Shown here piece by piece: positions 1-64,000 of a DNA stretch of 64,000 bases (the stretch's first letter is position 1; every line of letters begins with the position of its first letter). Made by a program: the position numbers and the translations under genes. Source of the DNA: Corynebacterium sp. SCR221107 (GTDB lineage: Bacteria > Actinomycetota > Actinomycetes > Mycobacteriales > Mycobacteriaceae); assembly GCF_027886475.1 (NCBI RefSeq), contig NZ_CP115670.1, positions 2,294,001-2,358,000 of the forward strand. Reading direction: 5' to 3'. The notes under the pieces were generated by a model that searched no databases, was not told where the DNA came from, and worked only from the letters and a program-made list of their open reading frames with translations.

Positions 1-1614
1 TCACGCGGGTTCCTTTCCAAACAGGGTCCGGGCCTCGCCCGCGGTAACTACCGACCCGGTGATGATAACACCGGCGCCGGACTGAATGTCGGTGTCCTCG
101 GCCAGGGCCACGGCCTCCTCCACGGCTGCGGGCAGGTCGTGGGCCTCGTAGACGCGCTCGTCGCCGAAGATGTCGCGGGCATACTCGGCAAGCTCAAAGG
201 CATCCATCGCGCGCGGGGAGGAATTGGTGGTCACGACGATCTCCGTGAGGTACGGCTCCAGCTCGCGCAGCACGCCGCGAACATCCTTGTCGCCCAGGCA
301 GGCAACCACGCCGATCAACCGGGAGAATTCGAAGTCACGCTCAAGGGCCGCTCCTAAGGCCTTGGCGCCGTGGGGGTTGTGGGCGGCGTCGATGAACACG
401 GTCGGGGTCGCGCGCACCCGCTCGAGGCGTCCCGGGGATTGCACGGTGGCAAAGCCCTCGCGCACGGTGTCGATGTCGAGGGCGCGCCCTGCACCCGCGC
501 CGAAGAAGGCCTCCACCGCGGCCAGTGCGCAGGCGGCGTTATGCGCCTGGTGCTCGCCGGACAGCGGCAGGAAGATGTCCTCATAGTCGCCGCCGAGGCC
601 GCGCAGGCTGAGTTGCTGACCGCCGACCGCGATCGCGGATGAGGTCACGCCGAATTCCACGCCGAAGCGGGCGACCTGCGCGTCCACGCTCACGGCCTGC
701 TCGAGGATGACCTTCATCGCCGCCGGGTCCTGGGCGCCGATGATGGCCACGTTATCCGGCGGGGTGAGCAGGTCGTCGGCGTCCCAGCGGGACTTGATGA
801 TGCCCGCCTTCTCGCCGGCGATCTGCTCGATGGTATCCCCCAAATAGTCGGTGTGGTCGAGCCCCACCGGCATGACCACGGCCACGTCGGAGTTGATGAC
901 GTTGGTGGCATCCCAGCGCCCGCCCATCCCGACCTCCACGACCGCCACGTCGACCGGGGCGTCGGCGAAGGCGGCGTAGGCCATCGCGGTAAGCACCTCG
1001 AACTTGCTCATCTTCGGCCCGCCGTTATTTTCGGAAGTAGCGTCGACCATCTCCACATAGGGCTTGATCTCCTCCCAGATCCGCACATAGTCGCGCGGGT
1101 GGATGGGGCGACCGTCGATGCCGATGCGCTCGGTGACCAGCTGCAGGTGGGGGCTGGTCGTGCGCCCGGTGCGGCGATGGAAGGCGCGCATGAGCGATTC
1201 GATCATGCGCACGGTGGAGGTCTTGCCGTTGGTGCCTGCCACGTGGATGGCCGGAAAGGCCCGCTCGGGGTGGCCGAGCAGGTCCATGAGCAGCTCCATG
1301 CGCTCTAAGGTGGGGTCGATCTTGACCTCGGACCAGCGCTGGTCGAGCTCGGCCTCGACCGCCGCGAGCGCGGCGAGGTCCTCGTCGGTGATGGAGTCAT
1401 CGAGCGCCGCCTCGTCACCTTCTGCCGCCGGCTCGGCGGTGATCGGCAGGGTCAAACCGGTCTCGGTGAGCTTGAGCTCGCCGAGGTCGAAGCCCTCCTC
1501 CTCGTCCGCGATCAGCGAGGCCAGCTCCGCGAAGGAGTCCTCGTTGATGATGTCGTGCGAGTGCTGGGGCTGTTCTTGAGCTTGTTCCTGGGACTCGTGT
1601 TCGTCCTTAGGCAT
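1..1614 (-). CDS. folC: Bifunctional folylpolyglutamate synthase / dihydrofolate synthase
   Basis: Adds glutamate to dihydropteroate or to reduced folates, an ATP-dependent cytosolic ligase of the Mur ligase family. The P-loop GTNGKTST begins near residue 127, and the later DAAHNPHGAKA segment is the Mur-ligase C-terminal signature. At 537 aa it is longer than usual because about 85 mostly acidic residues precede the conserved core; such extensions are known in corynebacterial FolC. Its ATG overlaps the valS stop by one base (TAATG), so it is probably translated by coupling from valS. The stop codon is at the very edge of the window. The identification is firm; the role of the acidic extension is unknown. 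Confidence 0.95.
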   Translation of the reverse strand: MPKDEHESQEQAQEQPQHSHDIINEDSFAELASLIADEEEGFDLGELKLTETGLTLPITAEPAAEGDEAALDDSITDEDLAALAAVEAELDQRWSEVKIDPTLERMELLMDLLGHPERAFPAIHVAGTNGKTSTVRMIESLMRAFHRRTGRTTSPHLQLVTERIGIDGRPIHPRDYVRIWEEIKPYVEMVDATSENNGGPKMSKFEVLTAMAYAAFADAPVDVAVVEVGMGGRWDATNVINSDVAVVMPVGLDHTDYLGDTIEQIAGEKAGIIKSRWDADDLLTPPDNVAIIGAQDPAAMKVILEQAVSVDAQVARFGVEFGVTSSAIAVGGQQLSLRGLGGDYEDIFLPLSGEHQAHNAACALAAVEAFFGAGAGRALDIDTVREGFATVQSPGRLERVRATPTVFIDAAHNPHGAKALGAALERDFEFSRLIGVVACLGDKDVRGVLRELEPYLTEIVVTTNSSPRAMDAFELAEYARDIFGDERVYEAHDLPAAVEEAVALAEDTDIQSGAGVIITGSVVTAGEARTLFGKEPA

Positions 1615-4328
1615 TAGCCCAGCTCCTCAAGGCGCGCGGTGATGCGTGCCACCTCTTCTTGGGCGACCTGCTGGCGGGCACGGATCTTGTCCACCACAGC
1701 CTCCGGCGCCTTGGCCAAAAAGGCCTCGTTGCCGAGCTTCTTTCCGGTGGTTTCCAGCTCCTTGGTGGCGGTGGCCAGGTCCTTTTCCAAGCGCTTGCGC
1801 TCGGCTGCCTTGTCGACGGTGCCGGAGGTGTCCAGGGAGACGACCACGGTGGCGTTCGACAGGCGCACCTCGATGCTTGCCGACGGCGCGAAGCCGTCCG
1901 CAGGGACGTCGATCTTCGCCAGCGAGCGCACCAGCGGCTCCTGCTCGGCCAGATCACAGCCGATGAAGTCGACGGCGGCCGGAACCTTCTGGGAGGGCTT
2001 GACCCCCTGGTCGGAGCGGAAACGACGGATCTCGGTGATGAGCTTTTCGGTATCGGCCATCCGGCGGGCGGCCTCGGTGTCGGCCGCCGTCCCGCCGTTG
2101 GTCAAGGTGACATCCGGCCATGCGGCTAGGTTCAGCGACTCCTCCTCGGTCAGGGCGGTCCACAAGACCTCGGTCACGAAAGGCATTGCCGGGTGCAGCA
2201 GGCGCAGCACCGCATTGAGCACCTGGCCGAGCACCAGCTGGGTGTTCTCCCCGGTAGCGCGAGCGGCCGGGGAGGCTGCGTCCATATCGCGCGGGATCTG
2301 CACCTTGGCATACTCGAGGTACCAGTCGCAGAACTCGCCCCAGGTGAACTGGTAGAGCAGCTCATTGGCCTTGGCAAATTGGTAACGCTCCAGGTAGTCG
2401 TCGACCGCGGCGCGGACTTCTTCCAGACGGTCGAGGATCCAGCGGTCGGCGTCGGTGAGCAGCTCGCGCTCCGGCAGCTGCCCCACGCGCGCGCCGTTCA
2501 TGAGCGCGAACTTGGTGGCGTTGTACAGCTTGGTGGCGAAGTTACGCGAGGACTGGGCGGAGTCCTCTCCCACAGGCAGGTCCACGCCGGGGTTCGCGCC
2601 ACGGGCCAGGGTAAAGCGCAGGGCGTCGGCGCCGAAGCGCTCGACCCAGTCCATCGGGTCGATGCCGTTGCCCAGCGACTTACTCATCTTCCGGCCGTGC
2701 TCATCGCGGACGAGCCCGTGGAGGAAGAGGTCCGTGAACGGGATCTGCGGGCGGCCATCCGTGCCGTGTCCTAAGATCTCCGGGGTCTGGGAGGCGGCGA
2801 AGGTTCCAAACATCATCATGCGCGCCACCCAGAAGAACAGGATGTCGTAGGCGGTCACCAGCACGCTGGTGGGATAGAACTTCTCCAGCTCCGGGGTCTT
2901 GTCCGGCCAACCCATGGTGGAAAATGGCCACAGCGCGGAGCTAAACCAGGTATCCAGGACGTCCGGGTCCTGGACGTAGCCCTCGGGTGCTACCTCGTCG
3001 GGGCCGACGCAGATGATATCGCGGTTGCCCTCGGCGTCTTCCGGCCCGTACCAGATCGGGATGCGGTGACCCCACCACAGCTGGCGGGAGATGCACCAAT
3101 CGTGCATATCGTCGACCCATTCGAAATAGCGCGGCTCCGAGGACTTCGGGTGGATGACGGTATCGCCTGCGCGCACTGCATCGCCGGCCATCTTTGCCAG
3201 CTGGTCGACCTTGACGAACCACTGCAGCGACAGGCGCGGCTCGATGGCCTCGCCCGAGCGCTCGGAGTGGCCCACGGAGTGGACGTAGGGGCGGATCTCC
3301 TTGACGATGCGACCCTGCTTGGCCAGCTCCTCGCGGATGGCCACGCGGGCCTCGTAGCGGTCCATGCCATCGAATTGGGTGCCGGTATCGGCGATGTGGC
3401 CGGTGGCATCCATGATGGTGGGCATGGGAAGGTTGTGGCGCAGGCCCAGCGCATAGTCGTTCGGGTCGTGCGCCGGGGTGATCTTGACCGCGCCGGTGCC
3501 GAACTCGGGGTCGACGTAGTCGTCGGCGACCACGATCATGGTGCGATCCGGCAAGAACGGGTGCGGCAATTCGGTGCCGATGAGGTCGGCGTAGCGCTCG
3601 TCGTCGGGGTGCACCGCCACGGCGACGTCGCCCAGCATGGTCTCCACACGGGTGGTGGCCACGATAACGTGCGGCTCATCGTCATTAAGCGAACCGTAGC
3701 GGATGGAAACCAGCTCGCCCTCGACGTCCTTGTAGACGACCTCAATGTCGGAGACGGCCGTCTCCAGCACCGGCGACCAGTTGATCAGGCGGTTGGCCTG
3801 GTAGATCATGCCCTGGTCATACATCTGCTTGAAGATCGTCTGCACCGCGCGCGACAGTCCCTCGTCTAAGGTAAAGCGCTCGCGCGACCAGTCCACCGAA
3901 TCACCGATGGCGCGCATCTGGGCGCCGATGGTGCCGCCGAACTTGCGCTTCCACTCCCAGACGCGCTCGATGAACTCCTCGCGATCGTAGTCCCAGCGCT
4001 TCTTGCCCTCGGTCTCGCGCAGCATGGCCTCCACCTTGGTCTGGGTGGCGATGCCAGCGTGATCCATGCCTGGCAGCCACAAGACCTCATAACCCTGCAT
4101 GCGCTTGCGGCGGGCGATGGAGTCCATGAGCGTGTGGTCTAAGGCATGGCCCATATGCAGCTGACCGGTCACGTTCGGTGGGGGCAACACGATGCTAAAG
4201 GCTGGCTTCTTGCTCGAGGGATCGGCGGTGAAGTAACCCTTGTCCACCCACTGTTCATACAGTGCACTCTCGTGGGCCTTCGGGTCCCAGCTTGCTGGCA
4301 ATTTGTCTGCGCGGTTTTGATCAGTCAC
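1614..4328 (-). CDS. valS: Valyl-tRNA synthetase
   Basis: Charges tRNA-Val with valine in the cytosol; class I aminoacyl-tRNA synthetase. The HIGH-type motif HMGH is at residues 58-61 within [13 protein letters not shown]. The KMSKS loop appears as [11 protein letters not shown] in the C-terminal half of the catalytic core. An editing domain lies between them, and the C-terminal 70 residues form the charged coiled-coil arm typical of ValRS ([20 protein letters not shown]). 904 aa is normal length. It is the first gene of a valS-folC pair, overlapping folC by one base, and is preceded by the mdh terminator. Confidence 0.97.
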
Positions 4329-4359
4329 GGCTTACCATCTTAGCCCACGCAACCAAAAA

Positions 4360-4382
4360 CCCACCGCGGCGGGCGCGGTGGG
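4360..4382 (-). terminator. Terminator after mdh
   Basis: A GC-rich hairpin (CCCACCGCG / CGCGGTGGG) lies 20 bases beyond the mdh stop and is followed on the minus strand by TTTTTGG. It separates mdh from valS. Confidence 0.8.
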
Positions 4383-4403
4383 CATGGGAAAGCAAATCAC
4401 GGA

Positions 4404-5970
<1,567 letters not shown>

Positions 5971-6756
5971 GTGAAGGATCTAGTCAACAATAACGGGAAC
6001 GGGCCATTCGGCGGCGAACCCGTGCTGTCAGACCAAGATCACGGCGATATCTCCCCCGAGGCTGTCCTCGATGTGGCCATGCAGCACTTCGCGTCGGTAG
6101 GCTTTTCAGACACCAAGCTAGAAAACATCGCCAAGGACTCCGGAATGTCCAAGCGCATGATTCACTACCATTTCGGCGACAAGCGTGGGCTGTATAACCG
6201 CTGTTTGGCCCGCGCCGTGTGCTACCTGCGCCCCACCAAGGAGGAGATGCAGGTGGAATCCTCCGTGCCTGTGGAAGGCATCCGGCGGATCGTGGAGGCA
6301 CTGTTTCGGTGCTTCGTGGCTCACCCCGAGGCCGTGCGCCTGCTCATCATGGAAAACCTCCTTCACTTTGGCAAGGTGACCGATCGCCGGATTCTTTCCG
6401 ATAAGTCCGAGGTGATCCTGCAGCTGGACAAGCTACTTATGAAGGGCCAAGACTCCGGCGCATTCCGCCCGGGCATTTCCGCCCAAGATGTGTTCACCCT
6501 CATCGTTTCTATCGCGGTGTTCCGCATCTCCAACCGCTCGATTACCATGAATCTTTATGGCGTGGACACGATGGACGAGGATAACACTGCCGGTATGGCG
6601 CGCATGGCGTGCGACGCCACGCTCGCGTTTTTGACTTCCAATCTAAAGTCCTCCTCCGATGAGGTTTCCTACCTCACCGTCAGCCAGTCGGAGGAAACGG
6701 AGCTGATCGACGAATCCGACTCCACGTACGACATTGACGGCGCCGTATTCGAATAG
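5971..6756 (+). CDS. TetR/AcrR-family transcriptional regulator
   Basis: DNA-binding regulator. The N-terminal helix-turn-helix covers about residues 30-76, with the family pattern ASVGFSDTKLENIAKDSG followed by MIHYHFGDKRGLY. The C-terminal ligand domain is not specific enough to name a ligand. A 30-residue N-terminal lead and an acidic 40-residue tail flank the core, giving 261 aa, long for the family. The start is GTG at 5971, chosen for AAAGGAG just upstream. It is transcribed divergently from mdh, a place where C. glutamicum also carries a TetR-type gene. The target is unknown; mdh and its own promoter are the obvious candidates. Confidence 0.9.
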   Translation: MKDLVNNNGNGPFGGEPVLSDQDHGDISPEAVLDVAMQHFASVGFSDTKLENIAKDSGMSKRMIHYHFGDKRGLYNRCLARAVCYLRPTKEEMQVESSVPVEGIRRIVEALFRCFVAHPEAVRLLIMENLLHFGKVTDRRILSDKSEVILQLDKLLMKGQDSGAFRPGISAQDVFTLIVSIAVFRISNRSITMNLYGVDTMDEDNTAGMARMACDATLAFLTSNLKSSSDEVSYLTVSQSEETELIDESDSTYDIDGAVFE

Positions 6757-6764
6757 TTGCACAT

Positions 6765-6806
6765 CATCAAGGGGCAGCCACCAGTGATGGGAGCCGCCCC
6801 TTGATG
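6765..6806. terminator. Bidirectional terminator
   Basis: Hairpin CATCAAGGGGC / GCCCCTTGATG between the convergent TetR gene and the membrane-protein gene, followed by TTTATG on the plus strand. Confidence 0.8.
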
Positions 6807-6823
6807 TTTATGTCTTTGTGTGC

Positions 6824-8032
6824 CTAGCGGAGCAGTACACCTGGTCGCAACATCTGATTGCGCACCAATACCACCATTAGCGCGATCGTGAGCGCCTGAA
6901 CCGCATATGCCGCAGCGAGTACCACCACAAATAGCGGCGAGCCGGTGTCTGCGATGCCATTTTTCATCAGGCCCACATTAAGGAAGAAGAAGCTCAAGAC
7001 TCCGATAGCCACTCCCGGGCATACCAACGTAAACGCAGCCGGGGACTGCTCCTGGCGCGAGAATACGAAGCGTTTGTAGAAGCCGTTGGAGCTCATGACG
7101 CGGTGCCCCATGAACAAGAATGCGACTTGTGCCATGAGCATCACTCCCAGCAGGAAGAAGATTTGGGAGGTGCTGGCGGGAAGCGAATGTTCCACCTTCA
7201 ACGAGGTCAGGAACTGCAAGCCATGTCGGGTGCGCAGGCCGGTGATCGCCCACAGCGTCAGAATCGGAATTCCCAGCCACAAGGTGGCGGAATTGCCCAG
7301 GGTAAGACCATAACGCAAGATGCTCATGAAGCCCATCGGCAAGAACACCAGGAAAAGGAGGCCGGAGATCACGCCGAAGAAGGCGGCCCCCAGAATACCG
7401 ACGATAACCGTGTACGTATTCTCGCTCATCGCAGCCGGGGCCGCCATACCAACGCCGATCATCGAGAAGGCAAAGGCAGCCAACAGCTGATTGAGGCCGC
7501 CGTTTGATTTGAAATCGAACCCGTTGTGCATGACTCGATTGAGGTAGCGGCCCAGATAGGTCAAGGCCAATGCGCCGACGAGCCCGTAAGCGACCAGCGC
7601 CGCGGGGAAAAGATATTCTATGACGTTCCACAATCCAGGAACGCTGATCGCCCCGACGATGAAAAACCCGTTAATGGTCATTCCAAGCGTCAGCGGAAGC
7701 GCCAGCAGGGTGATTTCTGCGTTGCTGTTGACGGTCACGTCGTAGCTGTCGGTTTTCTTCCACGTCTTCATCTGGCGAAGGTTCCAAGCCAACAGGACTA
7801 GGTGAATGAGGAAGAAGACATAAAAACCGACGTAGGCCATCACGATCATAGACTGCTGCAGGCCTGACCCGCTATTCCAAGCAGCGGAGATTGATTCCAC
7901 GGTGGGAATGGCGGTGTTGGGGTGCGGGGTGAGGTGCATCAGGTTCATGAAGAACAGGACCGACATGCCTCCAAACCCCAGGGAGGAAAGGAAGTAGAGG
8001 GGCGAGTACTTGTCACCCAAGACGTGTGTCAT
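6824..8032 (-). CDS. Polytopic membrane protein under CsoR/CstR-like operators
   Basis: About 402 aa with roughly ten hydrophobic membrane segments and few soluble loops. I do not recognise the family with certainty; it resembles the group annotated as TsoY-like membrane proteins, and that is a recollection rather than a proof. The start at 8032 is preferred because TTGGAG lies 7 bases upstream; a reading from 8083 would run close to the operators. Two ATACCCC-N2-GGGGTAT palindromes precede it, the kind of site bound by copper-sensing CsoR or sulfide/persulfide-sensing CstR repressors. Inferred role: copper or reactive-sulfur handling in the membrane. Confidence 0.7.
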   Translation of the reverse strand: MTHVLGDKYSPLYFLSSLGFGGMSVLFFMNLMHLTPHPNTAIPTVESISAAWNSGSGLQQSMIVMAYVGFYVFFLIHLVLLAWNLRQMKTWKKTDSYDVTVNSNAEITLLALPLTLGMTINGFFIVGAISVPGLWNVIEYLFPAALVAYGLVGALALTYLGRYLNRVMHNGFDFKSNGGLNQLLAAFAFSMIGVGMAAPAAMSENTYTVIVGILGAAFFGVISGLLFLVFLPMGFMSILRYGLTLGNSATLWLGIPILTLWAITGLRTRHGLQFLTSLKVEHSLPASTSQIFFLLGVMLMAQVAFLFMGHRVMSSNGFYKRFVFSRQEQSPAAFTLVCPGVAIGVLSFFFLNVGLMKNGIADTGSPLFVVVLAAAYAVQALTIALMVVLVRNQMLRPGVLLR

Positions 8033-8091
8033 CGAGACTCCAAGTGTAGTTGGGAATAGGCACCAGATTGGGACCGCGCACAACCTTACCG

Positions 8092-8131
8092 ATACCCCTA
8101 GGGGTATGCAATTCTATACCCCCCGGGGTAT
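8092..8131 (-). promoter_or_regulatory. Two tandem CsoR/CstR-type operators
   Basis: ATACCCCTAGGGGTAT (8092-8107) and ATACCCCCCGGGGTAT (8116-8131) share ATACCCC-N2-GGGGTAT arms with centres 24 bp apart, on about the same face of the helix. They lie 60-100 bases upstream of the membrane-protein start. CsoR-family repressors bind this class of palindrome; no regulator gene is adjacent. Confidence 0.65.
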
Positions 8132-8142
8132 CTTGGAAAGCT

Positions 8143-8191
8143 AAAAAAACCCGGTCAAATCCGCAGGGTGCGCCCTGCAGCCTCGACCGGG
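8143..8191 (-). terminator. Terminator after clpX
   Basis: Outer stem CCCGGTC / GACCGGG encloses an inner GCAGGG / CCCTGC hairpin and is followed on the minus strand by seven T residues, 12 bases past the clpX stop. Confidence 0.85.
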
Positions 8192-8203
8192 CTTCATCGC
8201 TTT

Positions 8204-9487
8204 TTAGGCCGTCTTCTCCTCGTCATCGATAACAAGCTGCGGCTGTTCCTCACCGCGCACGCTCGCAGCGGTGACCACGACGCGGGAGACGTCCTCGCGG
8301 TCCGGGATGTCATACATCACCGGCACGAGCAGCTCCTCCATGATCGCGCGCAGGCCGCGGGCACCGGTGCCCCGCTCGATGGCGCGGTCGGCGATTTCCT
8401 CCAGGGCATCCTGCTCGAATTCCAGCGCCACGCTATCCATCTCGAACAGGCGTTGGTACTGGCGCACGAGGGAATTCTTCGGCTCGGTGAGCACGCGAAC
8501 CAGTGAGGCCTGATCGAGATTCGTAACGGTGGCCACGATGGGTAGGCGGCCGATGAACTCAGGGATCAGTCCGAACTTGATGAGGTCCTCGGGGCGGACG
8601 TCTTTGAAGATGTCCACCGCGTCGCGCTCCTGCTTGCCGCCGAGCTCCGCGCCGAAGCCTAGGCCCTTCTTGCCGTTGCGTTCCTCGATGACCTTTTCTA
8701 GACCCGCGAACGCACCCGCCACGATGAACAAAATGTGGGAGGTGTCCATCTGGATGAATTCCTGATTGGGGTGCTTGCGCCCGCCCTGCGGCGGGATGGA
8801 GGCGACGGTGCCCTCCAGGATCTTCAGCAGCGCCTGCTGCACGCCCTCGCCGGAAACGTCGCGGGTGATCGAGGGATTTTCCGACTTACGGGAAATCTTG
8901 TCCACCTCATCGACATAGATGATGCCGCGCTGGGCACGCTGCACGTCGAAGTCGGCCGCCTGGAGCAACTTCAGCAGGATGTTTTCCACATCCTCGCCGA
9001 CATATCCGGCCTCGGTGAGGCTGGTGGCGTCGGCAATAGCGAAAGGCACGTCGAGCAAGCGCGCGAGCGTTTGTGCGAGATAGGTCTTGCCGGAGCCGGT
9101 GGGGCCTAGCATCAAGATGTTGGACTTTTGCAGCTCGGCTTCGTCGTCCTTCGTACGGCGGCCGCTGGTGGCGCGGGCTTCCTCGGCGCGCACGCGCTTG
9201 TAATGGTTGTAGACGGCCACCGAGAGGATGCGCTTGGCCGCGTCCTGCCCGATGACATACTTGTCCAAGAACGCGGAGATCTCCGAAGGACGCGGCAGGG
9301 ACTCGCCCTTGCCCTTTTCCTCGTTTGCCGCTTGGCCCAGCTCCTCCTCGATGATCTCGTTGCACAGTTCGATGCACTCATCGCAGATGTAGACCCCGCC
9401 ACCGGCGATGAGTTTTTTCACCTGCTTCTGGCTCTTTCCACAGAAGGAGCATTTCAGCAGATCAGCGCTTTCTTGCATGCGTGCCAT
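8204..9487 (-). CDS. clpX: ClpX, ATPase and unfoldase of the Clp protease
   Basis: AAA+ hexamer that recognises, unfolds and feeds proteins into ClpP. The N-terminal zinc finger is intact (C13, C16, C35, C38). Walker A GPTGSGKT is at 128-135, Walker [11 protein letters not shown] is near 190, and an IGF-type loop region for docking to ClpP follows. 427 aa is the normal length. Its usual partners clpP1 and clpP2 lie 660 bases away on the same strand, separated by an acetyltransferase gene on the other strand. ATG codons for residues 1 and 4 are both possible starts; neither has a strong ribosome site. Confidence 0.97.
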
Positions 9488-9637
9488 AAAGGATGACTCG
9501 TCACTTTCTCTTCGTCTTCAGCCAGCGGAAATACAGGTGCTTTCCACTTTAGTCGCATCAGAGCCCGCCTTCTTCAAGCAGGGCGCAAAACAGCAACCAT
9601 ACACCTTCATGTTTAAAACTCTATTAGAATCGCGGCC

Positions 9638-10048
9638 ATGATTATTGCCGCCGCCACATTCAACCAGGTGCCCGAGATCGTCGAGCTGTGGCGCACCTGC
9701 GACCTTGTCCGCCCGTGGAACGACCCGGTCATCGACGCCGAAACGGCCATCGACGCACCCATGGCCATGCTCATCGTCGCCGAGGAGGACGCCCAGGTCA
9801 TCGGCACCACGATGGTCGGCTATGACGGGCACCGCGGCTGGATCTACTACGTGGCGGTCGGCCCTGAGCGCCGCGGCCGCGGCATCGCGCGGGAGATGAT
9901 CCAGGTGGCCGAGGATTGGCTCGCCGACCGCGGGGCGCCCAAGGTGCAGCTCATGGTTCGCGGCGACAACCTCGATGTCGCGGACTACTACCGGCGCCTC
10001 GGCTACGAGGACTCCGACTGCGTCGTGCTCGGCAAGCGCCTGGGCTAG
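9638..10048 (+). CDS. ypeA: GNAT-family acetyltransferase, YpeA-like
   Basis: 136-residue single-domain GNAT enzyme. The acetyl-CoA binding loop is RRGRGIA near residues 78-84. The WRTCDLVRPWNDP opening and the C-terminal YYRRLGYEDSDCVVLGKRL closely follow E. coli YpeA, whose substrate is not established. A TAGAAT -10 hexamer (9625-9630) ends only 7 bases before the ATG, so the mRNA is probably leaderless. It is inserted between clpX and clpP2 on the opposite strand and converges on clpP2, sharing one terminator. Confidence 0.88.
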   Translation: MIIAAATFNQVPEIVELWRTCDLVRPWNDPVIDAETAIDAPMAMLIVAEEDAQVIGTTMVGYDGHRGWIYYVAVGPERRGRGIAREMIQVAEDWLADRGAPKVQLMVRGDNLDVADYYRRLGYEDSDCVVLGKRLG

Positions 10049-10089
10049 CATCGTTTGCGTGCCGACGCCCACCGCGCCACACCCAAAAA

Positions 10090-10132
10090 GGCCTCCTTCC
10101 CCACCGCGTTATTCGTTGTGGGAAAGGAGGCC
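10090..10132. terminator. Bidirectional terminator between ypeA and clpP2
   Basis: Stem GGCCTCCTTCCCCAC / GTGGGAAAGGAGGCC with one mismatch, between two convergent genes. An A-run precedes it at 10085-10089 and a T-rich stretch follows. Confidence 0.85.
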
Positions 10133-10148
10133 GCCCGGCTTTTATCTT

Positions 10149-10778
10149 TTAGCCGTTGAGCTTGCGGTACTCGAAAACCTGGTCGACGATGCCGTACTCC
10201 AGGGCCTCCTGCGCGGTCAAGATCTTATCGCGGTCGGTGTCCTCGCGAACCTGCTGCGGGGTCTTGCCGGTGTGGCGGGCCAGGGTCTCGTCCATGAGGG
10301 TGCGCATGCGCTCGATCTCGCGGGCCTGGATCTCCAGGTCGGAAACCTGTCCGCGGGCACCCTCGGTGGCCGGCTGGTGGATGAGCACGCGCGCGTTCGG
10401 CAGCATGGCGCGCTTGCCGGGGGCGCCGGCGGCCAGCAGCACGGCGGCGGCGGAGGCTGCCTGGCCGAGGCAGACGGTGCGCACATCGGGGCGCACGTAC
10501 TGCATCGTGTCGTAGATAGCCATCAGGGAGGTAAACGAGCCGCCGGGCGAGTTGATGTACATGGTGATCTCGCGGTCGGGATCGAGCCCCTCGAGCACGA
10601 GCAGCTGCGCCATGATGTCGTTGGCGGTCACGTCGTCGACCTGGTTGGCCAGGAAGATGATGCGCTCCTCGAACAGCTTGTTGTACGGGTCGGTGGTTTT
10701 GGTGCCATAGGCGGACTGCTCGACGAACTGTGGCAGCACGTAACGAGCAGAAGGCATAACCATTCCGTTGTCAGTCAT
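10149..10778 (-). CDS. clpP2: ClpP2 protease subunit
   Basis: Serine protease subunit of the mixed ClpP1-ClpP2 tetradecamer found in actinobacteria. Catalytic triad: S109 in GQAASAA, H134 in LIHQPA and D184 in TDRDK. The longer N-terminus and the P2-type GQAASAAAVLLAAG segment distinguish it from ClpP1. AAGGAG precedes the ATG. Second gene of a clpP1-clpP2 operon with a 34-base gap and its own terminator. Probably induced by ClgR through the site upstream of clpP1. Confidence 0.96.
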   Translation of the reverse strand: MTDNGMVMPSARYVLPQFVEQSAYGTKTTDPYNKLFEERIIFLANQVDDVTANDIMAQLLVLEGLDPDREITMYINSPGGSFTSLMAIYDTMQYVRPDVRTVCLGQAASAAAVLLAAGAPGKRAMLPNARVLIHQPATEGARGQVSDLEIQAREIERMRTLMDETLARHTGKTPQQVREDTDRDKILTAQEALEYGIVDQVFEYRKLNG

Positions 10779-10812
10779 TGGTGGGATACTCCTTGTGTTC
10801 TAGTTACGTGGC

Positions 10813-11409
10813 TTAGTTCGCGATGGGACCGTCGGCAAGCGAAATGACGTGGTCGACCAGGCCGTACTCCTTGGCCTGCTGGGCGGTGAACCAGCGGTCA
10901 CGGTCGGAGTCCTTGGTGATCTGCTCGAAGGTCTGTCCGGTGTGCTCGGCGATCAGCTCGGCCATCTCACGCTTGGTCTGCGCGAACTGCTCGGCCTGGA
11001 TGGCGATGTCAGCGGCGGTGCCACCGACGCCAGCAGAAGGCTGGTGCATCATGATGCGGGCGTGCGGCAGGGCGTAGCGCTTGCCCTTCGTGCCGCCGGA
11101 GAGCAGGAACTGCCCCATGGAGGCGGCCAGGCCCATGCCGTAGGTGGCGATGTCGCACGGCGAGTACTTCATGGTGTCATAAATGGCCATGCCCGCGGTG
11201 ACGGAACCGCCGGGGGAATTGATGTACAAGGAGATATCGCGCGTGGGATCCTCGGCAGACAGCAGCAAGATCTGGGCGCAGAGCTTATTGGCGATCTCAT
11301 CGTCTACCTGGGTGCCCAGGAAGATAATGCGTTCGCGCAGCAGACGCTCGTAGACGCTATCGCTAAGATTCATGCCGCTTCCGGCCGCCATGCGGGCGAG
11401 ATCACTCAT
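10813..11409 (-). CDS. clpP1: ClpP1 protease subunit
   Basis: Partner of ClpP2. Triad: S97 in GLAASMG, H122 in MMHQPSAG and D171 in SDRDRW. 198 aa, including a short propeptide-like N-terminus ahead of the conserved [28 protein letters not shown] leads into the ATG. First gene of clpP1-clpP2, with tig upstream on the same strand but separated by a strong terminator and a promoter region containing a ClgR-type operator. Confidence 0.96.
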
Positions 11410-11524
11410 GAAAAATCTCCTTCGGTGTTTCTACTAGTAATTGTTGGCGCATACGTTTGTTTACAACGCACCGCAGCGCCTAATGTTCCCCACGATACCG
11501 TGCAATCCCGGCGAATCGGGCCGT

Positions 11525-11538
11525 GTTCGCTATGAGCG
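11525..11538 (-). promoter_or_regulatory. ClgR-type operator of clpP1P2
   Basis: GTTCGCTATGAGCG fits the GTTCGC-N5-GCG site described for the actinobacterial regulator ClgR, an activator of clp genes. It lies about 115 bases upstream of clpP1, in the only gap large enough for its promoter. Confidence 0.65.
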
Positions 11539-11589
11539 TTGCGCAACCGAGAACCAACCGCTGGGCGTCGGCACGCACAATGCAAGAAA

Positions 11590-11623
11590 CCTGGCCACCC
11601 CACACACATGTGGGGTGGCCAGG
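11590..11623 (-). terminator. Terminator after tig
   Basis: Perfect 15-bp stem CCTGGCCACCCCACA / TGTGGGGTGGCCAGG with a 4-base loop, 20 bases past the tig stop and followed on the minus strand by TTTCTTG. Confidence 0.85.
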
Positions 11624-11643
11624 TGACTAATACGAGCAGCTAT

Positions 11644-13014
11644 TTAGGCCTCGGTGGCCTCAGTAGCCTCAGAATTCTCAGCCGACTCGTCCTCTTCCGA
11701 GCCGAAGTACTCTGCCGCGTCGACGACGTTGCCGTCGTGGTCCTTGACGGTAGCGCGCACGATGGCCGCTGCCAGGGCCTTGCCACGGCGGACGTCGCTA
11801 AACAGCTGTGCGATCTGGCCGGACTGCTGCAGCTGGGCGATGAACTGGTTCGGGTCCATGCCGTAGGAGGAAGCGGTGAACAGGATGTGGTCGGTCAGCT
11901 CCTGCTGGGAGACCTCCGGGTCCTCCTGCTCGGCGAGCACGTCGAGGAACAGCTGGGTGCGCACGGCCTCTTCGGCTGCCTCGCGGGTGTTCTTGTCGTA
12001 CTCCTCGCGGGTGGTGCCCTGAGCCTCGAGCAGGGAGTTCAGAGCCTCCTCGTCGTGGGCGAGCTGGCCCAGAATCTGGTGCTGCTGTGCGTGAACCTGC
12101 TCGTCGACAACGCCCTGCGGCAGCTCGAACTCGGTCTGCGCGAGCGCGGCCTTGAGGACCTCGTCGCGGATCTGAGCGGCCTGGTTGTTCTTGGCGGTGG
12201 CCTCGACCTGCTCGGCCATGGACTCGCGCAGCTCCTCGACGGTGTCGAACTCGGAAGCCATCTGGACGAACTCCTCGTCCAGCTCCGGCAGCTTGCGCTC
12301 CTTGGTCTGGGCGACGGTCACGGTGACGGTGGCCTCTTCGCCGGCGTGATCGCCGTTTTGCAGCTTGGTGGTGAACTCGGCCGACTCGCCGGTCTTCAGG
12401 CCGCGCAGCGCGGTGTCCAGGCCGTCGATGAGGTCGCCAGCGCCTACCTTGTAGGACAGACCCTCAGCCTTGGCCTCCTCGATCTCCTTGCCATCAACGG
12501 TGGCAGACAGGTCGATGACGGCGAAGTCGCCGGTCTTCAGCTTGCGCTTGGTGTCCTTGAGCTCGCCGAAGCGCTCGCGCAGGCGGTCGATCGCGGCGTC
12601 GATGGCCTCGTCGTCGGCCTTGAGGGCGTCAACGGTGACCTCGATGGCGGAGAAGTCCGGAACGGTAATCTCCGGGCGGACGTCTACCTCAGCGGTGAAC
12701 TCGACGACGTCGCCGTCCTCGAGCTTGGTGATGTCGATGGCGGGCTGGCCGAGCACGGTCAGCTCGTGCTCCTCGACGGCCTGACCGTAGCGGGTCGGCA
12801 GCATGTCGTTGACAACCTGCTCCAGAACCGGGCCGCGGCCGATGCGAGCGTCGATGAGCTGACGCGGTGCCTTGCCCTTACGGAAACCAGGAATGGTTAC
12901 CTGCTGTGCCAAAGCCTTGTAAGCCTGGTCGATCTCACCCTTGAGCTCCTCGAAGGGAACTTCGACAGTGAGCTTAACGCGGGTCGCGCTCAGCTTATCG
13001 ACGGAAGTCTTCAA
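11644..13014 (-). CDS. tig: Trigger factor, ribosome-associated chaperone and PPIase
   Basis: Binds nascent chains at the ribosome exit. The ribosome-docking signature [13 protein letters not shown] is near residues 44-56, the FKBP-type PPIase domain lies in the middle, and the C-terminal substrate-binding domain ends in an acidic tail ([16 protein letters not shown]). 456 aa is normal. The start is TTG at 13014, about ten bases after AGGAGA; the GTG closer to that site is out of frame. Monocistronic, between tRNA-Pro upstream and the clpP operon downstream, the usual actinobacterial order. Confidence 0.95.
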
Positions 13015-13109
13015 CTTCAGTCACTCTCCTGATCATTACTTGTTTCAAAAACCGGACTAGATAAAACTAACACCCCCACCCAAAGACTATTGGATGAGGG
13101 TGTTAATTC

Positions 13110-13186
13110 TGGTCGGGACGACAGGATTTGAACCTGCGACCCCCTGCTCCCAAAGCAGGTGCGCTACCAAACTGCGCCACGTCCCG
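13110..13186 (-). tRNA. tRNA-Pro (anticodon TGG)
   Basis: The minus strand folds as a cloverleaf: acceptor CGGGACG / CGTCCCG, anticodon arm CCTGC-TTTGGGA-GCAGG giving TGG, T-arm with GTTCAAATCC, and an encoded CCA at 13110-13112. Confidence 0.95.
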
Positions 13187-13417
13187 GAAAATTTGTACCC
13201 GCAACTGAAACACTCAACCGCGCCACCGCCACACGTGCGGGGTACGCTCAGATACTGTATCCGCCGCGCCACGATTCGACAAATCCACTGCGTATCTTCA
13301 CTTTTCCCATCACCCTGGGGCGCCTGGGGCGCCTGCGGCGTTGAACCGCAGGTCCATGTGCCATGCTGGAGGTGTTTGATTCCTCACGATCGCGCTTTTA
13401 CGGAAGGACCCATTCCC

Positions 13418-14710
13418 GTGGCACAAGCCCCCGCTTGGGATAACACGCCCCGCACTAGGCTCTTCCCGGCCTCCGTGTGGGCGCTGGCGGCTGTATTCGC
13501 CCTCGTTTCGGCATGGAGCAGCGCCCGCACCGGCCAACCCGACGACCTCGCCGCCTGGTGGATCGGCGCCCGTCTGGTGGCGGAGGGGCAAGCCAATAGC
13601 CTCTATGCGGTTGATCCGGTCGACTTTTCCTCCCATACCGGCCCGCAATGGGCACAGCAGGCGCAGCTGGTCGCGGAACTCGCACCCTTCGCACACCCCT
13701 ATGTCCACATCCCCCTGCTCGCTTATGTGCTGGCACCGCTGTCCGCGGTGACCACCTTCGAGTCTTTTGCCGCCGCGGTAGCCCTCATCAACGGCGCGTC
13801 CATGACACTGCTCGTGGCCGCCGCCATCTCTTTGTGGACCCGCCGCCCAGCGCCCGCTCACCTCGTGGTCATAGGTACCAGCCTGGTATGGGTGAGTACC
13901 GCGGGGAAGTCTGCGCTGTTTTTGGGCCAATCCACCCCGATGATCCTCGCGGCCATCGCCATGGCCTTAGCCTTGTCGCGCACGCGGCCGGTGGTCGCTG
14001 GCGTCCTTCTGGCCGGGGCCACGCTCATCAAGGTGACCCCGGTGGTGCTTGTGGCGGGGATGCTCCTTTTTGCTTCTCGACGCCGAGCCGGCCTCGTCGC
14101 CGCCATCCTCAGCGTCGCGGGCCTCGTGTTGAGCACCCTCTTGGCAGGGGTGTCTGTGACGAAGGAATGGATCGCGACCGTTCGCGCGATGGGATCAAAA
14201 TCCCTGGTGGGGCCGATGAACTCCAGCCTAGACTCGCTGTTTGGCAAACGCACCGATCCCCTCCTCCCAATCCAAACGATGGACGGCTCCTCGTCCGCGG
14301 CGCTGGCGGTCAAGATCGCGATCGTGGTTGTCGTACTTGTCCTACTGTTCGTGCTGTGCGGCACGCGCTCAGATCACATCTTTGAGATCGCCAGCGTCAC
14401 TGTGTTGCTCACCGCCATGGCATTGTCCGGCGTGGTGTGGGTGCATTACGGGATCGTGGCTACCCTCGCGATCACCGGCGTTCTCCTTCTACACCGCAAC
14501 TGGTTGGGTGCATTCGCCCTGCTCTTCGCCTTCGCGCCACTCGGCGAAATCTACGACTCCGCAGAGACCACCCCCGCGGCCCTTCCCTGGGCTACGCTCG
14601 CGCTCATCCTGGTGCCGATGCTCGCGCTCATCCTCGGCGAGGTCTACGCTCACCGGCCCGCGAGCATCAGGAGCATCTGGGCTGGCGTGCTGCGCGAACT
14701 CGCGGGCTAA
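13418..14710 (+). CDS. GT87 / DUF2029-type membrane glycosyltransferase
   Basis: About 430 aa with roughly ten membrane helices. Early acidic residues (DDLAAWWIGARL) and the HPYVHIPLLAYVLAPL segment fit the polyprenol-phosphate-sugar-dependent GT-C enzymes of corynebacteria and mycobacteria, which build PIM/LM/LAM and arabinogalactan on the outer face of the membrane. GTG at 13418 is chosen because GGAAGG lies 11 bases upstream and the protein then starts at a normal cytoplasmic tail; the frame is open further upstream but runs back through tRNA-Pro. No partner gene is adjacent, so the acceptor substrate cannot be named. Confidence 0.75.
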   Translation: MAQAPAWDNTPRTRLFPASVWALAAVFALVSAWSSARTGQPDDLAAWWIGARLVAEGQANSLYAVDPVDFSSHTGPQWAQQAQLVAELAPFAHPYVHIPLLAYVLAPLSAVTTFESFAAAVALINGASMTLLVAAAISLWTRRPAPAHLVVIGTSLVWVSTAGKSALFLGQSTPMILAAIAMALALSRTRPVVAGVLLAGATLIKVTPVVLVAGMLLFASRRRAGLVAAILSVAGLVLSTLLAGVSVTKEWIATVRAMGSKSLVGPMNSSLDSLFGKRTDPLLPIQTMDGSSSAALAVKIAIVVVVLVLLFVLCGTRSDHIFEIASVTVLLTAMALSGVVWVHYGIVATLAITGVLLLHRNWLGAFALLFAFAPLGEIYDSAETTPAALPWATLALILVPMLALILGEVYAHRPASIRSIWAGVLRELAG

Positions 14711-15223
14711 GTAGCAAAATGTGTGTCTAAATAGGTCTAAAAATCGTTGTCTATCTCGGCAAATACTGGTGTTGTCCCCTTGTGTGGAGGGGTGCGGCCT
14801 TAAATGGCCTTGCTTCCACAATCTGCGGACAGTTATGTGCTACGACCAATCCAGCGAAAGCCTTACTTTAGGGAAAGGCTCAGAGATGTCATCGCCATAA
14901 CCACGGCGTCCATCGTGCACAGCTCTAATGAGAAGACGCCTCCCCAGGTCGTACTATCCAGCGCGGGCACCGATAACCGGCTATGCCACTACATCCAGCC
15001 AGTCCTCCTACCTCATCGTCTATGGCGGAAGCAGGAGGCAACGATCGAGCGACGGCTCAACCAAGTCGTGGGAAAATCTCACACCTACAGTTGTGGTGCC
15101 GAAACCAAATTTCATCACTTCACTGGAGCGCAAAATGGCCAGGTAGAACAATCAAACCCACCCCCAGACACACAAAATGCTACTTACGGCGACACGCCGC
15201 GCAGACACACATTTTGCTACTTA
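14708..15223. repeat. Three copies of a 21-bp repeat framing a gene-free segment
   Basis: TAAGTAGCAAAATGTGTGTCT at 14708-14728 overlaps the stop of the GT87 gene and is repeated exactly in inverted orientation at 15203-15223. A third copy at 15166-15186 matches the latter at 18 of 21 positions. The 550 bases from 14711 to 15262 contain no gene I can support: open frames on the plus strand have no recognisable domains. The segment could be a small non-autonomous mobile element or an insertion-sequence remnant. Confidence 0.6.
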
Positions 15224-15263
15224 ACCCCCTCAGCTTCTCCGGACAGCCCGGGGCGCATATGCA

Positions 15264-15310
15264 AAAACGCCACCCTGAGCGCTCATTTCAAGCTTTCAAG
15301 GTGGCGTTTT
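15264..15310. terminator. Terminator after tRNA-Gly
   Basis: AAAACGCCACC / GGTGGCGTTTT stem with TTTTT on the minus-strand side, directly downstream of tRNA-Gly. Confidence 0.75.
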
Positions 15311-15312
15311 AC

Positions 15313-15387
15313 TGGAGGGAACGACGGGAATCGAACCCGCGTTATCAGTTTGGAAGACTGAAGTATTAACCACTATACGACGTTCCC
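15313..15387 (-). tRNA. tRNA-Gly (anticodon TCC)
   Basis: Minus-strand cloverleaf with acceptor GGGAACG / CGTTCCC-type pairing, anticodon arm CAGT-CTTCCAA-ACTG giving TCC, T-arm GGGTTCGATTCCCG, and an encoded CCA at 15313-15315. Confidence 0.95.
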
Positions 15388-15472
15388 CTTGCGCACTCAC
15401 ACCATAGCGCACGCCCCAACAATCTCACAAATTCCTCTGCTCACACCCCTCCCGGCGTCTAAGATTTCTCTT

Positions 15473-15697
15473 ATGGATCCGCGAATCATCGACGCCGACA
15501 CAGGACATCAGCTTTGGACCGCCAGCGAATGCGCCGAGTTCTCCGGCACCGCCCGCGGCACGTTTACCAGCTACGCAGGGCGCGGGCGCGCACCGAAGCC
15601 GGTGACCAAGCTGCACGGGCTCACCCTGTGGGACTCGCACGAGGTCCGGGAGTGGATCGACGCGCGCACCGCGCGGCAGGGTGCCGATACCGAATAG
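15473..15697 (+). CDS. Small excisionase-like winged-helix protein
   Basis: 74 residues. WTASECAEFSGTARGTFTSYAGRGRAPKPV followed by LWDSHEVREWID is the pattern of the small MerR/excisionase-type DNA-binding fold (AlpA/Xis group): a first helix choosing a recognition helix, then a wing and a DEVxxW strand. A TAAGAT -10 hexamer ends 7 bases before the ATG, suggesting a leaderless transcript. It sits next to tRNA-Gly, a common integration spot, but no integrase is nearby. The function in this genome is unknown; such single-copy proteins also occur as chromosomal genes in corynebacteria. Confidence 0.7.
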   Translation: MDPRIIDADTGHQLWTASECAEFSGTARGTFTSYAGRGRAPKPVTKLHGLTLWDSHEVREWIDARTARQGADTE

Positions 15698-15782
15698 GCG
15701 GGAACTTCCGCCGGGAAAACCACGTTAATGAGGGCAGATGTGCCCGATAAAGAACAGTTGAAGAAAGTGGTTTCTGAGGAAA

Positions 15783-16619
15783 ATGGGATTGATTCTGGTC
15801 GCCGTCGTCGTGATCGGCCTTGTGTGGGTTGTATCCAACGCCGGTAAGAAGAACAGCAAGCAATTAGAGCAAAACAAGTTCGACGATGCCGTAGCCGATG
15901 CCCGGCGCTGGATTGACCGCCTCGGCAACCAGGTCTTGACTATGGCTGGCACCGATGCTGCCTCCACCCAGGCGATTGCGGACGCCTCCGAGCGTTTTAA
16001 CGCCGCGTCTTCCCAAATCTCCACCGCGACCACTGTGCGCCAGGCGCAGCTGGCGCGCGAGTCCGCGCTCGAAGGCCTGCACTACATGAACGCCGCCCGA
16101 GAGATCATGGGACTGCCCGCAGGCCCGGAGCTGCCCCCGCTGGAAGGCCAGAAGCAGGCAGGTCGGGTCACCGAGACCCGCACGGTGACCCAGGACGGGC
16201 AAACGCTCACGGCGTCGCCGGTGGCCACGGACGCCACCCCAAATTATTACCCAGGTGGTATGGTGGCCGGTCGCCCTGTGCCGGCCGGCTGGTATTCGCG
16301 CCCGTGGTGGGCTGATGCGATGGTCTCCGGCATCTGGACGGGCCTGTCGGTGGCCATGTTCTCCTCGCTGTTTAGCGGCATGGCCGGTGTCGGCTACTCC
16401 GCACAGGCCTGGGAGTCCGGCTATGGAGACGGCTATCAGGATGGCCTGGATGCCGCAGACGCAGACGCCGGCGAGATCGAAGCTGGCGATGCCGGAGGTG
16501 AAGATGGCGGCGGTTTCTTCGACAACCTCTTCGGCGGCGGCGACGATAGCGGCGACGGCGGATTCCTCGGCGGTCTGTTCGGCGGCGACGGCGACGGCGG
16601 ATTCGACCTCGACTTCTAA
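15783..16619 (+). CDS. Membrane-anchored DUF1542-type protein with a Gly/Asp-rich tail
   Basis: 278 aa. An N-terminal membrane helix (residues 2-18), then a predicted coiled/helical region to about 110, a loop ending at PRPWW-type aromatic residues, a second hydrophobic segment (about 180-205), and a C-terminal 60 residues made almost entirely of Gly, Asp and Phe with repeated GGLFGGD-like units. It resembles proteins annotated as DUF1542-containing in corynebacteria; function unknown. A GAGG ribosome site lies 5 bases before the ATG. Followed by a very strong bidirectional terminator shared with rpiB. Confidence 0.75.
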   Translation: MGLILVAVVVIGLVWVVSNAGKKNSKQLEQNKFDDAVADARRWIDRLGNQVLTMAGTDAASTQAIADASERFNAASSQISTATTVRQAQLARESALEGLHYMNAAREIMGLPAGPELPPLEGQKQAGRVTETRTVTQDGQTLTASPVATDATPNYYPGGMVAGRPVPAGWYSRPWWADAMVSGIWTGLSVAMFSSLFSGMAGVGYSAQAWESGYGDGYQDGLDAADADAGEIEAGDAGGEDGGGFFDNLFGGGDDSGDGGFLGGLFGGDGDGGFDLDF

Positions 16620-16639
16620 AACAGCCACCTCACAATATT

Positions 16640-16677
16640 AAAGGGGGCGAGACCAGCTGGTCTCGCCCCCTTTTTTT
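16640..16677. terminator. Bidirectional terminator
   Basis: AAAGGGGGCGAGACCAG pairs with CTGGTCTCGCCCCCTTT without a mismatch, ending in TTTTTTT on the plus strand; it lies between two convergent genes. Confidence 0.95.
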
Positions 16678-16681
16678 GCAT

Positions 16682-17158
16682 TTAGGCCTGCTCGGGGAGC
16701 TCCGGCGCGATGCCGGTGCGCTCATACTCGGAGAGGATGTCGATGCGGCGCTGGTGGCGCTCAGCCTTCGACCATTCCTGATCAAGGAAGGCATCGACGA
16801 TGGCCAGCGCCTCCTCCTCGGAGTGCATGCGCCCGCCGAGGCCGATAAGCTGGGCGTTGTTGTGCTCGCGGGCCAGGCGCGCGGTCTCTACCGACCATGC
16901 CAGCGCACAGCGGGCGCCCTCGACCTTGTTGGCGGCAATTTGCTCGCCGTTGCCGGAGCCGCCGAGCACGATTCCGAGCGAGCCCGGATCGTTGACAACT
17001 CGGCTGGCAGCCTCGATGCAGTAGGCCGGGTAGTCGTCGTTGGCGTCAAAGGTGTGTGCACCGCAGTCGATGACCTCGTGGCCCTGCTCTTCGAGGTGCT
17101 TGGCAATGAGATTCTTCATGTCGAACCCAGCGTGGTCCGCTCCTAGGTAAACGCGCAT
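16682..17158 (-). CDS. rpiB: Ribose-5-phosphate isomerase B
   Basis: Interconverts ribose-5-phosphate and ribulose-5-phosphate in the pentose phosphate pathway. Begins MRVYLGADHAGFDMK, the conserved phosphate-binding start, and carries GGSGNGEQIAANK with E72 in the place of the catalytic base used by the mycobacterial enzyme; E. coli RpiB uses a cysteine there instead. The start is set at 17158; the frame extends to 17191 but the extra 11 residues are not conserved. 158 aa, normal length. Convergent with the DUF1542 gene. Confidence 0.95.
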   Translation of the reverse strand: MRVYLGADHAGFDMKNLIAKHLEEQGHEVIDCGAHTFDANDDYPAYCIEAASRVVNDPGSLGIVLGGSGNGEQIAANKVEGARCALAWSVETARLAREHNNAQLIGLGGRMHSEEEALAIVDAFLDQEWSKAERHQRRIDILSEYERTGIAPELPEQA

Positions 17159-17231
17159 AGCCACGAGTCTAACCCAAGATTTTTTATTCAACCCCTTTTA
17201 CACCCGAACACAAAACTAAGCCTTTGCTTAT

Positions 17232-17247
17232 TTGCATGATAATGCAA
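17232..17247 (+). promoter_or_regulatory. Candidate operator overlapping the promoter of the MFS-ArsR gene
   Basis: TTGCATGATAATGCAA is an inverted repeat (TTGCAT-N4-ATGCAA) that contains a GATAAT -10-like hexamer. It ends 10 bases before the ATG. ArsR/SmtB repressors bind AT-rich palindromes of this sort, and the repressor domain is encoded by the same gene, so autoregulation is likely. Confidence 0.6.
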
Positions 17248-17257
17248 TAATGCACGT

Positions 17258-18829
17258 ATGTTTCGGGCGTTAACCCATCCCACCTACCGCTTGCTCTTCG
17301 GCTCCCAGGTAGCCTCCCTGCTCGGCTCGGGGCTGCTCACGGTGGCCTTGTCGCTGCAGGCCTACTCCCTGGACCCGGCGCGCGCATCCTCAGTGCTCGG
17401 GCTCATCTTCACCGTCAAGATCATCGCGTATGTGGTGTGCTCCCCCTTCGTCAAGACCGCGGTAGCCCACCTGGCACCCAAGCGGGTGCTGGTAGGTGCC
17501 GACCTTCTCCGCGTGGGCATCGCCGCGGGGTTTGCCTTCGTGGACCACCTAAGCATCCTCGTGGCGGCCGTGTTTGTCCTCCAACTCGCCTCCGCCGTCT
17601 ACACCCCGACCTACCAGTCGCTGCTGCCGAAGGTGCTGCCCGACAAGCAGGACTACACCGGGGCGCTGTCGCTTGCCCGCATCGCCGAGGATCTGGAGGC
17701 CATCGCCTCCCCGCTGATCGCCGCCGCATTGTTGGCGGTGATGACCTCCTCCGAGCTCTACTTCGGCACCGCCGCAGGATTCGGCCTTTCTGCCGCGCTG
17801 GTGACCGCCTGCCAGCTACCGGCCCGCTCGATGCTGCAGTCAGATCCCAATGATTCCTACCTCGCCCGCAGCCTCGCCGGGGTGCGCCTGTCAGTTTCGC
17901 ATCCGAGGTTGCGCCCGCTTTTGGGACTGGGGCTGGCGGAGGCGCTGGTGTGGTCCTACGTGCTTGTCCTCACGGTCGTGCTGGTGCGCCGCGATCTCGG
18001 GCTGGGCGAGAACATGGTGGCCATCGTGCTGGCCTGCTTCGGCGCCGGCAGCATCCTTTCAGCCTGCCTGGTGCCTGTTGCTTTACGACGATTCCCGCCG
18101 CGCACCTACATGCTTGTTGGCATGTTCTTCGCCGTTGCCACCATGGCGGCTGCAGCCGTGGCGGTGGGAAGCACGCGTGTGGGCGTCGGCACGCGAACGG
18201 TGATCATTGGGGTCTTGTGGGCGCTGCTGGGCGCAGGGCTTGCGGCCGCCGCCACCCCCATCGGCCGCGTGGTCACCGAGGCGGTCGAGGAACCCCAGCT
18301 CGACGATGCCTTCGCCGGGCAGTTCGTCACCTCGCACGCCTGGTGGCTCATCGCCTATCCGCTGGCCGGATACCTCGGCGGCGGCAGTCTGGCCGTGGCC
18401 GCCTGGCTGTCAGCGGGAGGGGCAGCGCTGGCTACCGTAGTGGCCGCGCTACTCTGGAACACAGGCACCGAAAGCGACAATGAAATAGGCATCACGGAGG
18501 ACACTGTGGCTTCAACCCCACCGCTGCAAAACGCGGAGACCGCGGCAGAAACACTCAAACTGCTCGCTGAACCCACACGCTTGTCCATCCTCGCCCTCAT
18601 CAAAGACAACGAGATGGCCGTCGGCGCCATCGCCGAAGAACTCGGCCGCCCCACCCCCGCCATCTCCCAGCACCTAGCCAAGCTCCGCGCCGCCAAGCTG
18701 GTCACCTTCCGCAAGGAAGGCACCACCACCTACTACGTTCAGCGCGACGAGCACGTGGACATGCTTGTCACCAACGCCCTGCATTTCGCCGAGCACCGGT
18801 TGTACGCGGTGCCGCCGCATCACGCATAG
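17258..18829 (+). CDS. MFS transporter fused to an ArsR-family repressor domain
   Basis: 523 aa. Residues 1 to about 400 form a 12-helix MFS efflux-type transporter. After a 25-residue linker, residues about 425-523 are a complete ArsR winged helix (LLAEPTRLSILALI, then AVGAIAEELGRPTPAISQHLAKLRAAKLV and a beta wing). The C-terminal helix reads DEHVDMLVTNALHFAEH, close to the DxH...HxxH metal site of SmtB/CzrA, but the third ligand is displaced by one residue (HF where xH is usual). One polypeptide therefore holds both pump and regulator. The transcript has a very short leader. Substrate unknown; a metal is plausible. Confidence 0.88.
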   Translation: MFRALTHPTYRLLFGSQVASLLGSGLLTVALSLQAYSLDPARASSVLGLIFTVKIIAYVVCSPFVKTAVAHLAPKRVLVGADLLRVGIAAGFAFVDHLSILVAAVFVLQLASAVYTPTYQSLLPKVLPDKQDYTGALSLARIAEDLEAIASPLIAAALLAVMTSSELYFGTAAGFGLSAALVTACQLPARSMLQSDPNDSYLARSLAGVRLSVSHPRLRPLLGLGLAEALVWSYVLVLTVVLVRRDLGLGENMVAIVLACFGAGSILSACLVPVALRRFPPRTYMLVGMFFAVATMAAAAVAVGSTRVGVGTRTVIIGVLWALLGAGLAAAATPIGRVVTEAVEEPQLDDAFAGQFVTSHAWWLIAYPLAGYLGGGSLAVAAWLSAGGAALATVVAALLWNTGTESDNEIGITEDTVASTPPLQNAETAAETLKLLAEPTRLSILALIKDNEMAVGAIAEELGRPTPAISQHLAKLRAAKLVTFRKEGTTTYYVQRDEHVDMLVTNALHFAEHRLYAVPPHHA

Positions 18830-18928
18830 GTATAAGAACACCAGTTCGTGTGGGGCTTGAGCCATGTCGCAGGCGCTTCCTAAGGTGAGGGCTATCCCTT
18901 GAAAAAAGTCCCACGCAAAGGAGTCCCC

Positions 18929-19135
18929 ATGGCTATGGACCTGCCAGTGTCTGCCCCGAAGGATGCACCACGAACTACCCTGCCTTTCGGCTACATGCAG
19001 GCAGCCGCCACGGTGCTGCACGGTCTCGCATGGGTGGGCGTGCTCGCCGGTTTTTTCGCCGTGACCCAAGGCGATGAAGTAGGCTGGGCGATCATTGTGG
19101 TGTCCTTGTTGGCGGCCGCCGTGTTCGGCATCTAG
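18929..19135 (+). CDS. Small membrane protein
   Basis: 68 residues: a polar N-terminus (MAMDLPVSAPKDAPR) followed by two hydrophobic helices joined by QGDEVG. AAAGGAG lies 5 bases before the ATG at 18929, which supports translation; a reading from 18899 would lack a site. No family recognised. It follows the MFS-ArsR gene by 100 bases and ends before a terminator. Confidence 0.65.
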   Translation: MAMDLPVSAPKDAPRTTLPFGYMQAAATVLHGLAWVGVLAGFFAVTQGDEVGWAIIVVSLLAAAVFGI

Positions 19136-19197
19136 CTTGTCGTCATCGGTATTGGCCAACACATCATCAGGCGCTGACACCGCCAGGAATTCTTGTA

Positions 19198-19241
19198 AAA
19201 AGGCCTCGTTCCATGCAACAGGATGAAACGAGGCCTTTCCG
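19198..19241. terminator. Bidirectional terminator
   Basis: AAAGGCCTCGTT / AACGAGGCCTTT hairpin between the small membrane gene and the convergent DsbA-like gene. Confidence 0.85.
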
Positions 19242-19252
19242 TGGCGCTTTCT

Positions 19253-19867
19253 TTAGCCGAACTGCGGGTACTCGGTGCGTGAGCGCTTGATCTCGAAGAA
19301 ATAAGGGAAGCTGGCCAGTTGCACGGAGGCGTCGAAGAGCTGGCCTGCGTCCTCGCCGCGCGGGATGCGGGTGATCACGGGCCCGAAGAAGGCGGTATCC
19401 CCCAGCTTGATGACCGGGGTGCCCACGTCGTTGCCCACGGCATCCATCGCGGTGCGGTGATACTCGCGCAGCTTGTCATCCCATTCCTCGGTGTTCGCGA
19501 CGGCCGCATACTGCGGCAACCCGATGGCCTCCAGCGCCTGGGCGATGATCTCGTCGTAGCCGCCGAAGCCTTCCTTGCCGCCCTCGCCGCCGGGGTGGAT
19601 GAGCGTGCCGATAGTGGTGTAATACTCATCGAGCTTGTCGGGGTGCTCGGTGGCGATCGCGGCAGCCACGCGTGCGGGGCCCCAGTTAGCCTTCATCTTC
19701 TCCATGTAGCCGGGGTCGAGATCGCGGCCGTCGTTGAGCACGGACAAGGACATGGGCACCCAGGTGACCTCGATGTCGCGGACCTTTTCTACTTCCTTGA
19801 TCCAGCGGGAGGTCACCCAGCAAAACGGGCAGCTTACGTCGAACCAGAAGGTTACTTGTTCCGTCAC
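19253..19867 (-). CDS. DsbA-like mycothiol-linked oxidoreductase (Rv2466c type)
   Basis: 204 aa thioredoxin-fold protein with the active site CPFC at residues 13-16 (C13, C16). Sequence blocks WVTSRWIKEVEKVRDIEV, GTPVIKLGDTAFFGPV and the C-terminal FFEIKRSRTEYPQF closely follow M. tuberculosis Rv2466c, a mycothiol-dependent reductase and nitroreductase next to pepN in that genome too. GTG at 19867 is preferred because AAAGGA precedes it; the longer frame to 20008 has no site. No signal peptide, so a cytosolic enzyme. Divergent from pepN. Confidence 0.92.
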   Translation of the reverse strand: MTEQVTFWFDVSCPFCWVTSRWIKEVEKVRDIEVTWVPMSLSVLNDGRDLDPGYMEKMKANWGPARVAAAIATEHPDKLDEYYTTIGTLIHPGGEGGKEGFGGYDEIIAQALEAIGLPQYAAVANTEEWDDKLREYHRTAMDAVGNDVGTPVIKLGDTAFFGPVITRIPRGEDAGQLFDASVQLASFPYFFEIKRSRTEYPQFG

Positions 19868-20016
19868 GGCGGTTCCTTTCGTTTTATTGCTTGCCGACGC
19901 CTCACGGACGGCAGACTCGCTTCCTACAACGCACGTTATACACCGAGGAATTCCCGCGCGGGCGTCTGGCCTAAAGTGGGTGGCACACCAAACCTTATGA
20001 GTATTCAAGGAGATAC

Positions 20017-22608
<2,592 letters not shown>

Positions 22609-22612
22609 GATA

Positions 22613-22655
22613 GCGCCCGCCGCCGTGGCTGTCAACCATGGTGCGGTGGCGGGCC
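22613..22655 (+). terminator. Terminator after pepN
   Basis: GCCCGCCGCC...GGTGGCGGGC imperfect stem a few bases past the pepN stop, followed by GGGTTTCTT. Confidence 0.65.
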
Positions 22656-22662
22656 GGGTTTC

Positions 22663-22699
22663 TTGTGGATAACTTTTCTGTCGCTGGAGTTATCCACAA
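22663..22699. repeat. Inverted pair of perfect DnaA-box sequences
   Basis: TTGTGGATAACT and AGTTATCCACAA form a 12-bp stem with a 13-base loop. Each arm contains TTATCCACA, the consensus DnaA box. The pair sits between the pepN terminator and the HNH gene and may be a second terminator, a DnaA-titrating site, or both. A second such structure occurs at 33431-33487. Confidence 0.7.
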
Positions 22700-22762
22700 A
22701 AAAGCCAGGGTCCACGGGCGAGGGTCTTGCGCGGGCAGGATCTTCTTCCTACTTTGTGGGGC

Positions 22763-23840
22763 ATGAACCGAATTGCCGCATTCGCCGACGCTCACCGCGA
22801 CCCCCTCGCCCTGTTGCGCGAGGTCCACGGGCATGCCCTCGATGCCCTGGTGGCCCTGGGGCTCGGCCACGCCAAGGCCACGCAGCTACAAGCGCTGGCG
22901 GAGCTCTATTGCGGCCCGAGCACCTATCCCGACCTGGTAGAAGACACCATCGCCGCCATCACCGCCCGCGGAGTGTCCCTTTTCGAACTAGAAGACATCG
23001 AGGCACAGGCCGCCACCGCCGGCAGCAGTCTTCAGGCGTGGCGGACCCGGCGCGCGCTGGCCCGCGGCGAGGCCGCGCCCGACACTGACGCTGATACCGC
23101 AGGCGAGCACGGCGAAAAGAAGAAGCGGCGTCGCCGTACCCCGGGTTCCCAGGCCACCGTCTACCGCCGCGGCGAGGATGACTACACCCTCGCCCTGCGC
23201 GGCGACGCCGACACCATCGACCGGCTCTACCGCCTGGTCAAGGGCGAGGCCAACCCGGCCGACTACTTGCTGCGCGGCGGGGGTGCCGCCGTCAAGGTCT
23301 TCCACGTCCATGTCAAGGTCGACCTTCCCGACGCCACCACCGTCCTCGACGGCACCGACGACGAGACGCTGTTCGAATGCACCGACGGCATCGCCCGCAC
23401 CAGCCGCCAACTAGCCACCCAGCTCGTCGACCCGGCACTCGGCATCATGCTCTACCACCGCCTGGAAGGCCCCGTCGACCTGCTGCGCACCCAGCGCCTC
23501 CCCAACCTCAAGCAGCGGCTGCTGACCAACCTCGAGAACACCACCTGTGCCTGGGACGGCTGCAACATTCCCGCCCTCGATGCCCAGATTCACCACATGG
23601 ACTCCTGGCAACTGGGCGGGCACACCGACATGATTAACCTCGCAACCGCCTGCCCCCCGGCACAACGGGGTCAACGATGACGACCCCCGGCGCACGCCCG
23701 TCTACGGCAGGCTCGAAAGAACCCAAGGAAAGATCCTTAGGGTCTTCTCCTTCAGGCGCGCCCGCAAGCGCAAGCGTAACAACATCACCCGCACTCACAT
23801 AAGGCGCAGCCACCGGCGGCGAACCCACCTGGTGGCGTAG
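22763..23840 (+). pseudogene. HNH endonuclease domain protein (13E12/DUF222 type), frameshifted
   Basis: Intact reading from 22763 gives 305 residues: an N-terminal helical DUF222-like region, a charged KKKRRRR linker and a C-terminal HNH nuclease (CAWDGCNIPALDAQIHHMDSWQLGGHTDMINLATAC). The frame breaks at a run of six C residues at 23653-23658. With five, translation would continue as CPRHNGVNDDDPRR, completing the HN part of the HNH motif, and run on to the stop at 23838-23840. Either a recent inactivation, a phase-variable tract or a sequencing error. The DNase function is family knowledge only. Confidence 0.8.
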
Positions 23841-23857
23841 TCCACCACACCGACAAA

Positions 23858-23896
23858 AGCCCGCCACCTTCTGTAAAAAGCAGGAGGTGACGGGCT
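23858..23896. terminator. Bidirectional terminator
   Basis: AGCCCG-CCACCTTCTG pairs with CAGGAGGTG-ACGGGCT around a TAAAAAG loop, between the HNH remnant and the convergent metB. Confidence 0.75.
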
Positions 23897-23907
23897 AGAG
23901 GTGCGGC

Positions 23908-25074
23908 CTAGATGGCGGCCAGCGCCTGGTCGACGTCGGCAAGCAAGTCCTCGATGTCCTCGATGCCCACGGAAATGCGCACCAGATCGCGGGGCACCTC
24001 CAGGGTGGAGCCGGTGACCGACTGGTGGGTCATGGTCGCCGGGTGCTCCAGGAGGGACTCCACGCCGCCAAGGGACTCCGCTAGGCAGACGAGCTTGGTA
24101 TTCAGGCAAAAGGCTCGGGCTGCCTCCTCGCTGTGGAAGCGCACCGAGATCATCGCGCCGAAGCGGCGCATTTGGCGGGCCGCGACCTCGTGACCCGGGT
24201 GGGTGTCAAGGCCCGGGTAGTACACGGTGGCCACCTTGTCGCTTGCCTGCAGGTGGGCGGCGATCGCCTCGGCGTTATCGCAGTGGCGCTCCATGCGCAC
24301 GGCCAGGGTCTTAATGCCGCGGGCGGTGAGGTAGGCGTCGAAGACGGACGGGATGGAGCCGGCCCCACCCTGGTAGAACAGCAGGTCCTCGTCGATCTTG
24401 GCGTCGTTGGTGACCACCACGCCACCCACGACATCGGAGTGCCCGCCCAGGTACTTGGTGGTCGAGTGCAAGACCACGTCCGCGCCGAGGCTAAGCGGAT
24501 TTTGCAGGTACGGGGAGGCGAAGGTGTTGTCCACGACGAGCTTGGCGTCGGTGCCGGCATCCTTGAGGGCGGCCGCGACGGCGGCGATGTCGGTGACGGA
24601 CAGGCCCGGGTTCGACGGGGTCTCCAGCCACACGAGCGCGGTGTTGTCCTTGACGGCCGCTGCGACCTGGGAGGCATCGGTGGTGTCGACGACGGTGTAG
24701 TCCACACCCCAGGCGGAAAAGACCTGGTCGATGAGGCGGAAGGTGCCGCCGTAGGCGTCGTGGCCGAAGATGAGATGCGCGCCCGGGCGCAGCAGCACGC
24801 GCAGCAGCACGTCCGTTGCGGCCATGCCGGAGCTAAAGGCGCGCCCGAACTCGGCCTTCTCCAGCGCGGCCACGGTCTTTTCCAGCGCCGTGATGGTGGG
24901 GTTGCCGCAGCGGGTGTACTCGTAGCCGCCGCGCAGCTCGTTGAGGCCGTTTTGTGCGAAGGTGGTGGAGGCGTAGATCGGCGTATTGATCGAGCCGTAC
25001 AGGGAATCAGGCTCGTAGCCTGCGTGGATGCTGGCGGTGGAAAAACCGTGGTGTGCGGCGTCGTGGGCGCTCAT
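23908..25074 (-). CDS. metB: Cystathionine gamma-synthase
   Basis: PLP enzyme joining an activated homoserine with cysteine to cystathionine in methionine synthesis. PLP lysine K207 in STTKYLGGHSD, with D182 (VDNTF) and the S/T clusters normal for the Cys/Met metabolism family; SLGGVESLLEHPATMTHQSV is the family C-terminal signature. 388 aa. It could in principle act on O-acetylhomoserine (corynebacterial type). Single gene with a McbR-like site 50 bases upstream. Confidence 0.94.
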   Translation of the reverse strand: MSAHDAAHHGFSTASIHAGYEPDSLYGSINTPIYASTTFAQNGLNELRGGYEYTRCGNPTITALEKTVAALEKAEFGRAFSSGMAATDVLLRVLLRPGAHLIFGHDAYGGTFRLIDQVFSAWGVDYTVVDTTDASQVAAAVKDNTALVWLETPSNPGLSVTDIAAVAAALKDAGTDAKLVVDNTFASPYLQNPLSLGADVVLHSTTKYLGGHSDVVGGVVVTNDAKIDEDLLFYQGGAGSIPSVFDAYLTARGIKTLAVRMERHCDNAEAIAAHLQASDKVATVYYPGLDTHPGHEVAARQMRRFGAMISVRFHSEEAARAFCLNTKLVCLAESLGGVESLLEHPATMTHQSVTGSTLEVPRDLVRISVGIEDIEDLLADVDQALAAI

Positions 25075-25120
25075 GTCGATCGTCTTTCTAAACTCGGCGG
25101 TCTAAACTCTGCACACATAC

Positions 25121-25136
25121 TAGACCAAGCGGTTCA
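25121..25136 (-). promoter_or_regulatory. Candidate McbR operator of metB
   Basis: TAGAC-CAAGCG-GTTCA fits the TAGAC-N6-GTCTA inverted repeat of the corynebacterial methionine/cysteine repressor McbR with two mismatches in the right arm. Located 47-62 bases upstream of the metB start, where a repressor would act. Confidence 0.45.
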
Positions 25137-25177
25137 TTCAGTATGCACGCAGCGGTGCCATCAACGCGCTAAGCAGG

Positions 25178-25993
25178 CTAAACCGCAGACTTAAATGGGT
25201 GAATAAAATCCGTGCTGGAGGCGGCGGCTAAATACCGACCCGCATGCTGTTGCAGCTGAATGGGAAGGTCAAACAGGCGGCTGAGGTTACTGCTCGTGAG
25301 CACCTCCCCCACCGGGCCTTGTTCCATGACAGCCGCCTGCTTGAGCAGCAGGGCGTGGGTGGTGGAGGCGGCTATTTCTTCCACGTGATGGGTAATCACC
25401 ACGCTGGCAAGCTCCGGAATATTCGCCCGCATGTCGTCGATCACAGCCAGCAGCCGCTCACGCCCGGGCAGGTCCAACCCGGTGGACGGCTCATCGAGAA
25501 GCAACAGCTTCGGGCGGGTGACCAGCGCGCGGGCAAGCAGGGTGCGCGCCTTTTCCCCTTGACTCATCTGCGACCACAGCGCGTCTTTCTTCCCGTCCAT
25601 GCCCACGAGCTCAAGCAATTGCTGCGTCAGCGCGACCTGCTCGCCGGTGGGCTGCCAGCGAGAAAGATAACCATTGGAGGCGGTGACCCCCGATAACACG
25701 GCCTCGAAGCACGGCATGTCCGCAAGGGCCTGCTTGGGGTCGACGTAGCCAATGTGGCGGCGCAGCTCGAAGACGTTGACCCGCCCTAGCCGCATGCCAA
25801 AAACCTCCACCTGCCCCTCGGAGGGGAAAAGCAGAGTGCCCATCACCTTCAGCAACGTGGTCTTACCCGCGCCGTTGGGTCCTAGGACCGCCCAATGTTG
25901 CCCCGGTTGCACAATAAGCCGCGCGCAGCTGGCGATGCAGGTGCCGGCGCGGACCACGCGGACGTCGTGAAGCGAAATTGCCGATGCATACAT
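25178..25993 (-). CDS. ABC transporter ATP-binding protein
   Basis: 271 aa. Walker A GPNGAGKTT, signature MSQGEKAR, Walker B LLLLDEPSTGLD and H-loop VVITHH are all present, so the ATPase is intact. Start at 25993 (MYASA...), with a TAGATT hexamer 8 bases upstream suggesting a leaderless mRNA; the frame extends further but into the divergent promoter. No permease gene is adjacent, so the transport substrate is unknown; the sequence resembles stand-alone ModF/FecE-like ATPases of corynebacteria. Confidence 0.85.
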   Translation of the reverse strand: MYASAISLHDVRVVRAGTCIASCARLIVQPGQHWAVLGPNGAGKTTLLKVMGTLLFPSEGQVEVFGMRLGRVNVFELRRHIGYVDPKQALADMPCFEAVLSGVTASNGYLSRWQPTGEQVALTQQLLELVGMDGKKDALWSQMSQGEKARTLLARALVTRPKLLLLDEPSTGLDLPGRERLLAVIDDMRANIPELASVVITHHVEEIAASTTHALLLKQAAVMEQGPVGEVLTSSNLSRLFDLPIQLQQHAGRYLAAASSTDFIHPFKSAV

Positions 25994-26059
25994 GTGTAAA
26001 GAATCTACCCCGCCGGCACGGGTTTCCGGCGCGGCGGCGGGGCTGTTAAGAATAGAGGG

Positions 26060-27040
26060 GTGAACGAAGAAGCACCTGACGCAACCGAAGCCGCCACCGC
26101 CGCAGCCCATTGGCTTTCCTCCGACACCGCTCAGACGTGGCTGGTGGAAAAACCGCTGGAGATCGTAGGCACCTTGCTCGTTGCTTTGATCCTCGACCGC
26201 GTCCTGCGCAAACTGATCTCCAAGGCCGCAGACATCAACATCAACAAGCGCCCCACGCGCATATCTCTGCCCTTTGCGCGCAGCCGCTCCGGCAACCTCA
26301 ACACCCAGCGCGCGGCGGAGGCTTTGTCGGAGTCCCACGAACAGCGCAGGCAGGCGCGCGTGCGCACCCTCGCGGCCGTGGGCAAGTCGGCGGCGGCGAT
26401 TTTCGTGTGGGTATGGGCGGCATTGGCGGTCTTAACCACCATCGGTATTAACGTCACCCCGCTCATCGCCTCCGCCGGCGTGGTCGGCGTGGCCTTGGGC
26501 TTTGGCGCCCAGAGCCTGGTCAAGGACTTCCTCTCGGGCATCTTCATGCTCATCGAAGACCAGTACGGCGTAGGCGATACCATCGACGTCGGCGAGGTCA
26601 CCGGCACCGTGGAGGACGTCTCGCTGCGCTTGACTACCTTGCGCGACGTCAACGGCACCCAGTGGTTTGTGCGCAACGGCGAGATCCTGCGCGTGGGCAA
26701 CTTCTCCCAGGAGTATGCCGTCGCCCTCATCAATACCCCGGTCGCCTTAAGCGCGAACACCGACGAGGCCATCGCCGCAGTCAGCCGCGCGGTGGAGGCG
26801 GTAACACAGCGCCCGGAGATCACCGACGTCTTGCTCGAGGACCCGGTCATCGACGGCGTCAACGCCGTCAACGTCGATCACATGCTCATCCGCACCCGAA
26901 TCACAACCTTGCCGGGTCAGCAGTGGTTCGTCGAGCGCGAGGTCGGCGCCGCCATCCTAGGCGAGCTGCGTACCGCGGGGATCCCGCTGCCGCGGCTGCG
27001 CCAGGTCGGCGACGGCACAGGCGGCGAGGCCACCGAGTAG
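26060..27040 (+). CDS. MscS-family mechanosensitive channel
   Basis: 326 aa. A membrane helix near residues 35-50, a pair near 120-165, then the conserved pore-lining and beta-domain signature (GFGAQSLVKDFLSGIFMLIEDQYGVGDTID...GTVEDVSLRLTTLRDVNGTQWFVRNGEI), which defines the MscS fold. Shorter than corynebacterial MscCG, which has a long C-terminus and exports glutamate, so this is a different paralogue. GTG start after GAGGG. Same strand and close to glbO. Confidence 0.92.
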   Translation: MNEEAPDATEAATAAAHWLSSDTAQTWLVEKPLEIVGTLLVALILDRVLRKLISKAADININKRPTRISLPFARSRSGNLNTQRAAEALSESHEQRRQARVRTLAAVGKSAAAIFVWVWAALAVLTTIGINVTPLIASAGVVGVALGFGAQSLVKDFLSGIFMLIEDQYGVGDTIDVGEVTGTVEDVSLRLTTLRDVNGTQWFVRNGEILRVGNFSQEYAVALINTPVALSANTDEAIAAVSRAVEAVTQRPEITDVLLEDPVIDGVNAVNVDHMLIRTRITTLPGQQWFVEREVGAAILGELRTAGIPLPRLRQVGDGTGGEATE

Positions 27041-27084
27041 CGCGGTGGGTGCCGGCCCCCTGGTTGCGACTACTGTTTAGTGTC

Positions 27085-27522
27085 ATGACCACTCACGAAC
27101 TTGGAACCCCCTCCGGCGGTGGCAGTGGCCAGGCCGCAGCCGCACAGACCGTCTTCGAGGCGCTCGGCCCCGCGGTCTTCGACCGCCTCGTCCACAACTT
27201 CTACACGCGCATGCGCAACGACGACCTCATCGGCCCCATGTACCCCCAGCATGATTGGGACGGCGCGGAGTCCAGGCTGCGGATGTTTTTGACCCAGTAT
27301 TGGGGCGGGCCGAGCGACTATTCCGCCCAGCGTGGCCACCCGCGCCTGCGGATGCGGCACATGCCGTTTTCCATCGGCGAGGCCGAGGCGCACCGCTGGC
27401 TGGAGATCATGGACGCCGCGCTAGCGCAGTTCAGCAACGAGGAGATCCCCACCGCCTACCGGGAGGCGATCCGCGGGCACATGCAGCGCGTGGCGTTCAT
27501 GCTCATCAATCGGGCTGAGTAA
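27085..27522 (+). CDS. glbO: Group II truncated haemoglobin
   Basis: 145 aa. The heme pocket is complete compared with M. tuberculosis trHbO: proximal His H92 in RLRMRHMPF, Y53 (YPQHDW), Y40 (NFYTRM) and W105 (HRWLEIM). The GGPSDYSAQRGHPRLRMRH run is the family signature. Expected to bind O2/NO in the cytosol. Start at ATG 27085; a longer open frame runs back into mscS and is not used. Its stop overlaps the next ATG (TAATG). Confidence 0.95.
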   Translation: MTTHELGTPSGGGSGQAAAAQTVFEALGPAVFDRLVHNFYTRMRNDDLIGPMYPQHDWDGAESRLRMFLTQYWGGPSDYSAQRGHPRLRMRHMPFSIGEAEAHRWLEIMDAALAQFSNEEIPTAYREAIRGHMQRVAFMLINRAE

Positions 27523-28406
27523 TGCTTACCGTCCTGCTCGGCGTGGCCGTGGGCTTGCTCATCCCGTGGCAAACGGTTGCCAATACGCGCCTGCGGACGT
27601 CGCTGGGTTCGCCGTTTGCGGCCTCGATGGTCTCTTTTGCAGTGGGCACCGTGGGCTTGCTTGCGGCCGCGGCGCCAAGCGGTGCGCTATCGCGCGTGCT
27701 TGCCGACGCCCACCAGCTTTCCTGGTGGATGTTCGCCGGCGGCGCGTTGGGGGTCGTCGCGTTGACCGGCAATATCTTTATGTTTCCGCGCCTGGGCGCG
27801 GTGGAGACCGTGGTGTTGCCCATCGCGGGCCAGATCCTGGCGGGCCTGGTCATCGATCAGTTCGGGTTTTTTCGCGCCCCGGTCAACCCGCTGACCTGGT
27901 TGCGGCTTGGCGGCGCGGCGGTGGTCATGGCCGGGGTGCTGATCACCGTCGGCCGCCCCCAGGCGGCGGGTACCCACGTGTGGGGCTGGCGGGCGGCCGG
28001 GGTCGGTTTCGGCGCCTTGCTGGCGGCGCAGTCGGCGATCAACGGCCAGCTCGGGCACGCGGTGGGCTCGCCGCTGGTGGCGGCGCTGGTGTCCTTTGCC
28101 GTGGGGATGGTCCTGTTGGTCCTCATTAATGCGGTCTTGGGCTGGCGCCCGCACCTGCATTCGGCTAAGGAGCAGCGAGGGCCATGGTGGATGTGGACCG
28201 GCGGGCTGCTCGGCGCGATGTACGTGCTGGTCAACGCCTGGCTCGTGCCGGCGATCGGCACGGGGCTGACCGTCATGGCAGGACTGGCTGGTGTGATGGC
28301 CGGTTCCTTGCTGGTCGACCGGGCCTTCGGCAAGCCGGTGCGGCCAACCCAACTGGTGGGGGTGGCAGCCATCGCGGCCGGGGTGGCGCTGATGCGGCTA
28401 GCCTAG
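27522..28406 (+). CDS. DMT-superfamily transporter, YdcZ/DUF606 type
   Basis: 294 aa, ten hydrophobic helices arranged as two similar halves: WQTVANTRLRTSLGSPFAASMVSFAVG in the first and AAQSAINGQLGHAVGSPLVAALVSFAVG in the second. The repeated (A)N-x-x-L/R...GSP-x-x-A-x-x-VSFAVG pattern identifies the YdcZ/DUF606 group. Overlaps the glbO stop by one base, implying co-translation. Substrate unknown. Confidence 0.85.
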   Translation: MLTVLLGVAVGLLIPWQTVANTRLRTSLGSPFAASMVSFAVGTVGLLAAAAPSGALSRVLADAHQLSWWMFAGGALGVVALTGNIFMFPRLGAVETVVLPIAGQILAGLVIDQFGFFRAPVNPLTWLRLGGAAVVMAGVLITVGRPQAAGTHVWGWRAAGVGFGALLAAQSAINGQLGHAVGSPLVAALVSFAVGMVLLVLINAVLGWRPHLHSAKEQRGPWWMWTGGLLGAMYVLVNAWLVPAIGTGLTVMAGLAGVMAGSLLVDRAFGKPVRPTQLVGVAAIAAGVALMRLA

Positions 28407-28453
28407 CTTTCACCTCGCGCGGGGGCAGTTTGTGTTTTAGTCTGTATCCCACC

Positions 28454-29650
28454 ATGAACACCACCCCATCCCCTATTTCTCGTCTGGTAGAGGTCGCCTC
28501 AAGTTTCGGTGTCTTAGGCATCAGTTCCTTCGGCGGCCCCACCGCCCACCTCGGGTATTTCCGCGAAGAGTTCGTCAACCGCCGGAAGTGGCTGAGTGCC
28601 ACAGCCTATGCGGAGCTGGTTGCGCTGTGCCAGCTCCTGCCCGGGCCCGCCTCAAGTCAGGTGGGAATGGCCTTGGGCTTTCGGCGCGCGGGCTATGCGG
28701 GGATGGTGGTTGCGTGGCTGATGTTTACGGCACCGTCGGCGATCCTGCTGGCGGCGGTGGCCTTGGGCGCGCAGCAGGCCAGCGCGGGTGGGGTTCTGGC
28801 CGGGCTCTTGGCCGCGGCGGTCGGCGTGGTCGCCCACGCGGTGTATTCGATGGCCGCCTCGGTGGGCTTTTCGTGGCGCAGCGTGGCGCTCATGGCCGTT
28901 TCCTGCGCGGTGTGTGTGGCCTGGGCGCATCCGGGTGCGCAGATCCTCGTGCTGCTGGGGGCTGGAGTGGCAGGGCTGCTGGGCGCGAGCCCGTCCGGCG
29001 CGCCGGCACCGCCCGCCGACATAGGTCCCGTGCCCTCGAAGCTGGCGGCGTCGCTGGCGGCGACGATGCTGGTGCTGGGACTGTCGGCCGCCTGGTTGAT
29101 CATCACCTTCCACCCCGGGGCGCCGTGGTGGTTGGGCCGCGGGGCGGACTATTTCTACGCCGGATCGCTCGTCTTTGGCGGCGGGCACGTGGTGCTGCCG
29201 ATGCTCGCGCCGCTGGTGACCGGGCCCGGCGGTATGGACTCCGAGACATTCGTGGCCGGTTATTCGGCCGCCCAGGCGGTGCCGGGGCCACTGTTTACGC
29301 TCGTGTCCTATCTGGGTGCGGCCGAACGCGGGATCCCCGGAGCGATATATGCGACGGTGGCGATGTTTGCGCCGGCGGCCTTGCTGGTGATCGTCGGCAT
29401 GCACTACTGGTCGCGCATCGCCGTCACCTCTGCTTTCCGACGAGCGCTGACCGGCATCAACGCGGCCGTCGTCGGCCTGTTGGCCGCCGCATGGATCACC
29501 CCTATTTTTTCCCACGGGGTGCTGGAAGCCGCATCCCCGTGGGCGGCAGCGGCGATTGCCGCGGTGGCGTTCGCGGGCCTTGGTTGGCTCGCCCGCCCGC
29601 CGTGGCAGGTGATCGTGGTCTGCGCGTTGCTGGGCTTACTGCTGCTTTAG
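28454..29650 (+). CDS. chrA: Chromate-transporter (ChrA) family protein
   Basis: 398 aa with two tandem CHR domains: FGGPTAHLGYFREEFVNRRKWLS and ELVALCQLLPGPASSQVG in the first half, FGGGHVVLPML and AAQAVPGPLFTLVSYLG in the second. Each half gives five or six membrane helices. Members export chromate by sulfate antiport; other substrates are possible. A TAGTCT hexamer lies 10 bases before the ATG, so the leader is very short. Its 3' end overlaps the convergent next gene by 4 bases. Confidence 0.9.
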   Translation: MNTTPSPISRLVEVASSFGVLGISSFGGPTAHLGYFREEFVNRRKWLSATAYAELVALCQLLPGPASSQVGMALGFRRAGYAGMVVAWLMFTAPSAILLAAVALGAQQASAGGVLAGLLAAAVGVVAHAVYSMAASVGFSWRSVALMAVSCAVCVAWAHPGAQILVLLGAGVAGLLGASPSGAPAPPADIGPVPSKLAASLAATMLVLGLSAAWLIITFHPGAPWWLGRGADYFYAGSLVFGGGHVVLPMLAPLVTGPGGMDSETFVAGYSAAQAVPGPLFTLVSYLGAAERGIPGAIYATVAMFAPAALLVIVGMHYWSRIAVTSAFRRALTGINAAVVGLLAAAWITPIFSHGVLEAASPWAAAAIAAVAFAGLGWLARPPWQVIVVCALLGLLLL

Positions 29651-30255
29651 AACAGCAGGCTCAGCCCCGAGCTGCGGTAGACGGTGCCAAAGGCCGCGTC
29701 GATGCGCACCCAGCGCCCGCAGGCAGAGACCCGAAGATAGCGTGGCACCGAGGTCGGCGCGGCAAAGCCCGGGATCAGCCCCAGCGAGGTGCAGGCGAAG
29801 ATCATCCGCATGGGGATGTGAGCTTCCTGATCGTTGCCGGACACGGTGAGCACGGTCTGATCCAACAGACTGCGCGGCGGCCCGGCCGGGCCGGAAAACT
29901 GCCGGGCGAGGTTGTGCCCCTCGGTCGACAGCTGCAAGGCGACGTCCGCCGGGACTTCGTCGATAAGCGAAAACCCCTCGGCAGGCGGCAGCGCGCCCGG
30001 CCAGCTTGCCTGCGCGTTGGGACCGGATCCGGTAGCAAGGAAATCGGCGACGACAAGGGCACCGGCGTCGACGCTGGTACGGCCCTGTGCGCGTCGGGAA
30101 GCAAGCACGTCAAAGGGCGTGGTCACGAAGGTTTCTACTACCCCGCCGGGCAGCTGGCGGGTGCGCACCAACGCACGCGCGTTAAGGCCTTGGGCGCGCT
30201 GGGCCAGCGAGCGCACCCCCTCGGCGCCCTGGCTTAGGCGAACGGTAACCTCCAC
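29647..30255 (-). CDS. Conserved hypothetical protein (Rv2474c-like position)
   Basis: 202 residues with no membrane helix or signal peptide and no motif I recognise. Begins MEVTVRLSQGAEGVRSLAQRAQ. It follows the thioesterase gene by 2 bases and so is co-transcribed with it. M. tuberculosis has a conserved hypothetical (Rv2474c) in the same relation to a thioesterase (Rv2475c), which supports a real gene. Function unknown. Confidence 0.75.
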   Translation of the reverse strand: MEVTVRLSQGAEGVRSLAQRAQGLNARALVRTRQLPGGVVETFVTTPFDVLASRRAQGRTSVDAGALVVADFLATGSGPNAQASWPGALPPAEGFSLIDEVPADVALQLSTEGHNLARQFSGPAGPPRSLLDQTVLTVSGNDQEAHIPMRMIFACTSLGLIPGFAAPTSVPRYLRVSACGRWVRIDAAFGTVYRSSGLSLLF

Positions 30256-30257
30256 CG

Positions 30258-30686
30258 CTACTGCTTTGCCGACTCGGCGGTACGGGTGAGGATCTTTAGC
30301 TCCACGTCATTGATCGCACGCGGGCGGGCGGTGGTCAAATCGATGGCCACCTGGACGACCTCGGCGATAGCGCACGTCTTGCCATCGAGGTCCTTAATCT
30401 CCTGGCGGATGGTAAAGGAGGTCTTGCCCACCTCCACGACCTGGGACTCCACGATCACGGCGATGGTATCCGGCATGATCGGGCGCAGGTAATCCACCAT
30501 AATCTTGCGCACAAACACCGGTGGGGTCTCCAACCCGCGCTCCACAAACTCCTCGTGCGCCATGATCTGGCGGGCCTCCTGGGCCAGCTCCACATAGGCG
30601 GCGTTGGTGATGTGTCCGAAACGGTCAAAGTCTGACCAACGGCACGGGACCTTGCAGGTGTGTACGTAACGATTATCTTCAGCCAC
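30258..30686 (-). CDS. Hot-dog fold acyl-CoA thioesterase (4HBT type)
   Basis: 142 aa. The catalytic-Asp block WSDFDRFGHITNAAYVELAQEAR and the beta strand VDYLRPIMPDT are those of the YbgC/4HBT thioesterases. The acyl substrate cannot be predicted. GTG at 30686 is chosen because GGAGGAGA lies just upstream; the longer frame to 30737 has no site. First gene of a two-gene operon with the hypothetical gene downstream. Confidence 0.88.
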   Translation of the reverse strand: MAEDNRYVHTCKVPCRWSDFDRFGHITNAAYVELAQEARQIMAHEEFVERGLETPPVFVRKIMVDYLRPIMPDTIAVIVESQVVEVGKTSFTIRQEIKDLDGKTCAIAEVVQVAIDLTTARPRAINDVELKILTRTAESAKQ

Positions 30687-30793
30687 GGCTTCTCCTCCTG
30701 GCGGGGCGTAAATAGAAAACTTGCGCGCCTGGCGCAAACTTCAAGACTAGTACTCTACGTTACTGGCCGGTGCTTTGCACGCCTAGAGGGGTG

Positions 30794-30833
30794 AAAAACA
30801 ACCCGCACCCTGTTCATGCGTTCAGGATGCGGG
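30794..30833 (-). terminator. Terminator after ettA
   Basis: CCCGCACCCTG / CAGGATGCGGG stem (one mismatch) 20 bases past the ettA stop, followed on the minus strand by TTGTTTTTC. Confidence 0.8.
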
Positions 30834-30851
30834 ATGAAACAACTCCCCCTC

Positions 30852-32522
<1,671 letters not shown>

Positions 32523-32609
32523 AGTTAGCTCCCTTTGAGGCTAGAAGAATATAAGCAATAGTCAGTCCAAAGGGTACATGAGTTTTGCCCAACGCTCCTA
32601 GCCGAGGAA

Positions 32610-33296
32610 CTACACCCCCACGGTCGCCGGGCGGGCCTCGACCTGGCGGGCCTCCGCGCCCGCGTCGTCGGCAAGCGCCGCGTCGTATTCCGCCGGGGCG
32701 GCCCCATCATCTTCCCCCGTGTGCTGGGTGCCGCGTGCCGGGTAGTGGTTGGCAATCATATCCTCGTGGGCCCCGCCGGGCGCGGGGATGTCCACGCCCG
32801 GGATGCCACGCACGTCCTCCGGGGTGGACTTGCGGCTTCCGGCGACGTAGCGGCTCAGCTCCAAGGCGACGTTGGTCGCGCGCAGGCGGGTGGCCTGGCG
32901 CGGGTTGCCCTCCTTGTCCTGCCAGTTGTTGGTGTAGAGGTAGCCCACGGCGATGACCGGGCGCCCCTTCTGGAGGGACTTCTTGGCGTTGACCGCCAGC
33001 TGTCCCCAGCACTCGACGTCGATAAACAGCACGTCCTGATCAACCCAGTTGTCTTCCTGTGGGCGGTTGGTGGCGCCGGTGCCTGGCGGGGTTGGAGCCC
33101 CTGTTGGCTGGTAGCCGGCGGCCTGGAGGTTGTTGGCTGCCTCCTGGCGAGCCTGTTCCTGGGTGCCGTTAGTGCCCGCGCGGCGTACGCGGCGGGAGGA
33201 GGCCACCCGGAGGCGACAGACGTAGGTGTCCTCACCGATGCGGTTGAGCACCGGCTCGTCGGTGAGGTGGCCAATGATGGTAGTGGCTGCGTGCAT
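32610..33296 (-). CDS. Single-stranded DNA-binding protein-like (second SSB)
   Basis: 228 aa. The OB-fold core runs from MHAATTIIGHLTDEPVLNRIG through ECWGQLAVNAKKSLQKGRPVIAVGYLYTNNWQDKEGNPRQATRLRATNVALEL. The acidic C-terminal DDDIPF-type tail of the main SSB is missing and is replaced by a Glu/Ala-rich end. This fits the second, SsbB-like protein of actinobacteria (Rv2478c position). ATG 33296 follows AGGAAG. Role in DNA repair or uptake inferred only from the family. Confidence 0.85.
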   Translation of the reverse strand: MHAATTIIGHLTDEPVLNRIGEDTYVCRLRVASSRRVRRAGTNGTQEQARQEAANNLQAAGYQPTGAPTPPGTGATNRPQEDNWVDQDVLFIDVECWGQLAVNAKKSLQKGRPVIAVGYLYTNNWQDKEGNPRQATRLRATNVALELSRYVAGSRKSTPEDVRGIPGVDIPAPGGAHEDMIANHYPARGTQHTGEDDGAAPAEYDAALADDAGAEARQVEARPATVGV

Positions 33297-33430
33297 GATG
33301 CACTTCCTTTCTGCGCATAGATGACTTCGATCCAATGCGCTGGTCAGATGGTGTTATGAGGCGGAATTTTGCCTCACACCGGCCACTGTGATCGAAAAGG
33401 TCGACGCCGTCAACGGAGGAAAATAAAAAG

Positions 33431-33487
33431 GCCCGAAATCTGTGGATAACTCCGCTTCGGGAGAAGTTATCCACAGATTTCGGGCCG
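33431..33487 (-). terminator. Terminator containing inverted DnaA boxes
   Basis: A perfect 22-bp stem (33431-33452 with 33466-33487) with a 13-base loop. It lies just past the copD-ctaG stop and is flanked by A-rich and T-rich runs, so it should terminate transcription. Each arm holds TTATCCACA, a consensus DnaA box. Confidence 0.85.
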
Positions 33488-33501
33488 TTTTTTGCGGTGG
33501 C

Positions 33502-35541
33502 CTAGCGTGGGAAGTCTTTGTTGTGATATTCAGAAATGTTGTCCACCTGCCCCTTCGACATCGCGGCCAACATCTCGTTGTAGGCGTCCATTTCGTCCAC
33601 GCCGGTTTCTTCCTCGCGCTGTTCCATCTCCTTGATCTCTGCGCGGTCTTCCTTCAGCCACTGCAGGAAAAGCGCACCGAAGACCACGATGAGTGGGAAG
33701 GAGCCGGAGGCCCAGGCGATGCCGCCGCCGACGTTTTGGTCATGCATGAGGTCAACCGCATATGGCAGGTCAAGGGTGGAGTAAAAGTCCTCGGCCAGGA
33801 TCTGCGACAGCTGCATGAGGTAGACGCCGAAGTAGAGGTGGAAGGGCATGGAGAAGATGAGCCACGCCAGTCGCGACATGACAGATTCCTTCTTCGGCTT
33901 CGGGTCGCCGCCGATCATGCCCCAGTAGTAGACATAGCCGGACGCCAGGAACACCCAGTTCATGATGAGGTGACCGGCGTGCTCGGAGACCATCAGGTCG
34001 TACCAGGGGGTGATGTAGAGCAGGTAGAAGATGGAGACGAACTGCACCGTATTGACCGCCGGATGCATGATAAAGCGCAGCGACTTCGAGGCCAGCAGCG
34101 CGTTGATCCACTCGCGCATGCCGGGCATGCCGGGAGTGGATGCGGGCAGGACCTCAAGCGCGAGGGTCAGCGGCGCGCCGATGACCAAAAACACCGGGAT
34201 GACCATGGACAGCACCATGTGGGTGACCATGTGCATGGAGAATTGGGCGGGCATGTACAAGCCCACACCCGAGCTCATGGACACCGCCAAGCCCACCGAG
34301 CCCAGCAGGAACCAGAAGGAGCGCCACCACGGCCAGGTCTTTTTCTGGGCGCGCAGCCTGACAAGCCCCCAGATATACAGGCCGGTGAGCACAATGCCGA
34401 AGGTGGTAAACATGAGGTCATAGCGCCAGACCGTCCACACGCCGGTAAACGTCGGCGGCTTGGTGACCTCGTAGCCCATCTCCAGCACCATCTGGGATAG
34501 GCGGATGTCGCGCGGCGGTGGTGGCGGGGTGCGCCCCAGAGACACGGCAACGCCCATGGTGGCGGCCATGATGACCGCCTCGACAACGCCCAGGCGCAAA
34601 AAGGCGCGCGGCTTGACCCCCAGCTGCGGGATGGTGACCGTGCGGTGGGCCCACCCCAGTAGCCCCAAGACCACCGTGAGTAGGAACTTCGCCAGCACCA
34701 CCCTGCCGTAGGCCACGGTAAAGAGGTCTTCCACACGCACGCGGATGGCCGCATTAATCAACCCGGTCAGCGCCATCGCGAGGATGGATACCAAAGCGAC
34801 CGTGGAGTAGCGGCGCACAGCCACCTCGAGGTTGGGTCCTAGGCGCCGGCCGTGCGCTATGAGCGCGATGAGCCCGCCGGTCCACAAGAAGGCGAACAGC
34901 AGGTGCAGCAGCAGCGAGTTGGTGCCGTAGTCGTGGTCGCCGCCGGAGGCGGAGTGTCCCTCCAACCCCAGCGGGGCGACCTGGATGATGGCGAACACGA
35001 GCCACACCGGCTGCCACATCCACGAGCGCAAGAACAGGGAGGCACAGCCGAAAACCAGCGCGATGATCGCTGCGGCCAACGCCGCCTGCGCGGCGGCAAC
35101 CTGGCCTAGAGCCACTGACCACGAGGACGGCGATAGGGCCTGGCTCAAAGGCTGCCCCGAAACGTCGGAAAGCACCATCGGAACCATAAGCAGCTCGATC
35201 AGGCCGAAAATCAGTGCGGCGACGGAGCCGGTGCGGGCGGCGATCACGCCGTCGACGGTCAGCCTGGCTGAGGGCAGATCATCGCGATCCGGGGCGATGA
35301 AGAACGCGCTGGCAAGGAAGCTGCCCACAGAGAGGGCAACCATCACCCAACCCACGGCGCGCAACAGCGGATACCCGGCGGTGGTAAGGATGCCGGGGTC
35401 TGGGATTCCCAATGCGGCGAGGGAATCGCCAGTAAACAGCCAGCCTAGAAAGGCCGCGATCGCGCCTGCAACCGCGGCAAAACCCGCATACAGCGGCCAT
35501 GATGGGCGCACCGTTGAGCGTGGGGACGTTGATTCAGCCAT
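33502..35541 (-). CDS. CopD-CtaG fusion membrane protein
   Basis: 679 aa, about 16 membrane helices. The N-terminal half carries the CopD-type copper-resistance domain (LLLHLLFAFLWTGGLIALIAHGRR, GRVVLAKFLLTVVLGLLGWAHR). The C-terminal half is a caa3-type CtaG cytochrome c oxidase assembly domain (SMHMVTHMVLSMVIPVFLVIGAPLTL, HAGHLIMNWVFLASGYVYYWGMIG) with many membrane histidines for copper. Inferred role: copper delivery to the aa3 oxidase. A TACCCT hexamer 7 bases before the ATG hints at a leaderless mRNA. Confidence 0.92.
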   Translation of the reverse strand: MAESTSPRSTVRPSWPLYAGFAAVAGAIAAFLGWLFTGDSLAALGIPDPGILTTAGYPLLRAVGWVMVALSVGSFLASAFFIAPDRDDLPSARLTVDGVIAARTGSVAALIFGLIELLMVPMVLSDVSGQPLSQALSPSSWSVALGQVAAAQAALAAAIIALVFGCASLFLRSWMWQPVWLVFAIIQVAPLGLEGHSASGGDHDYGTNSLLLHLLFAFLWTGGLIALIAHGRRLGPNLEVAVRRYSTVALVSILAMALTGLINAAIRVRVEDLFTVAYGRVVLAKFLLTVVLGLLGWAHRTVTIPQLGVKPRAFLRLGVVEAVIMAATMGVAVSLGRTPPPPPRDIRLSQMVLEMGYEVTKPPTFTGVWTVWRYDLMFTTFGIVLTGLYIWGLVRLRAQKKTWPWWRSFWFLLGSVGLAVSMSSGVGLYMPAQFSMHMVTHMVLSMVIPVFLVIGAPLTLALEVLPASTPGMPGMREWINALLASKSLRFIMHPAVNTVQFVSIFYLLYITPWYDLMVSEHAGHLIMNWVFLASGYVYYWGMIGGDPKPKKESVMSRLAWLIFSMPFHLYFGVYLMQLSQILAEDFYSTLDLPYAVDLMHDQNVGGGIAWASGSFPLIVVFGALFLQWLKEDRAEIKEMEQREEETGVDEMDAYNEMLAAMSKGQVDNISEYHNKDFPR

Positions 35542-35654
35542 GCGTTAAAGGGTAGCCCACGCCCTGTCTAACACGGCGGACGGGAGCTACCGTTATCCCT
35601 CAAAAGTAGTAGAACTTGGCGACGGGCCCGACGCGTGCCACCCCCACGGCGCGA

Positions 35655-36320
35655 TTAGTGCTTGACCGAGGACTCGATTGCGGTCGGTTCGCCCTCGGCC
35701 ACCACCGTGACGATCTTGTCGGCCTTGCGCTTGCGAGCCCAGCCGATGATCATCGGCATGACCGAGATCACGATGATGAGGATCATGATCTTGTCGATGG
35801 AATCCGCGATACCGGGGATGCCGCCGAGCAGCACACCCACCAGCACCATCGACAACACCCAGCCGGCGGCACCGAGCACGTTCCACTTAAGGAAGCTGCG
35901 GTAGTGCATGTCGGCGGTGCCGGCGGCAAAGGGCACGTAGGTGCGCACGATCGGCACGAAACGGCCCAACACCAGCGCCAGCCCGCCGTGCTTGGCGAAG
36001 AAGGCCTCTGCTTCGTTGAGGTATTCGGTCTTCAGCACGCGCGCATCATCCTTGAACAGCTTGCGGCCGAAGCGACGTCCCAGCCAGAAGCCCACCTGAT
36101 CGCCCAAAAATGCAGCAGCCATGGCCACCGCGATGAGCACGGGGACGGTAATACCTAGGTCGTGGCGCAAGATGGCGGCGGTCACCAGCAGGGAGTCACC
36201 CGGTAGGAAGGGAAACAGCACGCCGGATTCGATAAAGACGACCAACGCGAGGCCGCCGATGACATAGGGGCCGAACTGGTCGAGTAGGGCGCCTGCATCC
36301 ATTAGGGTGGAAAGGCTCAT
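35655..36320 (-). CDS. DedA-family membrane protein
   Basis: 221 aa. The family pattern FIESGVLFPFLPGDSLL, then GDQVGFWLGRRFGRKL and the GGLALVLGRFVPIVRTYVPFAAG block with its conserved arginines are intact. Five or six membrane segments. DedA/DUF368-related proteins move undecaprenyl phosphate or other lipids across the membrane; which lipid is not clear here. Single gene; the 205-base gap on the other side holds the promoter of the two-component genes. Confidence 0.9.
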   Translation of the reverse strand: MSLSTLMDAGALLDQFGPYVIGGLALVVFIESGVLFPFLPGDSLLVTAAILRHDLGITVPVLIAVAMAAAFLGDQVGFWLGRRFGRKLFKDDARVLKTEYLNEAEAFFAKHGGLALVLGRFVPIVRTYVPFAAGTADMHYRSFLKWNVLGAAGWVLSMVLVGVLLGGIPGIADSIDKIMILIIVISVMPMIIGWARKRKADKIVTVVAEGEPTAIESSVKH

Positions 36321-36525
36321 GGGTGGGGTTTCTCCTCACACGTGTTCGAAGGGGTTGTTGGGGTTGGCAGCTGGCTCACCGTCCTGGCGCGGCTTGTCAC
36401 CGTCTAGGGCTGTGAACCTTTCTTACTCGAGTTCCTATTAAATAGGCGCCGTTCTAAGAAACCGCCAAGAATCCACAACACAGCCGCGACCTGCGCCCGA
36501 AGCGTTCCGAGTAGGCTGTATTTTT

Positions 36526-37494
36526 GTGAGCACCCCCGATTATGACCGCGATCTTTTTCGGCAGTCCGCCCGCCGCATCTCGGTGCGGATGGGCCTGGTG
36601 TCTGCGGGCATGGTGCTCGCGGGCGCGGGCTTGTTCTTCTTCGCCTTGTGGTGGAAAACGTTCTCGGCCGACGGCCCGGAGACCTCGCACTACATCACCG
36701 TCTCCTTCGACATCATCGACCTTGTCATCGCCGTGGGCACCGTGGGCGTGGGCACGATTGTGTTGGCCACCGCGGCCGCGTTTTACTACTCCCGGGAGGC
36801 CACCGCCCCCTTGGCGGAGGCGATGACCAGGCAGCGCAATTTCATCGCGGATGCCTCCCACGAGTTGCGCACCCCGCTGTCGGTGATGCATCTGCGCGTG
36901 CAGCAGCTGCAGATCCTGGCCCGGGGCGATACCCGCATCGCGCCGGTGGCACAGGAATTGCGCGCCGACACCCAGGCGATGGCAGACATCGTCGACGATC
37001 TGCTGGCGATCGCTTCCGGCACGGTGGAGGATGCCGCCACCGATCTTGCTAGCGCCCTAGACGCCACCGAGACCCTGCTTGCGCCGAAGGCGGCCGCCGA
37101 CGGGGTCACCCTTGCTCTTGCCGACGTCGACCGCGCCGCACCCGTGGCCATGTCGGCGGTCTCGCTGCAGCGTTGCCTTCGGGCACTGGTTACCAACGCG
37201 ATCTCGCATACCCCACGCGGCGGCCAGGTCACCGTCGCCGTGGCCGATCGTGGGGCCGACTTCATCACGGTTACCGTCGCCGACACCGGCACCGGCATCA
37301 CCGGCATCGACCCGGCGCGCGTCTTCGACCGTTTTGCCTCCGGCTCGGGCGGGCGCGACCAGTCCCACGGCATCGGTTTAGCCCTGGTCAAGGATGCCGT
37401 CACCCGCTGCGGCGGCACGGTGGCGGTGCACAAAAGCGATGCGGGCGGCACCACCTTCGCATTACGCCTCCCCCGCACGGAAAAGGAGCACTAG
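36526..37494 (+). CDS. Sensor histidine kinase
   Basis: 322 aa. Two membrane helices (about 20-44 and 60-86) with a loop of only about 15 residues between them, so there is no extracellular sensor domain. DHp box ASHELRTPLSVMHLRVQQLQ with phospho-acceptor H112. ATPase motifs: N box LRALVTNAISHTP, G1 ADTGTGI, and G2 DQSHGIGLALVKD. GTG start with a TAGGCT hexamer 8 bases upstream (probably leaderless). The kinase precedes its regulator gene, the reverse of the usual order. Stimulus unknown. Confidence 0.92.
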   Translation: MSTPDYDRDLFRQSARRISVRMGLVSAGMVLAGAGLFFFALWWKTFSADGPETSHYITVSFDIIDLVIAVGTVGVGTIVLATAAAFYYSREATAPLAEAMTRQRNFIADASHELRTPLSVMHLRVQQLQILARGDTRIAPVAQELRADTQAMADIVDDLLAIASGTVEDAATDLASALDATETLLAPKAAADGVTLALADVDRAAPVAMSAVSLQRCLRALVTNAISHTPRGGQVTVAVADRGADFITVTVADTGTGITGIDPARVFDRFASGSGGRDQSHGIGLALVKDAVTRCGGTVAVHKSDAGGTTFALRLPRTEKEH

Positions 37495-37497
37495 GCC

Positions 37498-38157
37498 ATG
37501 CTGCCTCCACTGTTGTACCTGGAAGACGATCAGCGCTTGGGCGCGATCACCCGCGACCTTTTGGCCCTTTCCTGGGACGTGACCTGGGTTGCATCACTTG
37601 CCGACGCCAAGGTGGCACTCACCGACGGCGTTTTCTCGGTGTGCGTTTTCGATCGTTTGCTTGCCGACGGCGACGCCACCGAACTCATCACCTGGATGCG
37701 CGCCCGGCACGACGCCACCCCGGTGCTCATGCTCACCGCCCTAGGCCAGGTGCGCGATCGCGTCTCGGGACTCGACTCCGGCTCCAACGATTACCTAGTT
37801 AAGCCCTTCGATTTTGAAGAACTCGATGCGCGCCTGCGGGCGCTCACCCGCGACTACACCGGCGCCGGGCAGGGAATAGAGATCGGCTCGTGGGTCTTCT
37901 ACCCCGACCGCGCCACCTTAGAATCGCCCTATACCGGGCGCATCCAGCTCACCGAAAAAGAAGCCCGCCTGCTGGCGGTTTTGGCCAAGGAGCCGCACCG
38001 GGTGTTTAGCCGCGAACAGCTACTCGGGGCGGTATTTGATCACGGCGACTCGCTTTCGACGGTGGACACCTACGTTCACTATGTGCGCCGCAAGGGCGAC
38101 CGGGACCTGATTCAGACGGTGCGGGGCGCGGGTTATCAGCTTGGAACCCCCGCCTAA
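37498..38157 (+). CDS. OmpR/PhoB-type response regulator
   Basis: 219 aa. Receiver domain with acidic pair E9/D10/D11, phospho-acceptor D52 (VFDRLL) and K in NDYLVKPFDF. C-terminal winged helix with the OmpR-type pattern LTEKEARLLAVLAKEPHRVFSREQLLGAVFD...TVDTYVHYVRRKG. Starts 3 bases after the kinase stop, so co-transcribed. Targets unknown. Its 3' end abuts the PAP2 remnant on the opposite strand. Confidence 0.94.
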   Translation: MLPPLLYLEDDQRLGAITRDLLALSWDVTWVASLADAKVALTDGVFSVCVFDRLLADGDATELITWMRARHDATPVLMLTALGQVRDRVSGLDSGSNDYLVKPFDFEELDARLRALTRDYTGAGQGIEIGSWVFYPDRATLESPYTGRIQLTEKEARLLAVLAKEPHRVFSREQLLGAVFDHGDSLSTVDTYVHYVRRKGDRDLIQTVRGAGYQLGTPA

Positions 38158-38390
38158 GGCGATCTGCCACCGCGCGTGCAACCTTGGCCCACAAGGGCGC
38201 CAGCATCGCCGACCACACCAGGGAGCAGGCCACGTCCATCGGGTAGTGCACGCCCATGACGAGCACCGTCACGCAGACCACCGGAGCCAGCATTACCGCG
38301 AATCCGCGTAGCAAGCGGCTATTTGTAATAAAGGAAAAGGCTCACCACCAGCGTCATCGCGAAGGAGATGACGCCACTGGAAAACAACTA
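38158..38390 (-). pseudogene. Remnant of a PAP2-family phosphatase
   Basis: Reading the minus strand from about 38385, FSSGVISFAMTLVV is a PSGH-type motif. A one-base shift leads to AFSFITNSRLLRG, then VMLAPVVCVTVLVMGVHYPMDVACSLVW, the last PAP2 motif with its catalytic-type His and Asp. The N-terminal half is missing: the remnant ends a few bases before the first CRISPR repeat. The frameshift and truncation make it non-functional. The gene was apparently cut when the array, or DNA carrying it, arrived. Confidence 0.7.
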
Positions 38391-38399
38391 ATCCCCCAC

Positions 38400-41300
38400 G
38401 GCTCATCCCCGCAGGTGCGGGGCGCTCGGTCGAGGTCTTCACGGTTCTTGATCGCTTCAAGGCTCATCCCCGCAGGTGCGGGGCGCTCTAGCTAAGACTA
38501 GGTGTCGTGTCCACCAGATCGGGCTCATCCCCGCAGGTGCGGGGCGCTCCGAAGTGTATGTGACCCCGCTAGGTGATGGACGGGCTCATCCCCGCAGGTG
38601 CGGGGCGCTCTTTCCTACCTAGACTGGCTGACAAACGGCAGGGGGCTCATCCCCGCAGGTGCGGGGCGCTCGTGATATGTCTTCCTGATCGTTAGTCGTG
38701 TATGGGCTCATCCCCGCAGGTGCGGGGCGCTCCGACGACAATAGTCATTGTGTCGGTTTCTTCGGGGCTCATCCCCGCAGGTGCGGGGCGCTCGCCGTGC
38801 AGAATTTCAAGAGGTCACCGGGCGTGGGCTCATCCCCGCAGGTGCGGGGCGCTCTATTTCCATGTCGGCGAAGGTCGCCGGGGTTGAGGCTCATCCCCGC
38901 AGGTGCGGGGCGCTCTTGCTGCTCCCAGTAGCGGTTGAGTAGCCCCTCTGGCTCATCCCCGCAGGTGCGGGGCGCTCTTTGTACAGTCCGATAACCCGGA
39001 CGGTTTAGTGGGCTCATCCCCGCAGGTGCGGGGCGCTCTTCCACAGGTCGTACCGCGTTGTGGTTAGTTCCGGCTCATCCCCGCAGGTGCGGGGCGCTCC
39101 CTGACAAATACGCCCTAGTTGGCGGGCACCGCGGCTCATCCCCGCAGGTGCGGGGCGCTCCACTGTCTCGTAAACTTCGCTGGTCATTGGTTGGGCTCAT
39201 CCCCGCAGGTGCGGGGCGCTCAGCAATTGGATGACGGGGCGGGTATTCGACCGGGGCTCATCCCCGCAGGTGCGGGGCGCTCCTAGCTTTGCGGTCATTT
39301 CTGCTCCTTGTGAAGGGCTCATCCCCGCAGGTGCGGGGCGCTCTTTTTCTCATCTAGGCGATTCGATGCCCTTTGCGGCTCATCCCCGCAGGTGCGGGGC
39401 GCTCAGTTCCAAAAGCTCGACGAACTTAAGGTGATGCGGCTCATCCCCGCAGGTGCGGGGCGCTCCTTCTTCAGGCTGGTGGCTGCGTTTTGCGCCAGGG
39501 CTCATCCCCGCAGGTGCGGGGCGCTCTTCATCCGTGGAAATAATGCCTAACGCGTGTAAGGCTCATCCCCGCAGGTGCGGGGCGCTCGTCATCGGATAGG
39601 CCACCGGGTAGATGCTCCAGGGCTCATCCCCGCAGGTGCGGGGCGCTCACCAGGCGATTATCAAGGCCCTGGGCGCTGGTGGGCTCATCCCCGCAGGTGC
39701 GGGGCGCTCGTGCGCGCTTACGCACAGCTGCTGGTGGAGATGGGCTCATCCCCGCAGGTGCGGGGCGCTCGAAATACCGGAGGGCGCGCCCGTTGTCCTA
39801 GCGGGCTCATCCCCGCAGGTGCGGGGCGCTCGCGCCTTAATATCCTCCCAGCTCACGACACAGAGGCTCATCCCCGCAGGTGCGGGGCGCTCAGCTTCGC
39901 AGCCATCGACGGGGTCACCCCGTCCGGCTCATCCCCGCAGGTGCGGGGCGCTCAGCTTCGCAGCCATCGACGGGGTCACCCCGTCCGGCTCATCCCCGCA
40001 GGTGCGGGGCGCTCGTGGGGGTCCATACTTTATCAACAACCGCACGCGGCTCATCCCCGCAGGTGCGGGGCGCTCGCATCGACTGTCACCCCGGATAGAC
40101 TGGGGCGAGGCTCATCCCCGCAGGTGCGGGGCGCTCCTCCTTCGGAGATGAGCAGCCCCCACACCCCACGGCTCATCCCCGCAGGTGCGGGGCGCTCACA
40201 TCCTGCATCGCAGCAGCCACATCCGCACGGGGCTCATCCCCGCAGGTGCGGGGCGCTCTTATGCGCTGGATGAGGATAATGCCGCGTTGCGGGCTCATCC
40301 CCGCAGGTGCGGGGCGCTCTGCGGGGGTCGCATGTGGCTGCGGCGTATGAGCGGCTCATCCCCGCAGGTGCGGGGCGCTCTCCTTTTTCAATGCACATAT
40401 TTTCGCACACGTGGGCTCATCCCCGCAGGTGCGGGGCGCTCCATCCGTTCGTCGCTGACCATCCACGAGAAAAGGGCTCATCCCCGCAGGTGCGGGGCGC
40501 TCGCTTCCAGCTGGCGCTTTGAGTTTGAGTATTGGGGCTCATCCCCGCAGGTGCGGGGCGCTCTCGCGCTGGTGCTGCCCGCCAATCCATTGAGGGGGCT
40601 CATCCCCGCAGGTGCGGGGCGCTCTGACTCTATCGACTGGGAGGACGCGCCCGACGGGGCTCATCCCCGCAGGTGCGGGGCGCTCTGGCACACGCCCAGG
40701 TCGATGACCTCAAGGCCGGGCTCATCCCCGCAGGTGCGGGGCGCTCTAAATAGCGGTGAAATCTGTTAGTGACTGACAGGGCTCATCCCCGCAGGTGCGG
40801 GGCGCTCGCAGCCGCTAACACCCCCAGGCGTGTGATGGTGGGCTCATCCCCGCAGGTGCGGGGCGCTCACATCCGCGTTGAATTTGGGGAATACCGGAAC
40901 CGGCTCATCCCCGCAGGTGCGGGGCGCTCCCAATAGCTTTCTCAGATTAGAGTAGGTAGCAGGGCTCATCCCCGCAGGTGCGGGGCGCTCTTCCTCCACG
41001 CCGATGACCTTGTAAATCCGAAGGGCTCATCCCCGCAGGTGCGGGGCGCTCCCCGGCGTGTACGGAACATCCCGGTGGCGACAGGGCTCATCCCCGCAGG
41101 TGCGGGGCGCTCCTAAAACCGAGCCCATGATTTCCCGCACCCATGGGCTCATCCCCGCAGGTGCGGGGCGCTCTGCGCACCCCACACCGAGGCCCGAGCA
41201 GACCGGGGCTCATCCCCGCAGGTGCGGGGCGCTCGTCATAGCGGGCGTGGGGTCGATTCTTGCGCAGGGCTCATCCCCGCAGGTGCGGGGCGCTCAAACG

Positions 41301-44300
41301 ACGGCGTTAGTGTGGTAGTCCTTGACTGGGCTCATCCCCGCAGGTGCGGGGCGCTCCTGGAGGCGATGCTTTCGGATATTTTCACGCAGGGCTCATCCCC
41401 GCAGGTGCGGGGCGCTCTACACGAGCACCCTCCGCGCTAGTACGCTGGCCGGCTCATCCCCGCAGGTGCGGGGCGCTCTGCTTCACCCCAATCGATGTGG
41501 TTGGCGAGCGGGGCTCATCCCCGCAGGTGCGGGGCGCTCGTCTGGTGCTATCAGTCCTGCCTCTGCTAACGCGGCTCATCCCCGCAGGTGCGGGGCGCTC
41601 TACGCGCCACCGCACGCCCACGTGTACGACCCCGGCTCATCCCCGCAGGTGCGGGGCGCTCGAACGAGAACCACGACTTCTTTAGTGGTTCGGGGGCTCA
41701 TCCCCGCAGGTGCGGGGCGCTCCCTGCTGGCCTCGCAGTGGGGGTCATTATCGGAGGCTCATCCCCGCAGGTGCGGGGCGCTCATCTACAAAGTCATCAA
41801 CCGACAGTCACGCCCGGGCTCATCCCCGCAGGTGCGGGGCGCTCTCCGGCGTGTCCAACCACTGCTCGGGGGAATCAGGCTCATCCCCGCAGGTGCGGGG
41901 CGCTCCTTGCCTCGGTGGCGAATGAAAAGGTGGCCACGGGCTCATCCCCGCAGGTGCGGGGCACTCGATACGTCCATGATTACCGGCGTGCATGGGCACG
42001 GCTCATCCCCGCAGGTGCGGGGCGCTCTTGTAGATGTTCGAGTTGTAGCTCAAATCTACGGGCTCATCCCCGCAGGTGCGGGGCGCTCCCGGTTGTGTCC
42101 CCGCAGGGACTCCGGCAGGTGGGCTCATCCCCGCAGGTGCGGGGCGCTCTTCCGCCTCCCAGTGCTTAATCCTCGCCGTGGCGGCTCATCCCCGCAGGTG
42201 CGGGGCGCTCATAATCTCCCCTCAATTGAGGAAGCAGCCGGGGGGCTCATCCCCGCAGGTGCGGGGCGCTCTCTCCACTCTGCGGGCAGCTGGTATCGTC
42301 TCACGGCTCATCCCCGCAGGTGCGGGGCGCTCACTGATTTTATTAAGGGGTTTTTCACCCCACAGGGCTCATCCCCGCAGGTGCGGGGCGCTCTCCACCC
42401 CATCATCACCCCCACCCTTGAAATCGGGCTCATCCCCGCAGGTGCGGGGCGCTCTTCACTGGGCGCCGAAGGAGGAAGAATGAGCAAGGCTCATCCCCGC
42501 AGGTGCGGGGCGCTCCCTTTTTGGCCGAAATTTACGATCACCGGCGTGGGCTCATCCCCGCAGGTGCGGGGCGCTCAGAACCCGGCACCGTCGCCTACCT
42601 CCACCCACGGGCTCATCCCCGCAGGTGCGGGGCGCTCTTCACTGGGCGCCGAAGGAGGAAGAATGAGCAAGGCTCATCCCCGCAGGTGCGGGGCGCTCCC
42701 TTTTTGGCCGAAATTTACGATCACCGGCGTGGGCTCATCCCCGCAGGTGCGGGGCGCTCAGAACCCGGCACCGTCGCCTACCTCCACCCACGGGCTCATC
42801 CCCGCAGGTGCGGGGCGCTCACACCAACAAGCAGGGAGCCAGAGGCGGACACCGGCTCATCCCCGCAGGTGCGGGGCGCTCTATCCGCATCTGCCCCTGA
42901 GCCCGCGGGGGCTGGGCTCATCCCCGCAGGTGCGGGGCGCTCTCCGCGAGCGTCGCCTTCGCAGCGCAACAACGGGGCTCATCCCCGCAGGTGCGGGGCG
43001 CTCCCCATCTCCTGCTCCAACGAGATACGGCGCTTCGGCTCATCCCCGCAGGTGCGGGGCGCTCATTTCCTTGAGGAAGGGGTCTAGGCCGGTGCGCGGC
43101 TCATCCCCGCAGGTGCGGGGCGCTCCCCGGCTTTCTGTGCCAGCAAATCCAACAAGGCGGCTCATCCCCGCAGGTGCGGGGCGCTCCTTTCGGCACTGGC
43201 TAAGCAGCATGGTGTGTCGGGCTCATCCCCGCAGGTGCGGGGCGCTCCTTTCGGCACTGGCTAAGCAGCATGGTGTGTCGGGCTCATCCCCGCAGGTGCG
43301 GGGCGCTCCTGCTTGTTCTTGTGTGGTGAATTCGCGGGTTGGGCTCATCCCCGCAGGTGCGGGGCGCTCGGCTTAACAAATCCCACGAACTTCTTTTTCA
43401 TCGGCTCATCCCCGCAGGTGCGGGGCGCTCGTGCAGTTGGATTCTATGCAGTCGTCTATTGGGGGCTCATCCCCGCAGGTGCGGGGCGCTCGTCATCTCA
43501 AACTGCTCACAACGAATGTTCTTGGGCTCATCCCCGCAGGTGCGGGGCGCTCGCCAATCTGGATGCTGGGAAGATCACTACGGGGGGCTCATCCCCGCAG
43601 GTGCGGGGCGCTCGGTACACGGCGATTGTGCAGCGGAGTGCCCCGGGGCTCATCCCCGCAGGTGCGGGGCGCTCCATAAATGTTCTGATCCTTCGCGCTG
43701 AAAAGGCGGCTCATCCCCGCAGGTGCGGGGCGCTCACCGGTCTGCACTGTCCACTTGGTGATCCAGCGGGCTCATCCCCGCAGGTGCGGGGCGCTCGACA
43801 TGCGCCGCCATCGGCGTGAGCGGGATGAGGGCTCATCCCCGCAGGTGCGGGGCGCTCACCGGTCTGCACTGTCCACTTGGTGATCCAGCGGGCTCATCCC
43901 CGCAGGTGCGGGGCGCTCGACATGCGCCGCCATCGGCGTGAGCGGGATGAGGGCTCATCCCCGCAGGTGCGGGGCGCTCCTCAACTCGTGGGAGCCGGGC
44001 ACTGAAAACGGGGGCTCATCCCCGCAGGTGCGGGGCGCTCGTGGTCCTCGACCCGATCGGTGCCGCCTCCACGGGCTCATCCCCGCAGGTGCGGGGCGCT
44101 CGGAATGCAGATCGAGCACTTCCTACTGGTGCACGGCTCATCCCCGCAGGTGCGGGGCGCTCCACGACGCCTACCACAAAGGCGCGCAAGTGATGGGCTC
44201 ATCCCCGCAGGTGCGGGGCGCTCTGACTTTGCCTGTCACTAGGATTGAGCCTGTTGGGCTCATCCCCGCAGGTGCGGGGCGCTCACCAAACCCAAGCTCA

Positions 44301-46542
44301 TAAACCTGGGGGTAGGCTGGCTCATCCCCGCAGGTGCGGGGCGCTCCTATCGGCGGCCGCGTCGATCATGATCGCCAGAGGCTCATCCCCGCAGGTGCGG
44401 GGCGCTCGGTGTGGTGGGGGTGGTCGCATGACCGCCCCACGGCTCATCCCCGCAGGTGCGGGGCGCTCTATCGGGTTGGCTACATACGGTGTTTCTGGTG
44501 GGGCTCATCCCCGCAGGTGCGGGGCGCTCGGCCTGTGCAACACCACCTGGTCGAGGCGGTCGGGCTCATCCCCGCAGGTGCGGGGCGCTCCTGTCTTATG
44601 AAGCCGAAAGACTCACCCGCATCGGCTCATCCCCGCAGGTGCGGGGCGCTCTTTCCTCCCATTCGGTGATGAAACGACGGTGCGGGCTCATCCCCGCAGG
44701 TGCGGGGCGCTCTCGTGTCACCACGGCCACGCAGGTTGCAGTCACGGCTCATCCCCGCAGGTGCGGGGCGCTCTTCTCCTCACCCTCCTTAACCTGCAAT
44801 TCGGGGGGCTCATCCCCGCAGGTGCGGGGCGCTCGAAATCGCCGCTCAGACAATTACCGCCACGCACGGCTCATCCCCGCAGGTGCGGGGCGCTCCCAGA
44901 GTTGCGGTGGCAACTGCTGTATCTGCTGGGCTCATCCCCGCAGGTGCGGGGCGCTCGAGGAGGAGGGGAGCTAGTGACTTGGTTTAAGGGGCTCATCCCC
45001 GCAGGTGCGGGGCGCTCCGCGACAGATCAGTCTCGTCGTACTGGCCGACCGGCTCATCCCCGCAGGTGCGGGGCGCTCTCATCGCTGATACCGGTGCGGC
45101 ACAGGCGCAGGGGCTCATCCCCGCAGGTGCGGGGCGCTCTGCGAGCGACCCGGCGCGCATTAGCGACGTGCGGGCTCATCCCCGCAGGTGCGGGGCGCTC
45201 CGATGATTGCCCGGTACGTCACTAAGGGGATGGGGCTCATCCCCGCAGGTGCGGGGCGCTCGGGGTCGTGGGTGCGTTTGGTAAGGTCGCGTACGGCTCA
45301 TCCCCGCAGGTGCGGGGCGCTCCACTGATAAATAGCATTCCTCACCGTTGGGTTGGGCTCATCCCCGCAGGTGCGGGGCGCTCCTCCCACCACTGTGCGT
45401 CCGTTTCCCGAATGACGGCTCATCCCCGCAGGTGCGGGGCGCTCTGCTACGACGTCTGACATGCGCAGTCCCAACAGGGCTCATCCCCGCAGGTGCGGGG
45501 CGCTCCTCTTGGTGGTTACCTGTCGGCTCCGGCTTCGGGGCTCATCCCCGCAGGTGCGGGGCGCTCTCTCCTCGGCACTGAAAGTCTTCGACGGGTTAAG
45601 GCTCATCCCCGCAGGTGCGGGGCGCTCTGACCGCGAACTCCAGCTCGCCCTAGACCGCTAGGCTCATCCCCGCAGGTGCGGGGCGCTCGCTAATCCCCAG
45701 ATTAAACGCCGCCTCTGCAGGGGCTCATCCCCGCAGGTGCGGGGCGCTCTATAGGCGGCGATCAGCAGCACACCCAGACAGAGGCTCATCCCCGCAGGTG
45801 CGGGGCGCTCTGATCACAGGCGGCTTCAAGGTCGCGGGCTTGCGGCTCATCCCCGCAGGTGCGGGGCGCTCTTGAGTAGGGAGGAATTGACACGCTCGCC
45901 AGTCGGCTCATCCCCGCAGGTGCGGGGCGCTCCGACCAGGGCGGCGTGGGCCTCACCCTCGCCAGGGCTCATCCCCGCAGGTGCGGGGCGCTCGAGCCCG
46001 CGAGCTCCCAGAAGTCCACGGCGGACGGCTCATCCCCGCAGGTGCGGGGCGCTCCTCTAATTTGAGAAAGCTATTGGCTAGGTGCAGGGCTCATCCCCGC
46101 AGGTGCGGGGCGCTCGCCGACTTATGCCCAAGCTGCGTCTGCACCACCGGCTCATCCCCGCAGGTGCGGGGCGCTCTTTTTCTGGTCTTGCACCTAGGGC
46201 AGCTAGTGCGGCTCATCCCCGCAGGTGCGGGGCGCTCCCCACGCCCTTATCAACCATCCATTTGCTTCCGGGCTCATCCCCGCAGGTGCGGGGCGCTCTC
46301 CACCAAGCGGTTGAAGTCCGTCGCCCCGATGGGCTCATCCCCGCAGGTGCGGGGCGCTCGGCAAGGGGTTTCCTGTGGAGCATCCGGCATTGGGCTCATC
46401 CCCGCAGGTGCGGGGCGCTCGTTGCTTGTGTTTGTGAGTTGGCCAGCCTTTTCGGCTCATCCCCGCAGGTGCGGGGCGCTCTGTAGCGCAAGGACCGGGT
46501 TGATGTCCCATGCGGGCTCATCCCCGCAGGTGCGGGGCGCTC
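38400..46542 (-). CRISPR. Type I-E CRISPR array, 134 repeats and 133 spacers
   Basis: 28-bp repeats with core CCCCGCAGGTGCGGGG recur every 61 bp. Stepping through every repeat position I count 134, the last at 46515-46542. Spacers are 33 nt except two of 34 nt (38916-38949 and 44285-44318). In crRNA sense (minus strand) the repeat ends in the 5' handle ATGAGCC, matching the type I-E pattern, so it is transcribed in the same direction as the cas genes and the leader end is at 46543. All repeats look identical except 41939-41966 (one G to A). Four spacer blocks are duplicated in tandem, leaving about 126 different spacers. Open frames across it are artefacts of the repeat. Confidence 0.98.
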
Positions 46543-46628
46543 CCTTAGTGACCAGCGCGTTTAGTGCCTCATTTACGCTAGCACATGCAACTTTCCAGCC
46601 GCTTGGTGCCTCAACGCTCTTGGTTGAA
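46543..46628 (-). promoter_or_regulatory. CRISPR leader
   Basis: The 86 bases between the last repeat and the cas2 stop are the leader side of the array, where new spacers would enter and the pre-crRNA promoter should lie. I see a TTGCAT -35-like word but no clear -10, and no AT-rich character as strong as in E. coli. Confidence 0.6.
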
Positions 46629-46952
46629 TCACCAATAGCGCCGAGCTTTGCTCCAACCGGTGCGACGAGTTGTGCTCTTCTTATTCGGTCGCACCATGAG
46701 TTTCACGCCATCGAAGTCGGTCGGTTCCCAGTCGTGCCGATGAACCTTGAAGTCAAGACCTTGCTCATTTGCCGCGTTGTGGACCAGAATCGCCCGACCA
46801 TCCTTTACGAGGTCGCAGGTTCGTTGCCAGATTGCTTCCCTTACCCGCGCGGTTGGTCGACCTACGAACACACCCGGTGAAATTTCGAGTAGCCACTTGG
46901 TCAGATCTCCGCGCAGACCGGCGGGACAAGCCGTGACGACGAGTACCATCAT
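46629..46952 (-). CDS. cas2: Cas2e
   Basis: 107 aa, the E-subtype of Cas2. Begins MMVLVVTACPAGLRGDLTKWLLEISPGVFVG and contains the characteristic RVREAIWQ and GRAILVHNA...GLDFKVHRHDWEPTDFDG blocks. Bridges two Cas1 dimers in the spacer-integration complex. Last gene of the cas operon, 3 bases after cas1; the leader and array follow directly. Confidence 0.95.
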   Translation of the reverse strand: MMVLVVTACPAGLRGDLTKWLLEISPGVFVGRPTARVREAIWQRTCDLVKDGRAILVHNAANEQGLDFKVHRHDWEPTDFDGVKLMVRPNKKSTTRRTGWSKARRYW

Positions 46953-46955
46953 GGA

Positions 46956-47885
46956 CTATTGATCCTCCCAATTCACTCCGCTCGGCACCACCGCAAGGTC
47001 GCTCCACAGACGTAGTTCTGCGTCAATTCTGTCTGCTTCGGAACGGACTTCCATCAGAAAAAGCAAGTCCTTAACCATCCTCTCCACTAGCCGCTTTTCG
47101 ACGACCTTGTCACGGACGTGGTGACGAACAATTCGGTCGGCGTTCATTTGTGCGCTCGCGACAGCGTCAAAAGCTGCGGGAATGGTTATTTCTGCTTTGT
47201 AAAGATCTGCGAGATCGTAGACGAGGGATCGATCGGTGCCTTGATGGACGATGCCTAGAGCTGGGTTGAATCCAAGACTGACGATGACGGCATGGGCGAT
47301 CCCATAAAGAGCTGCATTTGCAGCAGTCAGGGCCCGATTGATGGGGTCACCAGAGTCAAAGTCATTGGGATCATAGCTTCGGCGGTTCCAAAACACGCCG
47401 GTGCGTTCACTTTCCGCAGCGTAGATGCGCTTCATACGGGCGCCTTCGCGTCCACGAAGCTGTGCCATGGTGAGCCGCGAAACGTCCTCACCGGGGAACC
47501 TCATGGCATACATCTGTCGCGCGCAATAAAGGCGGCGTCGTTGATGAGTCACAATTTCCGCTTGGGCGATTGCATTTCGAGCAGTCTTGGCAACTGGCCG
47601 CCCGTGTGCATAGTAGCGGATGCCCTTTTCCCCCACCCATGCCACGCTGACGCCCGAATCACCGAGCAACGCCATCGCAGCGAAGGTCACTTTTGTGCCG
47701 GGGCCAAGCAGCAGCACCGCAATGTCCGTCGCGGGGACATGGGCGATCCCGCGATGGTCATGGATAGTCAATGCATTGTTGTCGCGGTTGACTGCCGCTC
47801 TTTCCACATAAAGGAAGGAGATCCGCTCCTCCACTTTGGAAAGCGATAGCCGGTCAAGTGGTTCGCTGCTTGGTTTCCCAGTCAC
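46956..47885 (-). CDS. cas1: Cas1e integrase
   Basis: 309 aa integrase that inserts new spacers. Metal-ligand regions are present: the EGARMKRIY glutamate, H in ALGIVHQGTDRSLVYDLADLYK and the following Asp. GTG at 47885 is preferred: AGGAAC lies about 8 bases upstream and the start falls 8 bases after the cas6 stop. A reading from 47924 would add 13 residues inside cas6. Between cas6 and cas2 in the operon. Confidence 0.95.
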   Translation of the reverse strand: MTGKPSSEPLDRLSLSKVEERISFLYVERAAVNRDNNALTIHDHRGIAHVPATDIAVLLLGPGTKVTFAAMALLGDSGVSVAWVGEKGIRYYAHGRPVAKTARNAIAQAEIVTHQRRRLYCARQMYAMRFPGEDVSRLTMAQLRGREGARMKRIYAAESERTGVFWNRRSYDPNDFDSGDPINRALTAANAALYGIAHAVIVSLGFNPALGIVHQGTDRSLVYDLADLYKAEITIPAAFDAVASAQMNADRIVRHHVRDKVVEKRLVERMVKDLLFLMEVRSEADRIDAELRLWSDLAVVPSGVNWEDQ

Positions 47886-47893
47886 AATAGTTC

Positions 47894-48532
47894 CTAACGT
47901 TGCGCCAGTGTCAAGAGTCCGCAACCATATGCTCGCCCGCGGCCGATTCCACCGAAAAGTGCCGCTCTAAGTAGCTCGGGGGAAGTCACTTCCAGCACAC
48001 CGCGGTAACGAACCGTCCCAAGCGTGACCTTTCGGCGATTATCTTCCGCCGACTTCGCAAAACGAAGATGGTTGCGCTCGACTATGACGCACTCTTTCGC
48101 AACGAATCCGTGCCTTTGGGCGCGATCGAGAAGCCACGCGGACTGCCCTTCATCACCGACGAGTGGGACCACCTTCCCCCTCTTACCGCCCTTCACTGGG
48201 ACGGACTTGGTTGGATTCGCGACCAATTCGAAATTCCAGTGTTGCCCTCTTAGTAAAGCATCTGCAAAGGGGGCATAATTGGCGATTTCAGCAGGGCGTG
48301 TTGCCCATCCTGCCTGCTCAACGATGTGGCTGGCATCGCTGGCTTCAGGGCCGACGATGTACAACACATGCTCGTGTTCTCGCTTGTCCAAGCGCCAAAG
48401 CACCCGGGCGGATTCATTAAGGTCGGGTGGAAACGCCGCACGAACTGCGGCGTGCATGACCTGAGGATTGGTAATCAGTCGACGGGCTTGACGCCGCTCG
48501 GGGTTAAGCAGCACTCGAGTCAGCGTGGTCAT
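47894..48532 (-). CDS. cas6e: Cas6e (CasE), crRNA-processing endonuclease
   Basis: 212 aa RAMP-fold nuclease that cuts the pre-crRNA 3' of the repeat hairpin and stays bound to it. The early conserved His lies in ITNPQVMHAAVRAAF (residue 27), and the glycine-rich loop GGIGRGRAYGCGLLTL closes the protein. Overlaps cas5 by ATGA. Also the enzyme that would process the mini-array upstream of cas3. Confidence 0.94.
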   Translation of the reverse strand: MTTLTRVLLNPERRQARRLITNPQVMHAAVRAAFPPDLNESARVLWRLDKREHEHVLYIVGPEASDASHIVEQAGWATRPAEIANYAPFADALLRGQHWNFELVANPTKSVPVKGGKRGKVVPLVGDEGQSAWLLDRAQRHGFVAKECVIVERNHLRFAKSAEDNRRKVTLGTVRYRGVLEVTSPELLRAALFGGIGRGRAYGCGLLTLAQR

Positions 48533-49230
48533 ACCGACATCACCGCTTCCATAAAGGGATCTTCATGCTTGCCATCCTCATTCACAAAGACTGCACCTGT
48601 AGGGTCTTGTATAACCTCGCGCCACCCGTACTTGCGATGCTCTTGTGAGAAGGAGATAGGAACATCCTGACGAGGTACACCTATCTCACCTGGATCAGCA
48701 TCGCGGAAAATTGGCAAAGCCACCTTCTTAGCGCGCTTAGACTTGTGAGATTTCGAGGCTTGCCATTCCAATTCTTTCAGCGCCTCGACAGCCGAACCTG
48801 GCCTTACACCAATTAGCAGATCCGGCGACACCGGGCACGACCGACGACCAAGGAACAGAGGAAAGCGCGGGTTTAGGATGGCCCCACGAAGAGCCTCAAT
48901 CATCTCATCATCGTCGCTTTCGATCGCAGCAACGAAGACGGCATCCTCAAGGAAATACCTAGTCACCAGTGAATTTCCTCCGCCAACTTGCCATTTCTCC
49001 GCCGTCTGGAAGTCCTTGAGCAACGTTCCGGGCTGATCCACTCGTACAGCGAAACGCAATCCTGCAAGATCCTCAATCGGATCCGCTCGGCGTCGACCTT
49101 GTGCTGCTGCCAATAGGCCAACAACTCCCGACTTCGTGGGCATGTGGCCTGTGGCGCGAATACCGTACCGGCTCTCATCTCCCCATGATTGCATGGGGCC
49201 TTTCAGCCGCAAAAGCAGAGTTGAGGTCAC
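48529..49230 (-). CDS. cas5e: Cas5e (CasD)
   Basis: 233 aa. MTSTLLLRLKGPMQSWGDESRYGIRATGHMPTKSGVVGLL is the standard Cas5e opening. Binds the 5' handle of the crRNA in Cascade. ATGA overlaps on both sides, with cas7 and cas6, imply translational coupling and fixed stoichiometry. Confidence 0.95.
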   Translation of the reverse strand: MTSTLLLRLKGPMQSWGDESRYGIRATGHMPTKSGVVGLLAAAQGRRRADPIEDLAGLRFAVRVDQPGTLLKDFQTAEKWQVGGGNSLVTRYFLEDAVFVAAIESDDDEMIEALRGAILNPRFPLFLGRRSCPVSPDLLIGVRPGSAVEALKELEWQASKSHKSKRAKKVALPIFRDADPGEIGVPRQDVPISFSQEHRKYGWREVIQDPTGAVFVNEDGKHEDPFMEAVMSV

Positions 49231-50345
49231 TGCGCTTGCTCCTCCAGGAAGACATTCAGCGCAGAAATCAGACCGTCAAGGGTAGTCTTTTCGGCGAGAC
49301 CCTCAAAGGCATCTGCAAGGTCTCCCAACCCCATCACCAACGCCTTAACTGGCACGAATCCATAGGTCTGTTCGATCTCGCGTTCCTCATCGGCTAACTT
49401 CTTTGCGCCTTGTGCACGGCGACCTGCGGTCTCATCCGCGACAACGGGTTCCTCGAATGCATTGACGAGCGATACGGACCGGCTATCGCGGACGGCCACA
49501 TAAACTAGTTCTGGCAGCGTGTTATTGGCGAAGGTGTTCTGTTTACCAGTTGGCATGCTGGTGACAAAACTCTTCACAAAGGCAGCAACCGCCTCACGAG
49601 CCACGTTCGCATCACCGAGGTTCTCCGTGAGTGAATCTACGTCGACGGTGGCGAAGCGGTAGAGGGTGGAAGACATCATTTGCACGGTGCCGATCATGCC
49701 AGCACCAGCTTCGTCTTTGTCTTCTACATAGTCGTCTACGGCGGTGAAGTAGTCGAACTCCGGCTCGGACTCGTGAATTCCCAAGGCGTGAGCGACCTGT
49801 ACCGATGCGTCAACGTTGTAGTTTGGGTCATCTGCAAGCATACGACCGAACATCGCAATGTCCACGCTGTGAGCGGTATCCAGCGCTTCTTTGGCCAACT
49901 TCTTATCGGGCTTTCCCTCCGATTCAATAGCGAGTGCCGCCGCCTTCTGGATCTGGTCTGCGCTCAGGAACACAAGGTAGCCAGCCTCAGGATTTCCAGC
50001 CGCTGCTTCGTCGCCCTTCTTTGTCTTCTTTTCGGTGACCTTAATCCCAGCAGCCTTGAACACGGACTCAGCGAGCTTGGCAGCTTCTTTTTCGTCGAAG
50101 TTTTCGCTTTGCTTGCGAATTTCTTCGGCAACGATGTCCACAACCTTGCGAGTACGGAATCCAACTGACCCTGCAGGTAGGGTGGCTTCGAAATCCTTGC
50201 GGATAGCCCGCTTCCACGATTGCGATGACACTCGCTGGCGAGGGACCCCACCGAACACAGCCGTCTTAGGAGCGCCGGTATCGTCGCGGTTGATCAGGCT
50301 CGGTGGCAGGGTCTGTAGTGCGTGAATGTCGATGAACAAAGTCAT
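49227..50345 (-). CDS. cas7e: Cas7e (Cse4/CasC), Cascade backbone
   Basis: 372 aa. FIDIHALQTLPPSLINRDDTGAPKTAVFGGVPRQRVSSQSWKRAIRKDF is the family opening, with the RVSSQ motif that contacts RNA. Six copies coat the spacer in Cascade. 23-base gap to cse2, with GAGAGAGG ahead of the ATG, so it may be translated independently at a higher level. Confidence 0.95.
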   Translation of the reverse strand: MTLFIDIHALQTLPPSLINRDDTGAPKTAVFGGVPRQRVSSQSWKRAIRKDFEATLPAGSVGFRTRKVVDIVAEEIRKQSENFDEKEAAKLAESVFKAAGIKVTEKKTKKGDEAAAGNPEAGYLVFLSADQIQKAAALAIESEGKPDKKLAKEALDTAHSVDIAMFGRMLADDPNYNVDASVQVAHALGIHESEPEFDYFTAVDDYVEDKDEAGAGMIGTVQMMSSTLYRFATVDVDSLTENLGDANVAREAVAAFVKSFVTSMPTGKQNTFANNTLPELVYVAVRDSRSVSLVNAFEEPVVADETAGRRAQGAKKLADEEREIEQTYGFVPVKALVMGLGDLADAFEGLAEKTTLDGLISALNVFLEEQAQ

Positions 50346-50368
50346 GAGTTTTCCTCTCTCTTGGCTTT

Positions 50369-51028
50369 CTAGTGATGAGTTTCTGACGAAGTTTCTTCAG
50401 GACTCAACCCGGAAGGGTGTCCGATTGCGAAGTCGCGCCCCCAACGAAGGAGGACGCTATTTCGCCGTTCGCGGTTGTCGAGATTTCTTAGGTCTTGAGC
50501 AAATTGGCCATAGTCGAATCCCAAACGATTCGAGCGCAGCAGCGTGATCAGTGATCGCGCATGAATAAGCCTCGAGCGCGACCCCTGTGCCAGGATCATG
50601 GCGTCGAAACGCGGCTTGATAGACTCTGATTCGCTGATCTGATTCAGCCTGCCGCAGGCAGATGCGAAGGAAGCATTTTTCACGTGAGTCGCAGAAGTCG
50701 CTCCTTGCATATGAACTGCGAAGAGTGTCAGAGCGTGAAACGCTGCCCGCTCTGATGCTGAAGCCGAATCGCCTTTGCCAAGCTCCAATTCACTCAATTG
50801 CGGCTGCATGACACTGAGCACCAAATTCACCGCAAGCGGATCGCGATCCACCGGCTGACCAGCGAGCTTTCGCAGTCGTGCCAGCTGGGCACGAGCCGTT
50901 GCCTGCGCAGAGTGGGTAGAGCCTCCCAGATACGCATTTTGCAGGTATTCAGCAGTGGTAGCGACAGCAAAACGTAGATTTGGCTTGCCGACGTCCACAG
51001 GCTCCTTCGCCTCGGTCAAGTCACTCAT
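50369..51028 (-). CDS. cse2: Cse2 (CasB), Cascade small subunit
   Basis: 219 aa, mostly helical. ARAQLARLRKLAGQPVDRDPLAVNLVL and the C-terminal GFDYGQFAQDLRNLDNRERRNSVLLRWGRDFAIG match the Cse2 family. Present in two copies in Cascade, holding the displaced strand. Overlaps cse1 by ATGA. Confidence 0.93.
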   Translation of the reverse strand: MSDLTEAKEPVDVGKPNLRFAVATTAEYLQNAYLGGSTHSAQATARAQLARLRKLAGQPVDRDPLAVNLVLSVMQPQLSELELGKGDSASASERAAFHALTLFAVHMQGATSATHVKNASFASACGRLNQISESESIKPRFDAMILAQGSRSRLIHARSLITLLRSNRLGFDYGQFAQDLRNLDNRERRNSVLLRWGRDFAIGHPSGLSPEETSSETHH

Positions 51029-52680
51029 CGACTATTCCTTTCATTTTCATTCTCTTCTCGCTGAAGTTCCGTCAGAGGAAGCACCTCTTTGAGTTTTTTC
51101 CGCAGCCACATCAAGGCGGTCCCCGCAGACTGGATGCGGGTTTTATCCCCCGAGTCGACGGGTCGGCCCACGAGCGCCTTTGGGCCAGCTCCTCGGACCA
51201 ATACCTCAGCCTGCAGCAGGACACTCTGCTTGAGATGGTGCTGCCACTCCACCGCACGTGCATCAGCGTTTTCCTCGGTCACCCCGGACAACCAAGCGAC
51301 AAATTGCGGCTCCAACACGGCTAAGAGCGCATCGGTCGGATATGCCTGAAACTCATACTCGCCGCCGGCAGCCACCTTAAGTTGACCTGAGAAACTACCC
51401 AGAGCGATTGCTGCTTCGTTGGAAGCCTGCGCGGCGTCGAGCACGATGCGCCGAAGTCCGACTGATTCCTGTTTAAGCACGGCGATCGGCAGCTCCAAGC
51501 CGAAGTGGATCTCCGTTCCGACGGATGAGGCTTGGGCCCCATATTCCACCGAAAACAGTTCTACTTTTAATACTGGAGGGATTAGGTCAGGGTCTTGTGC
51601 CCGCAGAGTCGCCAAATTCGACAAAGTCTCCGGACGCTTGGGAGGAAGGTTCTTCGGACCGAAGCCAGCATCGTTGGCCATGCTAATCAGCGGAGGCAAC
51701 CCTCTCCACATGGTCCGCTCCGAGCCAAATGGTCGAGGGTAGTAAACGGGTTTATCCTTCTTGGACTTTGCAGAGCTGTAGCGATAGGCAGTCATTGGGT
51801 CGCCGAAGATATTGGCCCCAGCATTCGGGATTCGGTCGCCGTTGGATACCAACACGCCCACCACGCGTTCCGGGTTATTTGGATCTAGATAGAGTTTGAT
51901 CCGGCGGGACTGCCAAGTCGCTAGGTCGGCCGGCCCTTCAGGGAACACGAAGTCCGCTGTCGGATTTTCCCGCTGCGCGGCGGTATCTGGAGATCGCTCC
52001 CACACGGGCTTGTCACGTTCCTCGGACGCGCCCCAGACAGTGTTGAGTATCAGCGTCTCACGCAAACAATCTCCCACGACGAGAGTACCGCCGGTCATCC
52101 CCGTCCAGCCGGTACCAATTGGGTACCCTCTGCCGCCCTTTACGCGCGGGTCACCTTCAGCCCCTGATTTGATGCCGGAGAAATCAAAAGCCTGCACGTA
52201 CACGACCCATCGTGCAGCCTCGGCCAGATCGATGGATTCGCGAGATGCCCCGGCGCGCATCGTAAAGAAGTGGCTGTCAGCCTCCGGAACAATTCTGTGA
52301 ATGGGAGAGAACCGCCCGGTCTTCGTAGTTAGACCGGCTACCTGCATAAAAGGGGTGCTCTCATGTAACAGGTCAAACCGCTCGTGGAAACGATCGAGGT
52401 AGTCAAGTACTACCGTATCCGATTCTTGGCTGCTGACGAGCTCAAACTGCTCTTCCACCCAATCTAATGGATCGCCTTCGTCTTCCTCCCCTGGTGCGTG
52501 GGCGCGCCAGAAGATAGCGAGCACTAATCGATAGAGCGCGTACGTTTGGGCGGGGGAATCTGCCCGGATTTCAGTGACTGTGCATTTGCCGGAGAACAGA
52601 TCCCTAAGCCCCAGAAGCGGTCTGCTTCCGTCTTCGAGCACGCAGGGTATCCACGGCTCGTCAAGGAGTGAAAATGTCAT
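51025..52680 (-). CDS. cse1: Cse1 (Cas8e/CasA), Cascade large subunit
   Basis: 551 aa. Recognises the PAM and recruits Cas3. Starting at 52680 the protein opens FSLLDEPWIPCVLEDG, the family's usual N-terminus, after GGGAGAAGAAAAGAG. The frame is open back to 52743, where an ATGA overlap with the cas3 stop offers a coupled alternative start. The C-terminal four-helix bundle region is present. Confidence 0.93.
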   Translation of the reverse strand: MTFSLLDEPWIPCVLEDGSRPLLGLRDLFSGKCTVTEIRADSPAQTYALYRLVLAIFWRAHAPGEEDEGDPLDWVEEQFELVSSQESDTVVLDYLDRFHERFDLLHESTPFMQVAGLTTKTGRFSPIHRIVPEADSHFFTMRAGASRESIDLAEAARWVVYVQAFDFSGIKSGAEGDPRVKGGRGYPIGTGWTGMTGGTLVVGDCLRETLILNTVWGASEERDKPVWERSPDTAAQRENPTADFVFPEGPADLATWQSRRIKLYLDPNNPERVVGVLVSNGDRIPNAGANIFGDPMTAYRYSSAKSKKDKPVYYPRPFGSERTMWRGLPPLISMANDAGFGPKNLPPKRPETLSNLATLRAQDPDLIPPVLKVELFSVEYGAQASSVGTEIHFGLELPIAVLKQESVGLRRIVLDAAQASNEAAIALGSFSGQLKVAAGGEYEFQAYPTDALLAVLEPQFVAWLSGVTEENADARAVEWQHHLKQSVLLQAEVLVRGAGPKALVGRPVDSGDKTRIQSAGTALMWLRKKLKEVLPLTELQREENENERNSR

Positions 52681-52739
52681 CTCTTTTCTTCTCCCGCTTT
52701 CATTTGATTTTTCTAACAGGTCGTTTTCTTCATTGTTTA

Positions 52740-55532
52740 TCATTTGGGCTCGGCCCGCTGAACTTCGAAGAGCCCAACTTCCGAGCTATATTCGAGTATC
52801 GATTTCCCAATTTCAATGCGGTTTTTTTCATCAAGCCGTAATGCCACTTCCCCCTTGAGGAGGGGGTCTTTCGCCCACCCCTCAGGGGTGTCGCGCTCCA
52901 ACTGGGCGATGGTAAGGTCGAAAACCTCCTTAGTTCTTGTCAAGCGTGACGGCAGCCTCAGCGAAGACGAGGCTAGGTCAAATGCTGTCGGAAAGTCGAG
53001 AACCTCGCCGTCCATGTGCATCGCATCTCCTTTTGCATTGAGCGGGCGATATCCATATTCATTCGAAATGATCGGAATGACCTCGATGCTAGGATCTGCG
53101 TCACGGACTTGAGCGCGTCCCATAGACTCTTCGGCTTCTGCTCCTCTAGCGGAAAGATACCGAGTGAACAACTTGTCAAAGTCTGTAGCTCGTTTGAGGT
53201 GAGGCACTTGGAAATCCTCAGCGCGATGTTGAGCCGCCGCTCGACGCTGATCGCTTTCTAACCTCGCATTCTCCCAAGTCGACAGCCAAGGCGCCGGAAG
53301 CTTTGCTTCTACCTGGCTTCGGTCGTAGGTGAACTGGACTCCGATGGGGACATCCGCAGGTCTCTTCAGCGGAGTGCCTCGGAAGCGCGTCGCAAGGAGC
53401 AAGTAGGTGGCCAAAATGATGCTGGGATCATAAATCGCAGCCGTACCCGCTTCGAATACCGGAATCGGCTCGTGGCGTAGAATTCCCCGGACGAACATCT
53501 TCGGAGACCTTAGCTTTTCGGGACGATCAACTCCCGGTCGGTCATGGCGGTGAATTCTGCCTACGCGTTGAGCTATCAGGTCGAAGGGAGCAATGTCTGT
53601 AATCAAAATGTCTGCGTCTATGTCCAGACTCTGCTCAAGAACCTGTGTCCCGCACACGATGAGTCGGTCAGGACGCGCTCCTCCCCTATGAGAGTTTTTC
53701 CCTAGCTTCTCCAACAGCGCGTCTTCCTTTTTGGCGCGGTCGATCGCCGCAAACGCTGAGTGGTGGAGCTCCACCTCACCAGGGAAAACCGCGCTGAGGG
53801 CACGGTAGGATTCCTGGGCGCGGCGGATGGTATTAGAGATAACCAAAATGCATCCACCGTCTGAGGCCTGCTCGGCCACTAACTCCTGAAGCGCCGCGAC
53901 GCCATCCTCGATCATCTGTACCGAGATTTCCACGTCGTTTGCGCTCGCCCTTACCGGTAGCTCCTTGATGCCTTCCTTTGTCAAGGTAGTGATCAGGGGA
54001 TATTCGCTGGACTCAGCATATTGTTTTCCGGCGTTGAGTCCGCGACCGTAGGCGTCGATAAACGCTTGCTTAGCAGCTAGCGGGAGAGTGGCACTGAGCA
54101 TAATCACCGACACGCCATAGCGGGCCAGCCATTCGAGTGTCAATTGAAGATAAGAGCTGGTGTATGCGTCATAGGCGTGGCATTCATCAATGATCACGAC
54201 TTTGCCTGCCAGCCCTAGGTGCCTCAGCATCGAATGACGCATCTGCAGGCTCATCATCAAGACTTGGTCTACTGTGCCGATGACAAAGTTAGATAGCAGC
54301 CCCTTCTTTCGACCCGACAACCACGAGCCTGCCACGACTGCACCATCGCTTGCGTCATCGTCACCGATCCCGCGTAACCGAAGCTTGTTATAACTACGAT
54401 TGAGTTTGTTTTTCGAATGGGCGAGATATAAGGATGAAACAGAATCCGCTGGAGTGACTTGTTCCGCCCACGCTCTGAACCTTTCGAACAGTCCGTTCGC
54501 CGTGGCCATAGTGGGCGCTGCCATCACCACCCCTTGAGCTCCACTTTTTTGGGCAAGGATTTCCGAAACTTTAAGCGCTACCTCAGTCTTGCCTTCCCCA
54601 GTAGGTGCCTCCACGATCCACAGCAGCGGCACGCTCGCTTCCAACGCTGCCTCCAGCCCAGCAACCTGAACCGGACGCGGCTGAGCGTCAGCGGGCCACC
54701 CAAAGGAAGCAATGTACTCCCGTGCCGGATCATCGAGGTGATCCTCGCCACCACGAAACATATGAGGGTGGGTTAGCTGCACATACTGCATTCCTTTCTT
54801 TACTCGTCGGGAAAAGGAGCCAGAAGCCACCGTGGGGAAAGCCGAAGTGTTAGAGGCAATCCAGTCACACATGATGGTCAACCCAGTCAAGACTTGAATT
54901 GCGTTCATAGGGAGCTTTTGCAGTCGCGGAAATAATTGTGAAAAGCCTGTCGTGCGATCGAGAGCGTCAAGCAACTCGCGATGAACCGCTTTCCACGGGG
55001 TTGGATAGGCGGCATAGATTTCGAAAGCCTTCTCCCGCAGGTCGGGATTTGGCATGCCATGATGTGCTTCTGCAATGGCTGCTATTGATGCGGCCACGCG
55101 ATGCTTCACGCCTTTGGATTTCATCCACTCGAGCAGGATCGCCGCAGAAAACTGTGCATGGTAGGGACGATGCTGATACTCGAGAACCCCCATGGCTACT
55201 GGCAGCCCAGCCTCCAACACCGAATCAATCATCGACCGTTTGGTCTCTGGGTGGACAAGCTTTTCTTGAAAGCTCATGGTGGCCTTACCCAGATCGTGGG
55301 CTGCGACGATGAATACCGTGAAGGAACGCGTTAGATCCCAACCCAACCCAGTCACACCCACGAGAAATTGCTTCGTCTGATCTGGGAGGTACCCGTCCCA
55401 CACCGCCTCCGCAACTGCACCTGAATCAACCATGTGCTGCGCGAGGGACATCGGCCCTTGGTCATCACCACTCTTCCCCAGTATTGATAACGCCTGGGTC
55501 GAAAGACCTTCTTGAAAAGCTTCCCAGTCCAT
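52740..55532 (-). CDS. cas3: Cas3 helicase-nuclease
   Basis: 930 aa effector that shreds target DNA after Cascade binding. N-terminal HD nuclease: HD at residues 79-80 (AAHDLGKATMSFQ) with HHGM at 157-160. Superfamily-2 helicase: Walker A EAPTGEGKTE near 308-317, DECHAYD as motif II, and SATLPL as motif III. First gene of the minus-strand operon; AGGAA lies 8 bases before the ATG. Its leader contains the exact 11-nt match to the spacer of the divergent mini-array. Confidence 0.96.
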   Translation of the reverse strand: MDWEAFQEGLSTQALSILGKSGDDQGPMSLAQHMVDSGAVAEAVWDGYLPDQTKQFLVGVTGLGWDLTRSFTVFIVAAHDLGKATMSFQEKLVHPETKRSMIDSVLEAGLPVAMGVLEYQHRPYHAQFSAAILLEWMKSKGVKHRVAASIAAIAEAHHGMPNPDLREKAFEIYAAYPTPWKAVHRELLDALDRTTGFSQLFPRLQKLPMNAIQVLTGLTIMCDWIASNTSAFPTVASGSFSRRVKKGMQYVQLTHPHMFRGGEDHLDDPAREYIASFGWPADAQPRPVQVAGLEAALEASVPLLWIVEAPTGEGKTEVALKVSEILAQKSGAQGVVMAAPTMATANGLFERFRAWAEQVTPADSVSSLYLAHSKNKLNRSYNKLRLRGIGDDDASDGAVVAGSWLSGRKKGLLSNFVIGTVDQVLMMSLQMRHSMLRHLGLAGKVVIIDECHAYDAYTSSYLQLTLEWLARYGVSVIMLSATLPLAAKQAFIDAYGRGLNAGKQYAESSEYPLITTLTKEGIKELPVRASANDVEISVQMIEDGVAALQELVAEQASDGGCILVISNTIRRAQESYRALSAVFPGEVELHHSAFAAIDRAKKEDALLEKLGKNSHRGGARPDRLIVCGTQVLEQSLDIDADILITDIAPFDLIAQRVGRIHRHDRPGVDRPEKLRSPKMFVRGILRHEPIPVFEAGTAAIYDPSIILATYLLLATRFRGTPLKRPADVPIGVQFTYDRSQVEAKLPAPWLSTWENARLESDQRRAAAQHRAEDFQVPHLKRATDFDKLFTRYLSARGAEAEESMGRAQVRDADPSIEVIPIISNEYGYRPLNAKGDAMHMDGEVLDFPTAFDLASSSLRLPSRLTRTKEVFDLTIAQLERDTPEGWAKDPLLKGEVALRLDEKNRIEIGKSILEYSSEVGLFEVQRAEPK

Positions 55533-55545
55533 CGCGATTCCTAAA

Positions 55546-55559
55546 TCAAATAACTAATT
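55546..55559 (-). promoter_or_regulatory. Predicted Cascade-binding site in the cas3 leader
   Basis: On the minus strand AA (55559-55558) is followed by T and then TAGTTATTTGA (55556-55546), identical to positions 2-12 of the mini-array spacer. Positions 14-16 also match; the rest does not. A short seed match next to a PAM-like AA would permit Cascade binding without Cas3 cleavage. The site lies 14-27 bases upstream of the cas3 start codon, so binding should block transcription or translation of the whole operon. Confidence 0.75.
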
Positions 55560-55573
55560 CCAATTTCCGACAA

Positions 55574-55603
55574 TTTAGAGCATACCGACATGAAACGTAC
55601 AAT
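55574..55603 (+). promoter_or_regulatory. Likely promoter of the mini-array
   Basis: TTTAGA (55574-55579) and TACAAT (55598-55603) are 18 bases apart and point at the mini-array, placing the start of transcription near 55610, a few bases before the first degenerate repeat. Confidence 0.55.
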
Positions 55604-55618
55604 GCAGCCGGACGGGAA

Positions 55619-55706
55619 GATTGCCTTGCATACGCAGGGATGAGCCGTAGTTATTTGAGTTAACAGGCATCTTTTCCGCCTTGCCCCGCACGAGCGGGGG
55701 TACCTA
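55619..55706 (+). ncRNA. creR: CreR-like mini-CRISPR: degenerate repeat, spacer, degenerate repeat
   Basis: Repeat-like 1 (55619-55646) matches the array repeat in crRNA sense at 20 of 28 positions, including the whole 3' part GGGATGAGCC that becomes the 5' handle. Its stem has changed in a pairing-preserving way (CCTTGC with GCAGGG). Repeat-like 2 (55679-55706) matches 16 of 28 and keeps CCCCGC / GCGGGG. The interval of 60 bp nearly equals the array period of 61. The 32-nt spacer begins GTAGTTATTTGAG and matches the cas3 leader at positions 2-12. Known parallel: CreR/CreA guides that let type I Cascade repress cas genes. Regulatory function here is inferred; the architecture is directly visible. 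Confidence 0.82.
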
Positions 55707-56040
55707 GCCTGCAACATTCACGCCTCTCGATCAACCCTTTTCGTCAGGTTAACCTGCATGAGCGACATCCGCCCTCACAAAACCATGTGAGTTTCGAACC
55801 TATATTCGAAATTCTTTGCGTACTCGCGTACCAACTTGCAAATCACAAAGCACACGAAAGTTTCGGAGTACGGGCGTTTGTGGCAATAGACCATACTCAA
55901 CCACATCTTCAACTGGCGCTTTGGAGTTCGCAGAAGACTGATTACTCTACTTGCGACACCACGCCCCGAAGCGACCAATAAATGTCTCGAGGCACCTTCT
56001 GCGATTAGATTCGTTTCGCAAAAAGTGCCTCTGATCTGAG
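55707..56040. other. Gene-free region between the mini-array and tRNA-Arg
   Basis: 334 bases without a supportable gene. Contains the perfect palindrome CAGGTTAACCTG at 55745-55756. Short open frames on both strands have no ribosome sites of note. Transcription of the mini-array must end here, but I see no strong terminator. Confidence 0.5.
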
Positions 56041-56114
56041 CGCCCCCAGCAGGATTCGAACCCGCGACCAATCGGGTAGAAGCCGACTGCTCTAATCCAC
56101 TGAGCTATGGAGGC
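56041..56114 (-). tRNA. tRNA-Arg (anticodon TCT)
   Basis: Minus-strand cloverleaf: acceptor GCCTCCA / TGGGGGC (one G-T pair), anticodon arm TCGG-CTTCTAC-CCGA giving TCT, T-arm GGGTTCGAATCC. CCA is not encoded. Confidence 0.93.
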
Positions 56115-56237
56115 ATGCTGGACGTTTCCAACCGTTACAGGTTAGCGCATTTCCCCGCCCGCTAAAAAACCTCGAGTTGACCTAAGATAATAGGGGTTTA
56201 GGGTGCGAATTTGTAAAGCGGAGAGGATCCCCCACCT

Positions 56238-56969
56238 ATGAACAAAAAGTCGTCGCTGATCGCGATCTTGCTGGTGATCTTATTGGCGGCTGTGGTGGGG
56301 ATCGCCGTAATGAAAAGTGGCGGTGGTACGCAAGCGGACATGCAAGCGTCGGTAAGCACGTCTTCGCCCGCGACCACGACCACTTCAAGCGTTGCGACGT
56401 CCACCGCGCCGACCACCACGGAGGTACCAGTCAACAGCGGGCCCGCACCGGCCGGGGTGGGAACCTTTACCTTGACCGGCGCGGCAAACGTCACCGCAAC
56501 TTATGACTCGATGCCCTATGTTTTGCCGCTCAACCCCGCCGGGCCGCAGGATACGATGGTGCGGTGGGTCGACGGCTGGGGTCAGTCGCCAGCCACAGCC
56601 GAACTAGGCACCACCTACGTGCTTGGTCATGCCTGGGGCCAGCAAAAGTTGGTTTTCAACCCGATTTCTGAGACCGTGACTGCAACGGCGGACATGGCCA
56701 CACCCGTTGTCGTGCAAGGCGACGAGGGCACGACGGTACGCCGCTACGTTTCTACCGCGCTGAATGGTTCCACCATTGCGATGAGCGATGCCGCAGGTTC
56801 GCGTGAATGGGTCGTGGACACCGCCTACCTGGTGGATAAAAACGATGCCGCCTACGATACCGGGCTGATCAACGAATCCATTCCCGGGCGCATCGTACTG
56901 ATCGCCTGCTCAGTCGACGGAAACGTCGATCTCAACTACAACGTGATCGTGGAAGGCCACCTCGTATAG
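56238..56969 (+). CDS. Sortase-like membrane-anchored protein
   Basis: 243 aa: an N-terminal membrane helix (residues 7-25), a Ser/Thr/Pro-rich stalk to about 70, then a beta-rich domain with sortase-like landmarks: H131 in TYVLGHAWGQ and C224 in GRIVLIACSVDGNVDLNYNVIVEG, resembling the TC...NVVV end of class E/F sortases. The catalytic arginine that normally follows the cysteine by 8-12 residues is absent; there is no Arg after C224. It may be a non-canonical or inactive sortase. Confidence 0.65.
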   Translation: MNKKSSLIAILLVILLAAVVGIAVMKSGGGTQADMQASVSTSSPATTTTSSVATSTAPTTTEVPVNSGPAPAGVGTFTLTGAANVTATYDSMPYVLPLNPAGPQDTMVRWVDGWGQSPATAELGTTYVLGHAWGQQKLVFNPISETVTATADMATPVVVQGDEGTTVRRYVSTALNGSTIAMSDAAGSREWVVDTAYLVDKNDAAYDTGLINESIPGRIVLIACSVDGNVDLNYNVIVEGHLV

Positions 56970-57027
56970 GCGCCCCGGTGGGCGTCGGCAAGCAAGCGGC
57001 GCGAAGCCGAAAGGTAGACTAGACGGC

Positions 57028-57831
57028 ATGACTTTGCCCTCCCCCACCATGAATGCCCGCGCCGTAATCACCGGCGCCAGCCAAGGAATCGGCATGGCGA
57101 TGGCCCGTGACCTCGCCGCGATGGGCTACAACCTCATCCTCGTCGCCCGCCGCGAAGAGATTCTCTCCCAGCTTGCCCGCGAACTAGAAAACAAGCACTC
57201 CATCGTCGCCGAGGTACGCGCCTGCGACCTCGCCGATGAGCAAGCCCGCGCCGAACTCATCGCTGAGATTCAAAGCCGCGACATCAACATCCTGGTCAAC
57301 TCCGCCGGCATCGCCTCCTTCGGCCCCTTCCTCAACCAGGACTGGGGATATGAGACCAAGCAGTTTTCGCTCAACGCGACCGCCGTCTTTGAACTGACCC
57401 ACGCCGTTTTGCCCGGCATGGTCGAACGCGGCACCGGGGCGATCTGCAACGTGGGCTCGGCTGCGGGCAACATGCCGATTCCCAACAACGCCACCTACGT
57501 CTTTACCAAGGCTGGCGTGAATGCCTTCACCGAGGCGCTGCACTATGAGCTCACAGGCACCGGTGTCAGCTGCACCTTGCTCGCCCCAGGGCCCGTGCGC
57601 GAGGCCGTCATCCCCGATGAAGAAAAGACCATCGTGGACCGAGTCGTCCCCGACTTCTTATGGACTACCTACGAATCCTGCTCACGCGAAACGCTCGAGG
57701 CCATGGCCGAGAACAAACGCCGCGTCGTCCCAGGACCGCTGTCAAAGGCCATGAACGCCGTCTCCCAGATCGCGCCGACCGGCCTGCTGTCCCCGATGAT
57801 GGGACGCTTCTATAAAAAGATGGGCGAATAG
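57028..57831 (+). CDS. cmrA: Short-chain dehydrogenase, mycolate reductase CmrA
   Basis: 267 aa SDR. NADPH site TGASQGIG (15-22), active residues N116, S144, Y157 and K161 (YVFTK). The gene next to orn in corynebacteria and mycobacteria (NCgl2385, Rv2509) reduces the 3-oxo-mycolate made by Pks13 to the mature mycolic acid. The neighbourhood and the [18 protein letters not shown] C-terminal region support that assignment, although SDR sequences alone are weakly specific. Confidence 0.82.
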
Positions 57832-57886
57832 TCGCGCACCGTTCGTTTTGCCCCGCCCTCGATCACATCGTTTGGAAAATCTTGCT

Positions 57887-58522
57887 ATGACCTCCCCCGA
57901 AACCATCGCCGCCAAGAATGACCGCCTCGTCTGGATCGACCTCGAGATGACCGGCCTAGATATTCACCGCCACACCATCGTCGAGATTGCAGCGCTTGTC
58001 ACCGACGCGGATCTCAACATCGTCGGCGAGGGTGTGGACCTCGTGGTGCACGCAACCGACGAAGAATTGGCCCAGATGGATGACTTCGTCACCAACATGC
58101 ACACCTCCTCCGGGCTCATTGATGAGGTCAAGGCCTCCACCATCAGCCTCAAAGAGGCCGAGGATCAAGTCCTAGCGCTGATCGCCGAGCACTGCGACCC
58201 GGAGCACCCGGCGCCGCTGGCGGGCAATTCGATCGCCACCGATCGCTCCTTCATCCGAGAGCAGATGCCGCGCCTGGACGCGGCCTTGCATTACCGCATG
58301 GTGGATGTCTCTTCCCTCAAGGAGCTGGCGCGCCGCTGGCAGCCGCGCGTGTATTTCAATCAGCCGGACAAGGGCATGGCACACCGGGCTCTGGCCGATA
58401 TCGTGGAGTCTATTCGCGAGCTCGCCTACTACCGCGAGGCAATGTTCTACCCGGAGCCAACCACCGAGCAAGCCGAGGAGGCGAAAGCCCACGCAACCGC
58501 CCGCTACCAGCAGTTTTTGTAA
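57887..58522 (+). CDS. orn: Oligoribonuclease
   Basis: 211 aa DEDDh 3'-5' exonuclease that degrades di- to pentaribonucleotides, the last step of RNA decay and of pGpG turnover. D18 and E20 in [10 protein letters not shown], later Asp in [14 protein letters not shown], and H-x4-D in HRALADI. The start is ATG 57887 rather than the longer frame from 57848, since the protein then begins just before the first DEDD motif. 55 bases after cmrA, probably co-transcribed. Confidence 0.95.
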
Positions 58523-58569
58523 TTTGGTTACTTTAGGTTAATATCTTTCTTGCTGCTTAGCGCAGCGAT

Positions 58570-58646
58570 GGTGGCTGTAGTTCAGTTGGTAGAGCACTAG
58601 GTTGTGATCCTAGGTGTCGCGGGTTCGAGCCCCGTCAGCCACCCCC
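58570..58646 (+). tRNA. tRNA-His (anticodon GTG)
   Basis: Acceptor GTGGCTG / CAGCCAC, anticodon loop TTGTGAT giving GTG, T-arm GGGTTCGAGCCCC. The base before the acceptor is G and the base after it C, as expected for the extra G-1:C73 pair of tRNA-His. Confidence 0.95.
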
Positions 58647-58649
58647 AAT

Positions 58650-58688
58650 AAGTACCCTTACCTGCGCAAACAGGTAAGGGTACTTTTT
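58650..58688 (+). terminator. Terminator after tRNA-His
   Basis: Perfect AAGTACCCTTACCTG / CAGGTAAGGGTACTT stem with a 6-base loop ending in TTTTT. Confidence 0.9.
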
Positions 58689-58779
58689 GGCTCTTACGCC
58701 CGTTCAGCTTTGAACTACGCTTAAGCATGGGGATTCACCTAGCGCAGCAGAGCTGCGCCGACATCATGTATGACTAACC

Positions 58780-59108
58780 AGCCCTTCCGGGTCCGGAGTG
58801 CATAGCTGGGGTTTGCCGGTGATGCGGTGAGGCACAAGATTTAGGGGTCCTTGGGCGTGTGAAGATGCAAGTTCCTACACCAGCACTTCGCATCCCCAGG
58901 ACCCGCTTTGAACGCTACCGCCAGCCTGCTTGCCGACACCATCTGCCGCACCGTCGAGCTCGGGGTGACCACCACCGACGCCGCCGTGGCCGACGAGCTC
59001 ACGCACTTGTTCTGCGCCCCGGTCACGCTGGACCCGGACTGCGCTGAGTGCGGGATGGCCGGCCGCCTTCGTGATCATGTCGAACGGAAGGTCACGGACC
59101 TGCCAATC
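58780..59108 (+). mobile_element. Truncated ISL3-family element, copy B
   Basis: Begins with an inverted-repeat-like end (GCCCTTCCGGGTCCGGAGTG) and encodes the first 66 residues of an ISL3 transposase from 58908 (MNATASLLADTICRTVEL...). The zinc-finger cysteines CAECG are present. It stops where the intact ISL3 element begins at 59109. Its first 290 bases are nearly identical to copy C at 61905, so the two were once the same element. Confidence 0.85.
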
Positions 59109-60563
59109 GGGCCCTTCCGGATTTAGAGTGCGTTGATCCGGTCCTGGAGCTGTCCGGAGTGAATGAGCGACCGCAAGATGTAGTGCTTGAGGTTGCGGAA
59201 ACCTAGGGCGATTCCGCGGAGCTGCTCGAGGCGTCCGTTGATGGCTTCGACGGGGCCGTTGGAGGCGCCCACGTCGAAGTAGGCAAGGATCTCGCGGTGC
59301 CGCTTCCACAATGAGCGGCCGAGCTGCGCGAGCTCCGGGAGTTCGGTGGGCACCCCGGCCCGGATGGAACGCAGAAGCTTGTACATCGCGATCTTGTCCT
59401 CCCGTTTGCCCGAGGCCTTGTAGGCGGCGATGAGCCGCTGGTAGACGCTGTAGGTGACCTCCACCGCCGCGTGCGCATCGTCGGCGGTGAACGCCTTGAA
59501 CAGGCGGACCTTCTGCTTGTCGGTCGGCAGCTCAGCGCGGGTGCGCAGGGTGCGGCGGATGCCGTACAGCGGATCTCCCGTGCGGCCCCGGTGCCCGGTG
59601 GTGGCCTGCTGGATGCGTTGGCGGCACACGGTGAGCTTGCCGGCGGCCAGGTGCACGACGTGGAAGGGGTCCATCACGGTGCGTGCTTCGGGGACGGCTT
59701 TGGCGGCGGCGGTGTGGTAGCCGGCGAATCCGCCCATCGTCACTACCTTGACTCGGTCTCGAAACACCTGGTCACGGGCGTCGAGCCACTCGGTGAGCAC
59801 CTTCACCGAGCGGCCCGGGACCATGTCCAGCAGCCGCGACGGACCGGTGCCGTCCACAACCGGGGTCAAGTCGACCAGGACGGTGACGAACGAGCTGCTG
59901 CCGTCACCGCGCACGTGCTTCCACTTGTGCTCATCGACCCCGAGGACCCGGACACCGTCGAGGTGCCCAGGCTCGTCGTACACCAGCGTGCGGATCTTGG
60001 AGATCGCCAGGTCATTGACCAGGTCCCACCCCAGGCCAAGGGCCTTGGCCACCGCCGCCACGCTGGTCCGATCCTGAGCCAGACGCTGCAGGATCCAACG
60101 GGTGCACCGCCGGGTGGTCTTGGCACGAGGCTCGGCCAGCATCGGTGTGCGCTGCTGGAAGATCCTCACCTCGCAGGCGGTGTTCTCACAGATGAAGCGC
60201 GGGACCCGCACATGCAGCCGGGTGGGATGGCCCACGATCGGAAGATCGGTAACCCGACGCTCGACGTGATCGCGAAGCCGTCCCGCGACTCCGCACTCGG
60301 CACACACAGGGTCAACGGTGACCGGGGCGCAGAACAGATGGGTCAACTCGGCCTCGACCGCGGCGTCAGTGATTGACACCCCCAGCTCGACGGTGCGGCA
60401 GATGGTGTCGGCGAGCAGGTAAGCGGTAGCGTTCAAGGCGGGTCCTGGGGGTGGATGCGACAGGTGTAGGAACCGTCATCATCACACGCCCAGGACCCCC
60501 TACTTCCCTTGGCTCACGCGCCCCGGAGACCCGCTACTACGCACTCCGGATCCGGAAGGGCCC
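59109..60563 (-). mobile_element. Intact ISL3-family insertion sequence
   Basis: Ends GGGCCCTTCCGGATTTAGAG (left) and its near inverted repeat ending at 60563 (right), about 1.45 kb, one transposase. No 8-bp target duplication is visible: the flanks differ. This suggests rearrangement after insertion, consistent with the left flank being another broken ISL3 copy. Confidence 0.85.
59123..60436 (-). CDS. ISL3-family transposase
   Basis: 437 aa, close in size and layout to the IS31831/ISCg1 transposases of C. glutamicum. An N-terminal zinc finger (CAECG ... CENTAC), a helix-turn-helix (DRTSVAAVAKALGLGWDLVNDL), then the DDE domain: D in LGVDEHKWKH, D in TVMDPFHVVHLA and E in NGPVEAINGRLEQLRGIALGFRN. 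Full length with no frameshift, so it may be active and may act in trans on copies B and C, whose ends are related. Confidence 0.93.
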   Translation of the reverse strand: MNATAYLLADTICRTVELGVSITDAAVEAELTHLFCAPVTVDPVCAECGVAGRLRDHVERRVTDLPIVGHPTRLHVRVPRFICENTACEVRIFQQRTPMLAEPRAKTTRRCTRWILQRLAQDRTSVAAVAKALGLGWDLVNDLAISKIRTLVYDEPGHLDGVRVLGVDEHKWKHVRGDGSSSFVTVLVDLTPVVDGTGPSRLLDMVPGRSVKVLTEWLDARDQVFRDRVKVVTMGGFAGYHTAAAKAVPEARTVMDPFHVVHLAAGKLTVCRQRIQQATTGHRGRTGDPLYGIRRTLRTRAELPTDKQKVRLFKAFTADDAHAAVEVTYSVYQRLIAAYKASGKREDKIAMYKLLRSIRAGVPTELPELAQLGRSLWKRHREILAYFDVGASNGPVEAINGRLEQLRGIALGFRNLKHYILRSLIHSGQLQDRINAL

Positions 60564-60806
60564 TTAAAGCGAGCCCCTACCGCCCCTACCCACCCCCGCT
60601 TTTACAAGAAATTGTCTCTGCACAGGTACATTCAATAGTAACTGCGTCCCCCGACTGCGTATCACCGATCGAGCATGAGCACGCTTTCGAGAATCAACAA
60701 GAAGCTCTAAAGCACAGTAGAAGCTATACCCCTACCCCCCCCCAGAAAACTCAGACCGATCCAACCCACACCATGTCCGCACTAGATAGAAACAGGGAGA
60801 ATAGAG
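60564..60806. promoter_or_regulatory. Upstream region of the lipoprotein gene
   Basis: 243 bases without a gene. A run of nine C residues at 60735-60743 lies 64 bases before the lipoprotein start. GGGAGA at 60795-60800 is its ribosome site. Base composition turns AT-rich towards the gene. Confidence 0.5.
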
Positions 60807-61649
60807 TTGAGAAAATCAACCCTCTTGGCACTTTTGACGACATTTGCGCTGATTCTGAGTGCATGCGGCAGCGCAATGGTATCGCCAACTAACCAAAACG
60901 AAATAGCGCAAAATACCCAATCCGAGACTGGGGAATTGACGGAACGTTCAGAGCCAATCAAGCAGTCCACCGATAAAAATTTGTCTTACATCAAAAATTA
61001 TACAGGAAAGAACCTGGCGACGATCGGCTATGTTTCACTAGGGGGCGACTTCCGTGACAAGTACGGAGCGACCACAGTGGAGTTGATCCCGGTTACGGCA
61101 GATGGCTCTTATATAGACTTCGAATCCGAAGACGTACTAAAGCAGTACAAGGTAGCGAACCAGAGCGTAAAGCCAAACACTGAACTTCGTATGGATTTCA
61201 AAAAAGATGACCAGGGGGCAGAAACCGGGACCGTTTCATACCAGAATATCGAAGAAATTCTACTGCATGTCACCGAAACCTCGGGCAAGTACGAGAAGAT
61301 TGAATTTACGCCAATCACCATTTCTCCCGACAAATATACGTGGTACATCTCCGACTATACAGGCAGGAATCTGGCCTCTTCCGGTTATAACTCCCTCGGA
61401 GGAGACTTCAGGTCAAAGTATGGCGACGGCTCGCTCAAAATCGTTATCATCACGGACGACGGTAGTTTCGTTGATACTGAAAATGAAGACGAATTGCGCA
61501 ATTACATAGTGACAGGCCAGAACATTGCACCCAACACTGAGCTCAAATACACATTCGCGACAGGGCCAGATGGCGAAGAAAGAACTTTTCCCGACACGCA
61601 AACTGTGAATGAAATCGAGCTGACTGTGCGAAGTCTAGACAAGAACTAA
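60807..61649 (+). CDS. Lipoprotein with two tandem beta-rich repeats
   Basis: 280 aa, TTG start. Signal peptide with lipobox LSAC, lipidated C20. A Ser/Thr/Glu-rich linker to about 60, then two copies of the same unit: YIKNYTGKNLATIGYVSLGG from residue 61 and YISDYTGRNLASSGYNSLGG from residue 180, each followed by DFR-KYG and an acidic DG-(S)-(Y/F)-(I/V)-D strand. Similar YTGKNLASxGYxSLGG units occur in surface proteins of other actinobacteria (from memory). Codon use is clearly more AT-rich than in the neighbours, and IS remnants flank it: probably imported. Function unknown. Confidence 0.8.
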   Translation: MRKSTLLALLTTFALILSACGSAMVSPTNQNEIAQNTQSETGELTERSEPIKQSTDKNLSYIKNYTGKNLATIGYVSLGGDFRDKYGATTVELIPVTADGSYIDFESEDVLKQYKVANQSVKPNTELRMDFKKDDQGAETGTVSYQNIEEILLHVTETSGKYEKIEFTPITISPDKYTWYISDYTGRNLASSGYNSLGGDFRSKYGDGSLKIVIITDDGSFVDTENEDELRNYIVTGQNIAPNTELKYTFATGPDGEERTFPDTQTVNEIELTVRSLDKN

Positions 61650-61904
61650 CGGTCGCTCCAAGGAAAGCCCACTGCCCCAAATTACACAAGACCTGCCATG
61701 GGGTTTAGTTCTTTGACAGTCTTTGAACTGGTTTATGCCCTAGGCTAGGCGCGCTTGGGGCCTGCCCAGTCGTGTCGTGTCCGCCCCGCCCCCAGGTACG
61801 CTGGCCCCACTCGGCCAAGGCTCTAGAAAAGAAGCCGGCCGGACGGTCCCGCTGGGAAGTCTCTGCCCGGTCCAACTCCACCCGTGAGGCGCCCTCGGTT
61901 TGAT
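61650..61904. other. Gene-free stretch before the second ISL3 remnant
   Basis: 255 bases, GC-rich in its second half, with no gene or structure I can support; open frames on the minus strand lack recognisable content. Confidence 0.4.
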
Positions 61905-62190
61905 GGCCCTTCCGGATCCGGAGTGCATAGCTGGGGTTCGCCGGTGATGCGGTGAGGCACAAGATTTAGGGGTCCTGGGGCGTGTGAAGATGCAAGTTCC
62001 TACACCAGCACTTCGCATCCCCAGGACCCGCTTTGAACGCTACCGCCAGCCTGCTTGCCGACACCATCTGCCGCACCGTCGAGCTCGGGGTGACCACCAC
62101 CGACGCCGCCGTGGCCGACGAGCTCACGCACTTGTTCTGCGCCCCGGTCACGCTGGACCCGGACTGCGCTGAGTGCGGGATGGCCGGCCG
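61905..62190 (+). mobile_element. Truncated ISL3-family element, copy C
   Basis: Starts GGCCCTTCCGGATCCGGAGT, the same end as copy B, and encodes the first 53 residues of the same transposase (from 62033) before breaking off at GMAGR, where IS3-family sequence begins. It differs from copy B by only a few bases. Confidence 0.85.
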
Positions 62191-62602
62191 TGTCGGGTGT
62201 CGTCAACGAACCGGAAGCGGCTCACCAGTTCGTCTCTTCCGCAAAATATTTAGCGGCCTTGCGCAGGATATCGCGTTCTTCCCGTAGCCGGCTGACTTCC
62301 CGTTCCAACTGGCGGATCCGCTCGGCCTCTGTCACCGAGTCCGGCGATGGGCCTGACGTGGTGGTGGTGGTGTTGGTGCGGGCTCCGGTGCCGTATTTCT
62401 TGAGCCAGTTCTGGAGAGTGTTGCGGTTGACTCCCAGTTCTGTGGCGATGGTCTGGATCGACGTGCCCGGGGACTTCTCGTAGAGCCCGACAGCGTCGCG
62501 CTTAAACTCCTCGGAGTAGGTCTTGCTTGGCATGGCGGCAGATTACCTTTCCCAGCATCATGCTGGTTTCAGGGTGTCCACCAAACAGGGGTCAGGTCCA
62601 TC
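62191..62602 (-). mobile_element. Truncated IS3-family element
   Basis: Runs on the minus strand from a terminal sequence TGGACCTGACCCCTGTTTGG (near 62602) through orfA to the first codons of orfB (VSRFRFVDDTR) and is cut at the ISL3 copy C junction. The DDE-bearing part of orfB is lost. Confidence 0.75.
62222..62533 (-). CDS. IS3-family transposase OrfA
   Basis: 103 aa. Helix-turn-helix (YSEEFKRDAVGLYEKSPGTSIQTIATELGVNRNTLQNWLKKYG), then a leucine-zipper-like coiled coil (AERIRQLEREVSRLREERDILRKAAKYFA) typical of IS3 OrfA. OrfB downstream is missing, so it cannot transpose on its own. Confidence 0.9.
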   Translation of the reverse strand: MPSKTYSEEFKRDAVGLYEKSPGTSIQTIATELGVNRNTLQNWLKKYGTGARTNTTTTTSGPSPDSVTEAERIRQLEREVSRLREERDILRKAAKYFAEETNW

Positions 62603-62603
62603 T

Positions 62604-62958
62604 TTGGTCATCCGTGCGCTGCGACAGACACTGGCGCTACGCCAGCGCCAGGACCCGTACTTTGAATCAGCCGGGGTGATCCATGACTCGGATGCGGGCT
62701 CACAGGGCGGATTCAACTGCTGGCCGCCCACCAGATGGACGGGTCTATCGGCACCGTCGACGACACCTACGACAACGGTCTGATGGAGTCAACGATCGGG
62801 CTGTACAAGTCTGAGCTCATTGATTTCGAGGCAGGGACGTGGACGGACTAGGGTAGGTGAAACGCGCCACAGCCGGATGGATCCACTGGTATAACCACGA
62901 GCGGTCGCATTCCTCGCTCGGGCATATCCCGCCGATCGAGCACTACACCAACTACTAA
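62604..62958 (+). pseudogene. Remnant of an IS3-family OrfB
   Basis: On the plus strand, pieces of the DDE domain are readable in shifted frames: VIHDSDAGSQ, then LLAAHQMDGSIGTVDDTYDNGLMEST with GLYKSELI, a stop, then GWIHWYNHERSHSSLGHIPPIEHYTNY. At least two frameshifts and an internal stop. Opposite orientation to the OrfA fragment beside it, so a different copy. Confidence 0.8.
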
Positions 62959-63044
62959 CGAGAAAACTACGCAGGCCTTCACGCCGCGTAACACGCCACT
63001 CTCAAAAATTCAGGCCGATTCACAGCATGAAATGAGGCTCCACC

Positions 63045-63797
63045 ATGTCCACACCGACTACCCCGCCCGGGCGAGTGGCCGGGTCGCGATGGTTGTTCCT
63101 TGCAGCCGCCGGCTGCGCGGCCGTGATTGCCATCGTCGTGTTCGTTGTCATTGGTGATGGCAACGAGGCCGAAGGACAGTCTGCACCCGCAGGTAGCGAG
63201 CAGGTAGAGGTCGACTACGACAATCTCTCGGTCCCGACCATCCCTTATACGGAGGTCATGGCCTGGTCCACCGAGCGGGTGAAGATGGAGGGTGAGCTGC
63301 CGGAGGGCACGATCTATCGCAGCATTGACACCAACCCCCGCTGGGTGAAGGTTAACCGCTTCACCGGTGAGGTCACGTACGAGCCGAAGGCGAAGGGGAT
63401 CCAGTTCCGCCCCTATGACATCACCATCGGGGCACAGCTGCCCGATGGTGAGACGCTGAACATCGAGGCCACAGTGGAGGTCATTCCGTACGAGAGTGAG
63501 GACAGCAAACCCGATCTCCTAGACCCGCCGATCCTGCCGCGCACGATCGTGAGCCCGGGCGACTCGGTGACCGTGCCGCTGGAGGGGCCACAGCTACCGG
63601 AGGGTACGACCTACATCGACAATGTCGGACCACTGTGGATGCGTGTCGATGAGTCCACCGGTGAGGTGAGTTTCATCCTGGACGAAACTTTCTCCGAATA
63701 TCCAGAGGGTACCAGGAATATTCTGATCACCGCATGGACACCGGACGGGCAGGTTGCGTCCATCAGGTCTGAGGTGGAGGTGGTTGCGGGCCGGTAA
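63045..63797 (+). CDS. Membrane-anchored surface protein with two Rib-like repeats
   Basis: 250 aa. A membrane helix at about 17-37 anchors it with the C-terminus outside. Two similar beta units follow: LPEGTIYRSIDTNPRWVKV...TGEVTYEP and LPEGTTYIDNVGPLWMRV...TGEVSFIL, the LPEGT-x-W-V-x-TGEV pattern of Rib/alpha-like Ig domains of Gram-positive surface proteins. Such proteins often mediate adhesion; that is only an inference here. A GAGG site precedes the ATG. Confidence 0.75.
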   Translation: MSTPTTPPGRVAGSRWLFLAAAGCAAVIAIVVFVVIGDGNEAEGQSAPAGSEQVEVDYDNLSVPTIPYTEVMAWSTERVKMEGELPEGTIYRSIDTNPRWVKVNRFTGEVTYEPKAKGIQFRPYDITIGAQLPDGETLNIEATVEVIPYESEDSKPDLLDPPILPRTIVSPGDSVTVPLEGPQLPEGTTYIDNVGPLWMRVDESTGEVSFILDETFSEYPEGTRNILITAWTPDGQVASIRSEVEVVAGR

Positions 63798-63835
63798 CCC
63801 GACGACGACCTTCCAATTATGCAGTGGTGGTCGAA

Positions 63836-63880
63836 AGAAACACCCTGGGGCAACAGTTGTTGTTGCCCCAGGGTGTTTCT
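63836..63880 (+). terminator. Terminator after the surface-protein gene
   Basis: A perfect 20-bp stem, AGAAACACCCTGGGGCAACA with its complement, 5-base loop, ending in GTTTCTTCT. The remaining 120 bases to the window edge hold nothing I can identify. Confidence 0.9.
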
Positions 63881-64000
63881 TCTGCCTGACAGCACCTGCC
63901 AGACAGGCAACGTGCCTCTAGGTGTTGACCGAGGGGGTGTCAGACGAAACCGCGCCTGCCTCTGTCCACAGACCGAAACCGCGGTCACGAGCATACCCCT

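Follow-up and report, generated by a model that had tools for sequence, protein, structure and literature searches.

A probable CreR-type guide for self-control of a type I-E cas operon in Corynebacterium, and covarying guide-target pairs in related genomes

Between cas3 and the nearest tRNA gene of Corynebacterium sp. SCR221107, two degenerate copies of a CRISPR repeat enclose a single spacer, which raises the question of whether this mini-array is the debris of a larger array or a guide by which the type I-E system controls its own expression. An earlier note, made from the letters of this DNA, had read it as a CreR-like self-targeting guide, and guide/target covariation in relatives supports that reading. 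We estimate the probability that the mini-array encodes a CreR-type, cas-regulating guide acting as an autorepressor at close to 0.9. Because many relatives in the genus keep the match between guide and target despite changes in its letters, the mini-array very probably represents a genuine circuit of self-control, of a kind known from other systems. Here, the window is the whole 64,000-nucleotide stretch that was analyzed (NZ_CP115670.1, positions 2,294,001 to 2,358,000).

Type I-E locus of the window

The minus strand of the window carries cas3, cse1, cse2, cas7, cas5, cas6e, cas1, and cas2 together with an array of 61-bp period, the composition of a type I-E system:

38400..46542, minus strand: canonical array, 133 exact copies of a 28-nt repeat
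46629..52743, minus strand: cse1, cse2, cas7, cas5, cas6e, cas1, and cas2, overlapping or closely spaced
52740..55532, minus strand: cas3, which opens the type I-E operon and encodes Cas3_HD, Cas3_C, and helicase domains (Pfam)

Downstream of cas3 the genes overlap or are separated by gaps of at most 25 bases, and a single block upstream of cas3 could therefore reduce the expression of every cas gene behind it. The array spacing is 61 in 129 of 132 intervals. A phage search with positions 40000 to 46550 matched 18 records, 17 of them Corynebacterium phages; five of these 17 (C3PO, Kimchi1738, Cruella) match a window spacer (93.5% over 31 bases; E, 0.05), and the match of the remaining 12 is to the repeat itself. 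The site in phage C3PO for one canonical spacer has an AAC flank and is mismatched at guide position 1. Within the array, a stretch of 183 nt that comprises three repeat-spacer units is exactly tandem-duplicated (42425-42790); elsewhere in the window, a 285-nt direct repeat (58781-59065 and 61906-62190) has 99% identity.

Anatomy of the mini-array

The mini-array is oriented divergently from cas3, at 55619-55706 on the plus strand, between cas3 and the tRNA at 56041:

55574..55603, plus strand: candidate creR promoter TTTAGA-18-TACAAT, weak, the sole sigma-70-like site in 55450-56000
55619..55646, plus strand: degenerate repeat 1, with 20/28 positions matching the array repeat, 7/7 of the handle, and 6/6 stem pairs
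55640..55699, plus strand: predicted Cas6e-processed CreR RNA of about 60 nt, placed by Cas6e cleavage 3' of the hairpin
55647..55678, plus strand: guide (spacer), with 55647 the last handle base G and seed positions 1-11 at 55648-55658
55679..55706, plus strand: degenerate repeat 2, with 6/6 stem pairs, 14/16 of the core repeat, and 1/7 of the handle

Reading the two repeats directly bore out what the earlier note had described, namely, two degenerate plus-strand copies 60 apart (the long form among relatives), the first with an intact handle and a compensated hairpin and the second with its hairpin kept. The six-pair stem of repeat 1 retains its pairing partly through changed bases. The start of the handle, previously placed at about 55639, had to be corrected: the handle ATGAGCC(G) spans 55640-55647, and ATGAGCCG begins at 55640. 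Cas6e cleavage falls 3' of the repeat hairpin. One Cas6e cut per repeat, with selection acting only on the enclosed RNA, would explain why the handle is kept in repeat 1 and the hairpin in both.

When both strands of the window outside the array were scanned for repeat-like sequences (at least 19/28), four places were listed, and handle and hairpin occur together at one of them, the mini-array. A single spacer flanked by ectopic degenerate repeats, next to a cas locus, is the arrangement of a CreR. An Rfam scan of the window found four tRNAs and no family at the mini-array. Shuffling of 55450-56000 yields a mean of 0.4 expected sigma-70-like sites, and the same scan of the minus strand found no site for cas3, which we count against the CreR reading.

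Guide-target match in the window genome

The guide faces the start of cas3:

55525..55556, minus strand: target protospacer, covering the leader and start codon of cas3, with the matched part at 55542-55556
55557..55559, minus strand: AAT flank in the PAM position, directly before the target on the minus strand

Positions 1-11 and 13-15 are identical between guide TAGTTATTTGAGTTAACA and cas3 leader TAGTTATTTGATTTAGGA, so that 14 of the first 15 guide positions are matched and the sole mismatch is position 12, which is flipped out by Cascade. In the 3.04-Mb genome, TAGTTATTTGA occurs exactly twice, in the guide (55648-55658, plus strand) and in the target (55546-55556, minus strand), as expected from the claim that an 11-base seed match recurs once, at cas3; those 11 bases stand, and the extent of the match was understated, as 13-15 agree too. 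AANTAGTTNTTTGA occurs once in the genome, at the target. The limited seed complementarity beside a PAM that characterizes CreR guides is thus present, here in the leader/start region, and it is confined to the PAM side, ending at position 15. Of 90 real cas3 upstream regions, 58 contain a guide that bears a handle and has an AA-flanked seed match of at least 9/10; among 1,800 single-base shuffles, which keep base composition only, 7 do. These figures agree with the previous judgment that such a match is unlikely by chance. A pattern search of genome contigs with ATGAGCCGTAGTTATTTGA gave one match, in Mucilaginibacter, which we regard as unrelated.

Guide-target covariation across the genus

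A search for Cas3 in 242 genomes of the genus found homologues in 107. After 15 of these 107 were left out for weak, partial, or edge matches, 91 loci and the window were analyzed (92 in all); the scan upstream of cas3 covers 90 of them, with L097 and L098 out because their Cas3 match begins past residue 130. In a blind first scan, stand-alone repeats were picked without regard to any target and gave candidates in 65 of 90 loci. The seed score is the number of matches over the ten positions 1-5 and 7-11, and an AA flank was a precondition in scans and pairings except in a separate flank-free rematch.

An AA-flanked match of at least 9/10 in the cas3 upstream region of the guide's own locus was found for 53 of the 65 blindly chosen guides, compared with 55 of 5,785 cross pairings between loci, which include close relatives. 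At the same threshold, control guides matched in 0/65 (shifted), 1/65 (reversed), and 0/65 (complemented) cases, and canonical spacers reached an AA-flanked match in 14 of 4,109. In the flank-free rematch (best match, at least 11/16), AA stood beside the match in 53 of 57 guides, against a base rate of 6.1%.

The second scan required a second hairpin at a period of 40-71, at least 8/10 seed positions, and the AA flank. A stand-alone repeat with a second hairpin was found upstream of cas3 in 67 of 90 loci, and 61 of these 67 have a match of at least 8/10 in their own upstream region, compared with 87 of 1,340 swapped pairings; the 61 include four loci at 8/10 as well as L040 and L044, whose target lies far from cas3. 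These 61 loci carry 42 distinct seeds (differing by at least 3 of 11 letters), across which guide and target covary. The conservation of the seed match among relatives, which the earlier note had put forward as a check, was thereby found in the form of covariation. L034, whose Cas3 is 61% identical and which is the closest relative, shows changes on both sides, guide and target, at positions 2, 3, and 10, while at position 6 only the guide differs. A dedicated guide for self-repression thus appears common in one genus, at 61 of 90 type I-E loci scanned. Under the second-scan rule 27 of 92 loci are negative, L097 and L098 among them, and this is counted against the CreR reading.

A second hairpin is present in 52 of the 53 loci of the first set, and its handle scores 0-5/7, mostly 1-3, near chance. 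Of the 61 loci, 18 have a complete six-pair stem in repeat 1 (canonical register), 15 lack one pair, and 28 have at most four pairs, the last figure again counting against the CreR reading; where stem positions have changed on both sides, 31 of 47 still pair. In 56 of 61 loci the guide reads in the same sense as the coding strand of cas3 and so cannot pair there with the mRNA, which makes binding of Cascade to DNA the fitting route. Outside the genus, under a looser handle rule, one of 11 loci of the family (L139) has a similar unit, with a period of 61, an AAT flank, and a 9/10 match.

Pairing pattern and flank

Because the 53 loci of the first position profile were picked by a match over 16 positions, selection has partly shaped the profile's counts at 1-16; for the 42-seed set, the choice rested on positions 1-5 and 7-11 only. 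Positions 13, 14, 15, and 16, which were unused for detection, are matched in 35, 30, 23, and 20 of the 42 seeds, and positions 6, 12, and 18 are matched in 13, 10, and 10, the level of chance. Among distinct seeds, pairing is therefore kept at 1-5, 7-11, and 13-16 and declines past 16. Judged from these letters, the kept and ignored positions match the pattern of Cascade, in which every sixth crRNA base is reported to be flipped out; the same E. coli study nonetheless reports position 6 as matched in 45% of off-target sites (PMC5904413). Both the AA flank and the lack of kept pairing at 6 and 12 fit with DNA targeting by Cascade. Among the 61 loci, for which AA was required, the flank is AAC in 50, AAT in 7, AAG in 3, and AAA in 1; the AAT of the window is a minority form and is counted against the CreR reading. 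The genus set amounts to a natural record of the binding needs of Cascade, with 1-5, 7-11, 13-16, and the AA flank used and 6, 12, and 18 ignored.

Two classes of guide length

The repeat-to-repeat distance in the 61 loci is 48-49 in 37 and 60-61 in 24, with none between. The spacer is thus 12 nt short in 37 of 61 loci, and the window belongs to the long class. Twelve nucleotides correspond to two Cas7 units. Canonical arrays have a spacing of 61 in 3,919 of 4,113 cases and of 49 once. The short and long classes switch at least eight times on a Cas3 tree, which is a quick tree built without a mixture model from 86 of the 92 loci and in which 17 of 82 inner branches are open.

Type I-E guides cut by 6 or 12 are reported to slow degradation by Cas3 and not to abolish it (PMC7296934); the short match, and not a short guide alone, must therefore prevent self-cutting. 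In two type I-B systems, engineered truncated crRNAs are reported to repress rather than cut (PMC10989794 and PMC10551041), whereas the 12-nt shortening in the type I-E relatives of the window is natural. For type I-E of E. coli, one of these papers reports no evidence of shortened crRNAs guiding repression, as far as its available text goes (PMC10551041). The bimodal guide length among relatives may represent a new variant of CreR. That fast-changing, cas-repressing guides occur genus-wide and have repeatedly been shortened by 12 nt would imply a regulatory Cascade smaller than the defense Cascade, a proposal that we make tentatively and at slightly less than even odds. If true, guide length itself would help separate regulation from immunity, and the two-step guide length makes the smaller regulatory Cascade a testable idea.

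Alternative explanations

If the mini-array were only what is left of a decaying divergent CRISPR array, its 11-base match being due to chance, degenerate repeats such as those observed would be expected, and full divergent arrays do stand upstream of cas3 in L049, L052, and L061. The mini-array may well have originated from such an array; a mere remnant is nevertheless highly improbable, because guide and target match at the seed in 61 of 90 loci even as its letters change, a rate well beyond that of shuffled regions, pairings between loci, or canonical spacers. Another possibility is that guide and target form the arms of an inverted-repeat operator bound by a conventional transcription factor, since in 59 of 61 loci they are found on opposite strands. 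They lie on the same strand in the other two, however, and the self-match persists through 42 distinct seeds across species, keeps a register fixed to the repeat handle with AA on the target side, falls to chance at 6, 12, and 18, and declines after 16, which leaves the operator extremely improbable. Both the chance-decay and the operator models were rejected on the guide/target covariation.

The anatomy and the seed (1-5 and 7-11) are shared with the CreA of haloarchaeal type I-B systems, and the guide might accordingly be an antitoxin for a toxin gene instead of a regulator of cas genes. L040 and L044 speak for this possibility: their targets are at least 230 bp upstream of any cas3 start, and a small hydrophobic open reading frame (ORF) comes after each. 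In the window genome, the only seed-and-flank match of the guide is the cas3 leader, and not the promoter of a linked toxin gene as in CreTA, so that an antitoxin role is very unlikely. Partial matches also prime adaptation in type I-E systems, and Cascade might act at cas3 with spacer acquisition or priming, not transcriptional control, as the outcome. The paired stretch stops near position 16, while extended R-loops are reportedly needed for interference and priming (PMC5904413), and we consider this outcome as improbable as a decaying array. A guide for cas autorepression is the reading retained.

Proposed autorepression

For the predicted CreR, we infer transcription, processing, loading, repression, and release, the last two by analogy with published CreR work. 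The mini-array would be transcribed divergently from cas3, and Cas6e would cut the transcript into one crRNA-like RNA with a normal 5' handle and a 3' hairpin. This RNA would load into the system's own Cascade, which would open a short R-loop (1-5, 7-11, and 13-15) over the cas3 start region beside AAT, too short for cutting by Cas3 and sufficient to block transcription of the cas operon. Abundant free Cascade would thus repress the cas genes, and Cascade occupied by phage-directed crRNAs or disabled by anti-CRISPRs would allow derepression. In E. coli, Cascade is reported to block more weakly inside a transcribed region, and no transcription effect was seen at chromosomal partial-match sites in the part of that study considered here (PMC5904413). 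The window target, over the leader and start codon, lies in this zone of weaker block, which counts against the CreR reading. Use or engineering of these type I-E systems may meet built-in repression.

Relation to known systems

Shmakov et al. (2023, NAR) reportedly described mini-arrays of standalone repeats near cas genes with promoter-matching spacers, and both the position beside cas genes and the promoter-matching spacer are shared with the mini-array of the window.

According to passages of a review, CreRs autorepress types I-B, I-E, and V-A through partial complementarity to promoters (PMC13131331), and the model of release by competition and anti-CRISPRs is described in reviews as well (PMC12948488 and PMC12737573). 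On the evidence of these passages, a type I-E CreR as such is already in print. The CreR of Liu et al. (2023, Cell Host Microbe), as the reviews present it, shares with the window the mini-CRISPR beside cas genes, the partial complementarity to a cas promoter, and the autorepression model. The CreR passages of the reviews name no host genus; here, many relatives have spacers 12 nt short, and the window flank is AAT. No corynebacterial case of CreR was found in the literature searched. A 2025 review of CRISPR in actinomycetes describes a type I-E variant of C. diphtheriae with an array between cas3 and cse1, and the terms CreR and mini-CRISPR are absent from its searchable text.

The CreA of CreTA in haloarchaeal type I-B has two degenerate repeats and the same seed as the window guide, at 1-5 and 7-11 (PMC8501985 and PMC9458426, as far as their available text goes). 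CreA represses a toxin in another subtype, whereas the window guide matches cas3, with no other target found.

Other loci and phage mini-arrays

In L088, L112, and L116, and in L082 under a relaxed rule, a handle-bearing guide lies in the gap between cas3 and cse1, and its target is found in that gap too, an arrangement that would suit regulation of the genes from cse1 onward. Four cas3-cse1 matches were obtained under the second-scan rule, of which that of L062 (8/10, AAT, period of 55) looks spurious, as does the relaxed-rule match of L090. The hydrophobic ORFs that follow the target in L040 and L044 encode 55 and 63 amino acids and are possibly CreTA-like toxins. Stand-alone, handle-bearing repeats are found upstream of cas3 in L106, L108, L109, and L114, with a second hairpin at a period of 49 in L106, L109, and L114; the guides of these four loci have no good match upstream of cas3. 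L036, a close relative of L035, has no detectable guide-target pair and a second hairpin alone near cas3, a state that looks like loss of the pair. Divergent arrays stand upstream of cas3 in L049, L051-L053, L057-L059, L061, L064, L073, and L083-L086, with the mini-array between array and cas3, and they are a plausible source of it.

A conserved mini-array with host-like repeats was also found in the C. xerosis phages Dina (L152), Stiles, Troy, StAB, Lederberg, and Bran (L153-L157). It contains two guides, and among the loci examined their best matches (9/10) lie outside any cas3 promoter; an extended pattern of one of the two guides matched 0 of 242 genomes. The handles are 62 bp apart in five of the phages. 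The phage mini-array occupies an intergenic stretch flanked by hypothetical genes, close to the lysis genes, and five of the six phages are classed as Samwavirus.
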